A stretch of DNA of 64,000 nt, taken from Bathymodiolus japonicus methanotrophic gill symbiont (GTDB lineage: Bacteria > Pseudomonadota > Gammaproteobacteria > Methylococcales > Methylomonadaceae). The translations under genes and the position numbers were made by a program. The stretch spans positions 62,001 through 126,000 of the forward strand of contig NZ_BLYC01000006.1 of assembly GCF_019721995.1 (NCBI RefSeq). Direction: 5' to 3'. Below, one piece after another: positions 1-64,000 of the stretch. How positions within the stretch are numbered: position 1 is the stretch's first letter; every line of letters begins with the position of its first letter. The notes below the pieces were generated by a model. It ran no database searches. It had not been told where the DNA came from and was given only the letters and a program-made list of their open reading frames with translations.

Positions 1-66
1 TATGCGTTCAAAATAGGGTGCCAAACGATCGTAGCGTTTTCTTATGATTTCGGTTTCATTTTCCAC
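1..66 (-). CDS. N-terminal start of a putative methyltransferase (partial)
   Basis: The minus strand is open from a GTG at 66 to the window edge and reads MENETEIIRKRYDRLAPYF and onward. A charged start followed by KRYDRLAPYF resembles the first residues of small class I SAM-dependent methyltransferases, but only 22 residues are visible. It lies downstream of thyA on the same strand. Its function is a guess from the N-terminus alone; the Rossmann motif GxGxG would lie outside the window. Confidence 0.35.
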   Translation of the reverse strand, partial: MENETEIIRKRYDRLAPYFERI

Positions 67-103
67 TGTTCTTGAGTCTCAATTATATGTTTTGGTTTCA
101 CTG

Positions 104-135
104 CAAAAGGCGTGCTAAAGCCACGCCCTACGCTT
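104..135 (-). terminator. Hairpin after thyA, possible terminator
   Basis: GGCGTG (109-114) and CACGCC (122-127) form a 6-bp stem. Read on the minus strand the stem is followed by TTTT, and it lies just beyond the thyA stop. The loop CTAAAGC is shared with the REP-like palindromes nearby, so it may be a REP unit doubling as a terminator. Confidence 0.5.
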
Positions 136-142
136 TTTATTT

Positions 143-976
143 CTACACAGCTATGGGCGCTGCGATATGCGGGTGTGGATCGTATCCTACGATTTCAAAA
201 TCTTCAAAACGGTAGTCGAAAATACTATCAGGTTTACGTTTGATAATCAGTTTAGGTAATGCTCTGGGTTCGCGCTGTAATTGTATTTTCGCCTGCTCAA
301 AATGGTTGCTGTATAAATGACAATCACCAATTGAAATAATTATTTCACCAACATCCAGATCGCATTGCTGAGCAATCATGTGCGTAAATATTGCCAGACT
401 ACAAGTATTATACGGATTGCCTAAAAACAGATCATTACTTCTGATATACAGCGATCCGCTTAGTTTTCCATCAGCCACATACCATTGATAAAGTAAGTGG
501 CAGGGCGGTAAGGCCATTTTTCCATTAGCTACATTTTCTTGCGGCGATTTTGTTTCATCTGGTAGATCGGCAACATTCCAGCCGCTGATAATATGTCGGC
601 GGCTATCTGGATTGTTTTTTATGCCAGATATTAATGCGGCTACCTGGTCATAACTCTCACCTTCTACGCCTTTCCAATGCCGCCACTGTGCTCCATAAAC
701 AGGACCAAGCTCACCTGCTTCAGTCGCCCATTCATTCCAGATTGAGACACCATGCTCGCTTAGATATTTTATATTTGTATCGCCTTTAAGAAACCAGAGT
801 AGCTCATGAATAATAGATTTAGTATGTAAGCGCTTGGTGGTAACTAAAGGTAGCCCTTCCTGTAAATTAAAGCGTATCTGACGGCCGAATAGAGATTTTG
901 TACCTGTTCCGGTACGATCTCCTTTTAAGCAGCCTGTAGTAAGTGTTTCTTCTAGTAATTCGAGATATTGTTTCAT
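143..976 (-). CDS. thyA: Thymidylate synthase
   Basis: Makes dTMP from dUMP using 5,10-methylene-tetrahydrofolate. The protein has 277 residues (E. coli 264). Family landmarks are GDRTGTGT near the N-terminus, the nucleophile Cys in [13 protein letters not shown], the [12 protein letters not shown] dUMP-binding stretch, the late DYRFEDFEI motif and the typical C-terminal end IAAPIAV. It follows lgt on the same strand, the same lgt-thyA order as in E. coli, with a REP-like palindrome between them. The product is cytosolic. Confidence 0.97.
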
Positions 977-994
977 GATCTTATTTGAATTAGC

Positions 995-1049
995 GGGCTA
1001 AAGCACCGCCCTACGGTAAAAACTGCATTGTAGGGCGGTGCTTTAGCCC
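995..1049. repeat. REP-like palindrome between lgt and thyA
   Basis: A perfect 20-bp inverted repeat (GGGCTAAAGCACCGCCCTAC at 995-1014 and its complement at 1030-1049) separated by 15 bp. Shorter relatives with the same GGGC-TTTAGCCC or GCGGACT-AGTCCGC theme occur at 109-127, 1923-1938 and 6846-6865, always at gene ends. It may act as an mRNA-stabilising or terminating structure. Confidence 0.8.
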
Positions 1050-1059
1050 ACTGTTTAAA

Positions 1060-1851
1060 TTAGTCAGGTAGGCTGTTTTTTGTATACGCTATGCTCAACA
1101 AAATTATTCCAACAACGATTAATGGCGCTGACAGAATTTGCCCCATAGTTAACCAGTCCATTGCCAGATAGCCTAGATGCGCATCGGGAACCCGGTAGAA
1201 CTCTACTATAAAGCGAAAGATTCCATAGAATAATGCGAACATGCCCGAAACTGCCATATAGGGTCTTTGCTTATTTGAGTAAATCCATAAAATCAAAAAG
1301 AGAGCAAGGCCTTCTAATCCCGCTTCGTATAATTGTGAAGGATGTCTAGCTATAGGCCCTGCGCCAGGAAATACAAATGCCCAGTAAACATCAGTAGGTC
1401 TACCCCATAATTCTGCATTGATAAAATTCCCTATACGTCCAAAGAATAATCCGACGGGTACAACTGGCGCAATAAAATCAGTGAGTGCCAGCATAGTACA
1501 TTGGTTCTTACGGGCTGATACCCACATGGCAATAATCACACCTAATAATCCACCATGAAATGACATGCCGCCTTCCCAGACTTTAAACAGTATTAGAGGG
1601 TTATCAATGAACTGTGGAAAATTATAAAAGATTATATAACCCAATCTTCCTCCAAAAATAACCCCCATCGCTGCATAAAAAACCAGGTCTTCTAAGGCAT
1701 CCGGCTTAATTGGTGAATAGCTTCTGGTTACACGCTTAGTTAGCAATAACCAGGCTCCCCCTATGCCGATTAAATACATAAGCCCATACCAGTGAACTTT
1801 AATTGGGCCTAGACTAATTGCAACTGGATCTATAATTGGGTAAGTAAGCAT
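1060..1851 (-). CDS. lgt: Prolipoprotein diacylglyceryl transferase
   Basis: An inner-membrane enzyme that moves diacylglycerol from phosphatidylglycerol to the lipobox cysteine of prolipoproteins, the first step of lipoprotein maturation. The 263 residues contain several hydrophobic segments, the N-terminal [10 protein letters not shown] motif, the Lgt signature [20 protein letters not shown] (about residues 134-153) and HPSQLYEA. The start follows from alignment of MLTYPIIDP with the usual N-terminus. It lies upstream of thyA and downstream of the gyrB terminator. Confidence 0.96.
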
Positions 1852-1866
1852 GAGTTTTAGTGTAGT

Positions 1867-1903
1867 AAAAAAAAGGGCGAATTAGCTTTTCGCTAATCCG
1901 CCC
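1867..1903 (-). terminator. Rho-independent terminator after gyrB
   Basis: On the minus strand GGGCGGATTAGC pairs with GCTAATTCGCCC around a short A-rich loop and is followed by eight T. It separates gyrB from lgt. Confidence 0.8.
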
Positions 1904-1922
1904 TATGATACCAAACTTATTA

Positions 1923-1938
1923 GCGGACTGAAGTCCGC
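1923..1938. repeat. REP-like hairpin next to the gyrB stop
   Basis: GCGGACT-GA-AGTCCGC, a perfect 7-bp stem just after the gyrB stop. It shares the GCGGACTGA core with the palindrome at 6846-6865. Confidence 0.65.
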
Positions 1939-1949
1939 ACTACTTTTTT

Positions 1950-4478
<2,529 letters not shown>

Positions 4479-5523
4479 TTTTGTATTCTCCAATTTTATT
4501 TAATTTACCAAATTCATTCTGCTCAGTTGCTGTTATAAATACCTGTACATCCATTCCAGCAAGGAATTCTATTAATTTTGTTCGATTAGAAAAATCCAGC
4601 TCAGCGACCGCATCATCAATCAATACGCAGCCAGAATGAAACCCGTTACTTAAAAGAAGTTCTACTTGCGCTAGTTTTAAAGATAAGACCAATAATTTTA
4701 ACTGTCCACGCGAAACAAAATCCTTTGCCTTTCTGGAATCACATAGTAATTGAAAATCTGCCCGATGTGGGCCACTATGAGTAAAACCGTAACGTAAATC
4801 TTTTTCCTGATCTTCTACTAGTTTATCAAGTAATGAACTCTGCTCATTCCAGCCTTGCACCAGCTTTAACTGAAGATCCTCTAAGCCCAAAAATTTCTGT
4901 GCAATACTTAGAAAAAAAGGAGTGAGTTCTGCTAAATATTCTTTCCTAAAATTAGCAACTATTGTACCGTATTGTTGTAATTCATGATTCCAAACATTTA
5001 ACTCGTTTACACTACGAATTTTCAATAATGCATTACGCTGGTTTAACGCTTTTTTGAAATTTCGCCAATTATCCAGATAATCTGAATGTTGGTTAAAAAC
5101 ACCCCAATCCATAAACTCACGGCGTAACTGTGGGCCAGCATCTAATAATTGATAACTTTTAGGATGTATTAACTGGATGGGCAGAGCATAAGCTAAATCG
5201 GAACGAGAATACCGAGTTTCTTCATCTATACGAATCTGTAGGTTTTTACCATCATGCTGAATTCCAAGCGTAGATATATGGGCATTCTTGAAGCGAACCT
5301 TACCCGAAACAATGAGTTCATTATGGGTAAAATTGATAACATTTTTAATTGTTGATGAACGAAATGAATTTGCTCTGCCTAGCAAATGAATGGCTTCTAG
5401 AATAGAACTTTTGCCACTCGCATTACTACCGTAGATGAAATTAAGCTTTGTTGCTGGATATAAACTGACATTGCCAAGATTACGCACATGATATATATCC
5501 AGCTTTTGTAAACTCATTGCGTT

Positions 5524-6624
5524 TTATAAACGCATAGGCATAACGATAAATTTATATTGCTGCTCACTAGGTTCTTCAATAAAACAGCAGCTGGAATTTT
5601 CAGCAATCGTGAGTACTGCCAGCTCCGAATCAAGATTAGCGACCGCATCTAAAATATATTGTGAATTAAATGCAATTGCCAGAGGTTGTCCCTGATACTC
5701 TATCGCTATTTGTTCTTCTGCTTCTTCGTGTTCAGGGTTGTTTGTACTAATCGTTATGGTATTTCCATCGATAACAAATTCAACTCCCTTGAATTTTTCA
5801 TTTGCAAGGATTGATACCCGTGTTAATGCATCTTTTAAAACGTCTTTTTGCACATGTATGGGGCTATTAAATTCCTGTTCAAATACTTTACTAAAATCTG
5901 GATATTTGGAATCCACCAGTTTGGCGGAAAAAATCAGATTATTAATCACCACACGTATATTATTACGTGAAAATTCTACCTGCACTTGCTGCTCTGCATT
6001 ATCTAATAGTCGAACTAATTCTATAACACCTTTACGAGGAATAATGATACGTAACTCAATACCTGTTTCTTGTTCAATGGTATCCTCATAAATTGATAAT
6101 CTATGCCCATCCGATCCAACCAGCTTTAATTGCTGATTAAAAATACTCAACATCAGACCATTAAGGTAATAACGGATATCCTGATTCGCCATACAAAAGG
6201 TTGTTTTATCTAATGCTAGCTTCAGTTGACTCGCTGGCATAGAAAACTGGCACTCCATCACACCCATTTCAAAATCAGGATACTCATCTGCACTTAAGGT
6301 ACTCACTGAAAAACGACTACGACCCGATTTTATTTTTAATTTTCTATCAACCAATTCAAATTTTATATCTGCAGCACTCGGTAACAGCCGACAAATGTCC
6401 AGCAGCTTTCTCGCTGGAATAGTAATGCTTGCTTCTACGTCATTTTCTAAAATTACTTGTGCAACAATTTGTACTTCAAGATCAGTCCCCGTCAATGTCA
6501 GCTGATTTTCTGATAGCTTGAAAAGTACATTGGCAAGAATGGGCATAGTTTGCCTTTTCTCGATAACATTGACGATTTGCTGTAGAGGCGTGAGTAATAG
6601 CTCTCTGTTAATTATAAATTTCAT
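5524..6624 (-). CDS. dnaN: DNA polymerase III beta sliding clamp
   Basis: The processivity clamp of the replicative polymerase. It has 366 residues, the usual length, starting MKFIINRELLLTPLQQ and ending FIVMPMRL; the clamp family typically ends in VxMPMRL. The SDGHRLSIYED motif, part of the peptide-binding pocket, is present. It heads the dnaN-recF-gyrB run. In most relatives dnaA would sit directly upstream, but here that place is taken by an oriC-like spacer and a conserved hypothetical gene. Confidence 0.97.
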   Translation of the reverse strand: MKFIINRELLLTPLQQIVNVIEKRQTMPILANVLFKLSENQLTLTGTDLEVQIVAQVILENDVEASITIPARKLLDICRLLPSAADIKFELVDRKLKIKSGRSRFSVSTLSADEYPDFEMGVMECQFSMPASQLKLALDKTTFCMANQDIRYYLNGLMLSIFNQQLKLVGSDGHRLSIYEDTIEQETGIELRIIIPRKGVIELVRLLDNAEQQVQVEFSRNNIRVVINNLIFSAKLVDSKYPDFSKVFEQEFNSPIHVQKDVLKDALTRVSILANEKFKGVEFVIDGNTITISTNNPEHEEAEEQIAIEYQGQPLAIAFNSQYILDAVANLDSELAVLTIAENSSCCFIEEPSEQQYKFIVMPMRL

Positions 6625-6640
6625 AAAAGAATATATTATT

Positions 6641-6865
6641 TATTATTACTATTAGGCAGGTGTCTATCTGTTGAAAAGTCATTTTATAAGCATAAAATCA
6701 GTATTTTAACCTGTTTTTAAGTCTGTTCCCAAATTAGACAATAGCTGTAGTTAAAATGTGCATATATGAGGAGTTTCAATTCAAACACAGCTAGTGCACA
6801 GGTGCCGGGGATACTAAAACACAGGATTATGCACAGAAAGAGGGGGAGCGGACTGAGGCCCGCTC
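6641..6865. other. Diverged duplicate of the oriC-like spacer, plus REP hairpin
   Basis: This dnaN upstream spacer starts with TATTATTACTATTAG and aligns for roughly 130 bp with the spacer at 8380-8520. It carries only one recognisable DnaA-type box, TTATGCACA at 6827-6835; the position of the perfect box in the other copy reads CTGTTGAAAAG here. A REP-like hairpin, GAGCGG and CCCGCTC, closes it at 6846-6865, next to the following gene's stop. Confidence 0.6.
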
Positions 6866-6872
6866 TATACTA

Positions 6873-8288
6873 TTAACTATTAACAAAACCCAGTAGCTTC
6901 TTCTTAATAATCATCTCAACGATAGATTCCGGTACTTTATTCTCCCAGTCACCACGTCCATTTTTAATATCAGCCAGTACTTCATTTGGGTTGATATGTA
7001 GAACGCTTTCATCAACATTTTCTAGACCAACTAAATAATTATTTTCCAGAACATACTTATACAGGTACTGTAACTTCTTAGGTGCTTTGAAGTTGTAAAC
7101 AGTGATTAATTCATCCTGCTCAGGGGTTTTAAACGGGTAAATATACAGATGCGTATTATCTGGAAACAGCTTGGCAAAGGCTTCCAAAATTCCACCTTCA
7201 AGCCCATGATAATATTCCTCATCAAAAATTAGCTCTAAATTTGATATACCTAAAATCATGCCTATCTGTAATTGAGTATAACGACGGAAATAGGCACGTA
7301 AGCGGAAATAGCGTAGGTAATTGGAAATCATGACCGTATAGCCTTGCGTATTTAGCATATCTACACGTGCCAAAAAATCCGCATCATCAATTTCATCACC
7401 TACTGTTAAACTCGCCATAGTAATTTCGGCCAGCACTAATGTTCTTTCAGCATTAATGTTTTCCATATCATTAAAATGCTGTTGACCACAACGGGTCATA
7501 TCCAGTTGAACTTTAGTTAAAGGAGTGAAGTTACCGCGGATCACCAGGATATTCTTTTTATAAAGTAGTTCACTAGGAACCTGTACTTCACCGCCTGGGC
7601 TAAACATAATCGCATGAGTCAGGTTATGATGCACAAGATGCAAGTTCATTAATCTATTTTCTATCTCCTCAAAATAGGGACCAGAAAAATCTATCATATC
7701 GATCTCTATTCGACACTCCTCTAAATCATCAACTAAAGATTCAATAATTTTTTTAGGTTGGGTGAAAAAACTAAATGCTGAATGAATTAAATTAACTCCA
7801 AGAATTCCCAGAGCTTCTTGTTGTGCACTTCCATCATTATCTAACATGCGCACATGCAGAATAATATTACTGGGTGCAGCACCGGGATAAAGTTGCGCAC
7901 GCAAACCGATCCAGCCGTGACACTCTTTTTTTTGTAAATAACTTTTCGCTGTTACTGTAGCAGCATAAGAAAAAAAGGTTGTATTTTTGGGGCGGGTAGC
8001 AGTAAGAAGTTCGGTGACACCGGTATATTCTTTATCCAGCATTTTCAGTAATCGACTACGGCTGACATAGCGCTTAGTTTCTTCCGCACCATAGATATCA
8101 TCACTTACCTGCATATCATACGCAGACATGGTTTTAGCTATTGTCCCGGCAGCGCCACCCGCACGGAAAAAATTTCTGGCGACTTCCTGGCCCGCTCCAA
8201 TTTCAACAATAGTTCCATACTTACAATTATCAAGGTTTATTTCTAGTGCTTTATGTAAGGTATTATGTTTTTTTTCTCGATTGGTCAT
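6873..8288 (-). CDS. Conserved hypothetical protein (471 aa) near the origin
   Basis: A soluble, evenly composed 471-residue protein without signal peptide or membrane segment. It starts MTNREKKHNTLHKALEINL and has a GAGQEVARNFFRAGGAAGTI stretch near residue 32 that looks like a loop-rich nucleotide or cofactor site. Relatives in proteobacteria and cyanobacteria are, as I recall, sometimes named nicotinate-nucleotide adenylyltransferase, but no HxGH or ISSTxxR motif of that family is visible, so I do not adopt that name. It lies exactly between the two copies of an oriC-like spacer, in the place where dnaA is often found. Function unknown. Confidence 0.85.
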   Translation of the reverse strand: MTNREKKHNTLHKALEINLDNCKYGTIVEIGAGQEVARNFFRAGGAAGTIAKTMSAYDMQVSDDIYGAEETKRYVSRSRLLKMLDKEYTGVTELLTATRPKNTTFFSYAATVTAKSYLQKKECHGWIGLRAQLYPGAAPSNIILHVRMLDNDGSAQQEALGILGVNLIHSAFSFFTQPKKIIESLVDDLEECRIEIDMIDFSGPYFEEIENRLMNLHLVHHNLTHAIMFSPGGEVQVPSELLYKKNILVIRGNFTPLTKVQLDMTRCGQQHFNDMENINAERTLVLAEITMASLTVGDEIDDADFLARVDMLNTQGYTVMISNYLRYFRLRAYFRRYTQLQIGMILGISNLELIFDEEYYHGLEGGILEAFAKLFPDNTHLYIYPFKTPEQDELITVYNFKAPKKLQYLYKYVLENNYLVGLENVDESVLHINPNEVLADIKNGRGDWENKVPESIVEMIIKKKLLGFVNS

Positions 8289-8379
8289 ATAGATAAAAGG
8301 CTGTTTAGTGACTAAAATAATTCAGTGTATAGAATAGCATCCTTAATAATAATAAATAAGAGTATCTTTATATAAAACT

Positions 8380-8574
8380 TATTATTACTATTAGTCTACT
8401 GCCTACTTGTGGATAAGTCATTTTTAGGATTAAAAATCATGTTGTTAACTTATCTGTAAGTTTGTTATAAAGTTTAGGCTAATTTGTAGAAAGACTGTGC
8501 TAAAAATGAAGGGGGATTTTTATCTACAAAACATAAACATCTTTGCAGTAGCCTAACCCACAGACTTATCCACA
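8380..8574. other. Candidate replication origin spacer (oriC-like)
   Basis: An AT-rich 296-bp spacer (8289-8584) without a gene. It has two perfect DnaA boxes in opposite orientation: TGTGGATAA at 8408-8416 (TTATCCACA on the minus strand) and TTATCCACA at 8566-8574. A one-mismatch box, TTATCTACA, lies at 8520-8528. AT-rich runs such as TTATTATTACTATTAG could serve as unwinding region. Neighbouring dnaN, recF and gyrB and the nearby parS-like sites support an origin. GC skew could not be computed. Confidence 0.65.
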
Positions 8575-8584
8575 ACACATCACA

Positions 8585-9194
8585 TTATAATAATGGCAAT
8601 AAGTAAGCTGCAACGTGATTGGCTATGATGGGCTGGGCTTTTTCATTGGGATGTAAGCCATCATTTTGCATTTGCGATTTATCCAGAGCGATCCCATTAA
8701 GTATAAAAGGTACAACTGAGATATTCTGTTCCCTGGCAACTTTTTCATAGCTACTGTAAAACATATCGGTATAGCGCTTTCCATAATTACTGGGGATGCG
8801 CATACTCAGTAGTAAAACTTCTGCCCCGGACTTTTTTGCCTCTGCAATTATGGTGGATAAATTTTTCTGCATGCTGATTAATGACATGCCTCTTAAGCCA
8901 TCGTTAGCACCAAGTTCAAGTAGCAGAATTTCAGGTTTGTACAATTTTAATAGTTGCGGCAAACGTGCTAAGCCACCGGCTGAGGTATCACCACTAATAC
9001 TAGCGTTATAAATAGTATATTCAGCGTGACTAGCATTTAATTTTTGTTGCAGTAATGTGACCCAGCCATGTTGTGCTTCAAATCCATGGTTAGCACTGAT
9101 ACTATCTCCTAGGACTAGAATTGACTTTGCCTGAGCTAATGTAGGAAAAAAAACCAGATATTAATATCATCCAGACCAATAAAATATTACGCAT
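8585..9194 (-). pseudogene. tesA: Multifunctional acyl-CoA thioesterase/lysophospholipase TesA, frameshifted in the signal peptide
   Basis: A periplasmic SGNH/GDSL hydrolase acting on thioesters and lysophospholipids. The mature part is intact: SILVLGDSISANHGF with the nucleophile Ser, GDTSAGG, LELGANDGLRG (block III) and DGLHPNEKAQ with the catalytic Asp/His. The signal peptide begins at ATG 9194 (MRNILLVWMILISGFF), but a run of eight A (9146-9153 on the plus strand) puts it one base out of frame with the mature protein; seven would be in frame. It may be a true pseudogene, a slippery contingency tract or a sequencing error. It is divergent from ybbA, as in E. coli. Confidence 0.85.
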
Positions 9195-9282
9195 AATGAA
9201 CTCCCCTATAGATAAAAATAACACCAACATTATCGTTGTAGATAATTTGTATAAAACAGTGAACAGCCATAATGGCCGCTTA

Positions 9283-9602
9283 GCCCATCTTCGTCACTAT
9301 TGATGATGTAGTTGTTATAAATCAATTGGTTGAAATTTTAAAAAGTAGCCAGTTGGCACTACAGATTTTGTGTTTTTGTATAAAACGTTGGATTTTTTAG
9401 AGTATTTTTGTCGCATGTAAATTACACTCAAATAATGATGATTTTTTTGACAAAAGTCAATGAATTTATCGACAAAAATAATATAAATGGCACTACAAAA
9501 CTTTCAAAAAAAACACCATTGATTTTAAAGAGAATTTTTCGACAAAAAATCGCTTAAACCGATGAATCAATGGCTTAGAAAGATGAAAGTGACGAAGATG
9601 GG
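9283..9602. mobile_element. MITE D, 320 bp, 3-bp target duplication
   Basis: It begins GCCCATCTTCGTCACT and ends AGTGACGAAGATGGG, an inverted terminal repeat of about 15 bp, flanked by TTA on both sides (9280-9282 and 9603-9605). Removing it with one TTA restores the ybbA frame (GRLTILSS). It has no ORF. The interior is AT-rich with an imperfect direct repeat around GGCACTACA. No parent transposase is in the window. Confidence 0.8.
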
Positions 9603-9622
9603 TTAACTATCTTGTCATCAGT

Positions 9623-9917
9623 CGCTGAAAATCCTGGAAACGGAGCTTTAGCGAAGTGAAGATTTTTAGTCCGCGATAGCCGTAGGGCCGTTGTTTTGTC
9701 GGAGTCTGAGCGTTAGCGAAGGTGGAGACAAAATAAAAGGCCATCCGACACGGCGTCAAGTCATTTGGAGCCTATGTTCCGACCCCTTGTTGGGTCGGGA
9801 CGAGGTGACGAGGACGAATCGGGGCCGCCGGAGGCATAAGTGGTCGCGTTAAGTTTTTGCTGCTTGCTTGGGCTGGGATGCCCAAAACAAGCTTTCGCAA
9901 AAATAGCGACTCCCCGA
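9623..9917 (+). mobile_element. Element A, copy 1 (295 bp) in ybbA
   Basis: Starts CGCTGAAAATCC and ends GACTCCCCGA. Its left flank ...CATCAGT and right flank TGGCTTTAG join to SSVGFRI of YbbA without any duplicated or lost base. The 3' half folds into one long nested stem: TCGGGG (9819) with CCCCGA, GTCGC (9843) with GCGAC, TTTTTGC (9854) with GCAAAAA, GCTTG with CAAGC, and TTGGGC with GCCCAA. Confidence 0.9.
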
Positions 9918-9989
9918 TGGCTTTAGAATCAAACCCGCCGAAAGTCTTGCAATTATGGGGCATCGGGCTCAGGTAAATCAACCTTACTC

Positions 9990-10269
9990 CGCTGAAAATC
10001 ATGGAAACGTAGCTTAGCGAAGTGGTGATTTTTAGTCCCTGATAGGCGACAGGGCAATTCGCTGATTCGACGTGTGCTAGCAGCACGCGAGAGGAGCAAG
10101 AATTGCATTCCGAATAGCCGTCCAGCCAGTGAGGTAGTAATGACGAAGCGGCTTTTGTGCGTAGTCGTTGCGGACGCAGGGCGTTCAGGGCATCTCCCAT
10201 CCGCTGCGTAGGTGAACGAATTATGGCGACAGGAGTCCCGGAATTTCGTGAGGTAGCATGGAGCGCCTG
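9990..10269 (+). mobile_element. Element B, copy 1 (280 bp) in ybbA
   Basis: Starts CGCTGAAAATCATGG like element A but ends ATGGAGCGCCTG (consensus ATGGCGCGCCTG). Flanks ...TTACTC and AGCCTACTG join to TLLSLLAGLD of YbbA with no target duplication. The internal ATG at 10258 reads out in frame into the ybbA 3' part. Confidence 0.9.
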
Positions 10270-10848
10270 AGCCTACTGGCTGGACTGGATGTTGCAAGTT
10301 CGGGCTCAATAGAAGTATTAGGTCAATCGATCAGTGAGCTAGATGAAGATGCACGTGCAGTATTACGTAGACAGAAGATTGGTTTTGTTTTCCAGTCTTT
10401 TCAGTTATTACCTAATCTGAATGCTCTGGAAAATGTTATGTTGCCACTGGAATTAGTGGGGGATAAGCAAGCGCATCAACTGGCGTCAGATTTGCTCGAT
10501 CGTGTAGGGTTAAGCAAGCGTTTAACTCATATTCCTAGTCAGTTATCAGGAGGTGAGCAGCAGCGGGTTGCACTTGCGCGAGCTTTTGTAACTAAACCGA
10601 AAATCTTATTTGCCGATGAGCCTACCGGAAATCTAGACAGCAGTACAGGCGATACGATAATCAATTTACTGTTTGAGTTAAATAAGGAAAACCAGACGAC
10701 ACTCGTTTTGGTCACTCATGATCAGCGATTGGCAGAGCGCTGTGAGAGGATTATTGAGTTAAAAGCTGGGTGCATAGTATGAATGGCTTATATTTATCGC
10801 TACGATTCTTGCGCCGGGATGGTCGATCGGGGGAATTGAGCTTATTAA

Positions 10849-11058
10849 CTGAAGTTTCCCAATTATTGAGTAGCTGAAATACACAATGCTGGTGTATCGA
10901 GGTTTATTTTAATTTTAGGTGGTTTTGCCATGTTTATAGCAAACCCCTACTTAATTCCCCTTAGGCAATAGCGTTTGAAACGAATGAAAAGACTATTTTT
11001 TTCATATAGTTGTAGCATAGCTTCAATTTTACCATAAATAATTATTGGGAAACTTCAG
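10849..11058 (-). mobile_element. MITE C, copy 1 (with local deletion of ybbP)
   Basis: A MITE with ends CTGAAGTTTCCCAATTATT and GGGAAACTTCAG. Unlike the other copies it lacks a flanking target duplication. The ybbP sequence to its right continues about 170 codons further along the protein, which suggests recombination between two MITE copies deleted the intervening stretch. The interior has a short extra AATTTTA duplication relative to the 204-bp copies. Confidence 0.85.
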
Positions 11059-11126
11059 TTTATATAGTTTATCACCCAGAGTGATTATTAATGCGCAGGA
11101 TTTAGCTGCAACTAAAACATTACAAC

Positions 11127-11406
11127 CGCTGAAAATCATGGAAACGGAGCTTAGCGAAGTGGTGATTTTTAGCCCCTGATAGGCGACAGGGCAATTCGCT
11201 GATTCGACGTGTGCTAGCAGCACGCGAGAGGAGCAAGAATTGCATTCCGAATAGCCGTCCAGCCAGTGAGGTAGTAATGACGAAGCGGCTTTTGTGCGTA
11301 GTCGTTGCGGACGCAGGGCGTTCAGGGCATCTCCCATCCGCTGCGTAGGTGAACGAATTATGGCGACAGGAGCCCCAGAATTTCGTGAGGTAGCATGGCG
11401 CGCCTG
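11127..11406 (+). mobile_element. Element B, copy 2 (280 bp) in ybbP
   Basis: Almost identical to copy 1, starting CGCTGAAAATCATGG and ending ATGGCGCGCCTG. Left flank ACATTACAAC and right flank CCGGAAGTCAC join to TLQPGSHV of YbbP exactly, with no duplicated base. Confidence 0.9.
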
Positions 11407-11641
11407 CCGGAAGTCACGTACATCGATTCTATCAATTTGCTGGAGACGAAGGCAGTATCTTAAATTTTAAGCGCTGGTTAGGGCCGCAAATAACTGTATC
11501 GCAACGGATTATGGATGTGTATGAGGACCGGCCAAAATTAGGTTCAGCGCTGCAAAAAGCAGAGCGCTATTTGGGGCTGTCCAGCATTGTGGTGATTTTA
11601 ATTTCGGGTGTTGCGATTGCCATGGCGACAAGGCGGTATAG

Positions 11642-12241
11642 CGGTGTTTTTCAAGATAGTTTTCGCCTAAATTATTTAAGCCGCTTCATCAGTCCTGTCA
11701 GGATTTAATGAAACTGGCCCTGTAGCATCCCAGTTTCTGGTTGAGCCAGACCATCTGGAAGGTTTTTCTTTTTTCTTCTGGAGACATAATTTATCTCGCA
11801 TTTCAAGAATATTTTTGTCTTTTCCTTCATGTCGTTCCGCAGGTGTGACGAATTTTATTTTGCTGTGCCGGTGCTCGTTGTTATACCATTCGACAAAGTT
11901 ACCTACCCATTCCCGGGCTTCATCAAGACTATCAAAGCCACTGCCAGGCCAGTCAGGACAATACTTTACCGTTCTAAAAAAAGCTTCAGAATAAGGGTTG
12001 TCATTACTCACTCGTGGGCGGCTGTATGAGCTGGTTAAGTTTAAATCATACATTTTGCTGCGCAAGGTGAGTGATTTCATTGGTGCGCCATTATCAGAAT
12101 GGAGCACCAATGGGTTATACATCATTTTTTCCTTTAATAGGCTACGCTCAAGTAGTGTAGCGGCATCTTCGCCACTTTCTTGTTCATACACTTCAGCCCC
12201 GACTATTTTTCGGCTATAAATGTCCTCTATCATATATAAAT
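11642..12241 (-). mobile_element. IS3-family remnant (orfB C-terminal half)
   Basis: The minus strand encodes the integrase-core part DLYMIEDIYSRKIVGAEV, LVLHSDNGAPM (second Asp), VSNDNPYSEAFFRTVK (Glu) and FVEWYNNEHRHSKI, so it is the rve domain of IS3 OrfB. Its 5' part is cut off by ISX at 12242; the fused ORF (11676-12344) starts inside the ISX end. The 3' end TGTTTTTCAAGATAGT abuts ybbP. The same IS3|ISX junction recurs at 31939/31940. Confidence 0.85.
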
Positions 12242-13773
12242 CATCAGTGTTCCCATTGAAAGAAGAAGTACCTAAACAAAGCAGCCTATAACCTACCTGA
12301 AGGTAGCACCACTCGAATATTTCCATCTTTTTGATTTTAATCACTTATAACAGCAAATAGACACTCTGTAGGCACCGTAAAAAAAACAACAAATAATTTC
12401 AAATAAAGCTTGCAATTGCCGAAAAAAATTTTCTAAAAATTTCCGTTTTAATCACCTCATAAACGGATATCACCCATGCTTAAAGAGCTACCACTCTCTG
12501 AACATATTCACCAACACTGCAATGAAAGTATGGAACGTGCCCTGTTAGCAGAGCGTCATCCTTTGTGGGCTCGTTCATGCCCAGAGTTGAAGGATATCGA
12601 CTTTATTCGCCTTGGGTTATTACGCTGTATCAGTGTAGTCGATAGTGGTCGCCATTTCCTCCAAACCAATGAACAGATTTATGGCCAGCGGCTTCCCCAC
12701 TCAACGTATTTTAAATCACTGAAGTCGCATAGACGAACAAGTATGCTTGAGGCATTTGAACAGCAGAGCTATCATCTTCACGCTGAAACACTGCTATCGC
12801 AAGGCATTGATTATCTTAAAGCATTCCCGGAACTTGACGAATACACCATAGAAGCAGCGGATGGACATTTTATTGATCATGCCTGCCATACTGAAAAAAA
12901 CAGCAAGGGGAAAGTTTATGCGGCCGGGGGGATTTACGCGTTGAATCTCAGAAGTGGTTGCTCATATTTCTTTGTCTGGTGAGCCAGCGGAACTCATAGA
13001 CACTCAAGAAATACCTGTGTTACGAGATCATATTGAAAAGCGAAACAAGGGCAAATAACATCTTCTCAGAAACTCTCTATGTCCTAACGATACAGCCGTC
13101 CACCGACTTTGGTCTTGTGGGATCGGCAAACACATGCTAATTACACTTATGTTCAATGCTAAAAGAAATTCAATTGCTACTCTGGTTGAGTCTTCTCCCT
13201 TTTGACTCCAGCATGAGATCATACAGGAGTTGAAGCATCAGTGTGTAACGAAACAAGGGGCATCAAATTAACGTGGTGATTACCGTGATCCAGAACCGGA
13301 AAACTTCACGCGGTTTTGTGACAACCTGCCAATGACTATTACCCTGGAACATTGCCATGCTGTAATTTCAAGCGATGAACGATTGAAAAGACATTCAATA
13401 ACACTAAAAGTAATTTCAAGGAACTAAAGCTTGGTATTCCCATACCCGCGCACCTAAAATCAAATGCGCCTGACTGCAATGAGTTTATCATTTTAATTCG
13501 CGTGTTTGAAGAGATTTGTCCAAACACACAGCACAGAATTGATCATCCATCGATCAAAAATATAGCGAGGCTCTGGAGATTCGGCAGCAACAGGCTCAAA
13601 AACGAGATCGTTTTGTGAATCATATTTTTTCCCAGTGCAGATATCTCGTATCAGCTCTATAACCATTTCGGGCTAGTTCAAAACGCAATATAACAGGAAT
13701 GTCTTTACAGTGCTTTCTTGAGCGCCTCTTGTGGCGAGGTTAGTTTACCGCCTAATTGATGGAACACTAGATG
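12242..13773 (+). mobile_element. ISX copy 1 (IS4 family), decayed
   Basis: Starts CATCAGTGTTCCC and ends ...GGAACACTAGATG, a mutated inverted repeat. The transposase start (12476-12982) is clear: MLKELPLSEHIHQHCNESME to NSKGKVYAAGG. Thereafter many indels and substitutions destroy the frame (13000-13700). This is the most degenerate ISX copy in the window, so an old insertion. Confidence 0.85.
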
Positions 13774-14468
13774 GCCAGCTAGGGATTGTTCCGAGACAAC
13801 ATAGCAGGTGTGATCATCAGGTTTATTTAGGAATTAGTAGTCGAGTAACCTCTATATTCGTCCGCATGTTAATTCATGGAGCACGATCGTGTGTTAAACA
13901 CTAGTAGTGGTAAAAAAGATAAATTAAGCTATGGTCTACAAGCACTCATGAAGCGTGCGTGGATTTAATAAAGCGCCGTTGCGCCTTGGCCAAATAGTAA
14001 ATAATGCCCGAATACTGTGTGCGTGGTGGCGAGTCCGGATAAGAGACTATGATACAGCTCTGACATAGTTTAGAGTGCATAAGCAGGGTTACCCACCCTT
14101 GCCCCCGACTGCGAGCGTAGAGGGATGGCCTTCGTCCTGTGGACAAAAGCGTGTATAACCCCTGAGATAACCGATTAACCAGAGAATTGCGAGGCAAGTT
14201 AACCATATTGATGACAACAACAGGTCAGACCGATACTTTTACAGAACCTTGCAACCCAGAGTAGTCCATTGCTAGACCGTTATGCTGGTAGGTCAAAAAG
14301 TCTGACGAATAGATTCCATCAGGAGTCCTGATGCAAAAAAGCCTGTAGAGACCGGATATATGGGCTGCATCTGTTCACTGTTTTATTAGCATCACTTCTG
14401 AAAACTTGGCTTGCAATAAACGAGGAGGTTCCATATATTGGTTACCTAGGAAGTTTATTGCATACCTT
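13774..14468 (+). mobile_element. IS110-family transposase remnant (heavily decayed)
   Basis: No intact gene. Plus-strand pieces such as LGISSR, then MLIHGARS, KDKLSYGLQALMKRAW and LGQIVNNARIL recall the C-terminal transposase_20 domain of IS110 proteins (RGDRYLRTLLIHGARA ... KDKxxxWLxxLxxRxxxNKAxVALANKxARIxWA), spread over several frames. The rest up to 14468 shows nothing recognisable. Confidence 0.55.
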
Positions 14469-14760
14469 CGCGAAATCAGAACCGTAGCCTAAGCGAAGTG
14501 ATGATTATTTAGTCCGGCGTAGCCGTAGGGTCGTTGTTTTGTCGGAGTCTGAGCGTTAGCGAAGGTGGAGACAAAATAAAAGGCCATCCGACACGGCGTC
14601 AAGTCATTTGGAGCCTATGTTCCGACCCCTTGTTGGGTCGGGACGAGGTGACGAGGACGAATCGGGGCCGCCGGAGGCATAAGTGGTCGCGTTAAGTTTT
14701 TGCTGCTTGCTTGGGCTGGGATGCCCAAAACAAGCTTTCGCAAAAATAGCGACTCCCCGA
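14469..14760 (+). mobile_element. Element A, copy 2 in ybbP
   Basis: The 3' 240 bp match the other copies closely and end GACTCCCCGA. The first 50 bp are mutated (CGCGAAATCAGAACCGTAGCC), making this the most diverged A copy. It follows the IS110 remnant and precedes the YbbP piece LLPARVADPSVL. Confidence 0.85.
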
Positions 14761-16070
14761 ACATGACTTATTACCAGCCAGAGTTGCTGATCCTAGTGTA
14801 CTAGCAGTTGTATTCGGTATGCTGATGGGTATCGTAGTGTTGTTTGGCTTTGCCACCCTTATTACGTTTAAAACAGGTATCACCCTTACGTATATTACGT
14901 CGTGATCTAGTGCCTGGCTAGTTTATGGATTGGCATTTAGCTTATTGTTTGTTCTAATTAAGCAATACATAGACGATCTGTCATTAACCCTGAGTATAAT
15001 CGGTGCGTGTGTACTGAGTTTATTAATAATAGCAGGGTTAGTATATTTGTTATTAACTGCGAGTCGTTATTTATTAGCCTATGTGAATTTAAGCTGGCGC
15101 TTCGGCCTACAGGGCTTGTCCAGAAATAGGCAGTCAAATATCGTCCAGATTCTGGCGTTTAGTATGACTTTACTCGCTATCATTTTAAGTTTTACCGTAC
15201 GTTCAGATTTAATCAACGATTGGCAAAAGCAGTTACCAGACCATGCTCCGAATCATTTTGCATTGAATGTGTTTGCCGATCAGAAAGAAAATTTAGCACA
15301 GGAGTTAAAGCAGCAAGGCATACAGATCAATCGTTTTTATCCAGTCGTACGAGGGCGGTTGGTAGAAATTAATGCAATTCCGGTACAGCAAATTGTCACT
15401 AAAGAATCTCAGGGGGAGCGTGCGATACATCGCGACCTGAGTTTAACCTGGTTTACAGTAGCTCCTAAGGATAATAAAATTATTGCAGGGCGTTGGCAAA
15501 CTGAACGTAAGCCTGGCCTGGTTTCTATAGAGCAAAAACTGGCAAAAAGTTTAATAGTCAGTGTAGGTGATATGCTAACGTTTACTATAGGTAGCCAGCA
15601 AATAACTGCACAGGTTGATAGTGTTCGAAAAGTGGATTGGGATACCATGAAACCCAATTTTTATATGATGTTTTCACCCGGAACTATTGATCAGTTTGCA
15701 CATACTTTTATTAGTAGCTTTTATCTAGCTGAAGAGCAAAAGGAAATATTAAATCAGTTACTCAAGCATTATCCTGCGATGACGGTATTAGACGTAGATT
15801 TACTCTTGCAGCAAATAAAGCAGATTCTGACTCAGTTGACTGCAGCGATTAATTATTTACTGTATTTTGCTTTAGTTGCAGGGTTTATAGTGTTATTCGC
15901 AGCAGTACAAACAACATTAGATAGTCGAATTTACAGTGGCGTGTTAATGCGTACTTTCTGAGCCAGGCGGAGTTTTTTACAAAAAATTCAGTGGATAGAG
16001 TTCAGTGTATTGGGATTTATCGCAGGCTTACTCGCGGTGATAATGTCACACATGGTGATTTATGTTTTAT

Positions 16071-17603
16071 CATCAGTGTTCCCCTATCAATTGAGGCCGT
16101 AAAACTAACCTCGCCACAAGAGAGCTCATAAAGCACTGTAAAGACATTCCTGTTATTATTGCGTTTTGAACTGCCCGAATGGTATACGAGCTGATACGAG
16201 ATATTCTTGCCTGGAAAAATAATGGATTCACAAAACGATCTCGTTTTTGAGCCTGTTGCTGCCTAATCTCCAGAGCCTCGCTATATTTTTTATCCGATGG
16301 ATGAATCAATTCTGGCTGTTGTGTTTTTGAAATCTCTTCAAACACGCGCATTAAATTATAGCTCATTGCAGTCAGGCGCATTTGATTTTCAAGTGAGCGG
16401 GTATTGGAAGACCAAGCTTTAGTTTCCTTGAAATTACTTTTAGTGTTATTGAATGTCTTTTCAATCGTCCATCGCTTGAAATACAGCATGGCAATGGTTC
16501 CAGGGTTAATAGTCATTGGCAAGGTTGTCACAAACCGGTGAAGTTTTCCGGTTTCTGGATCACGGTAATCCACCACGTTAAATTTGATGCCCTTGTTTTC
16601 GTACACACTGTATGCTTCAACTCCTGTATTGATCTCATGCTGGGAGTCAAAAGGGATAGACTCAACCAGAGTCGCAATTGAATTTTCTTTTAGCATTGAA
16701 ATCATGTAATTAGCATGTCGTTTCTGCCGATCCCACCAGACAAAGTCGGTGACGGCTTTATCGTAGACATAGAGATGTTTCTGAGAGCTGTTATTTCCCT
16801 TGTTTTGCTTTTCAATATGATCTCGTAACACAGGTATTTCTTGATGCCTCTGAGTTCCGTTTGTCACCAGACAAAGAAATCTGAGCAACCCACTTCTGAG
16901 ATTCAACGCGTAAATCCCCCCGGCCGCATAAACTTTCCCCTTGCTGTTTTTTTCAGTATGGCAGGCATGATCAATAAAATGTCCATCCGCTGCTTCTATG
17001 GTGTATTCGTCAAGTTACGGGAATGCTTTAAGATAATCAATGCCTTGCGATAGCAGTGTTTCAGAGTGAAGATGATAGCTCTGCTGTTCAAATGCCTCAA
17101 GCATACTTGTTCGTCTATGCGACTTCAGTGATTTAAAATACGTTGAGCGGGGAAGCAGCTGGCCATAAATCTGTTCATTGGTTTGGAGGAAATTGCGACC
17201 ACTATCGACTACACTGATACAGCGTAATAACCCAAGGCGAATAAAGTCGATATCCTTCAACTCTGGGCATGAACGAGCCCACAAAGGATGACGCTCTGCT
17301 AACAGGGCACGTTCCATACTTTCATTGCAGTGTTGGTGAATATGTTCAGAGAGTGGTAGGTCTTTAAGCATGGGTGATATCCGTTTATGAGGTGATTAAA
17401 ACGGAAATTTTTAGAAGAATTTTTTCGGCAAATGCAAGCTTTATTTGAAATTATTTGTTGTTTTTTACGGTGCCTACAGAGTGTCTATTTGCTGTTATAA
17501 GTGATTAAAATCAAAAAGATGGAAATATTCGAGTGGTGCTACCTTCAGGTAGGTTATAGGCTGCATTGTTTAGGTACTTCTTCTTTCAATGGGAACACTG
17601 ATG
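16071..17603 (-). mobile_element. ISX copy 2 (IS4 family) with 8-bp target duplication
   Basis: Complete element with ends CATCAGTGTTCCC and GGGAACACTGATG. It is flanked by TGTTTTAT at 16063-16070 and 17604-17611. Removing it restores VIYVLYHWVLKL of YbbP. The end beyond the transposase start carries about 230 bp of non-coding sequence. Confidence 0.95.
16073..17371 (-). pseudogene. ISX transposase (IS4 family DDE) with one nonsense codon
   Basis: 432 codons. The IS4 Y-(2)-R-(3)-E-(6)-K signature is exact in YFKRWTIEKTFNNTK; catalytic Asp candidates are in EAADGHFIDH and YVYDKAVTDF. A single GAA-to-TAA change in FPELDEY (at 17015) splits the frame into 17015-17371 and 16073-16906, which remain in phase. 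It is otherwise intact. Confidence 0.9.
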
Positions 17604-17663
17604 TGTTTTATACCACTGGGTACTTAAACTGGATTTTACATTTAACTTTATTTTATTAATTTC

Positions 17664-17943
17664 CAGGCGCGCCATGCTACCTCACGAAATTCCGGGACTC
17701 CTGTCGCCATAATTCGTTCACCTACGCAGCGGATGGGAGATGCCCTGAACGCCCTGCGTCCGCAACGACTACGCACAAAAGCCGCTTCGTCATTACTACC
17801 TCACTGGCTGGACGGCTATTCGGAATGCAATTCTTGCTCCTCTCGCGTGCTGCTAGCACACGTCGAATCAGCGAATTGCCCTGTCGCCTATCAGGGGCTA
17901 AAAATCACCACTTCGCTAAGCTCCGTTTCCATGATTTTCAGCG
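17664..17943 (-). mobile_element. Element B, copy 3 (280 bp) in the ybbP 3' end
   Basis: Minus orientation: plus-strand ends are CAGGCGCGCCATG and GATTTTCAGCG. The ybbP flanks ...TTAATTTC and AGTGCCGTTAG join to LLISVPLASAL without any target duplication. Confidence 0.9.
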
Positions 17944-18107
17944 AGTGCCGTTAGCCTCTGCTTTAGTAATAGGGTTTGCTGGTTTCTGGGGTACACGCTC
18001 AGTTGTGAGACAGTCACCTATGCAAGTTTTGCGAGATTTATAGTAGACGATGTAATAACAGTCTGCAATGTTTTCAGTACTTAGGCAACTCGCAATAAAC
18101 CCCCGAC

Positions 18108-18402
18108 CGCTGAAAATCAGGGAAACGTAGCCTAAGCGAAGTGATGATTTTTAGTCCGCGATAGCCGTAGGGCCGTTGTTTTGTCGGAGTCTGAGCGTTA
18201 GCGAAGGTGGAGACAAAATAAAAGGCCATCCGACACGGCGTCAAGTCATTTGGAGCCTATGTTCCGACCCCTTGTTGGGTCGGGACGAGGTGACGAGGAC
18301 GAATCGGGGCCGCCGGAGGCATAAGTGGTCGCGTTAAGTTTTTGCTGCTTGCTTGGGCTGGGATGCCCAAAACAAGCTTTCGCAAAAATAGCGACTCCCC
18401 GA
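18108..18402 (+). mobile_element. Element A, copy 3 (295 bp)
   Basis: Full length, CGCTGAAAATCAGGG to GACTCCCCGA. It lies between the ybbP stop and proC and interrupts a short reading frame whose right part is at 18403-18554. Confidence 0.9.
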
Positions 18403-18678
18403 CTATCTTGCTAGTCTTTTTGTCCGTCTTCTGCATTGTAGAAATAGTTGTGTAGCTAGCTATGCGCAGTGTTTACGCCTTGAAGACAAACAAAAATTCT
18501 GGGCAATATGGGTAGATTTTTTACTGCGCGTTACTTTAAATGCAGATGCAAGCTAATTATAAATAACAGGTTATTGATAAACAGGTAAAATGTCCCTATC
18601 TTAATAAGGAATAAATAATAGTGAATATTATAGATACGGATCAGTCGAACTTACACAAATAAAGAGATTGCTTAAATA
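18403..18678 (+). other. proC upstream region with an unrecognised ORF tail
   Basis: Joining the flanks of the preceding A element leaves a frame that ends DKQKFWAIWVDFLLRVTLNADAS at 18554, and in another frame a hydrophobic stretch INPRPILLVFLSVFCIVEIVV. Neither is recognised. In relatives yggS usually precedes proC, and no trace of it is seen. The last 120 bp should hold the proC promoter; no clear consensus stands out. Confidence 0.35.
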
Positions 18679-19506
18679 ATGAAAACAAAGAAAATAGGAT
18701 TTATCGGCGGCGGTAATATGGCTAATAGCCTCATCAGTGGTTTAATTGCCAGTGGACACTTAGCACAGCAGATCTGGGTATCCGATGCTGATCAGGAAAA
18801 GTTATCCAGCCTAGCTACCAGTATGAACATTAATACTTCAGCAAGTAATGATGCACTGATAGCCGAAGTTGATGTAGTAGTTTTAGCTGTGAAGCCACAA
18901 GTTATTTCTGCAGTGATTAAATCCTCTATAGATGGCTTTAATCAAAGTGGGGCTTTAATTGTTTCAATTGCAGCGGGAATTAATCAGCAGAGTTTACGTA
19001 AATGGCTAGGTGCCGATAAAGCAATTGTGCGCTGTATGCCAAATACACCAGCCTTAGTGCAAACAGGTGCAACGGGACTGCATGCAAATAATAATGTGAG
19101 CGAAGAGCAACATAATCTGGCAGAAAATATTATGCGCTCGGTTGGTATTTTAGTCTGGGTTGAGAGTGAAGCTGAACTGGATGCTGTCACCGCAGTTTCC
19201 GGCAGTGGTCCTGCTTATTTCTTTTTGTTGATGGAAGCGATGGAAAAATCAGCATTAGAATTAGGTTTATCACCAAGCACAGCACAGTTATTAATAGAGC
19301 AAACAGCGTTAGGAGCGGCTAGGATTGCATTGGAATCTACAGAATCACCGGGGGCATTAAGAAAGCGTGTGACTTCTCCTGGCGGTACTACGGAGCAAGC
19401 GATTAAAACATTTGAGAAGGGCGGTTTTATAGATTTAGTAAAACAAGCTATGCAGGCTGCGAATGATCGATCTATCTCATTATCTAACGAATTAGGAGCA
19501 GAGTAA
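18679..19506 (+). CDS. proC: Pyrroline-5-carboxylate reductase
   Basis: Catalyses the last step of proline synthesis, NAD(P)H reduction of pyrroline-5-carboxylate. It has 275 residues, with the N-terminal Rossmann loop GFIGGGNMANSL, the middle VRCMPNTPALVQTG motif, the SGSGPAYFFLLMEAM helix and the C-terminal signature region RKRVTSPGGTTEQAI. The stop overlaps the yggT start (TAATG), so the two are co-transcribed. Confidence 0.97.
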   Translation: MKTKKIGFIGGGNMANSLISGLIASGHLAQQIWVSDADQEKLSSLATSMNINTSASNDALIAEVDVVVLAVKPQVISAVIKSSIDGFNQSGALIVSIAAGINQQSLRKWLGADKAIVRCMPNTPALVQTGATGLHANNNVSEEQHNLAENIMRSVGILVWVESEAELDAVTAVSGSGPAYFFLLMEAMEKSALELGLSPSTAQLLIEQTALGAARIALESTESPGALRKRVTSPGGTTEQAIKTFEKGGFIDLVKQAMQAANDRSISLSNELGAE

Positions 19507-20081
19507 TGGGGACTACATATTTTAGTAATCCAATCATTTTTTTACTAGATACCGTTTTTTCTTTTTATATTTTAGCGGTAGTTTTACGTTTTCTTTTACA
19601 ATGGCTCGGTGGGGATTTTTATAATCCGATCTCGCAATTTTTGGTAAAAATTACTCATCCGCCATTACGTGTACTGAGGCGTTATATACCAGCCGTAGGT
19701 AAAATCGATACCTCATCGATCGTATTTGTTATGGCCCTGCAAATGTTATCAGATTTTATTACCCTGAGTTTGAAAGGTGTACCGTTTAGCTTTGCGGCAC
19801 TGACTTTATTATCTGTTAGTCAGTTAATTTCCCTGGTGATAAATGTGTTTGTGTTTGCTGTTTTTGCACGCGCACTGCTTAGCTGGGTTAATCCGGGTAC
19901 TTTTAATGCGGCTTCAAATTTACTGTACAGTATTACTGAGCCATTATTAGTTTCATGTAGACGCATAATTCCTGATATCGGTGGTATTGATCTTTCTCCT
20001 CTGATTGTGCTGGTGGGTTTGCAACTGGCAAAAATGTTAATTATTCCTCCGTTGCAGGAGTTAATTGTTTTAGTTGGATAA
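19506..20081 (+). CDS. yggT: YggT family inner-membrane protein
   Basis: 191 residues holding two YGGT repeats: a hydrophobic helix, then NPISQFLVKITHPPLRVLRRYIP, and later WVNPGTFNAASNLLYSITEPLLVSCRRIIP. Each motif ends in an Arg-rich, Pro-containing loop followed by a GxID segment, which is typical of the family. About four membrane segments are predicted. It is linked to proC as in many gammaproteobacteria. The role is poorly defined; links to envelope stress or division have been proposed. Confidence 0.93.
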   Translation: MGTTYFSNPIIFLLDTVFSFYILAVVLRFLLQWLGGDFYNPISQFLVKITHPPLRVLRRYIPAVGKIDTSSIVFVMALQMLSDFITLSLKGVPFSFAALTLLSVSQLISLVINVFVFAVFARALLSWVNPGTFNAASNLLYSITEPLLVSCRRIIPDIGGIDLSPLIVLVGLQLAKMLIIPPLQELIVLVG

Positions 20082-20155
20082 TTGTAATAAAAGTAGTTGG
20101 TGATCCTGGTTGTTATTAAGCTTAAATTTACGTATTTAATAATTGCGCCTTTACG

Positions 20156-20512
20156 ATGAATTATTCACGTTGGTTTTGTTGTTTTAATTTGATGGTGTGT
20201 TTGATCCCATTGCCATCCGCAGCGCATGCAAAAATGTACCGCTGGGTCGATAAACAAGGCAATGTTTACTATTCAGATCAAGTTCCGCCCAGTCAGTCAA
20301 AGCTGGAGCGTAAGGTATTAAGCGATACAGGGCGTGTGATCGAAACGATTAGAGCGGCAAAAACTCAGGAAGAAATTGATCTGGAGAAAAGGCTGGCAAT
20401 TTTAAGAGCAGAGCAAGAAAAGATTATAGCCAAGCAAAAATCTACTGATAACATCAGTGTTCCCCTATCAATTGAGGCCGTGAAACCAACCTCGCCACAA
20501 GAGAGCTCATAA
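20156..20512 (+). pseudogene. DUF4124 periplasmic protein, 3' end replaced by ISX
   Basis: A signal peptide (MNYSRWFCCFNLMVCLIPL ... AHA) is followed by the DUF4124 hallmark KMYRWVDKQGNVYYSDQVPP and a charged helix (EEIDLEKRLAILRAEQEKI). From 20452 the frame runs into the ISX end and finishes with IS-encoded residues, so the native C-terminus is lost. The remaining DUF4124 domain is whole, so a shortened product could still be made. Confidence 0.85.
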
Positions 20513-20810
20513 AGCACTGTAAAGACATTCCTGTTATTATTGCGTTTTGAACTGCCCGAATGGTATACGAGCTGATACGAGATATTCTTGCCTGGAAAAA
20601 TAATGGATTCACAAAACGATCTCGTTTTTTGGCCTGTTGCTGCCTTATCTCCAGAGCCTCGCTATATTTTTTATCCGATGGATGAATCAATTCTGGCTGT
20701 TGTGTTTTTGAAATCTCTGCAAACACGCGCATTAAATTATAGCTCATTGCAGTCAGGCGGATTTGATTTTCAAGTGAGCGGGTATTGGAATACCAAGCTT
20801 TAGTTTCCTT
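20452..20810 (-). mobile_element. ISX copy 3, 3' fragment
   Basis: Begins at the terminal CATCAGTGTTCCCC and covers the last about 120 transposase codons (QPELIHPSDKKYSEALEIRQ). It breaks at 20810, fused to an ISY fragment. There is no second end. Confidence 0.9.
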
Positions 20811-21702
20811 TTTTATCTCCTCTTAAAAACAATTCAGGCAAAAAAAGAAACCGCCACGATAAGAGGTGATGTCGTTCCTTTCCAGACCAAGATGGCTCAG
20901 GCGGCTCAAATGCTGATTGCAATTGCAGAACATTTTTCCACCGCTCCGATATTGACAGTCACTGATAGCTGGTTTGGCAACAATGGCCTATGGAAGCCTG
21001 CTCACAAAGCTATCGGAAGCCGGTTTAATATTCTCTCTAGGTTAAGGTGCAATAATGTACTGTACGATCGTCCAGAAAAAAGAAAACCCAAGCAGAGGGG
21101 GCGGAATAAAAAGTACGGGCAGCGTCTGGGGGCAGCCACAGACATGGCAAAAACAGTACAACAAAAGGCCCGATCGTATACCGTGAATCTCTATGGAAAA
21201 CAGCGTGAAGTCAGGGCTTATAGTCGCGTTGTCATGCTGAAAACATTGAAACGACCCGTTCAGGTTGTCTGGGTGTTTCGTCGCACACAGTGGATTGCTT
21301 TGTTTACGACCGATCTAAGTTTATCCGTCACACAGATTATTGAGTATTATGGTGCGCGATGGAAAATCGAATCCGGGTTCAAAGAGCTCAAGCAAGACAT
21401 AGGGAGTCAGAAAAGTCAGTGTCGAAATGCGCAGGCAGTGACCAACCATTTGAACTTCTGTATGATGGCAACAACGCTGACGTGGATTTACGCGGATCGT
21501 TTAAAAACCGATCCGGAACGTCGGCACAAAGTGAAGGGGCGAGCCAGTTTCGCCTTTTCAGATATCCGCCGCATCATTGCCGAAGCGGCTTTGGATCCGG
21601 GTTTTGAAAGGGTTTGCCCCAAATACAGCAGCTCCCCTGTAAATTCGGTGGTAGCCGTTTTATTGCGAATGGTTGCTTGATGAATTTCTAAGAAACTTCA
21701 GT
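20811..21702 (+). mobile_element. ISY copy 1 (IS4 family), 5'-truncated
   Basis: Carries transposase codons 20892-21680. The Y-(2)-R-(3)-E-(6)-K motif is YGARWKIESGFKELK, preceded by ILTVTDSWFGNN with an Asp candidate. The element ends TTTCTAAGAAACTTCAGT. This end, read inward as CTGAAGTTTCTTAGAAATT, resembles the MITE C terminus CTGAAGTTTCCCAATAATT. The 5' end is missing. Confidence 0.85.
20892..21680 (+). pseudogene. ISY transposase, C-terminal 262 residues
   Basis: The longest ISY reading frame in the window. It starts at an internal Met (MAQAAQMLIAIAEHF) because the N-terminal part is deleted. It contains the IS4 YREK helix and ends PVNSVVAVLLRMVA. The copies at 32541-32806 and 57552-58508 share the C-terminus. 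Confidence 0.8.
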
Positions 21703-21874
21703 TTAGATATACGCTGCCACAAATCTAGCCTGGGTGCCGAGCTATGCTTAAGTAAACAAGTGGATTTATATAGCGGGCATTTGCTGTTCTTTAATGCAAA
21801 TCGATGCATACTTATCTGTTTGTTCTGAGGGGCAAAAGGTATAATGATTGCCTATTTTTTAACTTCCTTTTTTT

Positions 21875-22975
21875 ATGCATCCTATACCTGATATAACTTT
21901 TGTAGGTGGTGGTATCACTAGCCTGTTAAGTGCGCGCTTGTTTGCTTTAGCTGGAGCAAAAGTCACGATTATAGAAAAGGGTCAGGTCGGACAAGAGTCT
22001 TCCTGGGCCGGAGGGGGGATTTTACTGCCCCTATATCCCTGGCGTCAGGCGGATGCTATTAGCCAGCTTGTGTTACCGAGCATAACAGCGTATCCAGAGT
22101 TAGTACAAACATTGATTGAATCCACGGGACTGGATCCTGAATATACAGTCAGCGGTTTGTTAATGACCCAGCTTGCGGATTTAGACAAAGCCACCAGTTG
22201 GTGTGAAAAATATGCTATTAATTATAACTTTGCAAGCCCAGAGCAGCGAAGCACGTTTTCTAGCTGTAATGGCCAATCCTTGTATCTGGACTCTATAGCC
22301 CAGGTTCGAAATCCTCGTTTACTTAAATCACTAAAGCAAGACCTGCTACAGCGTGGTGTTAATATAGTTGAAAACTGTACAATAGAAAAAGCGCAGATAA
22401 GTAATCACCGGATTGCCGCAATAGCCTGTGAGTCGGAAACGTTTACAGTGAATACTGTAGTGATAACAGCAGGCGCTTGGACGGGGAATTTATGCAGGCA
22501 ATTATTCGGGGATAGAGAAAATGCACGTGTTGAAGTTTTTCCTGTTAAAGGACAAATGTTGATATTAGATGCACCTGTCAATACTCTGCAAACGATGGTA
22601 CTAGATAATAACCAGTATTTAATTCCCCGGCGTGATGGAAAAATATTATGTGGTAGTACTGTAGAATATGCAGAATTTAATAAATCGACATCCCAACAGG
22701 CGCAACAGTCACTAGCTGGTTTTGCCAGAAATCTATTTCCTGCCCTGGAATCAGCGCCTATTATCCATCACTGGGCAGGTATACGTCCGGGTACGTTGCA
22801 AGGCATCCCATATATAGGTATGCATCCAGAAATTAACAATCTGGCAATAAATGCCGGGCACTTCAGAAATGGCTTTGCGATGGGGCCAGCCGCTGCACAA
22901 TTACTTTATGACATAATTACCCGGCAAGCGACGACGATGGATGCGGGTTTGTATGAATTTTCAGCTAAGCACTAA
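21875..22975 (+). CDS. thiO: Glycine oxidase ThiO
   Basis: An FAD-dependent amine oxidase (366 residues) that makes the glycine imine used for the thiamine thiazole ring. The N-terminal dinucleotide fold is ITFVGGGITSLLSARLFALAGAKVTIIEKG; SSWAGGGILLPLYPW follows, and the C-terminal FAD contact is NAGHFRNGFAMGPAAAQ. These are typical of the DAO/ThiO family. It lies 9 bp upstream of pyrD. ThiS/ThiG are not in the window, so the ThiO call rests on family resemblance. Confidence 0.9.
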   Translation: MHPIPDITFVGGGITSLLSARLFALAGAKVTIIEKGQVGQESSWAGGGILLPLYPWRQADAISQLVLPSITAYPELVQTLIESTGLDPEYTVSGLLMTQLADLDKATSWCEKYAINYNFASPEQRSTFSSCNGQSLYLDSIAQVRNPRLLKSLKQDLLQRGVNIVENCTIEKAQISNHRIAAIACESETFTVNTVVITAGAWTGNLCRQLFGDRENARVEVFPVKGQMLILDAPVNTLQTMVLDNNQYLIPRRDGKILCGSTVEYAEFNKSTSQQAQQSLAGFARNLFPALESAPIIHHWAGIRPGTLQGIPYIGMHPEINNLAINAGHFRNGFAMGPAAAQLLYDIITRQATTMDAGLYEFSAKH

Positions 22976-22984
22976 CAATCAGCC

Positions 22985-24010
22985 ATGAATTATTACCCTT
23001 TCATCAAGCCTTTACTATTTAAGTTAGATGCTGAGACGGCACATTACCTGACTTTAAAAGGCTTAAAACTCTCCCATCAGGCAGGTCTGGATAAACTACT
23101 TAATCCAGCCATGATTACAAAGCCGGTAACAGTGATGGGGCTAGATTTTTCCAACCCTGTCGGCTTGGCAGCAGGCCTGGATAAAAATGGTGATTATATA
23201 GATGCATTAGCCGCACTTGGATTTGGCTCTCTGGAAATTGGTACAGTGACTCCACGTCCCCAGCCCGGAAATCCAAAACCACGATTATTCAGATTAATTG
23301 AGCACCAGGCGATTATTAATCGTATGGGATTTAATAATCAAGGCGTAGATTATCTATTAGAGCAAGTTAGAAGCAGTCAGTATAAAGGTGTACTGGGGAT
23401 TAATATAGGTAAAAACTTTGATACGCCAATGGATAAAGCGACTGACGATTACCTGGTTTGTTTACGTAAGGCCTATCTGGATGCGAGCTATATTACGATT
23501 AATATTTCATCGCCTAACACTAAGAATTTGCGTCAGCTACAACAAGGTGATGAAATTAAAAAGCTACTCCCTGCGTTAAAAGAAGAGCAGCTGGCTCTAC
23601 AAAGACAGCATAACAAATATACCCCGATCGTAGTTAAAATTGCACCTGACCTAAGCGATCAGGAAATTCAGCATATTGCAGGGCTTTTAATTGATTTTTC
23701 TATCGATGGTGTGATTGCAACCAATACAACCCTGGAGCGCAGTGCTGTTCAAGGCCATCCTTTAGCAGATGAAATGGGTGGGTTAAGTGGATCTCCCGTC
23801 AGGCAGAAATCAACTTATGTGGTTGCTAGACTTGCCGAGGAGTTACGAGGAAATATACCCATCATCGCAGTAGGCGGTATTATGAGTTATGCAGATGCAC
23901 AAGAGAAACTGGATGCAGGAGCGTGCCTGGTGCAAGTCTATAGTGGACTGATTTATCAAGGTCCGAACTTAGTCAATGAGATTATGCAAGGCTTAACAGC
24001 ACAGGCTTAA
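22985..24010 (+). CDS. pyrD: Dihydroorotate dehydrogenase (quinone), class 2
   Basis: The fourth step of pyrimidine synthesis, membrane-associated and quinone-linked. It has 341 residues. The N-terminal helices ([21 protein letters not shown]) are typical of class 2 enzymes. The FMN site includes [13 protein letters not shown] and [17 protein letters not shown], the catalytic Ser region is [15 protein letters not shown], and the phosphate-binding end is [10 protein letters not shown] strong terminator follows. Confidence 0.97.
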
Positions 24011-24040
24011 GCGTATGTGGTATGAACCTAACACTTAAAC

Positions 24041-24081
24041 AAAAAAAGGCTGCGAGAGCTAAAGCTCTTGCAGCCTTTTTT
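24041..24081 (+). terminator. Rho-independent terminator after pyrD
   Basis: GGCTGCGAGAGC pairs with GCTCTTGCAGCC (one G-T pair) around TAAA, followed by a T-run. A-runs on the other side make it potentially bidirectional. Confidence 0.9.
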
Positions 24082-24130
24082 ATTGAATTACCTGATTACC
24101 CATAATCCTCTGCTATATTCAAATACGCCC

Positions 24131-24205
24131 GTCATTTCTGCATGTTGTTAGCAGGAATCTATAGGCCTAAGCAATAGATTCCCGATAAAATACTTTGGGA
24201 ATGAC
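24131..24205. repeat. Imperfect palindromic repeat
   Basis: GTCATTTCTGCAT ... GGAATCTAT at the left mirrors ATAGATTCCCGATAA ... GGGAATGAC at the right. This resembles the dispersed GTCATTCC-type inverted repeats found in many bacterial genomes. Only one copy was noticed here. Confidence 0.5.
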
Positions 24206-24288
24206 GAAGTCGGTTTTGTATAAAATACAGATATTAATTTTTTTTATAATGGCTGCGACATGTACGTAATCAGGTTGAATGATAAGGT

Positions 24289-24722
24289 TTAATGATTTAG
24301 CTCAACTGAATAATCGCCAAGTGGGCGGCGGAAAGCGAAAAAATAGGGAGTTACCACAAAGTTATCCCAGGTCTTTTTAAAAGCATCATGTGGCTCCGGT
24401 ATACTCGCCAGCCCAGAAAAAGGTGATGCAGCAAGAAAAAGTGCAAACCCTGTAACACTACCTAGCACGGCGAAAGGACGAATGATCACTTCGGAAAGCA
24501 TATATTTGTCAGTAGAAGATGTATCATCCATTTCTGTTTCTGTAATATTCTCTGCAGACTGTGATAAGTCTGGGTCAACTTCCTGTTCAGTTGCAGTGGT
24601 ACTAGTCTGGGTTACTTCAGTCGCTTGTGATGCGTTCGAATCATATTGCTGTTCAGCAAAAGCCATCGGCTGGCTAAGGCAAGTTAATGTAGCAATAAAA
24701 AATAAGTCCTGTGCTTTTTCAT
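24289..24722 (-). pseudogene. Small exported hypothetical protein with frameshift after the start codon
   Basis: The readable part is 125 residues: an acidic, Thr/Ser-rich region (TEVTQTSTTATEQEVDPDL) followed by a hydrophobic segment (SVTGFALFLAASPFSG) and FKKTWDNFVVTPYFFAFRRP. Upstream sits a good Shine-Dalgarno (CTGGAG) and ATG at 24722. An A-run one base short puts AQDLFFIATLTCLSQPMAFA, a clear signal peptide, out of frame. It could be a pseudogene, a slippage site or a sequencing error. Function unknown. Confidence 0.7.
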
Positions 24723-24752
24723 ATCGTTCTCCAGGTTTTGCTGAATAATGAT

Positions 24753-26009
24753 CTAGCGCTTCATAGACTCAAAAAATTCGGCATTGGTTTTGAAGTCCTT
24801 AAGTTTACCAAGTATAAATTCAGAGGCAGCCATTTCATCCATAGGTTGCAGGATTTTGCGTAAGATCCAGGTCTTTTGTAGGGCTTCCGGGTCAACAAGA
24901 TAATCTTCACGACGCGTGCCAGAGCGGTTAATATTGATCGCAGGATAGATGCGTTTTTCAGCAATTTTACGTTCCAGGTGCAGTTCCATATTACCTGTGC
25001 CTTTGAATTCTTCGTAAATAACTTCATCCATACGTGAGCCGGTATCCACCAGAGCAGTTGCGATAATAGTTAAGCTGCCACCTTCTTCGATATTACGTGC
25101 TGCTCCAAAAAAGCGCTTGGGCTTTTCCAGTGCGTTGGCATCCACCCCCCCAGAAAGTAACTTGCCGGACGAAGGAGCGACGATATTATAAGCACGTGCC
25201 AAACGGGTTAATGAGTCTAACAAAATAACTACATCGTGTTTGTGCTCAACCAGGCGACGGGCTTTTTCTATCACCATTTCAGCAACCTGTACATGACGCG
25301 TAGCAGGCTCATCAAAGGTGCTGGAAATAACTTCCCCACGTATACAGCGCTGCATTTCTGTAACTTCTTCCGGGCGCTCGTCAATGAGTAGTACGATCAT
25401 GTAACACTCAGGATTATTTTCTGCAATTGAGTGCGCAAGGCTCTGCAGAATCATGGTTTTACCGGCTTTAGGTGGAGAAACGATAAGGCCACGCTGGCCT
25501 TTACCGATGGGAGAAATTAAGTCGATGACTCGTCCGGTTAAATCTTCACTGCTACCATCACCGCGTTCCATAATAAAACGCTTGTTAGGGAATAAGGGTG
25601 TCAGGTTAGAAAAGAGAATTTTGTGTTTTGCATTTTCTGGTGCTTCAAAATTGATTCTCTCAACTTTGAGCATGGCAAAATAGCGCTCGTTGTCTTTCGG
25701 AGGTCTGATTTTACCGCTGATGGTATCCCCGGTGCGTAAGCTAAATCGGCGGATCTGGCTAGGTGAGACATAAATATCATCAGGGCCTGTCAGATAAGAA
25801 CTGCCTGGTGTGCGTAAAAAACCAAAGCCATCCTGTAAGATTTCTATAACACCATCGCCGTATATGTCTTCGCCACTTTTAGCCTGTTTTTTCAGAATGG
25901 AAAAGATAACTTCCTGTTTCCTCGATCGAGAAACATTTTCGATACCTAGATTTTCAGCAAGTGCAATAATTTCTGTAATTGGTTTTAATTTTAATTCGGT
26001 AAGATTCAT
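24753..26009 (-). CDS. rho: Transcription termination factor Rho
   Basis: A hexameric RNA-dependent ATPase. It has 418 residues, the standard length. The N-terminal RNA-binding fold has [29 protein letters not shown], Walker A is [10 protein letters not shown] and Walker B is [16 protein letters not shown]. The R-loop/Q-loop region follows and it ends FFESMKR. It sits next to trxA and divergent rhlB, the same cluster as in E. coli. Confidence 0.98.
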
Positions 26010-26136
26010 ACAAGGATAGTTAAGGAAGATATAACATGTTCACTAACAGATGAAGTTAGTTTAGTGTGTAAGATGTGGTTATTTTGATATGCAGAAAGTG
26101 CAGAAAGAGGTCAGCACCAGTTGCGTAGTATACGCA

Positions 26137-26172
26137 TAAAAAAGGGAAGTAACAACTTTATTGTTACTTCCC
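26137..26172 (-). terminator. Rho-independent terminator after trxA
   Basis: On the minus strand GGGAAGTAACAA pairs with TTGTTACTTCCC around a short loop and is followed by six or seven T. It separates trxA from rho, which therefore probably has its own promoter between 26010 and 26136. Confidence 0.85.
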
Positions 26173-26197
26173 TTCAGAATTCTAAAAAGTGTGTGCT

Positions 26198-26536
26198 TTA
26201 GATGTTACCGTCGATGAACTGAGTAAGCTGTGATTTTGTTAATGCGCCAACTTTAGTTGCTTCAACATCGCCATCTTTAAATAGCATTAGTGTTGGAATT
26301 CCACGTACACCATAATGGGAAGGTGTGGCAGGATTGTCATCAATATTCAACTTTGCAACAGTAATTTTACCGGAATACTCTGCAGAAATTTCATCTAAAA
26401 CCGGAGCAATCATTTTACAAGGACCGCACCATTCAGCCCAGTAGTCAACTAATACAGGCGCATCAGCTTTTAAAACAAGTTCATCAAAATTACTATCAGT
26501 TACATGAAGGACTGAGTCACTCACGCTATTCTCCAA
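26198..26536 (-). CDS. trxA: Thioredoxin 1
   Basis: A general cytosolic disulfide reductase. 112 residues with the active site WCGPCK at about residues 36-41, the conserved Asp buried below it and the cis-proline loop RGIPTLMLF. It is divergent from rhlB; the 115-bp gap likely holds both promoters. Confidence 0.97.
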
Positions 26537-26669
26537 ATTATTTTACGAAGGAGTAATGTCGCTGTATCGCAATATTTTGTCAATCTATTTTTTGAAAAAT
26601 ATTGGCCGCTTATTTCTTCAATTTAAACTGGACAGTGCAAACTAGCGGCTATTGATGTATTCTACTCAG

Positions 26670-27920
26670 ATGAAGAAGACACATTTAACGGATACACAAT
26701 TCATTAACCTGGAACTTTCCAGCAGTATTTTAAAAGGCTTGAAAGACGCTGGTTTTGATCAATGCTCGCCGATTCAGGATAAGTCCTTGCCAATCGCTCT
26801 GCGCGATAGAGATGTCGCAGGGCAAGCGCAAACAGGAACGGGAAAGACCGCGAGCTTTTTATTGGCGACTTTCCAGCGGCTGTTAAATGACAACAGCGAA
26901 AAAAGAAAATACCCCCGAGCGATAATTTTAGCCCCAACACGTGAGCTTGCCATACAAATTCATAAAGATGCTTTATTATTAGGTAAACATCTGGATTTTA
27001 ATCTAGCACTTATCTATGGTGGTACAGACTATCAGAAGCAATTAAAAGCAGTTCAGGGCAATGTCGATATCATTATTGCGACGCCTGGTAGAATTATTGA
27101 TTTTTATCGGCAAAAAGCATTTTCTCTGGATAATATCCAGGTGATGGTGCTGGATGAAGCGGATAGAATGTTTGATTTAGGCTTTATAAAAGATATACGT
27201 TATTTGCTTAATCGTATGCCGAACCCTGAAAAACGCCTGAACATGCTGTTTTCTGCGACCCTGTCGTTCAAGGTGTCTGAGCTGGCTTATGAGCATATGT
27301 ATCAGCCGGTGATGGTTAAAATTGAGTCTGAAGAAGTCACCTCGGAATCTATTAATCAATTTGCCTTTTGCCCTGCGAACGAGCAGAAAATCCCGTTGTT
27401 AATCGGCCTGCTTAATTCACATAATCCCGAGCGTAGTATAGTTTTTGTCAATACCAAGCGTAGCGCAGAAAGATTAGCGGACTACCTTGCTGCCAATGGC
27501 TATAAAACGGCACTATTAAGCGGCGATGTACCACAGGAAAAGCGCCAGCGTTTATTAGCAGATTTTCAGGCAAGTAAAGTCACTATTATGATCGCCACAG
27601 ATGTTGCGGCACGTGGACTGCATATACCTGATGTCTTGCATGTATTTAATTTTGATTTACCTCAGGATGCAGAAGATTATGTGCATAGAATTGGCAGAAC
27701 AGCGCGCTTTGGCGCAAAGGGTGAAGCGATTAGTTTTATCTGTGAAGAATATGCCTATTCTATGCCCGATATAGAAGACTATATCAATCAGAAAGTGCCG
27801 GTACATAAAGTTACCGAAGATTTATTACCCGAATTAACCAAGCCCGCCCCAAGGCCACGAGCAGAACGCAAGCAATATTCACCAAGAAAGCTAGGAACAA
27901 GAACACACTCAAAAGCGTAG
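26670..27920 (+). CDS. rhlB: ATP-dependent RNA helicase RhlB
   Basis: A DEAD-box helicase of the RNA degradosome. Motifs are the Q motif SPIQDKSLPIA, motif I AQTGTGKT, Ia PTRELA, II DEAD (VLDEADRMFD), III SAT and VI HRIGRTARFG. I chose the ATG at 26670 because MKKTHLTDTQF aligns with the usual RhlB N-terminus; an ATG at 26655 is also possible. The C-terminal tail is basic. Its place next to trxA-rho supports RhlB over other DEAD-box proteins. Confidence 0.93.
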   Translation: MKKTHLTDTQFINLELSSSILKGLKDAGFDQCSPIQDKSLPIALRDRDVAGQAQTGTGKTASFLLATFQRLLNDNSEKRKYPRAIILAPTRELAIQIHKDALLLGKHLDFNLALIYGGTDYQKQLKAVQGNVDIIIATPGRIIDFYRQKAFSLDNIQVMVLDEADRMFDLGFIKDIRYLLNRMPNPEKRLNMLFSATLSFKVSELAYEHMYQPVMVKIESEEVTSESINQFAFCPANEQKIPLLIGLLNSHNPERSIVFVNTKRSAERLADYLAANGYKTALLSGDVPQEKRQRLLADFQASKVTIMIATDVAARGLHIPDVLHVFNFDLPQDAEDYVHRIGRTARFGAKGEAISFICEEYAYSMPDIEDYINQKVPVHKVTEDLLPELTKPAPRPRAERKQYSPRKLGTRTHSKA

Positions 27921-28215
27921 AGAACTGGATGATTAATTTTTTACCCTGAAGGACATGAAGAGAGTGAAGGTAAAAAGAAACAACATTCCTGCGTAGACAG
28001 AAATAAGTCATGCTTGGATATTATTGAAATTTGCTTCCTTATTCAACATAAAAAACTTGAAGCCAGTTAAGCTAAATCTTCAAGTCCTTCATGCTCTGCA
28101 TGGTAAAAAGCATTTGTAAACATTATGCTGCGGGCATAATCTCCCGAAAATCATGAATCGCAGGGAACTTGGTAATACTTCGGGCTGCTTTTTTTGAGTC
28201 GGGTCTACTAATGGA

Positions 28216-28419
28216 CTGAAGTTTCCCAATTATTGAGTAGCTGAAATACACAATGCTGGTGTATCGAGGTTTATTTTAGGTGGTTTTTCCATGTTTATAG
28301 CAAACCCCTACTTAATTCCCCTTAGGCAATAGCATTTGAAACGAATGAAAAGACTGTTTTTTTCATATAGTTGTAGCATAGTTTCAATTTTACCATAAAT
28401 AATTATTGGGAAACTTCAG
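28216..28419 (-). mobile_element. MITE C, copy 2 (204 bp) in yrfG
   Basis: Ends CTGAAGTTTCCC and GGGAAACTTCAG, flanked by the 8-bp duplication CTAATGGA on both sides. Removal restores LLSISRPDS of YrfG. Confidence 0.93.
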
Positions 28420-28442
28420 CTAATGGATAGTAAATACTCAAT

Positions 28443-28737
28443 CGCTGAAAATCAGGGAAACGTAGCCTAAGCGAAGTGATGATTTTTAGTCCGCGATAGC
28501 CGTAGGGTCGTTGTTTTGTCGGAGTCTGAGCGTTAGCGAAGGTGGAGACAAAATAAAAGGCCATCCGACACGGCGTCAAGTCATTTGGAGCCTATGTTCC
28601 GACCCCTTGTTGGGTCGGGACGAGGTGACGAGGACGAATCGGGGCCGCCGGAGGCATAAGTGGTCGCGTTAAGTTTTTGCTGCTTGCTTGGGCTGGGATG
28701 CCCAAAACAAGCTTTCGCAAAAATAGCGACTCCCCGC
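28443..28737 (+). mobile_element. Element A, copy 4 (295 bp) in yrfG
   Basis: CGCTGAAAATCAGGG to GACTCCCCGC (last base differs from the usual A). Flanks CTCAAT and GCCAAAAG join to TFGIEYLL of YrfG with no duplication or loss. Confidence 0.9.
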
Positions 28738-29314
28738 GCCAAAAGTCTTGGCAGATTGCAGTACGGCCAGACTATCATCCACCATTAAAGTTGTTTGCTT
28801 ATTCCAGCCATGCTGATTTTGAAAGGCTTGCCAAAACTCTTGATGCTCTTTGGCAAAAGCATAATCATGCGAGCAGATAATCTCATCAAAAAAAGGTTGC
28901 AAACAGGGTTTTTCCATTTTAATTGATAAGCTGTTACGATGCGCATTAGTGACTAAGAACACCTTTTTATCGGTAACCTTCAAGGCATTTAAAAACTCTG
29001 TCACATGAGGCAATACATTGATTAAACCTGAAATCTCTGCTTTCAGGCCAGCGATATCCAGGTTTAAAATGCCACTCCAGTAATCTAGGCAATACCATTC
29101 CAGCTTGCCTTCCATACTCTTGAATAAAGGCAACAAAATATCTGTTGCTTGCGTAATAGTTAGCTGGTTTTTAAGTGCATAGCACTCGGGAATAAACTCT
29201 AGCCAGAAATGATTATCAAAATTCAAATCCAGCAAAGTTCCATCCATATCTAGTAAAACTGTATTAATTTTATTCCAATCCAGCATAACAAAGGCTATAG
29301 TGATATTAAGTAAA

Positions 29315-29518
29315 CTGAAGTTTCCCAATAATTATTTATGGTAAAATTGAAACTATGCTACAACTATATGAAAAAAATAGTCTTTTCATTCGTTTCAAAT
29401 GCTATTGCCTAAGGGGAATTAAGTAGGGGTTTGCTATAAACATGGAAAAACCACCTAAAATAAACCTCGATACACCAGCATTGTGTATTTCAGCTACTCA
29501 ATAATTGGGAAACTTCAG
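29315..29518 (+). mobile_element. MITE C, copy 3 (204 bp) between yrfG and nudE
   Basis: Same ends as the other copies, flanked by TTAAGTAAA on both sides. It occupies the shared promoter region of the divergent yrfG and nudE and so may have displaced their promoters. Confidence 0.93.
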
Positions 29519-29547
29519 TTAAGTAAATATTGATCACCATAACAAAA

Positions 29548-30099
29548 ATGTCCCAAGAACCGAAGATACTTAATAGAAAAATCGTGGCTCAATCGCGTTT
29601 ATTTAGAATTGAATCGCTGGATTTAGAATTTAGCAATGGTGCGACCCGGCAATATGAGCGCTTGATGCGAGGTAGTGGAAGTAATGGCGCGGTGCTGATA
29701 GTTCCGATGCTAGATCCGCAAACGGTATTATTGATTCGGGAGTATTCAGGCGGTGTAGAGCGCTATGAACTGGGATTGGCAAAGGGAAAAATTGATGCGG
29801 GTGAAACGGCTCTGGAGGCAGCAAATCGTGAATTAAAGGAAGAGGTAGGTTATGGGGCAAACAATTTACAGCAACTTAGTTCGTTTTCTATTACTCCGAG
29901 TTATATGGAGCATATGACCGAAATTATTCTTGCCCAGGACCTATACCCCGAAAAATTGCCAGGGGATGAGCCGGAAGAGTTAGAAGTTGTCCCCTGGAAA
30001 CTGGATAATCTAACGGAATTAGTGAATAGTGGCCAATGTACTGAAGCGCGGAGTATTGCCGCTTTATATATGGTTCGAGATTATTTGTTGCAGTGCTAA
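29548..30099 (+). CDS. nudE: ADP compounds hydrolase NudE
   Basis: A Nudix hydrolase acting on ADP-ribose, Ap3A and NADH-type dinucleotides. The Nudix box GKIDAGETALEAANRELKEEVGY fits GX5EX7REUXEEXGU exactly. It has about 183 residues from MSQEPKILNRKIVAQ, which aligns with NudE N-termini; an upstream TTG at 29530 is less likely. It is divergent from yrfG. MITE C sits just upstream. Confidence 0.93.
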   Translation: MSQEPKILNRKIVAQSRLFRIESLDLEFSNGATRQYERLMRGSGSNGAVLIVPMLDPQTVLLIREYSGGVERYELGLAKGKIDAGETALEAANRELKEEVGYGANNLQQLSSFSITPSYMEHMTEIILAQDLYPEKLPGDEPEELEVVPWKLDNLTELVNSGQCTEARSIAALYMVRDYLLQC

Positions 30100-30149
30100 A
30101 TTTAAACTGAGTGCTTGAGATATTTGACCATGAAACTCTCTGACAAACA

Positions 30150-31708
30150 TCAGTGTTCCCCTATCAATTGAGGCGGTAAAACTAACCTCGCTACAAGAGA
30201 GCTCATAAAGCACTGTAAAGACATTCCTGTTATTATTGCGTTTTGAACTGCCCGAATGGTATACGAGCTGATACGAGATATTTTTGCCTGGAAAAATAAT
30301 GGATTCACAAAACGATCTCGTTTTTGAGCCTGTTGCTGCCTTATCTCCAGAGCCTCGCTATATTTTTTATCCGATGGATGAATCAATTCTGGCTGTTGTG
30401 TTTTTGAAATCTCTTCAAACACTCGCATTAAATTATAGCTCATTGCAGTCAGGCGCATTTGATTTTCAAGTGAGCGGGTATTGGAAGACCAAGCTTTAGT
30501 TTCCTTGAAATTACTTTTAGTGTTATTGAATGTCTTTTCAATCGTCCATCGCTTGAAATACAGCATGGCAATGGTTCCAGGGTTAATCGTCATTGGCAAG
30601 GTTGTCACAAACCGGTGAAGTTTTCCGGTTTCTGGATCACGGTAATCCACCACGTTAAATTTGATGCCCTTGTTTTCGTACACACTGTATGCTTCAACCC
30701 CTGTATTGATCTCATGGCGGGAGTCAAAAGGGATAGACTCAACGAGAATCGCAATTGAATTTTCTTTTAGCATTGAAATCATGTAATTAGCATGTCGTTT
30801 CTGCCGATCCCACCAGACAAAGTCGGTGACGGCTTTATCGTAGACATAGAGATGTTTCTGAGAGCTGTTATTTCCCTTGTTTTGCTTTTCAATATGATTT
30901 CGTAACACAGGTATTTCTTGATGTCTCTGAGTTCCGTTTGTCACCAGACAAAGAAATCTGAGCAACCCACTTCTGAGATTCAACGCGTAAATCCCCCCGG
31001 CCGCATAAACTTTCCCCCGCTGTCAGCCCCGGACGGGCTGATAGTCTCCAGAAGGCGCAGGGAAATTTGCCAATCCGAAGTGCGCGATAGCGCGCGAGGG
31101 AGGCTAAAATTTTATCCCGAATAGCCGTAGAGCCATTTGTGGTAGCCATGACTGAGCTGCTTTGTGCTCAGTCTGTGGCGGACGCAGGGCGGCTGGAGCA
31201 TCTCCTATTCGCTGCGTAGGTGAACGAATTACGGCGACAGGAGTCCCGGAATTTCGTGAGGTAGCATGGCGCGCCTGTTGCTGTTTCTTTCAGTATGGCG
31301 GGCATGATCAATAAAATGTCCATCCGCTGCTTCTATGGTGTATTCGTCAAGTTCCGGGAATGCTTCAAGATAATCAATGCCTTGCGATAGCAGTGTTTCA
31401 GAGTGAAGATGATAGCTCTGCTGTTCAAATGCCTCAAGCATACTTGTTCGTCTATGCGACTTCAGTGATTTAAAATACGTTGAGTGGGGAAGCAGCTGGC
31501 CATAAATCTGTTCATTGGTTTGGAGGAAATGGCGACCACTATCGACTACACTGATACAGCGTAATAACCCAAGGCGAATAAAGTCGATATCCTTCAACTC
31601 TGGGCATGAACGAGCCCACAAAGGATGACGCTCTGCTAACAGGGCACGTTCCATACTTTCATTGCAGTGTTGGTGAATATGTTCAGAGAGTGGTAGGTCT
31701 TTAAGCAT
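30150..31708 (-). pseudogene. ISX transposase interrupted by element B
   Basis: The two halves, 31278-31708 and 30150-31017, return to the same phase if the 260-bp insert is removed. The YREK motif YFKRWTIEKTFNNTK is intact and the nonsense codon of copy 2 is absent, so this copy was functional until element B entered. Confidence 0.9.
31018..31277 (+). mobile_element. Element B, copy 4 (260-bp variant) in ISX
   Basis: Ends ATGGCGCGCCTG like other B copies but has a different 5' hairpin: CGCTG, then TCAGCCC-CGGAC-GGGCTGA, then TAGTC. Compared with intact ISX (site after 16940) it is inserted exactly with no duplicated or lost base. Confidence 0.9.
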
Positions 31709-31939
31709 GAGTGATATCCGTTTATGAGGTGATTAAAACGGAAATTTTTAGAAAAATTTTTCGGAAAATGCAAGCTTTATTTGAAATTATTTGTTGTTTT
31801 TTACGGTGCCTACAGAGTGTCTATTTGCTGTTATAAGTGATTAAAATCAAAAAGATGGAAATATTCGAGTGGTGCTACCTTCAGGTAGGTTATAGGCTGC
31901 TTTGTTTAGGTACTTCTTCTTTCAATGGGAACACTGATG

Positions 31940-32540
31940 ATTTATATATGATAGAGGACATTTATAGCCGAAAAATAGTCGGGGCTGAAGTGTATGAACA
32001 AGAAAGTGGCGAAGATGCCGCTACACTACTTGAGCGTAGCCTATTAAAGGAAAAAATGATGTATAACCCATTGGTGCTCCATTCTGATAATGGCGCACCA
32101 ATGAAATCACTCACCTTGCGCAGCAAAATGTATGATTTAAACTTAACCAGCTCATACAGCCGCCCACGAGTGAGTAATGACAACCCTTATTCTGAAGCTT
32201 TGTTTAGAACGGTAAAGTATTGTCCTGACTGGCCTGGCAGTGGCTTTGATAGTCTTGATGAAGCCCGGGAATGGGTAGGTAACTTTGTCGAATGGTATAA
32301 CAACGAGCACCGGCACAGCAAAATAGAATTCGTCACACCTGCGGAACGACATGAAGGAAAAGACAAAAATATTCTTGAAATGCGAGATAAATTATATCTC
32401 CAGAAGAAAAAAGAAAAACCTTCCAGATGGTCTGGCTCAACCAGAAACTGGGATGCTACAGGGCCAGTTTCATTAAATCCTGACAGGACTGATGAAGCGG
32501 CTTAAATAATTTAGGCGAAAACTATCTTGAAAAACACCGC
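31940..32540 (+). mobile_element. IS3-family remnant, second copy of the IS3|ISX junction
   Basis: The ORF 31837-32505 starts in the ISX end and continues as IS3 OrfB rve domain (SDNGAPM, NDNPYSEALFRTVK, EWYNNEHRHSKI). It is nearly identical to 11642-12241, with the same junction. The 3' end ACTATCTTGAAAAACACCG abuts an ISY fragment, so IS3 had itself landed in ISY. Confidence 0.88.
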
Positions 32541-32806
32541 AGTGACCAACCATTTGAACTTCTGTATGATGGCAACAACGCTGACGTGGATTTACGCGGA
32601 TCGTTTAAAAACCGATCCGGAACGTCGGCACAAAGTGAAGGGGCGAGCCAGTTTCGCATTTTCAGATATCCGCCGCATCATTGCCGAAGCGGCTTTGGAT
32701 CCGGATTTTGAAAGGGTTTGCCCCAAATACAGCAGCTCCCCTGTAAATTCGGTGGTAGCCGTTTTATTGCGAATGGTTGCTTGATGAATTTCTAAGAAAC
32801 TTCAGT
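32541..32806 (+). mobile_element. ISY copy 2, 3' fragment
   Basis: The last about 80 transposase codons (VTNHLNFCMMATTLTW ... VVAVLLRMVA) and the end TAAGAAACTTCAGT. It is truncated upstream by the IS3 remnant. Confidence 0.88.
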
Positions 32807-32919
32807 CTAATAATATCGGAGCTTGTTTATGTCATTAGTTTGCTTAACTTCATCCGATCCATCACCAGCGCAGACACGTTTTTACTATCATTATTTTTAA
32901 TATTCAGGGGTTTACAAGG

Positions 32920-33135
32920 TTATGACAGGAGTATGTGTGTTTGACGCCCAGACTCGTCAATCGCATTACACATGACTTTGCCGTCAATTGCGAGAGAATT
33001 GTTCACTTGGGCATAGGCTTTATTCCAGGCGTTGAAGACCGTTTCAAGTTCATTCGGGTCCAAGGGGGCATCTCTAAAAATACTTAGGCTTGGTATAGCA
33101 TAATGTCCTTTGTCATAACGGCAACGAAAATGCAC
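32920..33135 (-). pseudogene. ISAs1-family transposase fragment
   Basis: The 71-codon frame reads DKGHYAIPSLSIFRDAPL ... VFNAWNKAYAQVNNSLAIDGKVMCNAIDESGRQTHILLS. The pattern GHYAxPSxSTxR and LAIDGKxMCNAxDExGRQTHI is typical of ISAs1 (H-repeat) transposases near their first catalytic Asp. The rest is gone. The surrounding 32807-33344 holds no other recognisable gene. Confidence 0.7.
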
Positions 33136-33344
33136 TCAGAAGATATGGGTTCATTTCCCTAATCCAGACGGAGAAGGGACTGAGAGGGAGCTGAAGTTAC
33201 TAATGATAAGTAGGAATAAAGCATATCTACTTTAAATCCAGAATAGGAGTAAAAAAGCTTTAGTTTTTTTAATGACAGCAATAGCTAAAGCTATTGCACT
33301 CATGTGAATTACCCTTATTTTTACAGACGATCAAAAAAGCTCTA

Positions 33345-36300
33345 TCAACCGCTTGCCTCCCAAACAGGGAGCAATAAATCATTACAATACTGCTCAAACT
33401 CACTATTTAATAATTCTTCTATACCTCCCAGGTTTTTATAGAGCAGCTGTAGTTCAGGTTCATAGCTTTGCTCTATAGCATGGCTTAATACCTCCTGCGC
33501 TTTTACAATGGCCGGGACGGAGCTGCGGCTTGAGGGGGTATTCAGTGCGCTTTGCTGTTTTATATAGGAAAAAGCAGCTTCGGTAAAAAATGCACCCGGT
33601 CTACTTTGCCCCTGCAGATACAGTTGTAGAAATTGCTCTAGCTCGTTGCCCTTGATATGTTCCGGCAAAAAAGTAATGTACTCATCCAGGCTGATTAAAT
33701 GAGTCGTATGCGTGCCATGCCGATTAAGTATCAGGTGCTGTAGCCAGGCAATAATAAAGTCTTTACCTTTCATCGGCGTGTAACGATAAATCAGGCTTGC
33801 CTCGGTATATTGATTAGCGATAGTACCGACCAGGCGTATAGCGTCGATATTAATGTCTATTGCAATAGGGTCGCTACTCAGGCCGGCACTTTTCGACAGA
33901 ATTTTCTCGACAAATTTGTCTATTTCCTGCTCTTGCGCATTAAAGGCAAGCACACCTAATTCACCTGAGATCCACCGCCCCTGTGCTTTTAATTTGGCCA
34001 GTGATAAATTATCCTGCTTTAGCTTTGCCTCAATCCATTGATGATTTAGCAGGTAGCTATCCATACCTTCAAGACTAAATGGCTCATGCTCTTGCTCATC
34101 AGCTTCGATACCATGCAGGCGAATATTCAGTTGCTGCTGTAAAAAATACTTCTGCGGATGGCGATAAAAACGCAATAGTTCCTGCACTTCTATCACTGCT
34201 TGATTATCTGCTTGAATCTCACCTTGCCACCAGGCTTGTTGCTCTGTTTTGTGGGCGCTTAGCGCCTGTGCTGTTGCAAAGTCGGTGTGGCTATAGCTGA
34301 TCAGTCCGGTTTCCGATTTAAAATAACGCGGGCTAAAGCTTTGTAGTGGGTGCTGAGTAATAAGGCTATCCAACTGGTAATGCTCCTGCATCACGTCCAG
34401 CAACTCGTGAATAACTACTGAAGCGGGTATAGGTTCATTTTCGCTAATTGACTGACCGATATAGGTAATAATCACCTGCTGGCGTGCAGAAAGCAGGATT
34501 TCCAGAAACTGGTAACGATCATCGGCACGCCTGGAACGGTCGCCCGGTTGAAAGTCTTTGCCTAATAAATCAAAAGTCAGGTGGTGGTCGATATGTGGGA
34601 ATTCGCCCTCATTCATACCTAATAAAGCAATAACTTTAAATGGAATCGAGCGCATCGGTAGCATGGAACAGAATGTCAGCTGACCACGTAAAAATCCATT
34701 GGACGACTTCACTTCTTCAACTCGCCCCTCTAGCCAGGCTAAAATAACGCTTAATGAAACAGGCTGATCATGTATTGCGGCAAACTGCTGACTTAACTCC
34801 AGAAAAATTTCATTCATCTGCTGCTTTTCCGCTTGTTGAGCAGCATCGTCTAATTGCTCGGCAGGAAATAATAAATCAGCATAAGCCAGCAGATGAGCGG
34901 CCCACTCTGCCAAGGTATAGCTCTTGGCCAGCTTGCTACTCGCACTAAATAATAATTGCAGAAAATCGTGCAACCCGCCCAGAGCCTGAGCGGATGAGCC
35001 TTCAATTTCACTATATGGTAGAATGCCAGCAAAAAAATCATCTTCAGTGCCAACTGCATAGCCCATTAACAGCCGCTCTAAGCCGGCTTGCCAGGTATTT
35101 TCAGCTGTTTTGGGTAAATTTAACTGTTGTTTATGCGTTGCTGACTTACCCCAGCGTATATATGTCCCGGCCACCCAGTGCTGAATTAACTCCACATCGG
35201 TTTCAGTAAGGCCAAAACAGCGATAAACTTCAGCCTGGCTTAGTAAGTCCATTACCTGCTGCCAGCCAAAGCGACTTTGGGTCAAGCGTATAAAGCGTAG
35301 AAAAGTATCAAAGGTGCTGTTGCTATTACGCAAGCTGCGATCTGCAATCGCATGCTGAAGCTCATCAAATACACCACTGATAAATGGCGCATACTGCTGT
35401 ATATCAGGTGCCATCACCACAATATCGCGCAATTCCAGCTTAGGGTCCGTTTCTAGCGCGTGTAACAATTGAGCCTTTAGTACTTCCACTTCACGCATAC
35501 GCGTGTGACAGGAATGTATGCTGATAGAGCCGTCACTAACCATGGGCAGGCTGCTGCTAGCGTTATTTAGCATATCATTCTGTAATTGCTGCAAATTACT
35601 TAATGATTCCCCAGGGTTATCTTCAAAGCTATCCAGTTCCAGCTCGAAAGCACGATCCAGCAGCATCTGCTGAAACTCACGGCCTTGTTGCCCCAGACTG
35701 GCTAATAGTGGGTGACCATTTTCAAATGCCTCTAAATTCACTCGCTTGCTACTTACCATATCAGCCCAAAATGCCTGCGCTGGATTCAGCAGATAGAAAT
35801 GCACATCGGTATGCCGTGCCAGTCCCTGGATAAATTCCATAAAGAGTGGCGGCATGGTGTTTAAGCCAAAAATAGAAATTCGCTCAGGGAGTTCAGTACC
35901 TAATTTACCGGGCGGCAAGCCATTAAATTTTGCGATAGCCTGTAACCATAATGCACCACGATGTTGCTCAGTCGTTAGTAAGCTTAGTTTGAGCCATAAA
36001 GCCTGTTGCCATTTTTCCGTTGCGGAGAAATAATGTAATTTTCCCTGTTGCCAGTCATTCAACAGCATGGGACGCATCACTTGATATTGGTCAAAAATCT
36101 GTGCTAAATGCGTTGCCAGTTGAAAGCGCTTCAGATCGATATTTTCACCGCTGATATATTGCTTTAATTCAGAAAAAACGGGGGCATCCAGATCACGTAA
36201 TAAATTCTCGATGCGCCACACCATTAATTCGCGTGCAAAGATATCGGTTTGAATCTGCTGATTAATATGCCGCGCCATCTGGCTAAAAAACTTACCTGGA

Positions 36301-36491
36301 AATAAAAACTCGGAGTTTGCAAATAACTGAAACTTCCTTGCGAGCTGTTGCGACAGCCAGCGCTCCATGCCCTGACTCTGAATTAGAAAAACTTCTTTGG
36401 CTAAAGGGTCAGCCAAAGGTGAGTTGCTGATAATAGCGCAGAGATGCTCAAGCAGGTTTTCAGTTTTATTGGAGCTGTGCAGGATAAACAT
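33345..36491 (-). CDS. recC: Exodeoxyribonuclease V gamma subunit RecC
   Basis: The Chi-recognition subunit of RecBCD. 1048 residues (E. coli 1122). N-terminal VFLIQSQGMERWLSQQLA and FLFPGKFF are diagnostic. Central LLGMNEGEFPHIDHHLTFDLL and the RSRRADDRYQFLEILLSARQQVIITY region match the inactive helicase/nuclease folds of RecC. The frame is unbroken. recB and recD, normally downstream, are absent: past the stop lie only IS fragments. Confidence 0.95.
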   Translation of the reverse strand: MFILHSSNKTENLLEHLCAIISNSPLADPLAKEVFLIQSQGMERWLSQQLARKFQLFANSEFLFPGKFFSQMARHINQQIQTDIFARELMVWRIENLLRDLDAPVFSELKQYISGENIDLKRFQLATHLAQIFDQYQVMRPMLLNDWQQGKLHYFSATEKWQQALWLKLSLLTTEQHRGALWLQAIAKFNGLPPGKLGTELPERISIFGLNTMPPLFMEFIQGLARHTDVHFYLLNPAQAFWADMVSSKRVNLEAFENGHPLLASLGQQGREFQQMLLDRAFELELDSFEDNPGESLSNLQQLQNDMLNNASSSLPMVSDGSISIHSCHTRMREVEVLKAQLLHALETDPKLELRDIVVMAPDIQQYAPFISGVFDELQHAIADRSLRNSNSTFDTFLRFIRLTQSRFGWQQVMDLLSQAEVYRCFGLTETDVELIQHWVAGTYIRWGKSATHKQQLNLPKTAENTWQAGLERLLMGYAVGTEDDFFAGILPYSEIEGSSAQALGGLHDFLQLLFSASSKLAKSYTLAEWAAHLLAYADLLFPAEQLDDAAQQAEKQQMNEIFLELSQQFAAIHDQPVSLSVILAWLEGRVEEVKSSNGFLRGQLTFCSMLPMRSIPFKVIALLGMNEGEFPHIDHHLTFDLLGKDFQPGDRSRRADDRYQFLEILLSARQQVIITYIGQSISENEPIPASVVIHELLDVMQEHYQLDSLITQHPLQSFSPRYFKSETGLISYSHTDFATAQALSAHKTEQQAWWQGEIQADNQAVIEVQELLRFYRHPQKYFLQQQLNIRLHGIEADEQEHEPFSLEGMDSYLLNHQWIEAKLKQDNLSLAKLKAQGRWISGELGVLAFNAQEQEIDKFVEKILSKSAGLSSDPIAIDINIDAIRLVGTIANQYTEASLIYRYTPMKGKDFIIAWLQHLILNRHGTHTTHLISLDEYITFLPEHIKGNELEQFLQLYLQGQSRPGAFFTEAAFSYIKQQSALNTPSSRSSVPAIVKAQEVLSHAIEQSYEPELQLLYKNLGGIEELLNSEFEQYCNDLLLPVWEASG

Positions 36492-36736
36492 GGTTTTCCA
36501 GAGTGGGGGGAGTTTGTATAGGGAGTATACAAAAAACCTACTTTCGGTAGGAGCCAGATTAATAAAATCCAGCTATTCAGAAGGGTAAGAGAAACTGGCG
36601 CAAACATGCAAAATATTTTTCCCTTTAGCAAAGAAAGGCTAGGGGAGGTTGGCATATAAAGGTAATCTAAATGCCCTTCTGTCCCCAATACTGCTTACTT
36701 AAGCATTAACATATTAATGAACAATAGCTTGGATAT

Positions 36737-36852
36737 GTAGGCTGGGCTAGTTTATCAAGCAAGGCGCGATTACGTAACCCAGCATTTTCCCATAAATTAA
36801 CGTATTGCTGGGATACGTTTTTTCGCTACGGTAAAAATCTAATCCAACCTAC
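36737..36852. repeat. Imperfect inverted repeat upstream of recC
   Basis: GTAGGCTGGGCTAG (36737) and CTAATCCAACCTAC (36839) bracket an inner pair ACCCAGCA and TGCTGGGAT. This type of GTAGGxTGGGxTAG palindrome is a dispersed repeat in several proteobacteria. It lies in the 373-bp gap 36492-36864, which otherwise shows no gene. Confidence 0.6.
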
Positions 36853-36903
36853 ATTCTTAACTTACTGAAGTTTCCCAATAATTATTTATGGTAAAATTGA
36901 AAC

Positions 36904-38335
36904 TATAGTTTCTCAGATAAATAATTTCCAAATTTGGAGCGCTTAAACTTAGGCGGTAACAACGAAATCTTCCCGCAATTTTTGCATAACACAAATCACT
37001 TTACTGGCATCATGCATATAAGTGTTAAAAGTTTGCACAACTGAATCATGAAGATCTTCAAAAGTTTTAAAATACTTCATATGAGTCGAATCGCGTTTCG
37101 TATTTTTCCATAATTTCTCAATCGGATTAAAATCCGGCGAGAACGCAGGGAGACGTTCTACTGTCAAACGATCTACATTAGCTAACTTAAATTCCTTAAT
37201 AACACCGCTTCCATGATACGGGGCACCATCTTCAATTAGAATAATCTTGCCTTTATAATAAGCCAGCAATTGTGTTAAAAACTCAACATAGCTTTCACCA
37301 TTAAAACGCCCAGATGTTTCAGCGTGTTGTAATATCATTGGCTTATAACTCTCGATTAAGACGTTGTCGGCAATAGAATATATCGCTTCCATAAAAAGCT
37401 TCTGTGTTGGATATTTCTCATTTTTTAAGCTTTTAAGAATAGCTAAAAATTCTTGAGGCAGCCCAGCTTCTTTTAAAAGTCTAAGTGACTTTGGTTTTAT
37501 CTCATAAGCCAATGATTCTCGGTATTGAAAACTCCCTCCTTCGAGTTCGATCGTACCAAACATTTTCAACCCTTTTCGAATCCCTGATGTTTTCACTGTG
37601 GGTTGCTCTCCTATTGGAGCCCAGGTTCGTGCCAATGAACCCCACATAGCAAATGACACCTCATCACCGAATAAAACGACACTCTTTTCTTCTACCGCCT
37701 TTTCCATAATGGCAGGCAATGTTTCTTCCAGCCACGTTTTTCTTTCAAGCTCGTACTTTTCTTCTTCTTGGCGATCAGTCACAAAACGAGCTTTTTGATA
37801 ACTGAAGCCCAGTTTTTTCATTAGGCTTGATAAATAGTTCAAGTTATAACGAACTTCAAATTTTAACCAAATAAGCTCGGCAATCATCGCAGTATTCCAT
37901 ATTCCACAATGAAATCCATTGTCTTCTGGGCCTTTCTTTATCAACTCAACCAATTTATTTTTCTGGTCTTTAGTTAACTTTGACTTCCGACCACGTCCTT
38001 GATAGTGTTGCCCTATTAACCAACCGACACCTTTATGCATGAATGTTTTCAGCCAATTTATAATGGTTTTTTCACAGACTCCCATTAGGCGTGCTATTTC
38101 TTTGATTCCCATGCATTCACTGAACCAGAGTAGAGCTTGAGTTAATCGATATAAACAAATATTACTTAGCTTGAGAGCTGTCGCCATATTTTTTTTTAGT
38201 CGGTCTACAATTGACTTTGAAAAAGTGAGGGATACCATTTTTGACTGTTTCCGTTAGTGTTGGGACGAAAATTATAAGCCAGTTTCCCCTCTGTCGTTTT
38301 TGTTTGTTCGGAAATTAATTTTCTGAAAGTCTATA
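36904..38335 (-). mobile_element. IS630-family element, copy 1
   Basis: Flanked by TA on both sides, with ends TAGTTTCTCAGATAAAT and ATTTTCTGAAAGTCTA. It is inserted in MITE C and carries one intact transposase. Confidence 0.92.
36949..38238 (-). CDS. IS630-family transposase
   Basis: 429 residues. An N-terminal helix-turn-helix (MGIKEIARLMGVCEKTIINWLK) is followed by a winged part. The DDE catalytic core has VVLFGDEVSFAMWG (first Asp), IILIEDGAPYHGS (second Asp) and LPAFSPDFNPIEKLWKNTK (Glu), the tell-tale IS630/Tc1 motif. It is intact and nearly identical to 47879-49168. Confidence 0.95.
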   Translation of the reverse strand: MVSLTFSKSIVDRLKKNMATALKLSNICLYRLTQALLWFSECMGIKEIARLMGVCEKTIINWLKTFMHKGVGWLIGQHYQGRGRKSKLTKDQKNKLVELIKKGPEDNGFHCGIWNTAMIAELIWLKFEVRYNLNYLSSLMKKLGFSYQKARFVTDRQEEEKYELERKTWLEETLPAIMEKAVEEKSVVLFGDEVSFAMWGSLARTWAPIGEQPTVKTSGIRKGLKMFGTIELEGGSFQYRESLAYEIKPKSLRLLKEAGLPQEFLAILKSLKNEKYPTQKLFMEAIYSIADNVLIESYKPMILQHAETSGRFNGESYVEFLTQLLAYYKGKIILIEDGAPYHGSGVIKEFKLANVDRLTVERLPAFSPDFNPIEKLWKNTKRDSTHMKYFKTFEDLHDSVVQTFNTYMHDASKVICVMQKLREDFVVTA

Positions 38336-38576
38336 TATGAAAAAAAATAGTCTTTTCATTCGTTTCAAATGCTATTGCCTAAGGGGAATTAAGTAGGGGT
38401 TTGCTATAAACATGGCAAAACCACCTAAAATAAACCTCGATACACCAGCATTGTGTATTTCAGCTACTCAATAATTGGGAAACTTCAGTTAACTTATTGT
38501 TTATTAGTAAATGTTCACTTAAGTAAGCAATATTAGTCTCTGTTCCCCCATTCGAGTTTTGCTGGTTTGTGCAGCA

Positions 38577-38849
38577 CTAGCTTTTGGGTGGAACGTAGCC
38601 TTCGGGCATCTGGAAATCAGAGCCAAATAAAAATTTCTCTCTTTCTGTCTCGATCATCTTTTTTGCTTTGGCCTCAAAGCTTGCCAGACGGTTTTCATTA
38701 ATCAGCATGGTCTGCATGCTAATCCATTCTTTCCAGGCTTTCTGGGAGACATTATCGTAGATGTATTGTCCTTTAACGCCCGGGAAAGGCAAGGATTCCA
38801 AGCCTTCTTCCTTGCTGCCTAATTTCACACAGTTTACATATCTAGTCAT
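38577..38849 (-). CDS. yggX: Oxidative damage protection / Fe(II)-trafficking protein YggX
   Basis: 90 residues starting MTRYVNCVKLGSKEEGL; Cys7 and LPFPG are conserved in the family, as are WISMQTMLINENRL and FLFG. It protects Fe-S enzymes and MutY from oxidative damage. It starts 2 bp after the mutY stop, the same mutY-yggX operon as in E. coli. Confidence 0.95.
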   Translation of the reverse strand: MTRYVNCVKLGSKEEGLESLPFPGVKGQYIYDNVSQKAWKEWISMQTMLINENRLASFEAKAKKMIETEREKFLFGSDFQMPEGYVPPKS

Positions 38850-38851
38850 TA

Positions 38852-39895
38852 TTAATCCTTGTTGAGTTCATCAAATAATTGTTTTACAGGCGCAGGTAGC
38901 GCAATATTTTTAGTTTGCCGATGTTTATACCAGAGTGCTGTTTCTGCTTCCAGTATATTATTTTTAGTCTGACTAATATTAAGCACAATCGGCTGATAAT
39001 CCAAGTGATAATGGGAAAATGTATGCCGTCTCACGGCTAATTCCTGTTTGTTAGTTACCACCATCGCCTGCTTCAGTAGCCATTCCTCCACTTCAGAGTG
39101 GTGTGCTAATTCTGGAACGCTCCATAAGCCTCCCCAAATACCTGTCGGGGCTCTTTTTTCCAGCAAAATTTGCTGATCTTCATTGATGGCAATAATAAAG
39201 GTACTTTGTTTAATCGGTATTTGTTTACGCGGCTTGGGCGTGGGTAATTCAGCCACGCGTTGCTGCTCAAGTGCTAGGCAATCTGTCTGTAAGGGACACA
39301 CTGTGCATCGAGGCTTAGCGCGAGTGCAGATTGTTGCGCCTAAATCCATAATGGCTTGAGTATAGTCGGCAACACGTATTTCGGGTGTATATTGTGCACT
39401 TATAGACCATAGCAGCTTATTAACTTGCGTGCCCCCTGTCCAGCCTGATATGGCCTGAAAGCGAGCCAGTACTCGGCGTACATTGCCATCGAGAATGGCC
39501 TGACGTTTATTAAAAACTATGCTTAGTATCGCACCAGCAGTTGAGGCCCCAATTCCTGGCAAGACGACTAAGCCTGCAAAAGAATCTGGGAACCTGCCAG
39601 CCTGATTAATGATACCGGCAGTTTTATGTAGATTTCTAGCGCGTGTATAATAGCCTAAACCAGCCCATAGACTAAGGACTTCATCTAAGGGGGCATTAGC
39701 CAGAACCTGTATATCAGGATATTGCCGGACGAATTTATTAAAGTAGGGAATCACAGTCACAACCTGAGTCTGTTGTAACATGATTTCAGATATCCAGACT
39801 CGATAAGCAGTAACAGGATGTTGCCAAGGCAGATCTTTACGCCCGAACTGGTCAAACCAAGTCAGTAGGTATTGGCTAAAGGTATGTGGGTTCAT
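38852..39895 (-). CDS. mutY: A/G-specific adenine glycosylase
   Basis: Removes adenine opposite 8-oxoguanine. 347 residues. The helix-hairpin-helix is VVLPGIGASTAGAILS, followed by DGNVRRVLAR. The catalytic helix EIMLQQTQV and the Fe-S cluster CTRAKPRCTVCPLQTDC (C-6-2-5 spacing) are present. The C-terminal NUDIX-like domain contains the GIWGGLWSVPE segment. Co-transcribed with yggX. Confidence 0.97.
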   Translation of the reverse strand: MNPHTFSQYLLTWFDQFGRKDLPWQHPVTAYRVWISEIMLQQTQVVTVIPYFNKFVRQYPDIQVLANAPLDEVLSLWAGLGYYTRARNLHKTAGIINQAGRFPDSFAGLVVLPGIGASTAGAILSIVFNKRQAILDGNVRRVLARFQAISGWTGGTQVNKLLWSISAQYTPEIRVADYTQAIMDLGATICTRAKPRCTVCPLQTDCLALEQQRVAELPTPKPRKQIPIKQSTFIIAINEDQQILLEKRAPTGIWGGLWSVPELAHHSEVEEWLLKQAMVVTNKQELAVRRHTFSHYHLDYQPIVLNISQTKNNILEAETALWYKHRQTKNIALPAPVKQLFDELNKD

Positions 39896-40111
39896 TTATG
39901 CTAAGGGAGTAATGCGTTAATTGCTGATTGGAGCATATTTTCTCAGCTTAGATGCCAGGTATTAGTTTGATAACGCGAGAAGCCCAGGTTTGTGAGCTTG
40001 ATAGCCTGGTTATGAGTAAACACATACTGGTCAAAGTAAGCCTTATTTATGGATGCTAAGGAGTGAATTAAACGGAGTTAGCTTTGCTGACTTCCGGGTT
40101 AAATGATTTGC

Positions 40112-40406
40112 TCGGGGAGTCGCTATTTTTGCGAAAGCTTGTTTTGGGCATCCCAGCCCAAGCAAGCAGCAAAAACTTAACGCGACCACTTATGCCTCCG
40201 GCGGCCCCGATTCGTCCTCGTCACCTCGTCCCGACCCAACAAGGGGTCGGAACATAGGCTCCAAATGACTTGACGCCGTGTCGGATGGCCTTTTATTTTG
40301 TCTCCACCTTCGCTAACGCTCAGACTCCGACAAAACAACGGCCCTACGGCTATCGCGGACTAAAAATCTTCACTTCGCTTAGGCTACGTTTCCCTGATTT
40401 TCAGCG
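40112..40406 (-). mobile_element. Element A, copy 5 (295 bp, minus orientation)
   Basis: Plus-strand ends TCGGGGAGTCGC and GATTTTCAGCG. It is intergenic between mutY and a broken parE-like gene, and is the only full-length A copy in the minus orientation. Confidence 0.9.
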
Positions 40407-40424
40407 TATGTTTCACTCTCTATC

Positions 40425-40707
40425 CTATGGCAAGATTAAAAGACGCTCGCTTCTGCAAACCCTTGCTATGTGGATTTTGACTTTTCCCTCAAATAAACAA
40501 TGCGGAAAGGTGGGTGAATAGTCTCCCTAATATTCTGAGCCTCAAACTCCGGAACAACACGGCCAATATCTGTATGGTCTAACAGGGTTTCGATACGATC
40601 AATAATGTCAGCCACAAACATTTCCCCGACATGAGGCACTAATTGATCTTCGTAGTACTGAATAATTTCTTGTAGGTCGTTCAAAGCGGAATCAGCAAAA
40701 AATATCG
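40425..40707 (-). pseudogene. RelE/ParE-family toxin, 5' truncated by IS66 and frameshifted
   Basis: FFADSALNDLQEIIQYYE ... TDIGRVVPEFEAQNIRETIHPPFRIVYL is a standard ParE core. A frameshift near 40470 moves the C-terminus KIHIARVCRSERLLILP to another frame. The first residues are cut off by the IS66 end at 40708. No antitoxin is left next to it. Confidence 0.75.
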
Positions 40708-42377
40708 TAACTACTCAGCGAAGCTGAGTAGTTCAATGAAATTATAAAGCAAATTCAGGTAACTTTCCCTCAAAGACCAAGGTCATTGCCTGAGTTGCAC
40801 TTAGACCTTGTTTACGGCACGTTGATAAATACCCTCTAACACGACAAAATATCTCTGCACCCTTGGTACTACGAAAGCAGCCGGATATTTTCTGTTGAAC
40901 CTTGGTCATCCGAATCGAATTTTCTGCGGCATTATTGGTAAATGGCACCCAGGTATTTGTCATGAAGCGCAAGACATCCTCTTCATAATTAATCAGCCTT
41001 TCCAGTAAGTTTCTAGCTTTACTGCGTTTTATTCGCTCCCGTTTTACTTCTTTAGGCTTATCGGGTGGTGGGCATTCGATCTCCGCTTTGCCAAGTAATT
41101 CTCTGTATTGTACCTTCCATTTTTCTGCTTCTTTATGTAGTAGCATGCCACCTGCTTCATTGACGGCATCATTCATTTTTTCAAGTAGTCGTTTCATTTC
41201 AAGCGCCCACTCCTGTTTATCCTGCTCCCAGGCGCGCGTTAATTCCCTCAAATGATGTGCATTACAAAGCGAATGAGTACAATCATATTTATAGTAGGGC
41301 TTCCAATGATCATGACATAAAATCCCATGAAAATGGGGTAAAATACCAATGTCATTCATTGCCTCTGTGCCACGTTTGGCATGGGGAAAGAAGTGTGTCC
41401 ACTGAACATTGGAGGCCCCATGTAGCCAATGGCGCTTACCATTAATATTAATGCCTGTTTCATCCGCATGAATGCACGCTGATTCGACTAAGTGTTCTTT
41501 ACTGATAGTTTCAAACCCAGCCAACTTCTCATAGGCCAGTTCATTGAAATTATAGATAGAGCCTTCACTAATCGGCATACCTAATTGATCAGCGAAATAC
41601 TCCTGTATTCGGTTGTAGGGCAATAACTGATATTGCGAAAGATAAACCACATGGGCTTTTATCCCATTACCATATTGCGCAGCCTTAGTAACCTCATCTG
41701 GAAAAGGAGCGATAAAACACTGACCTTTTCCATTTATCAACCGTTGCGCCTGGTATTCTGTCACTACCCTTGAGATATCAATATCGAATACCTGGCGTGT
41801 TTCAAAGCCATCTGCCGTGTATCGCCCTTTTGGCAAGGTACGGCGATCAATGGTAATGATCTCGATTTCATCCGGGTCATCTATTTTTTGGAGTGTCGTG
41901 CCGACATGCGATTTTTGTCCGCCAGAAGGCTTATCTGATTTTTTTCGATTCCCTTTTTTACGGTTGGGATCACTTGCAGGTGGTTTACTGCTATTTTTGC
42001 TGTTCAGTGTCACTCGATTGAGTAATACCGTGACTAATAATAGAATCACTTCCAGTGCTGATTTTAGCGCAGGCGATATATCACGCTCAGTTTCAAGTAA
42101 CTGTTTGGCATGACTGATTGCGGAATCAACATCGATGAAGTCTATTTTCAAAGGGTAACCTGTATTGCTTTAAGGACAGGCTTATTATCTCATGGGTTTT
42201 AAATCCCGAATTTTCCTTGTTTTAAGCGATTGTAAGGCGAATAAAAAAGTTCTTCGAGGTCGTAGATGTTTAAGGGGACATTTTGTGATGACTATAGCGA
42301 TAGAAGCAATAAAGCGTGGATTAATCGACTGTTGGGCAGTTTACTAAAAATCACAAAAACCAGACTAAAACCCTGTC
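40708..42377 (-). mobile_element. IS66-family element, copy 1, right end lost
   Basis: Begins GTAACTACTCAGCGAAGCTG; these first bases form a perfect hairpin (AACTACTCAGC-GAA-GCTGAGTAGTT). It carries only the large transposase, with no small TnpA/TnpB. It diverges from copy 2 after CCCTGTCA at 42377, where a MITE starts. Confidence 0.88.
40742..42151 (-). CDS. tnpC: IS66-family transposase (TnpC type)
   Basis: 469 residues. An N-terminal leucine-rich helix (LLLVTVLLNRVTLN) and a NSSKPPASDPNRKKGNRKK linker are typical of IS66 TnpC. The DDE core has CIHADETGININGKRHWLH (Asp), GILCHDHWKPYYKY (Asp) and NNAAENSIRMTKVQQK (Glu). The C-terminal tail SATQAMTLVFEG is typical. Intact. Confidence 0.95.
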   Translation of the reverse strand: MKIDFIDVDSAISHAKQLLETERDISPALKSALEVILLLVTVLLNRVTLNSKNSSKPPASDPNRKKGNRKKSDKPSGGQKSHVGTTLQKIDDPDEIEIITIDRRTLPKGRYTADGFETRQVFDIDISRVVTEYQAQRLINGKGQCFIAPFPDEVTKAAQYGNGIKAHVVYLSQYQLLPYNRIQEYFADQLGMPISEGSIYNFNELAYEKLAGFETISKEHLVESACIHADETGININGKRHWLHGASNVQWTHFFPHAKRGTEAMNDIGILPHFHGILCHDHWKPYYKYDCTHSLCNAHHLRELTRAWEQDKQEWALEMKRLLEKMNDAVNEAGGMLLHKEAEKWKVQYRELLGKAEIECPPPDKPKEVKRERIKRSKARNLLERLINYEEDVLRFMTNTWVPFTNNAAENSIRMTKVQQKISGCFRSTKGAEIFCRVRGYLSTCRKQGLSATQAMTLVFEGKLPEFAL

Positions 42378-42531
42378 ACTCGATGTTCAAGTTTTCAGCT
42401 ATAACTGGGCTAAGAAAAGTAAATTTTTCCGGCTTTGTTTTATAAGTGATTGATTTACAATGATGTTGATGCTTTCTTTGTCAGTAAAATTATCAATAAA
42501 ATCAATCAGTTAAAAAACTTGAACATCGAGT
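42378..42531. mobile_element. MITE with the termini of ISZ (about 154 bp)
   Basis: ACTCGATGTTCAAGTTTT at the left and AAAAACTTGAACATCGAGT at the right. The same terminus bounds ISZ at 55365-55384 (AAAAACTTGAACATCGAGTA), so this looks like a non-autonomous derivative of that IS4 element. There is no ORF inside. Confidence 0.75.
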
Positions 42532-42800
42532 AAAAGCGCTTATTCTTGATCTCAAACCCAAACAACGTATCAAGGCAACGCCAAAGATTAGATGTCATCG
42601 ACGACGTAAAGGGAACGAGAATAGACAGGATCGTGTAAACAAACAGAGAGGCTCGTTCGCGGCCTAAAGTGGTTTTGGAAAAATGATCTTGAAGCGGGAG
42701 TAAAATATCGCGTAAAATGAACATGAATGAGGCAGGTTTATTTATATAATCAATGTGTTATAAACTTTCATTATACACAAAACTAGGCCTCATTCACGAT
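42532..42800 (-). pseudogene. IS4-like transposase N-terminal remnant
   Basis: The minus strand reads FILRDILLPLQDHFSKTTLGRERASLFVYTILSILVPFTSS, an N-terminal transposase start with a hydrophobic segment, then decays. It ends with GCCTCATTCA/TGAATGAGGC bracketing about 60 bp. A related remnant is at 45570-45720. Confidence 0.55.
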
Positions 42801-42826
42801 TAACCTGTTGTTTTTAAAAATAATTC

Positions 42827-43002
42827 GTAACTACTCAGCGTGTTTTTTAACTTTAAAATCAAATGGATATATTTTAATTTAACCTTACTTTAGTCATTTT
42901 CACCTTTAAAAAGGGGTGAAAATTGGACTAAAATTCAGAGAGATACATTAATTATTATTTTAAATCAATCTGTTATGATTGTAAATTACGCTGAGTAGTT
43001 AC
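42827..43002. mobile_element. IS66-derived MITE (176 bp)
   Basis: GTAACTACTCAGCG and CGCTGAGTAGTTAC ends identical to IS66 in this window, flanked by AATAATTC on both sides, the 8-bp duplication typical of IS66. No ORF inside. An inner hairpin TTTTCACC...GGGGTGAAAA is present. Confidence 0.9.
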
Positions 43003-43255
43003 AATAATTCAAGGCTTTTAGTCAACGGAATGCCATTAATATTAGTAATACCTAATGCTTCAGAAAAATAAGCATTACCTGATATTCTTATGCTTTAAGA
43101 ACTAGGAAGCTTCAGATACCTTATATAACATAGTTTAATTAATGGCAGCCTCTGAGCTAGACATATCCTATAATATAAATGGCCTGATGTTTGCTTAAGC
43201 TAAACAAAAAACAATTTTCGTGCATTTTAAGCATTTATTTATGATCGGAGCTATT

Positions 43256-45352
43256 TTGAAAAAAAAGTTAAGTATTGCAATAGCCATTGCGTTAGTATTG
43301 CCGGTGCCTGGTTATGCAGAAACGGAGCAGTTAACAACCATTGTAGTTGAAGGAAGTAGTAATAGGCCGGGGGCTATGGCTATAGCACCTGATTCATCAG
43401 GCTTTAAAGATACCGCTGCATTATTGGAGCATATTCCCGGCGCCAATATTAATCGTAATGGTCCACTAACGGGAATTCCTCAATATCGTGGCATGTATGG
43501 CAATCGTATTAATGTAGAAATTGATGGTGCGAATATTAAAGAAGCAGGCGCCAATTCGATGGATACGGCTTTAAGCCATATTCCTGCTGTATTAACGGAG
43601 TCACTCACTGTTTATCGAGGTATTGCGCCTGTCAGTAGCGGTATTGAAACAGAAGGCGGCACCATGAACGTCAAAACTAAAAAAGGATATTTTGCTACTT
43701 CTGAAGGTGAAATTGAATCAAATGGCACACTTTCGTCGGGTTATAGTTCAGTTGATAATGGTTATTTTGTTTCCGGGTTCTCTTCCCTGGCGAATGAAAA
43801 TCATAAAATCCGTTTTGGCATGAGTAAGGAAGAGGGCAATGATTACAAATACAATGAGCGTGATGGTAAAAAAGTTGTACCCACAAGCTATGATCGTCAA
43901 GCCATCATTGCCGGATATGATTATCAACGCAACGGGCATGAGTTAAGTCTAAATTATACCAATAACTATACGAGAAATTCTGGTGCGCCTGCCTTACCGA
44001 TGGATATTGTTTACATAAAAAGTAGTATTTACAATGTGGATTACAATTGGGATCTTGGACAAGGTTATGAGCTGAAAACCAAATTCTTTTACCAAAACTC
44101 AGATCATTTAATGGATAATAATTCATTGCGAATGCCTATGATGACAAAAGGCGCTCCCAGGCTCATGCAGAACCAGACCAATGTTCAAGGTGGAGGCTGG
44201 GATATTGCCTTGCTAATGCCTTTATTTTCAGGAGAATTTAGTACTGGATTTACGGGCGATACTTCATTCCATAATTCTGATGTCACTATGAATATGGCGA
44301 TGATGCCAATGAACATGAATATTCAGAACTTTAATAATGCTAATCGTTCCCGGTATAGTTTTTTTGGTGAATGGAAAGGTGATATTGCGGATAAATTATC
44401 CACTGAACTAGGGCTTCGATATACCTACACAACTGCGGATGCAGATAATGTATCAACGACTAATATGAGGCTGAAGCCAGCGGCAGCAAGGTTCAATAGT
44501 AAAGGTCATAGCAAAGATTTTCATAATGTCGACTTAACCGCTATTTTACGTTACGCCATGCGTGACGATTTAGATTTTGAGATTGGTTTTGCCAGAAAGA
44601 ATACGGCACCCTCTTATCAAGAGCTCTACTTATGGGCCCCTTCCCAGGCAACTGGGGGTTTGGCTGATGGAAGAACTTATGTAGGTAATTTAGACTTAAG
44701 CAGTGAAACAGCGTACCAGTTTGAGTTAGGTATGGAGTGGCATACAGATAATATTTATTTTGCACCTCGTGCTTTTTATCATTATATAAATAATTATATT
44801 CAGGGTACACCATCGACACTCAATCAGCTGCAACCGAGCTGTCCAACATTGAGTGCAAGTTGTCCAGTGTTGGAGTTTAATAATATTGAAGCTCAGATAT
44901 ATGGTGTTGATGTAGAAGGTGGATATGAGATAACGGATTGGTTGCGTTTTGATGCCGGTTTAAATTATGTTAGTGGTGAGCGCCTTGATGGCCCAAAGGG
45001 CAATTTATACAGAATAGCACCATTTAATGGCCGTACGCAATTAACCTTTAATTATGCAGGATTTACTACTTCAATTGAGGGTATTTACTATGCTGCACAA
45101 AATAAAGTCGCCGATTATAACAATGAGCGTACAACGCCCAATTATCAAATCATGAACCTTCGTGCCAGTTATGAGCCATTTGATGGATTTGTAATTGGTT
45201 CCGGGATCGAAAATATTATTGATGCAACAAATTTTAATCACTTAGGTGGTTATTACACTCCCATGTCTGATCCCACGAATGGTTTAACTCAAGGGCAAAG
45301 GATTCCATTACAAGGCCGTAATTATTATGTGACTTTGGCTTACCAGTGGTAA
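43256..45352 (+). CDS. TonB-dependent outer-membrane receptor, probably copper type (OprC/NosA-like)
   Basis: About 699 residues. The signal peptide KKKLSIAIAIALVLPVPGYA precedes TTIVVEGSS (TonB-box region). The plug has LLEHIPGANINRNGPLTGIPQYRGMYGNRINVEIDG, close in layout to copper receptors of the OprC/NosA type. The barrel carries Met-rich loops (SLRMPMMTKGAPRLM; MNMAMMPMNMNIQNF), suggesting Cu binding, and ends in the outer-membrane signature YVTLAYQW. I chose TTG 43256 because GGAG lies 5 bp upstream; ATG 43241 and GTG 43220 are in frame. It is flanked by IS debris on both sides. Confidence 0.88.
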   Translation: MKKKLSIAIAIALVLPVPGYAETEQLTTIVVEGSSNRPGAMAIAPDSSGFKDTAALLEHIPGANINRNGPLTGIPQYRGMYGNRINVEIDGANIKEAGANSMDTALSHIPAVLTESLTVYRGIAPVSSGIETEGGTMNVKTKKGYFATSEGEIESNGTLSSGYSSVDNGYFVSGFSSLANENHKIRFGMSKEEGNDYKYNERDGKKVVPTSYDRQAIIAGYDYQRNGHELSLNYTNNYTRNSGAPALPMDIVYIKSSIYNVDYNWDLGQGYELKTKFFYQNSDHLMDNNSLRMPMMTKGAPRLMQNQTNVQGGGWDIALLMPLFSGEFSTGFTGDTSFHNSDVTMNMAMMPMNMNIQNFNNANRSRYSFFGEWKGDIADKLSTELGLRYTYTTADADNVSTTNMRLKPAAARFNSKGHSKDFHNVDLTAILRYAMRDDLDFEIGFARKNTAPSYQELYLWAPSQATGGLADGRTYVGNLDLSSETAYQFELGMEWHTDNIYFAPRAFYHYINNYIQGTPSTLNQLQPSCPTLSASCPVLEFNNIEAQIYGVDVEGGYEITDWLRFDAGLNYVSGERLDGPKGNLYRIAPFNGRTQLTFNYAGFTTSIEGIYYAAQNKVADYNNERTTPNYQIMNLRASYEPFDGFVIGSGIENIIDATNFNHLGGYYTPMSDPTNGLTQGQRIPLQGRNYYVTLAYQW

Positions 45353-45945
45353 CATTTATATGTTTCGGAAAAACAAAGTTTCGATTAATTATTCTTGATT
45401 TTCTACAAAAACCAAAACTTTAATTTTTGGCCTATATTTGTCCAGAATAGTTTTTTACTGAAGTTTCCTGGTTTTTAAAGCATAACAACATTAGCTAATG
45501 CTTATTTTTGCGGAACAATAGTAATATCAAGTATTAAAATAATATTCCGGTTAAAAACAACAGGGTAATGATGAATGAGGCCTGGCTTTAGTGTATTATG
45601 AAAGGTTCTAACACACTGAGCATACAAACAAAATGGCCTCATTCAGATTTGTTTTTACGCGATATTTTATCCCCGCTTCAAGGTCATTTTTTCGAAACTA
45701 CTTTAGGAGCTTGCACGGAATAAGTTTGGTACACCGTTACGCTGGCACAGGATTTTTGTTCGTATTCAAGACGTAGTAACAGGCGCATAGCAGACTACAT
45801 AAAGTTACTACAACGCAGAAGACGGACAAAAAGACCAGCCGTTTTGGATGATGTGTGTTTCCATCTCCCTAAGCGCTTTTATACTTTCATGACTACTCCA
45901 TGTCAATCAGCATCGATAATGTTTCGCTTTAAGTTCGTAGTCGCT
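45353..45945. other. Gene-poor debris with an IS4-like N-terminal remnant
   Basis: At 45458 a lone ACTGAAGTTTCC recalls a MITE C end. At 45570-45720 TGAATGAGGCC...GGCCTCATTCA precedes LFLRDILSPLQGHFFETTLG, a relative of the transposase start at 42532-42800. Nothing is recognised from 45721 to 45945. Confidence 0.5.
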
Positions 45946-46280
45946 TTACTCTATCAACAATTTAGCAAGTGACTTTATTTCTTCAATTTCTTTTTGCTTT
46001 ACTCTCTCTATAAATACCGCTTCTCGTTCGCTAAAATCGAGTGACTTTAATTGATGTACTAAAACCGCTGTCCTTTGGTTTTTAATTGCTCAGGTAATAC
46101 CACTTCTAGTTTAATACCTCTCACGGTACTTGATATAGGTGCAATAAAAGCTAGCCCAGTATGTTTATTAAAAATTTTTCTTGAAATAACATACGCAGGC
46201 CTGCGCTTCATAATCTCTTTACCGCTACTTGGGTCAAAACTTATCCAGACAATATCGCCTTGCTCTGGAAAATAATCCAT
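45946..46280 (-). pseudogene. mazF: MazF/PemK-type toxin, frameshifted near the C-terminus
   Basis: MDYFPEQGDIVWISFDPSSGKEIMKRRPAYVISR is a classical MazF start, followed by GLAFIAPISS and EVVLPEQLKTKG. A frameshift near 46060 then moves the normal end VLVHQLKSLDFSEREAVFIERV into another frame (stop at 45946). It overlaps the mazE stop by TAATG. MazF toxins are sequence-specific mRNA interferases; this copy is probably inactive. Confidence 0.85.
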
Positions 46281-46416
46281 TAAATTTCTTTCCCAACTAC
46301 AGGACTATTTAACCATTGCTTATCTTCCTCGGTTAAACTCAGTGCGGATTTAGGGCTGCCATCTAAAATCGCTTGTAGTGTTAAACTTTCTTTTACAGGT
46401 GTTAATATTATTCTAT
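46280..46416 (-). pseudogene. mazE: MazE-type antitoxin, C-terminal part
   Basis: The minus strand reads RIILTPVKESLTLQAILDGSPKS ... WLNSPVVGKEI and stops overlapping mazF. The AbrB-like N-terminal half is cut off by MITE C at 46417. This is the toxin-binding half of the antitoxin. Confidence 0.8.
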
Positions 46417-46620
46417 CTGAAGTTTCCCAATAATTATTTATGGTAAAATTGAAACTATGCTACAACTATATGAAAAAAACAGTCTTTTCATTCGTTTCAA
46501 ATGCTATTGCCTAAGGGGAATTAAGTAGGGGTTTGCTATAAACATGGCAAAACCACCTAAAATAAACCTCGATACACCAGCATTGTGTATTTCAGCTACT
46601 CAATAATTGGGAAACTTCAG
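46417..46620 (+). mobile_element. MITE C, copy 5 (204 bp) in mazE
   Basis: Ends CTGAAGTTTCCC and GGGAAACTTCAG, flanked by TTATTCTAT on both sides. It splits the mazE reading frame. Confidence 0.93.
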
Positions 46621-46639
46621 TTATTCTATTATCCTGAAT

Positions 46640-47453
46640 TCAAGTCATAAGTACATAACCCAATAAATTTTTCATATTTATCCCAGTCAGCTCTTCAAAT
46701 ACCTCATAAGGTGTTTTGTAATTGAGACACTTTTTAGGGCGACTATTTAGCTTATCAACGGCTATAAAAACCTCAGGGAAATACTGTCTTAATAAGCCAT
46801 TAGCATTCTCATTTTGCCCTCTTTCCCAAGAGCTGTAGGGAGTCGCAAAATACGTATCACAACCTAGTGCTTCTGCTATTTTTTCATGCATGGTAAACTC
46901 TTTCCCGTTATCAAAAGTAATTGTTTTAACAAAGCTTTTTATAGGATCAAGCATTAAAATAGTTGCGTCTAATACATATTGAGCCTTTTTCCCCGCTAAA
47001 GGGAAGGCCAACCGTAATTTAGAGACTCGCTCATCCAACGTTACAATCGCCCCTTTGTGATTTTTCCCAATGATTGTATCTGCCTCCCAATCACCTATAC
47101 GCTTACGGTTGTTGACCTCTTCAGGACGCTCATCTATATCGACTCTATTAGGGATTCCTGTCCTATTATGGGCTGACCCATACCGCTTGCGATAGGTTTT
47201 GTTCTGATGCCGAAGATGCTTGTATAGTTCACCCCCTGCCTTTTGTCCGCCAGAATATGCTGGTAGATTGTTTCATGATGAAGACTAATTATACCCTCTT
47301 GTTTTAACCGCCCTGCAATCTGCTCAGGACTCCAGTCATCCTCAATGCGAACATTAACAATGCCTTTTATTTCATCCGTTAATTTAACCTCTTTAGGCTT
47401 GTTTTTGTGTCGTTCTTGGGCAAAATCTTCTGCTTGTTTATGCCTGTAGCCTC
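46640..47453 (-). mobile_element. IS30-family transposase remnant
   Basis: Minus-strand pieces: YRHKQAEDFAQERHKNKPK and IEDDWSPEQIAGRLKQEGIISLHHETIYQ near 47270-47450, then a frameshift near 47235, then RIGDWEADTIIGKNHKGAIVTLDERVSK, TITFDNGKEF and YFATPYSSWERGQNENANGLLRQYFP to 46640. This is the IS30 DDE order. The N-terminal part is cut by an A element. Confidence 0.85.
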
Positions 47454-47748
47454 CGCTGAAAATCCTGGAAACGGAGCTTTAGCGAAGTGAAGATTTTTAG
47501 TCCGCGATAGCCGTAGGGCCGTTGTTTTGTCGGAGTCTGAGCGTTAGCGAAGGTGGAGACAAAATAAAAGGCCATCCGACACGGCGTCAAGTCATTTGGA
47601 GCCTATGTTCCGACCCCTTGTTGGGTCGGGACGAGGTGACGAGGACGAATCGGGGCCGCCGGAGGCATAAGTGGTCGCGTTAAGTTTTTGCTGCTTGCTT
47701 GGGTTGGGATGCCCAAAACAAGCTTTCGCAAAAATAGCGACTCCCCGA
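47454..47748 (+). mobile_element. Element A, copy 6 (295 bp) at the IS30 remnant
   Basis: CGCTGAAAATCCTGG to GACTCCCCGA, full length. It lies between the IS30 remnant and IS630 copy 2 and is close to copy 1 in sequence (GGAGCTTTAGCG variant). Confidence 0.9.
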
Positions 47749-47781
47749 TGTAAATTGTTTGGTAGCTGTTTACTTTACACC

Positions 47782-49213
47782 TATAGACTTTCAGAAAATT
47801 AATTTCCGAACAAACAAAAACGACAGAGGGGAAACTGGCTTATAATTTTCGTCCCAACACTAACGGAAACAGTCAAAAATGGTATCCCTCACTTTTTCAA
47901 AGTCAATTGTAGACCGACTAAAAAAAAATATGGCGACAGCTCTCAAGCTAAGTAATATTCGTTTATATCGATTAACTCAAGCTCTACTCTGGTTCAGTGA
48001 ATGCATGGGAATCAAAGAAATAGCACGCCTAATGGGAGTCTGTGAAAAAACCATTATAAATTGGCTGAAAACATTCATGCATAAAGGTGTCGGTTGGTTA
48101 ATAGGGCAACACTATCAAGGACGTGGTCGGAAGTCAAAGTTAACTAAAGACCAGAAAAATAAATTGGTTGAGTTGATAAAGAAAGGCCCAGAAGACAATG
48201 GATTTCATTGTGGAATATGGAATACTGCGATGATTGCCGAGCTTATTTGGTTAAAATTTGAAGTTCGTTATAACTTGAACTACTTATCAAGCCTAATGAA
48301 AAAACTGGGCTTCAGTTATCAAAAAGCTCGTTTTGTGACTGATCGCCAAGAAGAAGAAAAGTACGAGCTTGAAAGAAAAACGTGGCTGGAAGAAACATTG
48401 CCTGCCATTATGGAAAAGGCGGTAGAAGAAAAGAGTGTCGTTTTATTCGGTGATGAGGTGTCATTTGCTATGTGGGGTTCATTGGCACGAACCTGGGCTC
48501 CAATAGGAGAGCAACCCACAGTGAAAACATCAGGGATTCGAAAAGGGTTGAAAATGTTTGGTACGATCGAACTCGAAGGAGGGAGTTTTCAATACCGAGA
48601 ATCATTGGCTTATGAGATAAAACCAAAGTCACTTAGACTTTTAAAAGAAGCTGGGCTGCCTCAAGAATTTTTAGCTATTCTTAAAAGCTTAAAAAATGAG
48701 AAATATCCAACACAGAAGCTTTTTATGGAAGCGATATATTCTATTGCCGACAACGTCTTAATCGAGAGTTATAAGCCAATGATATTACAACACGCTGAAA
48801 CATCTGGGCGTTTTAATGGTGAAAGCTATGTTGAGTTTTTAACACAATTGCTGGCTTATTATAAAGGCAAGATTATTCTAATTGAAGATGGTGCCCCGTA
48901 TCATGGAAGCGGTGTTATTAAGGAATTTAAGTTAGCTAATGTAGATCGTTTGACAGTAGAACGTCTCCCTGCGTTCTCGCCGGATTTTAATCCGATTGAG
49001 AAATTATGGAAAAATACGAAACGCGATTCGACTCATATGAAGTATTTTAAAACTTTTGAAGATCTTCATGATTCAGTTGTGCAAACTTTTAACACTTATA
49101 TGCATGATGCCAGTAAAGTGATTTGTGTTATGCAAAAATTGCGGGAAGATTTCGTTGTTACCGCCTAAGTTTAAGCGCTCCAAATTTGGAAATTATTTAT
49201 CTGAGAAACTATA
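47782..49213 (+). mobile_element. IS630-family element, copy 2
   Basis: Same ends as copy 1 in opposite orientation, flanked by TA. It separates an antitoxin remnant (49214) from the IS30 and mazF debris. Confidence 0.92.
47879..49168 (+). CDS. IS630-family transposase
   Basis: 429 residues, differing from 36949-38238 by apparently one residue (SNIRLY versus SNICLY). Helix-turn-helix and the three DDE motifs are intact. Near identity between copies implies recent movement. Confidence 0.95.
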   Translation: MVSLTFSKSIVDRLKKNMATALKLSNIRLYRLTQALLWFSECMGIKEIARLMGVCEKTIINWLKTFMHKGVGWLIGQHYQGRGRKSKLTKDQKNKLVELIKKGPEDNGFHCGIWNTAMIAELIWLKFEVRYNLNYLSSLMKKLGFSYQKARFVTDRQEEEKYELERKTWLEETLPAIMEKAVEEKSVVLFGDEVSFAMWGSLARTWAPIGEQPTVKTSGIRKGLKMFGTIELEGGSFQYRESLAYEIKPKSLRLLKEAGLPQEFLAILKSLKNEKYPTQKLFMEAIYSIADNVLIESYKPMILQHAETSGRFNGESYVEFLTQLLAYYKGKIILIEDGAPYHGSGVIKEFKLANVDRLTVERLPAFSPDFNPIEKLWKNTKRDSTHMKYFKTFEDLHDSVVQTFNTYMHDASKVICVMQKLREDFVVTA

Positions 49214-49407
49214 GGTCTTGTCTTAATTCAACAGGTGTTAGTCTAGCCAATACTTGCAGAGGGTTATGCACTTATTATACGAATTCAGGTATCTTCAATT
49301 GATAAGTCTAGTGATGCACCTGTTTCCAACGCTAAGGTTCTGAGTATAACTTTAGGAATGCTAATAATATTAGCTCCCCCTGATTGTCTTATCGCAACTT
49401 GTGTCAT
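49214..49407 (-). pseudogene. AbrB/MazE-family antitoxin remnant
   Basis: Starts at ATG 49407 with AGAGG upstream: MTQVAIRQSGGANIISIPKV ... ALETGASLDLSIEDT, then a stop. A second frame holds LQVLARLTPVELRP, like the C-terminus of ChpS/PemI antitoxins (LxxLLAxITPEN), so a frameshift has split it. IS630 follows where the toxin gene would be. Confidence 0.7.
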
Positions 49408-49423
49408 TACTATTCCTCTCAAA

Positions 49424-49443
49424 TGTTATACTAAAATATAACA
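49424..49443. promoter_or_regulatory. Palindromic operator upstream of the antitoxin remnant
   Basis: TGTTATA-CTAAAA-TATAACA, a 7-bp inverted repeat about 17 bp before the antitoxin ATG and overlapping likely -10 sequence. Position and symmetry fit toxin-antitoxin autoregulation. Confidence 0.55.
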
Positions 49444-49492
49444 TTGTCATTTGGATTTAACAAGTTTTGCTGCAATGGAATTCGAAAAAATA

Positions 49493-50176
49493 TTAGCCAC
49501 ACTTACTTTCACCACAATTCAGACAAGTCATACAACCATCCATTAACACTAGAGCTTTAGCCTGACACTTTGTACATAGCTGAGCCTGTTCCGGGAAGTT
49601 ATCACTTTCATTAGCCTGTCCACCATGCTTGGCTTCAAATTCTTTGCGTTTTTCAGCAAGAAATTGCTTTTGGTGCGCTTCGATTTCCATGTCTTTTAAC
49701 ATGCCGATCTGCTTCATATGCTGCTCAATCGCATGACCGATTTCAGCGACCAGGGAGGGCATATACACGCCGCCTTTCTTGAAATAACCACCTTTGGGAT
49801 CAAATACGGCTTTTAGCTCTTCGACCATAAAAGTGATATCGCCACCTTTACGAAATACGGCAGAAATAACTCGGGTTAATGCGAGTACCCATTGAAAGTG
49901 CTCCATATTTTTTGAATTGATAAACACTTCGTAGGGGCGGCGCTCTTCATGCTCTGTGCCCATATTTAGGATCACGTCATTAACGGTGATATACAGCGCA
50001 TGTTCTGATTGCGGGGTTTTAATTTTATAGGTAGAGCCAGATAACATTTCCGGACGTAACACATGTTCATCCATTTGAATGACATCCAGTGCCGCCGCTT
50101 CTTTTTCTGCTGCTTGCTGGTCTTCTTTGGTGATTACTTTATAGCCGACAATTTTTTTATCTATTTTTATGGTCAT
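49493..50176 (-). CDS. nrdJb: Class II ribonucleotide reductase subunit NrdJb
   Basis: 227 residues. The body is a TSCPD-type domain (NSKNMEHFQWVLALTRVISAVFRKGGDI). The C-terminus is a zinc-ribbon-like cysteine cluster (CTKCQAK ... CMTCLNCGESKCG), which would supply the redox-active cysteine pair that re-reduces the reductase active site. Layout and size match Pseudomonas NrdJb. It follows nrdJa by 14 bp. Confidence 0.88.
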   Translation of the reverse strand: MTIKIDKKIVGYKVITKEDQQAAEKEAAALDVIQMDEHVLRPEMLSGSTYKIKTPQSEHALYITVNDVILNMGTEHEERRPYEVFINSKNMEHFQWVLALTRVISAVFRKGGDITFMVEELKAVFDPKGGYFKKGGVYMPSLVAEIGHAIEQHMKQIGMLKDMEIEAHQKQFLAEKRKEFEAKHGGQANESDNFPEQAQLCTKCQAKALVLMDGCMTCLNCGESKCG

Positions 50177-50190
50177 TATTTTTTTTCGCC

Positions 50191-53100
50191 TTAGAATTTT
50201 CCGTAATAGCCTTCTTTTAAGGCATCAAACAAATTAGCTGCACTGTGCATTTCGCCGTCGTATTCAATTTCTTCATTCCCTTTTAGTTCCAGCACATGTC
50301 CATCTTCCAGTGTAAATTGATAGGTGGTATTTTCCAGGTCTGATTCTTTCACCAGTACTCCCTGAAACGCTTCAGGATTAAAACGGAATGTTGTACAGCC
50401 TTTTAAGCCCTGATCATATGCATACATATAAATATCCTTAAAATCTTCATAAGGATAGTCGGTAGGAACATTCGCTGTCTTGGAAATGGAGGAGTCTATC
50501 CATACTTGTGCTGCCGCTTGTACATCCACATGTTGCCTGGGAGTAATCGCATCGGCAGTGATAAAATAATCGGGTAATTGTTCATCTGCTTTTTCGCTAT
50601 AGGGCATGGCTTTATCATTAACCAGTGCGCGATAGGCAAGTAATTCAAAGGAAAATACATCGACTTTTTCTTTGCTCTTCTTACCTTCACGAATCACATT
50701 ACGCGAATAATGATGTGCAAAGCTGGGCTCGATTCCATTGCTGGCATTATTAGCCAGGGAAAGTGAAATAGTACCCGTTGGTGCAATAGAGCTATGATGC
50801 GTAAAACGTGCACCCTGTTCAGCAAGTTCAGCTATCAGTTTGGGATCTTCCTGAGCGAGTTGTTGCATATAGCGACTATATTTGGCATGTAACACTTTGC
50901 CGCTCACCACATCACCCACTTTATATCCATCGGCTACCATTTCCGGGCGTTTATGTAACATAGCGCCAGTTACGCTGTAATCCTTTTCCAGAGCGGGCGC
51001 TGTGCCTTTTTCTTTAGCCAATGCGAGCGCTTCTTTCCAGCCTTCTACCGCCAGAACTTTAGTGACTTCACTGGTAAAGTCTAGCGAATTAGCATCGCCA
51101 TATTGCATGCCCAGCATGGTGAGAGTTGAGCCTAATCCGAGATAGCCCATGCCATGTCTACGTTTAGAGACGATTTCTTCGCGTTGTTTTGCTAATGGCA
51201 GGCCATTAATTTCAACTACATTATCCAGCATGCGGGTAAATATGCGGATGGTTTTACGGTAATTATTCCAGTTAAACGATACATTTTTAGTAAATGGCTT
51301 TTCGATAAACCGGGTTAGGTTGATTGAGCCTAGAAGGCATGAACCATAAGGCGGTAAGGGTTGCTCACCACAATTGTGTGCATGCAGGCCATTGGCATCA
51401 AACGTATTGATACCAGGAACCTGAATATCAAAGACATCTTCAGTGCCATCTGCAACGATAGCCTCAATTGTTGCAGTAAAACGTTCACGATTTAGATTAC
51501 GCTTATAGCTGGATAAGACATTTTTAAGTTTTATTGACTTAGTGATGTCGGTAAAATTGATTAGTTTCTGGAATGAAACCAAATTTTCGCCGCTTATGAC
51601 TAATTCATGTTGTGCTTTAATTTGATAGTCCGCACTCTCCCCTTTTCCATTAGGTAGTTGCTTGATTCCGGCAGGTCGACGGTTACGATAAATACTGGCA
51701 TTAATTCCCAGGCGTAACAACATGCGTTGTACTGCTTCAAGGCGGGGTAAGTCAGACTGGGCTAAGCGTACACTCACGCCTTTTTCTTGCGTATCCTGCA
51801 CACTGCCATCGGCATCAAAAAATCCTTGCAAGAAGCCTTTATAAAAATTACTTGATGCTTCTTCCATTTTCGCTGTAATTGCTTTATTTCCAGCTGATAG
51901 TCCTAATTCTTCAGCAAAATATTTGAGTCCTGAAAAGCTGAATCTACATTCATTTCTGCCAGCAATTTCAGACCAACCTTTAAAGTCACTCCGCGTTGTG
52001 AATTCCTGGGAGGCAGCAAGCACCTTGTCCATAATTGCATTAACGCCAGCATTGATGCAATCAAAATTGTCATTTGCAGCTTTAGCTGATTTCCATACAG
52101 ATAAAACTGCCTTATCCTGTGTTAAAGTACCATCGCCAACTAGTAAGCCTATTAAATACCCCAGGTTTTCGTTATAGAGTCCATGCCATGAGTTTTCGGC
52201 ATGATGGTTGTTTAATAAGACTTGATCCCCTGATATTAAATCACCTGCTGCGCACCATTGTGTTTCTTGTTTGTAGTGGCTCTGATTGGTGACCTTGCGC
52301 ACTTGGTGGTCTGCAGTTAAACGTAAATTAAAGCCTTCCTTAGTTATTAATTTAACGACTTTTTTAGTCGCTGTTTTAAAAAAACCTTGTTTCCCTGACT
52401 GGTATAATTTGCCATCGACCAGAACATTAATCTGTTGCCCTAAAAGTGAACTAACCTGCCTCGCACCGTTTTCAGTTTGTACCCATGTGTCAGCTGTAAC
52501 ACATGGATTGGTCGCCCGGATGTCCTCACAAAACCAGTTATTATTCATTTCATTGACTTTATCAATCAGAATAAAGCCTGGCTCAGCATAGTCGTAGGTT
52601 GAAGACATAATAATGTCCCATAAACGACGCGCGGGCATTGTTTTAGCGACTTTACAGGCTACCAAGCCATCCGTATTTTCAACATAGCCTTCCGTATGCG
52701 GTAAATCACGCCAGATAATTAAGCCATCATCAGCTACTGCCAGATTGTCTTCATCCCATTCTTTTTGCATCACGGGGAAAGAAAGTCGCCAAGGTTTGTC
52801 TTCTTTGACTGCTTCAACGAATTCCGCTGTTATTAATAATGATAAGTTAAACTGACGTAAACGCCCGTCTTCTCGTTTAGCACGAATAAAGTCAACCACA
52901 TCAGGATGGCCGATATCAAAGGTCGCCATTTGTGCACCGCGTCGCCCACCCGCAGAGGACACGGTAAAACACATTTTGTCGTAGATATCCATAAAGGATA
53001 AAGGCCCTGACGTATATGCACCGGCTCCTGAGACATAAGCATCTTTAGGTCTAAGAGTGGAAAATTCATAGCCGATTCCACAGCCTGCTTTTAAGGTAAG

Positions 53101-53472
53101 CCCTGCTTCATGCACCTTACCAAGAATATCATCCATCGAATCGAGGATCGATCCAGAAACTGTACAGTTAATTGTTGAGGTGGCCGGTTTATGTTCGCGC
53201 GCTCCAGCGTTTGAAATAATACGACCTGCCGGAATCACCCCCTGACGTAATGCCCATAAGAATTCTTTATAATATTTATCCTGTTTTGCCTTACCTTTTT
53301 CGACTCTGGATAAGGCTGTGGCTACGCGCTGGTATGTTTCATCAATACTGCCATCGATGGCAACACCTGATTTTGTTTTTAAACGATATTTTGTATCCCA
53401 TATATCTGCGGACGCATCTTGTAGGGGGATATCGATAATGGCATCCAAATCAGTGCTTAACTTTGTTGTCAT
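50191..53472 (-). CDS. nrdJa: Adenosylcobalamin-dependent ribonucleotide reductase NrdJa with intein
   Basis: Catalytic subunit of class II (B12-dependent) ribonucleotide reductase, giving oxygen-independent dNTP synthesis. 1093 codons, of which residues 324-700 are an intein, leaving a 716-residue enzyme. Exteins show INCTVSGS (redox Cys), KAGCGIGYEFSTLRP, SSAGGRRGAQMATFDIGHPD, the thiyl-radical motif NP|CGEQPLPPYGSCLLGSINL (split by the intein) and APTGTISLSLANNASNGIEPSF. It is co-transcribed with nrdJb and needs vitamin B12; no cobalamin riboswitch was recognised upstream. Confidence 0.95.
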   Translation of the reverse strand: MTTKLSTDLDAIIDIPLQDASADIWDTKYRLKTKSGVAIDGSIDETYQRVATALSRVEKGKAKQDKYYKEFLWALRQGVIPAGRIISNAGAREHKPATSTINCTVSGSILDSMDDILGKVHEAGLTLKAGCGIGYEFSTLRPKDAYVSGAGAYTSGPLSFMDIYDKMCFTVSSAGGRRGAQMATFDIGHPDVVDFIRAKREDGRLRQFNLSLLITAEFVEAVKEDKPWRLSFPVMQKEWDEDNLAVADDGLIIWRDLPHTEGYVENTDGLVACKVAKTMPARRLWDIIMSSTYDYAEPGFILIDKVNEMNNNWFCEDIRATNPCVTADTWVQTENGARQVSSLLGQQINVLVDGKLYQSGKQGFFKTATKKVVKLITKEGFNLRLTADHQVRKVTNQSHYKQETQWCAAGDLISGDQVLLNNHHAENSWHGLYNENLGYLIGLLVGDGTLTQDKAVLSVWKSAKAANDNFDCINAGVNAIMDKVLAASQEFTTRSDFKGWSEIAGRNECRFSFSGLKYFAEELGLSAGNKAITAKMEEASSNFYKGFLQGFFDADGSVQDTQEKGVSVRLAQSDLPRLEAVQRMLLRLGINASIYRNRRPAGIKQLPNGKGESADYQIKAQHELVISGENLVSFQKLINFTDITKSIKLKNVLSSYKRNLNRERFTATIEAIVADGTEDVFDIQVPGINTFDANGLHAHNCGEQPLPPYGSCLLGSINLTRFIEKPFTKNVSFNWNNYRKTIRIFTRMLDNVVEINGLPLAKQREEIVSKRRHGMGYLGLGSTLTMLGMQYGDANSLDFTSEVTKVLAVEGWKEALALAKEKGTAPALEKDYSVTGAMLHKRPEMVADGYKVGDVVSGKVLHAKYSRYMQQLAQEDPKLIAELAEQGARFTHHSSIAPTGTISLSLANNASNGIEPSFAHHYSRNVIREGKKSKEKVDVFSFELLAYRALVNDKAMPYSEKADEQLPDYFITADAITPRQHVDVQAAAQVWIDSSISKTANVPTDYPYEDFKDIYMYAYDQGLKGCTTFRFNPEAFQGVLVKESDLENTTYQFTLEDGHVLELKGNEEIEYDGEMHSAANLFDALKEGYYGKF
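51373..52503 (-). other. Bifunctional intein in NrdJa (377 aa, LAGLIDADG endonuclease)
   Basis: Begins Cys324 (CVTADTWVQTENG, block A), with block B NLRLTADHQV. Two LAGLIDADG helices are LGYLIGLLVGDGTL and YKGFLQGFFDADGS, with their acidic residues in place. It ends VFDIQVPGINTF and LHAHN followed by extein Cys (blocks F/G with the His-Asn end). Splicing would join NP to CGEQPLPPYG. All splice residues are present, so it should be active. Confidence 0.95.
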
Positions 53473-53592
53473 ATTTATTCCTTGTCTCAGTGTATTGTAT
53501 CGACATACCTATATTGAATTTTCAGCGTAAGAAAGTTTTTTTGCTTGGGCGGACAGAGGTATGTTTCTTTTGAAACTGAAGTATAGCACAAC

Positions 53593-53775
53593 CGCTGAAA
53601 ATCCTGGAAACGGAGCTTTAGCGAAGTGAAGATTTTTAGTCCGCGATAGCCGTAGGGCCGTTGTTTTGTCGGAGTCTGAGCGTTAGCGAAGGTGGAGACA
53701 AAATAAAAGGCCCTACGGCTATCGCGGACTAAAAATCTTCACTTCGCTAAAGCTCCGTTTCCAGGATTTTCAGCG
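53593..53775. mobile_element. Element A, copy 7: inverted fold-back of the 5' end (183 bp)
   Basis: The first about 120 bp of an A element (CGCTGAAAATCCTGG to AAAAGGCC) run directly into the reverse complement of its first about 63 bp, ending GGATTTTCAGCG. The 3' hairpin domain is absent. The switch point lies at a GGCCCTAC/GGGCC microhomology. Confidence 0.85.
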
Positions 53776-54011
53776 AAAGAACGGTCTATACGTGAGAGTC
53801 CCTGCAGGCGGACTCCATGTGGACAAAGCGTGAATTTCCTACGGAACGTGTGGATAAGCTGATGGAAAACGATAAAGCCGTTTCCCACGAACTTACCCAC
53901 ACTAATTCACCCTTTGACCACATTTCACCGCAGTCGGCAAAGAGTAGTATCAAAACGCCTGCGGCGCAATAATAACAAATTATTAATATAAAAAGGGAAG
54001 GGCTATCTTAA
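53776..54011 (+). other. Spacer with a 51-codon ORF of unknown meaning
   Basis: An ORF at 53817-53972 starts MWTKREFPTERVDKLMEND and ends SSIKTPAAQ. It has no convincing Shine-Dalgarno and no recognised family; it may be a transposase fragment. Nothing else is seen. Confidence 0.25.
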
Positions 54012-55305
54012 CTATTTAATAAATTGGTCTGGACAATGGGGAGTATTATACAATGACGTGATGAACTCAAGCAGTACATCCATTTGAGACTTGCGCTGTA
54101 AGCTTCCTAAGGTATACGCAGGTAGTTTGCTTTCAATGCGGGCTATTTGCTCTGGGTGAAGGAGAAGGCAATGGTCAAACAAAAGACTCAGAATCAGGCC
54201 ACGGCTTGATCCCTCTTCATCTAATTGTTTGGCCTCACGCCCCCATCCTTCATAAAGCTTCCAGTCCTCAAAGAAAACCTCAATCAACCATCTCAACGTA
54301 TAGGCTTGAATAATATCTTGTGTGCGCCAAGTCAGGTCTGTCGCCACTAAATAGCGATAGTCGTTTTCACCGTCATATTTTAAGGCAATGACAAAGCGTT
54401 TTTTACTGTGAGAACTCACCTTCAATCGTGCACTGCTGACAGTCACTTTAATCTCTTTGCCGCCACGTACACGTATTATCTGATCAATGCCTTTGTTAAT
54501 CGAATTAAAGTAGCTCTCGACTGACCTTATTCTACCTCTATATTCAATATTTTGGTTTTTACGTAATTGGCTAATCACCTGCGAGCCTCCAGATTCTTTA
54601 GCGGCTTCGTCCATAAAGGCTTTTTCACCATACAGCGCATCAAGCCAGTACGCCTTTAATTTTAATCAGGCTATGCGCAACTTTAAACTCTTTTAATAAG
54701 CCTAATGCAATCTCTGTTTTGGTCGGGTAGGCACTGTCACGTTCAGGCTTAATAGGCCGATCTTTTTTTGCTATACCGCTCTTTTTCAACCGTTTATCTT
54801 CTTTATCCCACTGCTTTAAGGCTGGATCCGGCATATAAAAGAAAAAACCGACAGGCACTGTAATGGATGAGGTAACTAGCAGCAATAATACTATCGTTTG
54901 TCCATTAACATACCCGCCGGAGCCTTTGTGTTTCTGCTTGTAAACCTTATAAATACGTTTTGTAGACTTAGATCGTGCTCGGTCTGATTCATCAAAGGCC
55001 AACACACCTTCAGTAATGCCATAACGTTTTAAAATTAAGACCACACTCACCCGTAGCAACCAGTCCCAGGGTATATTTGCTTTACGAAACACCCAGGATA
55101 ATGCGGCTACTTTGCAATCTCCAAGGCTTGCTCGCTCAAACTTAGCCCAGCAAACAGAGTTCATTAGCAGTATGCCCGTTAAACAAGTGCCCAACCAAGC
55201 GGCTTGAATCCGTGTCAAAGCGGCTCCGGGTTTTAGCTGATTGAGCGCATCATTTAAATCGTCAATATAGCTTTGGATAAAGGTGGCTGGGGCATTCATT
55301 AACAT
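54012..55305 (-). pseudogene. ISZ transposase (IS4 family), split by a frameshift
   Basis: N-terminal frame 54640-55305 (MLMNAPATFIQSYIDDL, VLAFDESDRARSK with the first Asp) and C-terminal frame 54012-54614 (YGGEKAF-type joint, then YTLRWLIEVFFEDWK, an exact Y-2-R-3-E-6-K). The frames meet near 54640, where a one-base indel changes IKIKAYWLDALYGEKAF. Confidence 0.85.
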
Positions 55306-55384
55306 GGGCTTACACCGATAAAATTACAACAACCTCAGAATACCTGATTTTACCTTCTCAATATCAAAAACTTGAACATCGAGT
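54012..55384 (-). mobile_element. ISZ (IS4 family), frameshifted, one end present
   Basis: The upstream end is AAAAACTTGAACATCGAGTA (55365-55384). The other end was not found before 54000. It carries one transposase split by a frameshift. An ISX fragment abuts at 55386. Confidence 0.8.
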
Positions 55385-55385
55385 A

Positions 55386-55761
55386 ACACTAAAAGTAATT
55401 TCAAGGAAACTAAAGCTTGGTCTTCCAATACCCGCTCACTTGAAAATCAAATGCGCCTGACTGCAATGAGCTATAATTTAATGCGCGTGTTTGAAGAGAT
55501 TTCAAAAACACAACAGCCAGAATTGATTCATCCATCGGATAAAAAATATAGCGAGGCTCTGGAGATTAGGCAGCAACAGGCTCAAAAACGAGATCGTTTT
55601 GTGAATCCATTATTTTTCCAGGCAAGAATATCTCGTATCAGCTCGTATACCATTCGGGCAGTTCAAAACGCAATAATAACAGGAATGTCTTTACAGTGCT
55701 TTATGAGCTCTCTTGTGGCGAGGTTAGTTTTACCGCCTCAATTGATAGGGGAACACTGATG
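55386..55761 (+). mobile_element. ISX copy 5, 3' fragment
   Basis: Contains the last about 125 transposase codons (NQMRLTAMSYNLMRVFEE ...) and the end GGGGAACACTGATG. It is truncated on the left at the ISZ junction. Confidence 0.9.
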
Positions 55762-55786
55762 GATTTAATAGTAAATCAGACTAAAT

Positions 55787-56779
55787 ATGATTGAAACAAT
55801 CTATATAGAAGAAAATATTCTGCAACACCCACGAGTATTAGATATTTGCACACGCTTTCCCAAAGCAAGAAAAATTACCTGCGAGCGTTATGGTGAAGTA
55901 TTTAATCCCAAGGCGCAGAATTTTCGCTTGCAGAAACAACAACCCGCTTTAATTCTAGCGGAAAAATATCGTGGATTTATGCTTAAAGCGCCGCCTAATT
56001 ATGGCATTGGAGCGCAGCATAATTACTATTTTTCACATATGCTGAATTGCCTATATGACTGTCGTTACTGCTTTCTTCAGGGTATGTACCAATCGGCGAA
56101 TTATGTCTTGTTTGTTAATTACGAAGATTATTTTGCAGATATACAGCGAATCTGTGCGGCAACCCCTGATGAACCCGTCCACTTTTTCTCAGGATATGAT
56201 TGCGACAGTCTCGCTTTAGAGCCAGTCACTGATTTTGCTAAGGAATTTTTACCGCTGATCCGATCCATTCCTAATGCCTGGATGGAGCTGCGTACTAAAA
56301 GCACCCAGGTGCGCCACCTTCTGGATACCCCCGCACTTGAACGCTGTATTGTTGCCTTTAGCTTTATCCCGGATGAAATTGCCCGCGCATTAGAACACAA
56401 GGCCCCTGCTATTTCCAAGCGCCTGGATGCACTGAAGAAATTACAGCAACAAGGCTGGCCGATCGGTCTCCGATTTGACCCGATTATTTATGAAGACGAT
56501 TATCAGCAACATTACCAGTTGTTATTTAAAACCGTCTTCGCTGAAATTAATCCAGATACCTTACATTCAGTTAGCTTAGGCGTGTTTCGTCTGCCCGATA
56601 ATTACTTTAAAAAAATACATAAGCTGTATCCAGAGGAAAAACTGTTTGCCAGTCCACTGGAATCGAGACAAGGCATGATGTCTTATAAAACTGCATTAGA
56701 AGACGAAATGATGGATTTTTGTAGCAAGGAACTTATGCGCTATATTCCCACAGAAAAATTTTTCCCATGCAGCCTGTAA
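55787..56779 (+). CDS. Spore photoproduct lyase family radical SAM protein
   Basis: 330 residues. The radical-SAM cluster motif is NCLYDCRYCFLQG (CX3CX2C) near residue 90, followed by NYEDYFADI and VHFFSGYDCDSLALE. The protein matches SplB-like enzymes kept by non-sporulating gammaproteobacteria; the substrate there is not settled. The last 13 bp overlap the start of the SDR gene, so the two are translated as a pair. It starts right after IS debris, so its promoter may be IS-derived. Confidence 0.85.
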   Translation: MIETIYIEENILQHPRVLDICTRFPKARKITCERYGEVFNPKAQNFRLQKQQPALILAEKYRGFMLKAPPNYGIGAQHNYYFSHMLNCLYDCRYCFLQGMYQSANYVLFVNYEDYFADIQRICAATPDEPVHFFSGYDCDSLALEPVTDFAKEFLPLIRSIPNAWMELRTKSTQVRHLLDTPALERCIVAFSFIPDEIARALEHKAPAISKRLDALKKLQQQGWPIGLRFDPIIYEDDYQQHYQLLFKTVFAEINPDTLHSVSLGVFRLPDNYFKKIHKLYPEEKLFASPLESRQGMMSYKTALEDEMMDFCSKELMRYIPTEKFFPCSL

Positions 56780-57480
56780 AACGTACGATCCTGGTAACCG
56801 GTGCCAGCTCAGGAATAGGGCGATCCTGTGCTGTTACTCTGCTAAACCAGGGGCATGATGTTATTGGCCTGTCCAGAAACTGCAAGCAATTTATCCATGC
56901 TCACCCTCGTTTTACTAGCGTGGAATGCGACTTAAGTGACTTAACGGCCTTAGCTGATAATATCAAACGGATAAGCAAACAGTATCCCGCTATTAACAGC
57001 ATTATTTTCAGTGCGGGTAAAGGACAGTTCAGTAGCCTGGAAGAGTTTTCATATAGCCAGATCCAGGAATTAATGAATCTCAACTTTATCAGCCAGAGCT
57101 TTCTTGCTAGAGGATTTTTACCCGCTTTAAAAAGAAAACCCTTGGCTGATTTAATATTTATCGGATCGGAAGCCGCATTGACAGGAAGTCGCAAAGGTTC
57201 GATTTACTGCGCTAGTAAATTTGCCTTACGTGGATTTAGCCAGGCGCTTAGAGATGAGTGCGCAAAAAGCAGTGTGCGCGTCTCTTTAATTAACCCCGGT
57301 ATGGTAAAAACAGATTTTTTCCAGTCTTTGAACTTTGAGCCTGGAGAACACCTCAGCCAACATTTGCTTGCAGAAGATGTTGCAGAGGCAGTTAGTTATA
57401 TTATCAATGCCCGAGGCGGTATTATTATTGATGAAATCAATCTCAATCCGGCAAATCATGTGATTCAGTTTAAAAAATAA
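56767..57480 (+). CDS. Short-chain dehydrogenase/reductase
   Basis: 237 residues. The NAD(P) loop is TGASSGIGRS (TGxxxGxG), followed by the SAGKGQF segment and the active site YCASKFALRGF (YxxxK) with a Ser in IFIGSEAALTGS. The substrate is unknown. It overlaps the preceding radical-SAM gene. Confidence 0.9.
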   Translation: MQPVKRTILVTGASSGIGRSCAVTLLNQGHDVIGLSRNCKQFIHAHPRFTSVECDLSDLTALADNIKRISKQYPAINSIIFSAGKGQFSSLEEFSYSQIQELMNLNFISQSFLARGFLPALKRKPLADLIFIGSEAALTGSRKGSIYCASKFALRGFSQALRDECAKSSVRVSLINPGMVKTDFFQSLNFEPGEHLSQHLLAEDVAEAVSYIINARGGIIIDEINLNPANHVIQFKK

Positions 57481-57551
57481 AGCTTGATTTTTTGAAAATA
57501 CGCCCTGCGACAATTTGTCACATTTTAATTTGCATTTAACTTAGTTATGAT

Positions 57552-58508
57552 CTGAAGTTTCTTAGAAATTCATCAAGCAACCATTCGCAATAAAACGGCT
57601 ACCACCGAATTTACAGGGGAGCTGCTGTATTTGGGGCAAACCCTTTCAAAATCCGGATCCAAAGCCGCTTCGGCAATGATGCGGCGGATATCTGAAAATG
57701 CGAAACTGGCTCGCCCCTTCACTTTGTGCCGACGTTCCGGATCGGTTTTTAAACGATCCGCGTAAATCCACGTCAGCGTTGTTGCCATCATACAGAAGTT
57801 CAAATGGTTGGTCACTGCCTGCGCATTTCGACACTGACTTTTCTGACTCCCTATGTCTTGCTTGAGCTCTTTCAACTCGGATTCGATTTTCCATCGCGCA
57901 CCATAATACTCAATAATCTGTGTGACGGATAAACTTAGATCGGTCGTAAACAAAGCAACCCACTGTGTGCGACGAAACACCCAGACAACCTGAACGGGTC
58001 GTTTCAATGTTTTCAGCATGACAACCGCTGAAAATTCTGGAAACGGAGCTTTAGCGAAGTGAAGATTTTTAGTCCGCGATAGCCGTAGGGCCGTTGTTTT
58101 GTCGGAGTCTGAGAGTTAGCGAAGGTGGAGACAAAATAAAAGGCCATCCGACACGGCGTCAAGTCATTTGGAGCCTATGTTCCGACCCCTTGTTGGGTCG
58201 GGACAAGGTGACGAGGACGAATCGGGGCCGCCGGAGGCATAAGTGGTCGCGTTAAGTTTTTGCTGCTTGCTTGGGCTGGGATGCCCAAAACAAGCTTTCG
58301 CAAAAATAGCGACTCCCCGAGCGACTATAAGCCCTGACTTCACGCTGTTTTCCATAGAGATTCACGGTATACGATCGGGCCTTTTGTGGTACTGTTTTTG
58401 CCATGTCTGTGGCTGCCCCCAGACGCTGCCCGTACTTTTTATTCCGCCCCCTCTGCTTGGGTTTTCTTTTTTCTGGACGATCGTACAGTACATTATTGCA
58501 CCTTAACC
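57552..58508 (-). mobile_element. ISY copy 3, interrupted by element A and IS630
   Basis: Starts CTGAAGTTTCTTAGAAATT. The transposase 3' part is 57573-58019 (YGARWKIESELKELK). An A element sits at 58026-58320, then more ISY to TTAACC at 58508, where IS630 entered at a TA. Confidence 0.88.
58026..58320 (+). mobile_element. Element A, copy 8 (295 bp) in ISY
   Basis: CGCTGAAAATTCTGG to GACTCCCCGA. Compared with intact ISY (site between 21227 and 21228) the flanks GACAAC and GCGACTATAAG join with no duplicated or missing base. Confidence 0.93.
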
Positions 58509-59884
58509 TATAGTTTCTCAGATAAATAATTTCCAAATTTGGAGCGCTTAAACTTAGGCGGTAACAACGAAATCTTCCCGCAATTTTTGCATAACACAAA
58601 TCACTTTACTGGCATCATGCATATAAGTGTTAAAAGTTTGCACAACTGAATCATGAAGATCTTCAAAAGTTTTAAAATACTTCATATGAGTCGAATCGCG
58701 TTTCGTATTTTTCCATAATTTCTCAATCGGATTAAAATCCGGCGAGAACGCAGGGAGACATTCTACTGTCAAACGATCTACATTAGCTAACTTAAATTCC
58801 TTAATAACACCGCTTCCATGATACGGGGCACCATCTTCAATTAGAATAATCTTGCCTTTATAATAAGCCAGCAATTGTGTTAAAAACTCAACATAGCTTT
58901 CACCATTAAAACGCCCAGATGTTTCAGCGTGTTGTAATATCATTGGCTTATAACTCTCGATTAAGACGTTGTCGGCAATAGAATATATCGCTTCCATAAA
59001 AAGCTTCTGTGTTGGATATTTCTCATTTTTTAAGCTTTTAAGAATAGCTAAAAATTCTTGAGGCAGCCCAGCTTCTTTTAAAAGTCTAAGTGACTTTGGT
59101 TTTATCTCATAAGCCAATGATTCTCGGTATTGAAAACTCCCTCCTTCGAGTTCGATCGTACCAAACATTTTCAACCCTTTTCGAATCCCTGATGTTTTCA
59201 CTGTGGGTTGCTCTCCTATTGGAGCCCAGGTTCGTGCCAATGAACCCCACATAGCAAATGACACCTCATCCGCTGAAAATCAGGGAAACGTAGCCTAAGC
59301 GAAGTGATGATTTTTAGTCCGCGATAGCCGTAGGGCCGTTGTTTTGTCGGAGTCTGAGCGTTAGCGAAGGTGGAGACAAAATAAAAGGCCATCCGACACG
59401 GCGTCAAGTCATTTGGAGCCTATGTTCCGACCCCTTGTTGGGTCGGGACGAGGTGACGAGGACGAATCGGGGCCGCCGGAGGCATAAGTGGTCGCGTTAA
59501 GTTTTTGCTGCTTGCTTGGGCTGGGATGCCCAAAACAAGCTTTCGCAAAAATAGCGACTCCCCGAACCGAATAAAACGACACTCTTTTCTTCTACCGCCT
59601 TTTCCATAATGGCAGGCAATGTTTCTTCCAGCCACGTTTTTCTTTCAAGCTCGTACTTTTCTTCTTCTTGGCGATCAGTCACAAAACGAGCTTTTTGATA
59701 ACTGAAGCCCAGTTTTTTCATTAGGCTTGATAAATAGTTCAAGTTATAACGAACTTCAAATTTTAACCAAATAAGCTCGGCAATCATCGCAGTACTCCAT
59801 ATTCCACAATGAAATCCATTGTCTTCTGGGCCTTTCTTTATCAACTCAACCAATTTATTTTTCTGGTCTTTAGTTAACTTTGAC
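58509..59884 (-). mobile_element. IS630-family element, copy 3, 3' part, carrying element A
   Basis: Left end TAGTTTCTCAGAT after a TA in ISY. The transposase C-terminal part is 58554-59264 (an MSFAMWG start in frame). An A element is at 59271-59565. The N-terminal part 59497-59853 runs to 59884, where an IS66 end truncates it. The transposase is thus broken twice. Confidence 0.9.
59271..59565 (+). mobile_element. Element A, copy 9 (295 bp) in IS630
   Basis: CGCTGAAAATCAGGG to GACTCCCCGA. Distances from the left IS630 end to the site (761 bp) and from the site to CTTTGAC (318 bp) are equal in the intact IS630 at 36904-38335, so not one base was duplicated or lost. Confidence 0.95.
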
Positions 59885-59919
59885 GTAACTACTCAGCGAA
59901 GCTGAGTAGTTCAATGAAA

Positions 59920-61329
59920 TTATAAAGCAAATTCAGGTAACTTTCCCTCAAAGACCAAGGTCATTGCCTGAGTTGCACTTAGACCTTGTTTACGGCACGT
60001 TGATAAATACCCTCTGACACGACAAAATATCTCTGCACCCTTGGTGCTACGAAAGCAGCCGGATATTTTCTGTTGAACCTTGGTCATCCGAATCGAATTT
60101 TCTGCGGCATTATTGGTAAATGGCACCCAGGTATTTGTCATGAAGCGCAAGACATCCTCTTCATAATTAATCAGCCTTTCCAGTAAGTTTCTAGCTTTAC
60201 TGCGTTTTATTCGCTCCCGTTTTACTTCTTTAGGCTTATCGGGTGGTGGGCATTCGATCTCCGCTTTGCCAAGTAATTCTCTGTATTGTACCTTCCATTT
60301 TTCTGCTTCTTTATGTAGTAGCATGCCACCTGCTTCATTGACGGCATCATTCATTTTTTCAAGTAGTCGTTTCATTTCAAGCGCCCACTCCTGTTTATCC
60401 TGCTCCCAGGCGCGCGTTAATTCCCTCAAATGATGTGCATTACAAAGCGAATGAGTACAATCATATTTATAGTAGGGCTTCCAATGATCATGACATAAAA
60501 TCCCATGAAAATGGGGTAAAATACCAATGTCATTCATTGCCTCTGTGCCACGTTTGGCATGGGGAAAGAAGTGTGTCCACTGAACATTGGAGGCCCCATG
60601 TAGCCAATGGCGCTTACCATTAATATTAATGCCTGTTTCATCCGCATGAATGCACGCTGATTCGACTAAGTGTTCTTTACTGATAGTTTCAAACCCAGCC
60701 AACTTCTCATAGGCCAGTTCATTGAAATTATAGATAGAGCCTTCACTAATCGGCATACCTAATTGATCAGCGAAATACTCCTGTATTCGGTTGTAGGGCA
60801 ATAACTGATATTGCGAAAGATAAACCACATGGGCTTTTATCCCATTACCATATTGCGCAGCCTTAGTAACCTCATCTGGAAAAGGAGCGATAAAACACTG
60901 ACCTTTTCCATTTATCAACCGTTGCGCCTGGTATTCTGTCACTACCCTTGAGATATCAATATCGAATACCTGGCGTGTTTCAAAGCCATCTGCCGTGTAT
61001 CGCCCTTTTGGCAAGGTACGGCGATCAATGGTAATGATCTCGATTTCATCCGGGTCATCTATTTTTTGAAGTGTCGTGCCGACATGCGATTTTTGTCCGC
61101 CAGAAGGCTTATCTGATTTTTTTCGATTCCCTTTTTTACGGTTGGGGTCACTTGCAGGTGGTTTACTGCTATTTTTGCTGTTCAGTGTCACTCGATTGAG
61201 TAATACCGTGACTAATAATAGAATCACTTCCAGTGCTGATTTTAGCGCAGGCGATATATCACGCTCAGTTTCAAGTAACTGTTTGGCATGACTGATTGCG
61301 GAATCAACATCGATGAAGTCTATTTTCAA
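59920..61329 (-). CDS. tnpC: IS66-family transposase (TnpC type)
   Basis: 469 residues, apparently identical in protein sequence to 40742-42151, with a few silent base differences. The Asp, Asp and Glu motifs are intact. The two copies are recent duplicates. Confidence 0.95.
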   Translation of the reverse strand: MKIDFIDVDSAISHAKQLLETERDISPALKSALEVILLLVTVLLNRVTLNSKNSSKPPASDPNRKKGNRKKSDKPSGGQKSHVGTTLQKIDDPDEIEIITIDRRTLPKGRYTADGFETRQVFDIDISRVVTEYQAQRLINGKGQCFIAPFPDEVTKAAQYGNGIKAHVVYLSQYQLLPYNRIQEYFADQLGMPISEGSIYNFNELAYEKLAGFETISKEHLVESACIHADETGININGKRHWLHGASNVQWTHFFPHAKRGTEAMNDIGILPHFHGILCHDHWKPYYKYDCTHSLCNAHHLRELTRAWEQDKQEWALEMKRLLEKMNDAVNEAGGMLLHKEAEKWKVQYRELLGKAEIECPPPDKPKEVKRERIKRSKARNLLERLINYEEDVLRFMTNTWVPFTNNAAENSIRMTKVQQKISGCFRSTKGAEIFCRVRGYLSTCRKQGLSATQAMTLVFEGKLPEFAL

Positions 61330-61574
61330 AGGGTAACCTGTATTGCTTTAAGGACAGGCTTATTATCTCATGGGTTTTAAATCCCGAATTTTCCTTGTTT
61401 TAAGCGATTGTAAGGCGAATAAAAAAGTTCTTCGAGGTCGTAGATGTTTAAGGGGACATTTTGTGATGACTATAGCGATAGAAGCAATAAAGCGTGGATT
61501 AATCGACTGTTGGGCAGTTTACTAAAAATCACAAAAACCAGACTAAAACCCTGTCAAGAACTTTTTTAATTATT

Positions 61575-61865
61575 CAGGCGCGCCATGCTACCTCACAACA
61601 TTCTGGGACTCCTGTCACCAACATTCATTCGCCTACGCAGCGAATGGGAGATGCCCTGGTCGCCCTGCGTCCGTCTCAACTACTCAACTACGCACAAAAC
61701 CCTGCTCAGTTAAGTCTACCTCAAATGGCTGGACGGCTATTCGGAATGCAATTCTTGCCTCCCTCGCGCGCTACTAGCGCACTTCGGATCAGCGAATTGC
61801 CCTGTCGCCTACCAGAGACTAAAAATCATCACTCCGCTTAGGCTCCGTTTCCCTGATTTTAAGCG
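61575..61865 (-). mobile_element. Element B, copy 5 (291-bp variant) in IS66
   Basis: Plus-strand ends CAGGCGCGCCATG and GATTTTAAGCG. It is clearly diverged from copies 1-3 but keeps both ends and the hairpin GCGCT-AGT-AGCGC where copies 1-3 have GTGCT-AGC-AGCAC. Confidence 0.88.
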
Positions 61866-61894
61866 TACGCTGAGTAGTTACGGCATTAATAAAA

Positions 61895-62098
61895 CTGAAG
61901 TTTCCCAATAATTATTTATGGTAAAATTGAAACTATGCTACAACTATATGAAAAAAATAGTCTTTTCATTCGTTTCAAATGCTATTGCCTAAGGGGAATT
62001 AAGTAGGGGTTTGCTATAAACATGGCAAAACCACCTAAAATAAACCTCGATACACCAGCATGGTGTATTTCAGCTACTCAATAATTGGGAAACTTCAG
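61895..62098 (+). mobile_element. MITE C, copy 6 (204 bp) at the msrQ 5' end
   Basis: Ends CTGAAGTTTCCC and GGGAAACTTCAG, flanked by TAATAAAA on both sides. It separates msrQ from its original start region. Confidence 0.93.
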
Positions 62099-62100
62099 TA

Positions 62101-62703
62101 ATAAAAGTCCTCATATTTTTACTTAGCCTAAGCCCTTTCCTGCTATTGCTTAATGATACCGTTCACGATCAATTGGGCGCAAACCCGATACAGACCCTGC
62201 ACTTTAGTCTCGGCGACTGGGCGCTGAGTTTTCTATGTATAGGACTGGCTTTAACCCCATTAAAAAAACTTATTAAGCAAAGCTGGCCAACCCGATTCAG
62301 GCGCATGGTGGGCTTGTTTGCCTTTTTTTATGCCAGCATGCATTTCCTGGTTTATATCGCGCTTGACCTTTCATTATCATGGGAGGAGTTTGTTGATGAA
62401 GTACCTAAAAGCCCCTACATTCTAGTCGAACTGTTTACTTATTTACTGCTGATTCCTTTAGCAATCAGCTCACCCAAGGCTATACAAAAACGGCTGGGCA
62501 AGCACTGGGTACAATTACATAAACTGGTCTACATTGCTGGGATCAGCGCTGTTATCCATTACCTCTGGTTAGTCAAATCTGACTATCGCGAGCCCATTTT
62601 TTATGCATGTATCATGTTTGTACTGCTTTCATTGCGTATATTTACTTACCTGAAAACCCGAAAAGCAACCAGCTTTTTTGTAAAACACTGCTCAACTACA
62701 TAA
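62101..62703 (+). CDS. msrQ: Heme-binding subunit MsrQ of the MsrPQ methionine sulfoxide reductase, 5' truncated
   Basis: An inner-membrane ferric-reductase-like protein that passes electrons to periplasmic MsrP. Readable from 62101 (IKVLIFLLSLSPFLLLLND), first possible start TTG 62146. Motifs are LGANPIQTLHFSLGDWAL, GLFAFFYASMHFLVYIALD (heme His) and LGKHWVQLHKLVYIAGISAVIHYLW (heme His pair). About the first ten residues and msrP upstream are gone, replaced by MITE C and IS66. Translation would need a new start, so expression is doubtful. Confidence 0.85.
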   Translation: MKVLIFLLSLSPFLLLLNDTVHDQLGANPIQTLHFSLGDWALSFLCIGLALTPLKKLIKQSWPTRFRRMVGLFAFFYASMHFLVYIALDLSLSWEEFVDEVPKSPYILVELFTYLLLIPLAISSPKAIQKRLGKHWVQLHKLVYIAGISAVIHYLWLVKSDYREPIFYACIMFVLLSLRIFTYLKTRKATSFFVKHCSTT

Positions 62704-62774
62704 GGAAAAACACCTGCATGTATTTTTTAAGCTATAATTAGTGGATTTTTTTACGCTTAAATAACCTCGATATA

Positions 62775-63695
62775 GTGTCCAGTTCAAATAACGTTTTATC
62801 TACCTTTCAAGGACTTATCCTTGCATTACAAAATTATTGGTCTGAGCAAGGCTGTGTTTTATTACAACCTCTCGATTTAGAAGTCGGTGCAGGAACATTT
62901 CACCCGGCTACCTTCCTGCGTGCTATTGGCCCTGAGCCCTGGAATGCGGCTTATGTTCAGCCTTCGCGCCGTCCTACCGATGGTCGTTATGGAGAAAACC
63001 CAAATCGCTTGCAGCATTATTATCAATTTCAGGTGGTTTTAAAGCCGTCTCCTGATGATATACAGGAACTATATCTTGGCTCTTTACGTCATCTTGGCCT
63101 GGATTTACTGGAACATGATGTGCGTTTTGTTGAGGATAACTGGGAATCTCCAACGCTCGGCGCCTGGGGCTTAGGCTGGGAAGTCTGGCTCAACGGCATG
63201 GAAGTCTCGCAGTTTACTTATTTTCAGCAGGTGGGTGGATTGGAATGTCACCCTGTCACCGGCGAATTAACCTACGGCCTTGAACGTATTGCCATGTACA
63301 TACAAGGCGCAAAAAGTGTGTATGACCTGGTCTGGTCTAAAGGGCCACAAGGCACTGTAACCTATGGCGACGTATTTCATCAAAATGAAGTGGAAATGTC
63401 CGAGTATAACTTTGATCATGCCAAAGTTGATTTTCTGTTTAGCTGCTTTGATACCTATGAAACTGAGTCGGCCATGCTGATCGAGCAAGGTCTGGCGCTA
63501 CCTGCTTATGAAATGGTACTAAAAGCATCGCATACCTTTAATTTACTCGATGCCCGTCATGCGATTTCGGTAACTGAGCGCCAGCGCTATATCCTCAGAG
63601 TAAGGAATATGTCTAAAGCCGTAGCCGCAACCTATTATGCCAGCAGGGAAGCCCGCTGCTTTCCCATGGTACAAGCAGCGGGAGAAACAGCGTGA
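62775..63695 (+). CDS. glyQ: Glycyl-tRNA synthetase alpha subunit
   Basis: 306 residues of the tetrameric class II GlyRS. Landmarks are [51 protein letters not shown] (motif 2 region), [18 protein letters not shown] and [16 protein letters not shown]. The start is GTG at 62775. It overlaps glyS by 4 bp (GTGA). Confidence 0.97.
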
Positions 63696-64000
63696 GCAAT
63701 ACTCAACACCTGTTGTTTGAACTAGGCTGTGAAGAGCTGCCTCCTGCGTCATTACGCAAACTTAGTAACGCCTTACTGGAAAATGTTCAGCAAGGTCTTA
63801 ACCAGGCAGGCCTAAACTATGGCGAGTGTATTGCCTATGCAACGCCGCGCCGCCTGGCCGTTTTAATAAAAGATCTAGCCAGCTCACAGGCTGATAAACA
63901 TATCGAAAAACGTGGCCCTGCAGTGCAAGCCGCTTTTGATGCGAAAGGCGAGCCTAGCAAGGCATGCCTCGGCTTTGCCAAAAGCTGCGGCACCACTGTA
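63692..64000 (+). CDS. glyS: Glycyl-tRNA synthetase beta subunit (partial)
   Basis: Starts GTG 63692 overlapping the glyQ stop. It reads [21 protein letters not shown], then [11 protein letters not shown], the classical GlyS start, and leaves the window at 64000. Confidence 0.95.

Follow-up and report, generated by a model that had tools for sequence, protein, structure and literature searches.

Two intergenic spacers that flank a gene for a 471-residue protein in the methanotrophic gill symbiont of Bathymodiolus japonicus are homologous, duplicated oriC units, their likeness lying beyond what chance would give. The unit upstream of the gene (copy 2) is probably the core of the working origin, the unit upstream of dnaN (copy 1) being a weakened paralogue of it. 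The window, by which is meant the whole 64,000-nucleotide stretch analysed, corresponds to C6:62001-126000 on contig C6 (195 kb) of a 4.97-Mb genome in 109 contigs (G000); coordinates are those of the window unless a contig, locus or other genome is named. The bacterium is taken to belong to Methyloprofundus, since its nearest relatives with a name are MAGs of that genus and methane symbionts of Bathymodiolus. Along the minus strand the order is a GDSL-lipase fragment, copy 2, the 471-residue gene, copy 1, dnaN, recF, gyrB, lgt and thyA, the last three named by eye from their translations. The dnaA gene lies away from dnaN, at C6:40863-42209, ca 26-28 kb from both copies, and its neighbours are a sugar transferase and an SDR gene, the latter named by likeness to the SDR of a scanned relative.

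Both spacers start with TATTATTACTATTAG (6641-6655 and 8380-8394), as the preliminary description had seen, and its expectation that they would align better than shuffled sequence is borne out: the local score is 66, against a mean of 20.1 (sd 2.7, maximum 40) for 5000 dinucleotide shuffles, none of which reached it. Under a gentler scoring, run without shuffles, the copies align end to end over ~205 bp. They are, moreover, colinear, with exactly 195 bp from trio array to distal DnaA box in each and a gap of 13 nt between proximal box and trios in both, at a core identity of 55%. Perfect DnaA boxes are found in copy 2 only, again as first described, those at 8408 and 8566 being exact whereas the boxes of copy 1 carry one or two mismatches. 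The features of the locus are given in Table 1, in which R1 is a sequence model built from 32 units, copies 1 and 2 among them.

Table 1. Features of the origin-like locus, in window coordinates
Feature	Position	Strand	Basis or remark
Three exact parS sites, recF-gyrB junction	4382..4478	.	~4 kb from copy 2
dnaN	5524..6624	-	downstream of copy 1; TIGR00663, 320 bits
Copy 1, dnaN-proximal oriC-like unit, weakened	6641..6835	-	R1 match C6:68614-68835, 108.8 bits; alignment with copy 2
DnaA-trio array, copy 1	6641..6655	-	sequence; pattern kept in 7/14 species
Degenerate proximal box, copy 1: TGTTGAAAA, that is TTTTCAACA on the minus strand; two mismatches	6669..6677	-	
Distal box, copy 1: TTATGCACA, one mismatch	6827..6835	+	
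471-residue gene	6873..8288	-	CinA-C-like (7-175) and NMN/NaMN-adenylyltransferase-like (244-468) fold; predicted
Copy 2, full oriC unit upstream of the 471-residue gene, likely origin core	8380..8574	-	R1 match C6:70358-70574, 108 bits
DnaA-trio array CTA-ATA-GTA-ATA-ATA, copy 2, 13 nt from proximal box	8380..8394	-	sequence
Proximal perfect DnaA box, copy 2: TTATCCACA on the minus strand	8408..8416	-	exact match
One-mismatch DnaA box, copy 2: TTATCTACA	8520..8528	+	sequence
Distal perfect DnaA box, copy 2: TTATCCACA	8566..8574	+	exact match

The two exact boxes of copy 2 form, with the one-mismatch box, a high-affinity cluster within the unit. Of the five exact DnaA boxes on the whole 195-kb contig two belong to copy 2, and the densest 300-bp stretch of boxes on that contig (at up to one mismatch) is formed by the surroundings of copy 2, with four boxes, one of which (8679) falls outside the unit. 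Beside the proximal box stand five NAN trios at a distance within the 10-13 bp expected of such arrays. In PMC8287927, the box-gap-trio unwinding system is given a trio consensus of 3'-GAT-5', a gap peaking at 10-13 bp and at least three NAN triplets, and the layout of copy 2 agrees with this description. By analogy with that system, DnaA would fill the distal and proximal boxes of copy 2 and then cross the gap onto the DnaA-trios, such that the AT-rich DNA beyond them would be opened. Copy 1 has no high-affinity box beside its trios and, on its sequence, is classed as oriC-like, not as a working oriC.

Strand asymmetry and parS sites

The cumulative GC skew, a check put forward in the preliminary description, does reach its minimum on contig C6 at this locus, at position 9297, ~0.7 kb beyond copy 2. 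The skew of this contig cannot tell the copies apart, because they are separated by only 1.7 kb (cumulative values of -1529 at copy 1 and -1575 at copy 2). In the two-contig genome G008, on the other hand, skew separates the gene locus from dnaN, since dnaN there lies ~10 kb from the gene: the units occupy 4,076,710-4,079,034, dnaN is at 4,088,204 and dnaA at 97-1437, the last ~309 kb from the units if the 4.39-Mb contig is circular. Skews over 2 kb run from -0.08 to -0.32 across 4.060-4.078 Mb, are near zero at 4.078 Mb, run from +0.09 to +0.24 across 4.080-4.092 Mb and stay positive to 4.100 Mb, with a local minimum at 4,079,830. In other words, the sign changes where the gene and its units lie, and neither dnaN nor dnaA coincides with the switch. 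Forty sampled stretches of 6-20 kb in the same genome fit a pattern of two switches, this one and another near 2 Mb, save for a near-zero value (-0.004) at 1.25 Mb. A local minimum at the equivalent locus is also seen in G009, at 233,358, close to a unit at 233,475, with dnaA 16 kb off. G004 is ambiguous: a second unit pair lies 26-30 kb from this locus, the skew is flat over the interval that separates them (85-110 kb), and the minimum for the whole contig (18,122) does not coincide with any unit.

The parS sites were called by comparison with the parS consensus. Beyond the cluster at the recF-gyrB junction, the genome contains no other exact site and one site with a single mismatch, on contig C10. 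Exact sites occur in 10 of the 12 relatives searched; in most cases for which recF and gyrB are both available, they lie at the junction of the two. From skew and parS context, therefore, the gene-upstream unit is the best candidate for the origin, at which replication would be expected to fire.

It might be supposed instead that one unit, or both, would serve not as an origin but as a DnaA-controlled promoter or a site that titrates DnaA. At the sites examined, the units do adjoin, or sit just upstream of, genes (the 471-residue gene, dnaN, and genes for an AAA ATPase and a thymidine phosphorylase), and the part of copy 1 that survives trio loss resembles a promoter by eye. Such a role is, however, at odds with the trios and the 13-nt gap, which belong to an unwinding module (PMC8287927), with the skew switches at the locus in G000, G008 and G009 and with the parS cluster close by. 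We hold this explanation to be quite improbable; for copy 1 alone it could apply.

The unit pair across Methyloprofundus

Eighteen members of the genus were searched, G000 included, and 16 carry the 471-residue gene. An R1 unit stands upstream of the gene in all 16, the nearest at 50-84 bp from it, and a unit or relic stands downstream in 15, of which nine are strong (one inverted) and six are weak relics, opposite-strand half matches not being counted in the flank table. More than one upstream unit is present in five of the 16; G014 has three upstream and one downstream, and G008 has two direct units upstream and an inverted one downstream (L132 18816-19034, which is G008:C1:4078816-4079034). 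Recombination between the inverted and direct units of G008 could flip the gene. The two members without the gene, G002 and G012, gave no R1 match, and in G002 the region may be missing, because a dnaN match is also absent there.

Across 14 species for which both spacers were available, copy-2 regions contain 21 exact DnaA boxes against 5 in copy-1 regions (paired Wilcoxon p = 0.005, shared ancestry ignored) and 26 against 14 boxes at one mismatch (paired Wilcoxon p = 0.03, again ignoring shared ancestry), the copy-1 spacers being 222-605 bp long as compared with 300 bp for copy 2. The trio pattern persists at copy 2 in 14 of 14 species and at copy 1 in seven; G009 was scored as trio-less at copy 1, yet a divergent trio-like run is present there. 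G005 and G013 lie outside this count, their dnaN spacers being absent from the spacer list; copy 1 of G005 keeps its trios, and that of G013 has no trio. The proximal box is TTATCCACA in 14 of the 16 copy-2 units, and the two exceptions, G014 and G016, keep a perfect proximal box in a unit farther upstream. At copy 1, by comparison, the two-mismatch TTTTCAACA stands in this place in all seven trio-bearing units of the count and in G005, a constancy which may reflect a kept function rather than decay. That both spacers were once origins, one of the two histories first proposed, is plausible on these features, given that the gap, the trios and the two-mismatch box are all still present at copy 1 in 7 of 14 species and in G005.

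Comparison with relatives, also suggested at the outset, gave a divided answer as regards alignment: copy 1 and copy 2 align better than all 500 shuffles in five of 14 species (the present one, G014, G010, G006 and G003), and show weak or no excess in the rest, which are chiefly those with a decayed copy 1. Units are also found at a further site, four Methyloprofundus genomes having a unit pair beside a thymidine-phosphorylase gene. In G004 and G013 (L209 9741-13577 and L211 6958-11159) another gene lies between the units of this pair, encoding PAS and GGDEF domains in G004/L209, the sole copy scanned; in L212 and L217 the two units are just ~0.5-0.6 kb apart.

The separate identity of the two copies is apparent in a unit-core tree built without coding ends, in which the eight dnaN-side (copy-1) units included cluster together (0.999). 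A second clade (0.84) unites 20 of 21 copy-2-type (gene-upstream) units with one stray G019 unit and excludes the third unit of G014 and the units of the thymidine-phosphorylase site. Since copy-1 and copy-2 units form separate clades, the pair predates the species of the genus. Mean core identity is 0.55 between copy-1 and copy-2-type units and 0.50-0.51 between either and units of other genera, figures which faintly suggest that the duplication took place on the genus's own stem. The duplication would thus have come before the species of Methyloprofundus diverged, and the CinA-C/NMN-adenylyltransferase gene would have come between the copies, dnaA now being ~26-28 kb away. Copy 1 sits upstream of dnaN, where relatives have the dnaA-dnaN spacer, and as a weakened paralogue it is perhaps now mainly the upstream region of dnaN.

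Three more specific derivations were considered and set aside. Copy 1 grouped with the dnaA-dnaN units of other genera in a first unit tree (0.87), as an orthologue would; the grouping vanished once the dnaA and dnaN coding ends were removed, and the ancestral status of copy 1 rests, therefore, on position. Copy 2 was considered as a piece of the rpmH-dnaA spacer, but 10 of 11 such spacers from other genera have no DnaA box within one mismatch, G023 alone having one. The outer ends of the units might be read as leftovers from the 3' end of dnaA and the 5' end of dnaN, and those of G048 are suggestive in this respect; the reading is not adopted, because similar letters also occur in second-site units.

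Units in the wider family and relation to known origins

In a family sample of 111 genomes, drawn evenly from a larger group, an R1 unit (E<=1e-10) is present in 88, two or more units in 61 and one in 27; outside the genus, 53 of 80 have two or more. The 61 include G024 and G135, whose near-equal matches on separate contigs are possible assembly duplicates. An HMM related to R1 gave 308 forward matches in the loci examined, overlapping loci being counted repeatedly, and none in the reversed loci. Weak R1 matches of ~24 bits on many contigs of G000 were set aside as probable repeat-element ends.

Seventeen family genomes outside the genus gave a dnaN match, and in 16 of them (all but G044) dnaA adjoins dnaN. 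An R1 unit lies in the spacer of 14 of the 16, the matches in G024 and G045 being weak, and the spacers of G041 and G046 have none. In these units the DnaA boxes precede CTAATAGTAATAATA or a sequence close to it. Layouts include tandem pairs at ~0.3-0.7 kb start to start, units on both sides of dnaA (G049; G023, one inverted) and a second site flanked by AAA-ATPase and SDR genes, which lies at a distance of 9-30 kb from the dnaA-dnaN unit in six genomes (G043, G047, G022, G134, G119 and G106). We take this ATPase to be MoxR-like; against NCBIfam it gave only a sub-cutoff magnesium-chelatase match. Where there is a second site, the skew minimum falls near it in G043, G047 and G022 (the two sites of G022 differing little) and ~3 kb off it in G106; in G119 the minimum is near the dnaA-dnaN unit, in G134 between both sites and in G122 at neither. 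From one site to the other the skew is often nearly flat. As a separate observation, the only unit of G041 (L213 7432-7624) has a dense DnaA-box cluster and lies ~41 kb from dnaA, the local skew minimum being elsewhere.

In a tree of dnaA and dnaN the genus is one clade and the tandem-bearing G019 and G044, as well as G048, are placed elsewhere; duplications, therefore, recur or are old. The other history first proposed, that the origin was duplicated together with insertion of the 471-residue gene, is not supported in that form, since relatives without the gene at this place also have tandem or paired units and since five of the 16 gene-bearing genus members have two or three units upstream of it. 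Judged from these sequences, unit duplication does not need the gene. In G019, G031 and G037 the gene is on a different contig from dnaN, with no unit within 350 bp upstream.

The gene product itself gave no match in Pfam, NCBIfam or PHROG searches. Its structural model (pLDDT 88.6) matches NadD in Foldseek (E 9.6e-7) and, by VIA-align, the CinA C-terminal fold over residues ~7-175 (Z about 16) and NMN/NaMN adenylyltransferases over residues 244-468 (Z 17.0, rmsd 3.4 over 199 residues), on which basis the predicted protein likely has a role in NAD recycling; no tie to replication was found. Its homologues at 41-49% identity are mostly from other phyla.

The position of the gene between direct copies would also result if a circular minichromosome carrying oriC and the gene had recombined into the chromosomal oriC, and the additional gene between the two units in G004 and G013 is in keeping with such an event. 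Tandem units without a gene between them, in G019 and G048, speak against it, as does the lack of any match to the gene in the plasmid collection; moreover, there is no trace of recent integration, the copies being only 55% identical in core. We consider this history very improbable.

Bipartite origins in which a gene, usually dnaA, acts as the spacer are already known (PMC4285127), and those of Bacillus subtilis and Helicobacter pylori share with the present locus two DnaA-box clusters split by a ~1.4 kb gene, but here the gene is not dnaA and the parts are duplicates, both with trios. Were the two units to act jointly in this manner, with the 471-residue gene as spacer, retention of the pair across the genus would be accounted for, as would the two or more units in 61 of the 88 family genomes that have any. 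This is, however, hard to reconcile with the absence of the trio pattern from copy 1 in half of the 14 species, with the lack of an R1 match near dnaN in G008 and G001, with each unit being a complete copy and not a complementary half, and with a spacing of unit pairs in relatives that ranges from ~0.3 kb to tens of kb. Joint action is accordingly thought unlikely, and copy 2 as the working core, with copy 1 weakened, is preferred.

Bacterial chromosomes are held to use one origin, and in this regard the locus may show how bacterial origins duplicate and move; how origin and dnaA come apart is a further point of interest. A broader and rather doubtful proposition is that the chromosomes of this family are naturally of a multi-unit-origin type, in which full oriC units duplicate locally or tens of kb away and coexist through speciation, such that cells may initiate at several and the origin relocates through steps of duplication, shared use and decay; on this view the window would represent a stage with one copy failing. 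The family offers graded intermediates (tandem, separated, inverted and decayed), some in genomes of few contigs, and therefore origin number and origin-dnaA separation are approachable by ordinary replication profiling.

With bacterial oriC possessing the basal unwinding system copy 2 shares the perfect box, the 13-nt gap and the five NAN trios; the difference is that here there are paralogous copies, four of them around the gene in G014. Putative double origins were catalogued by Gao in 2015 (PMC4403523), who also discusses two replicating elements of Pseudomonas aeruginosa, only one of which is essential, and states that evidence of a chromosome with two functional origins was then lacking. 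Common to those cases and the present one are two origin-like regions per chromosome, one possibly unused, whereas here the copies are homologous, recur in genus and family, decay by degrees and are accompanied by extra tandem or inverted copies (compare PMC4403523). Within the literature collection searched there was nothing relevant on replication origins in Methyloprofundus, Methylomonas or methanotrophs, and nothing joining Methyloprofundus and oriC. What is new here is the occurrence of paralogous oriC units around a gene other than dnaA, in a family where multiple units are common.

Other features of the window

The GDSL lipase gene that adjoins copy 2 (8585-9190) is apparently interrupted near its start, two stop codons being present in this stretch. 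Farther on, a repeat-like element at 9650-10260 appears, by eye, to sit within the first part of an ABC-transporter ATPase gene, and a similar stretch is seen again, also by eye, near 11.0-11.3 kb. A ribonucleotide-reductase-like ORF at 50191-53472 seemingly contains an intein-like insert, as read by eye from its translation. The window is rich in mobile elements, with near-identical transposase ORFs at 36949-38238, 47879-49168, 40742-42151 and 59920-61329.
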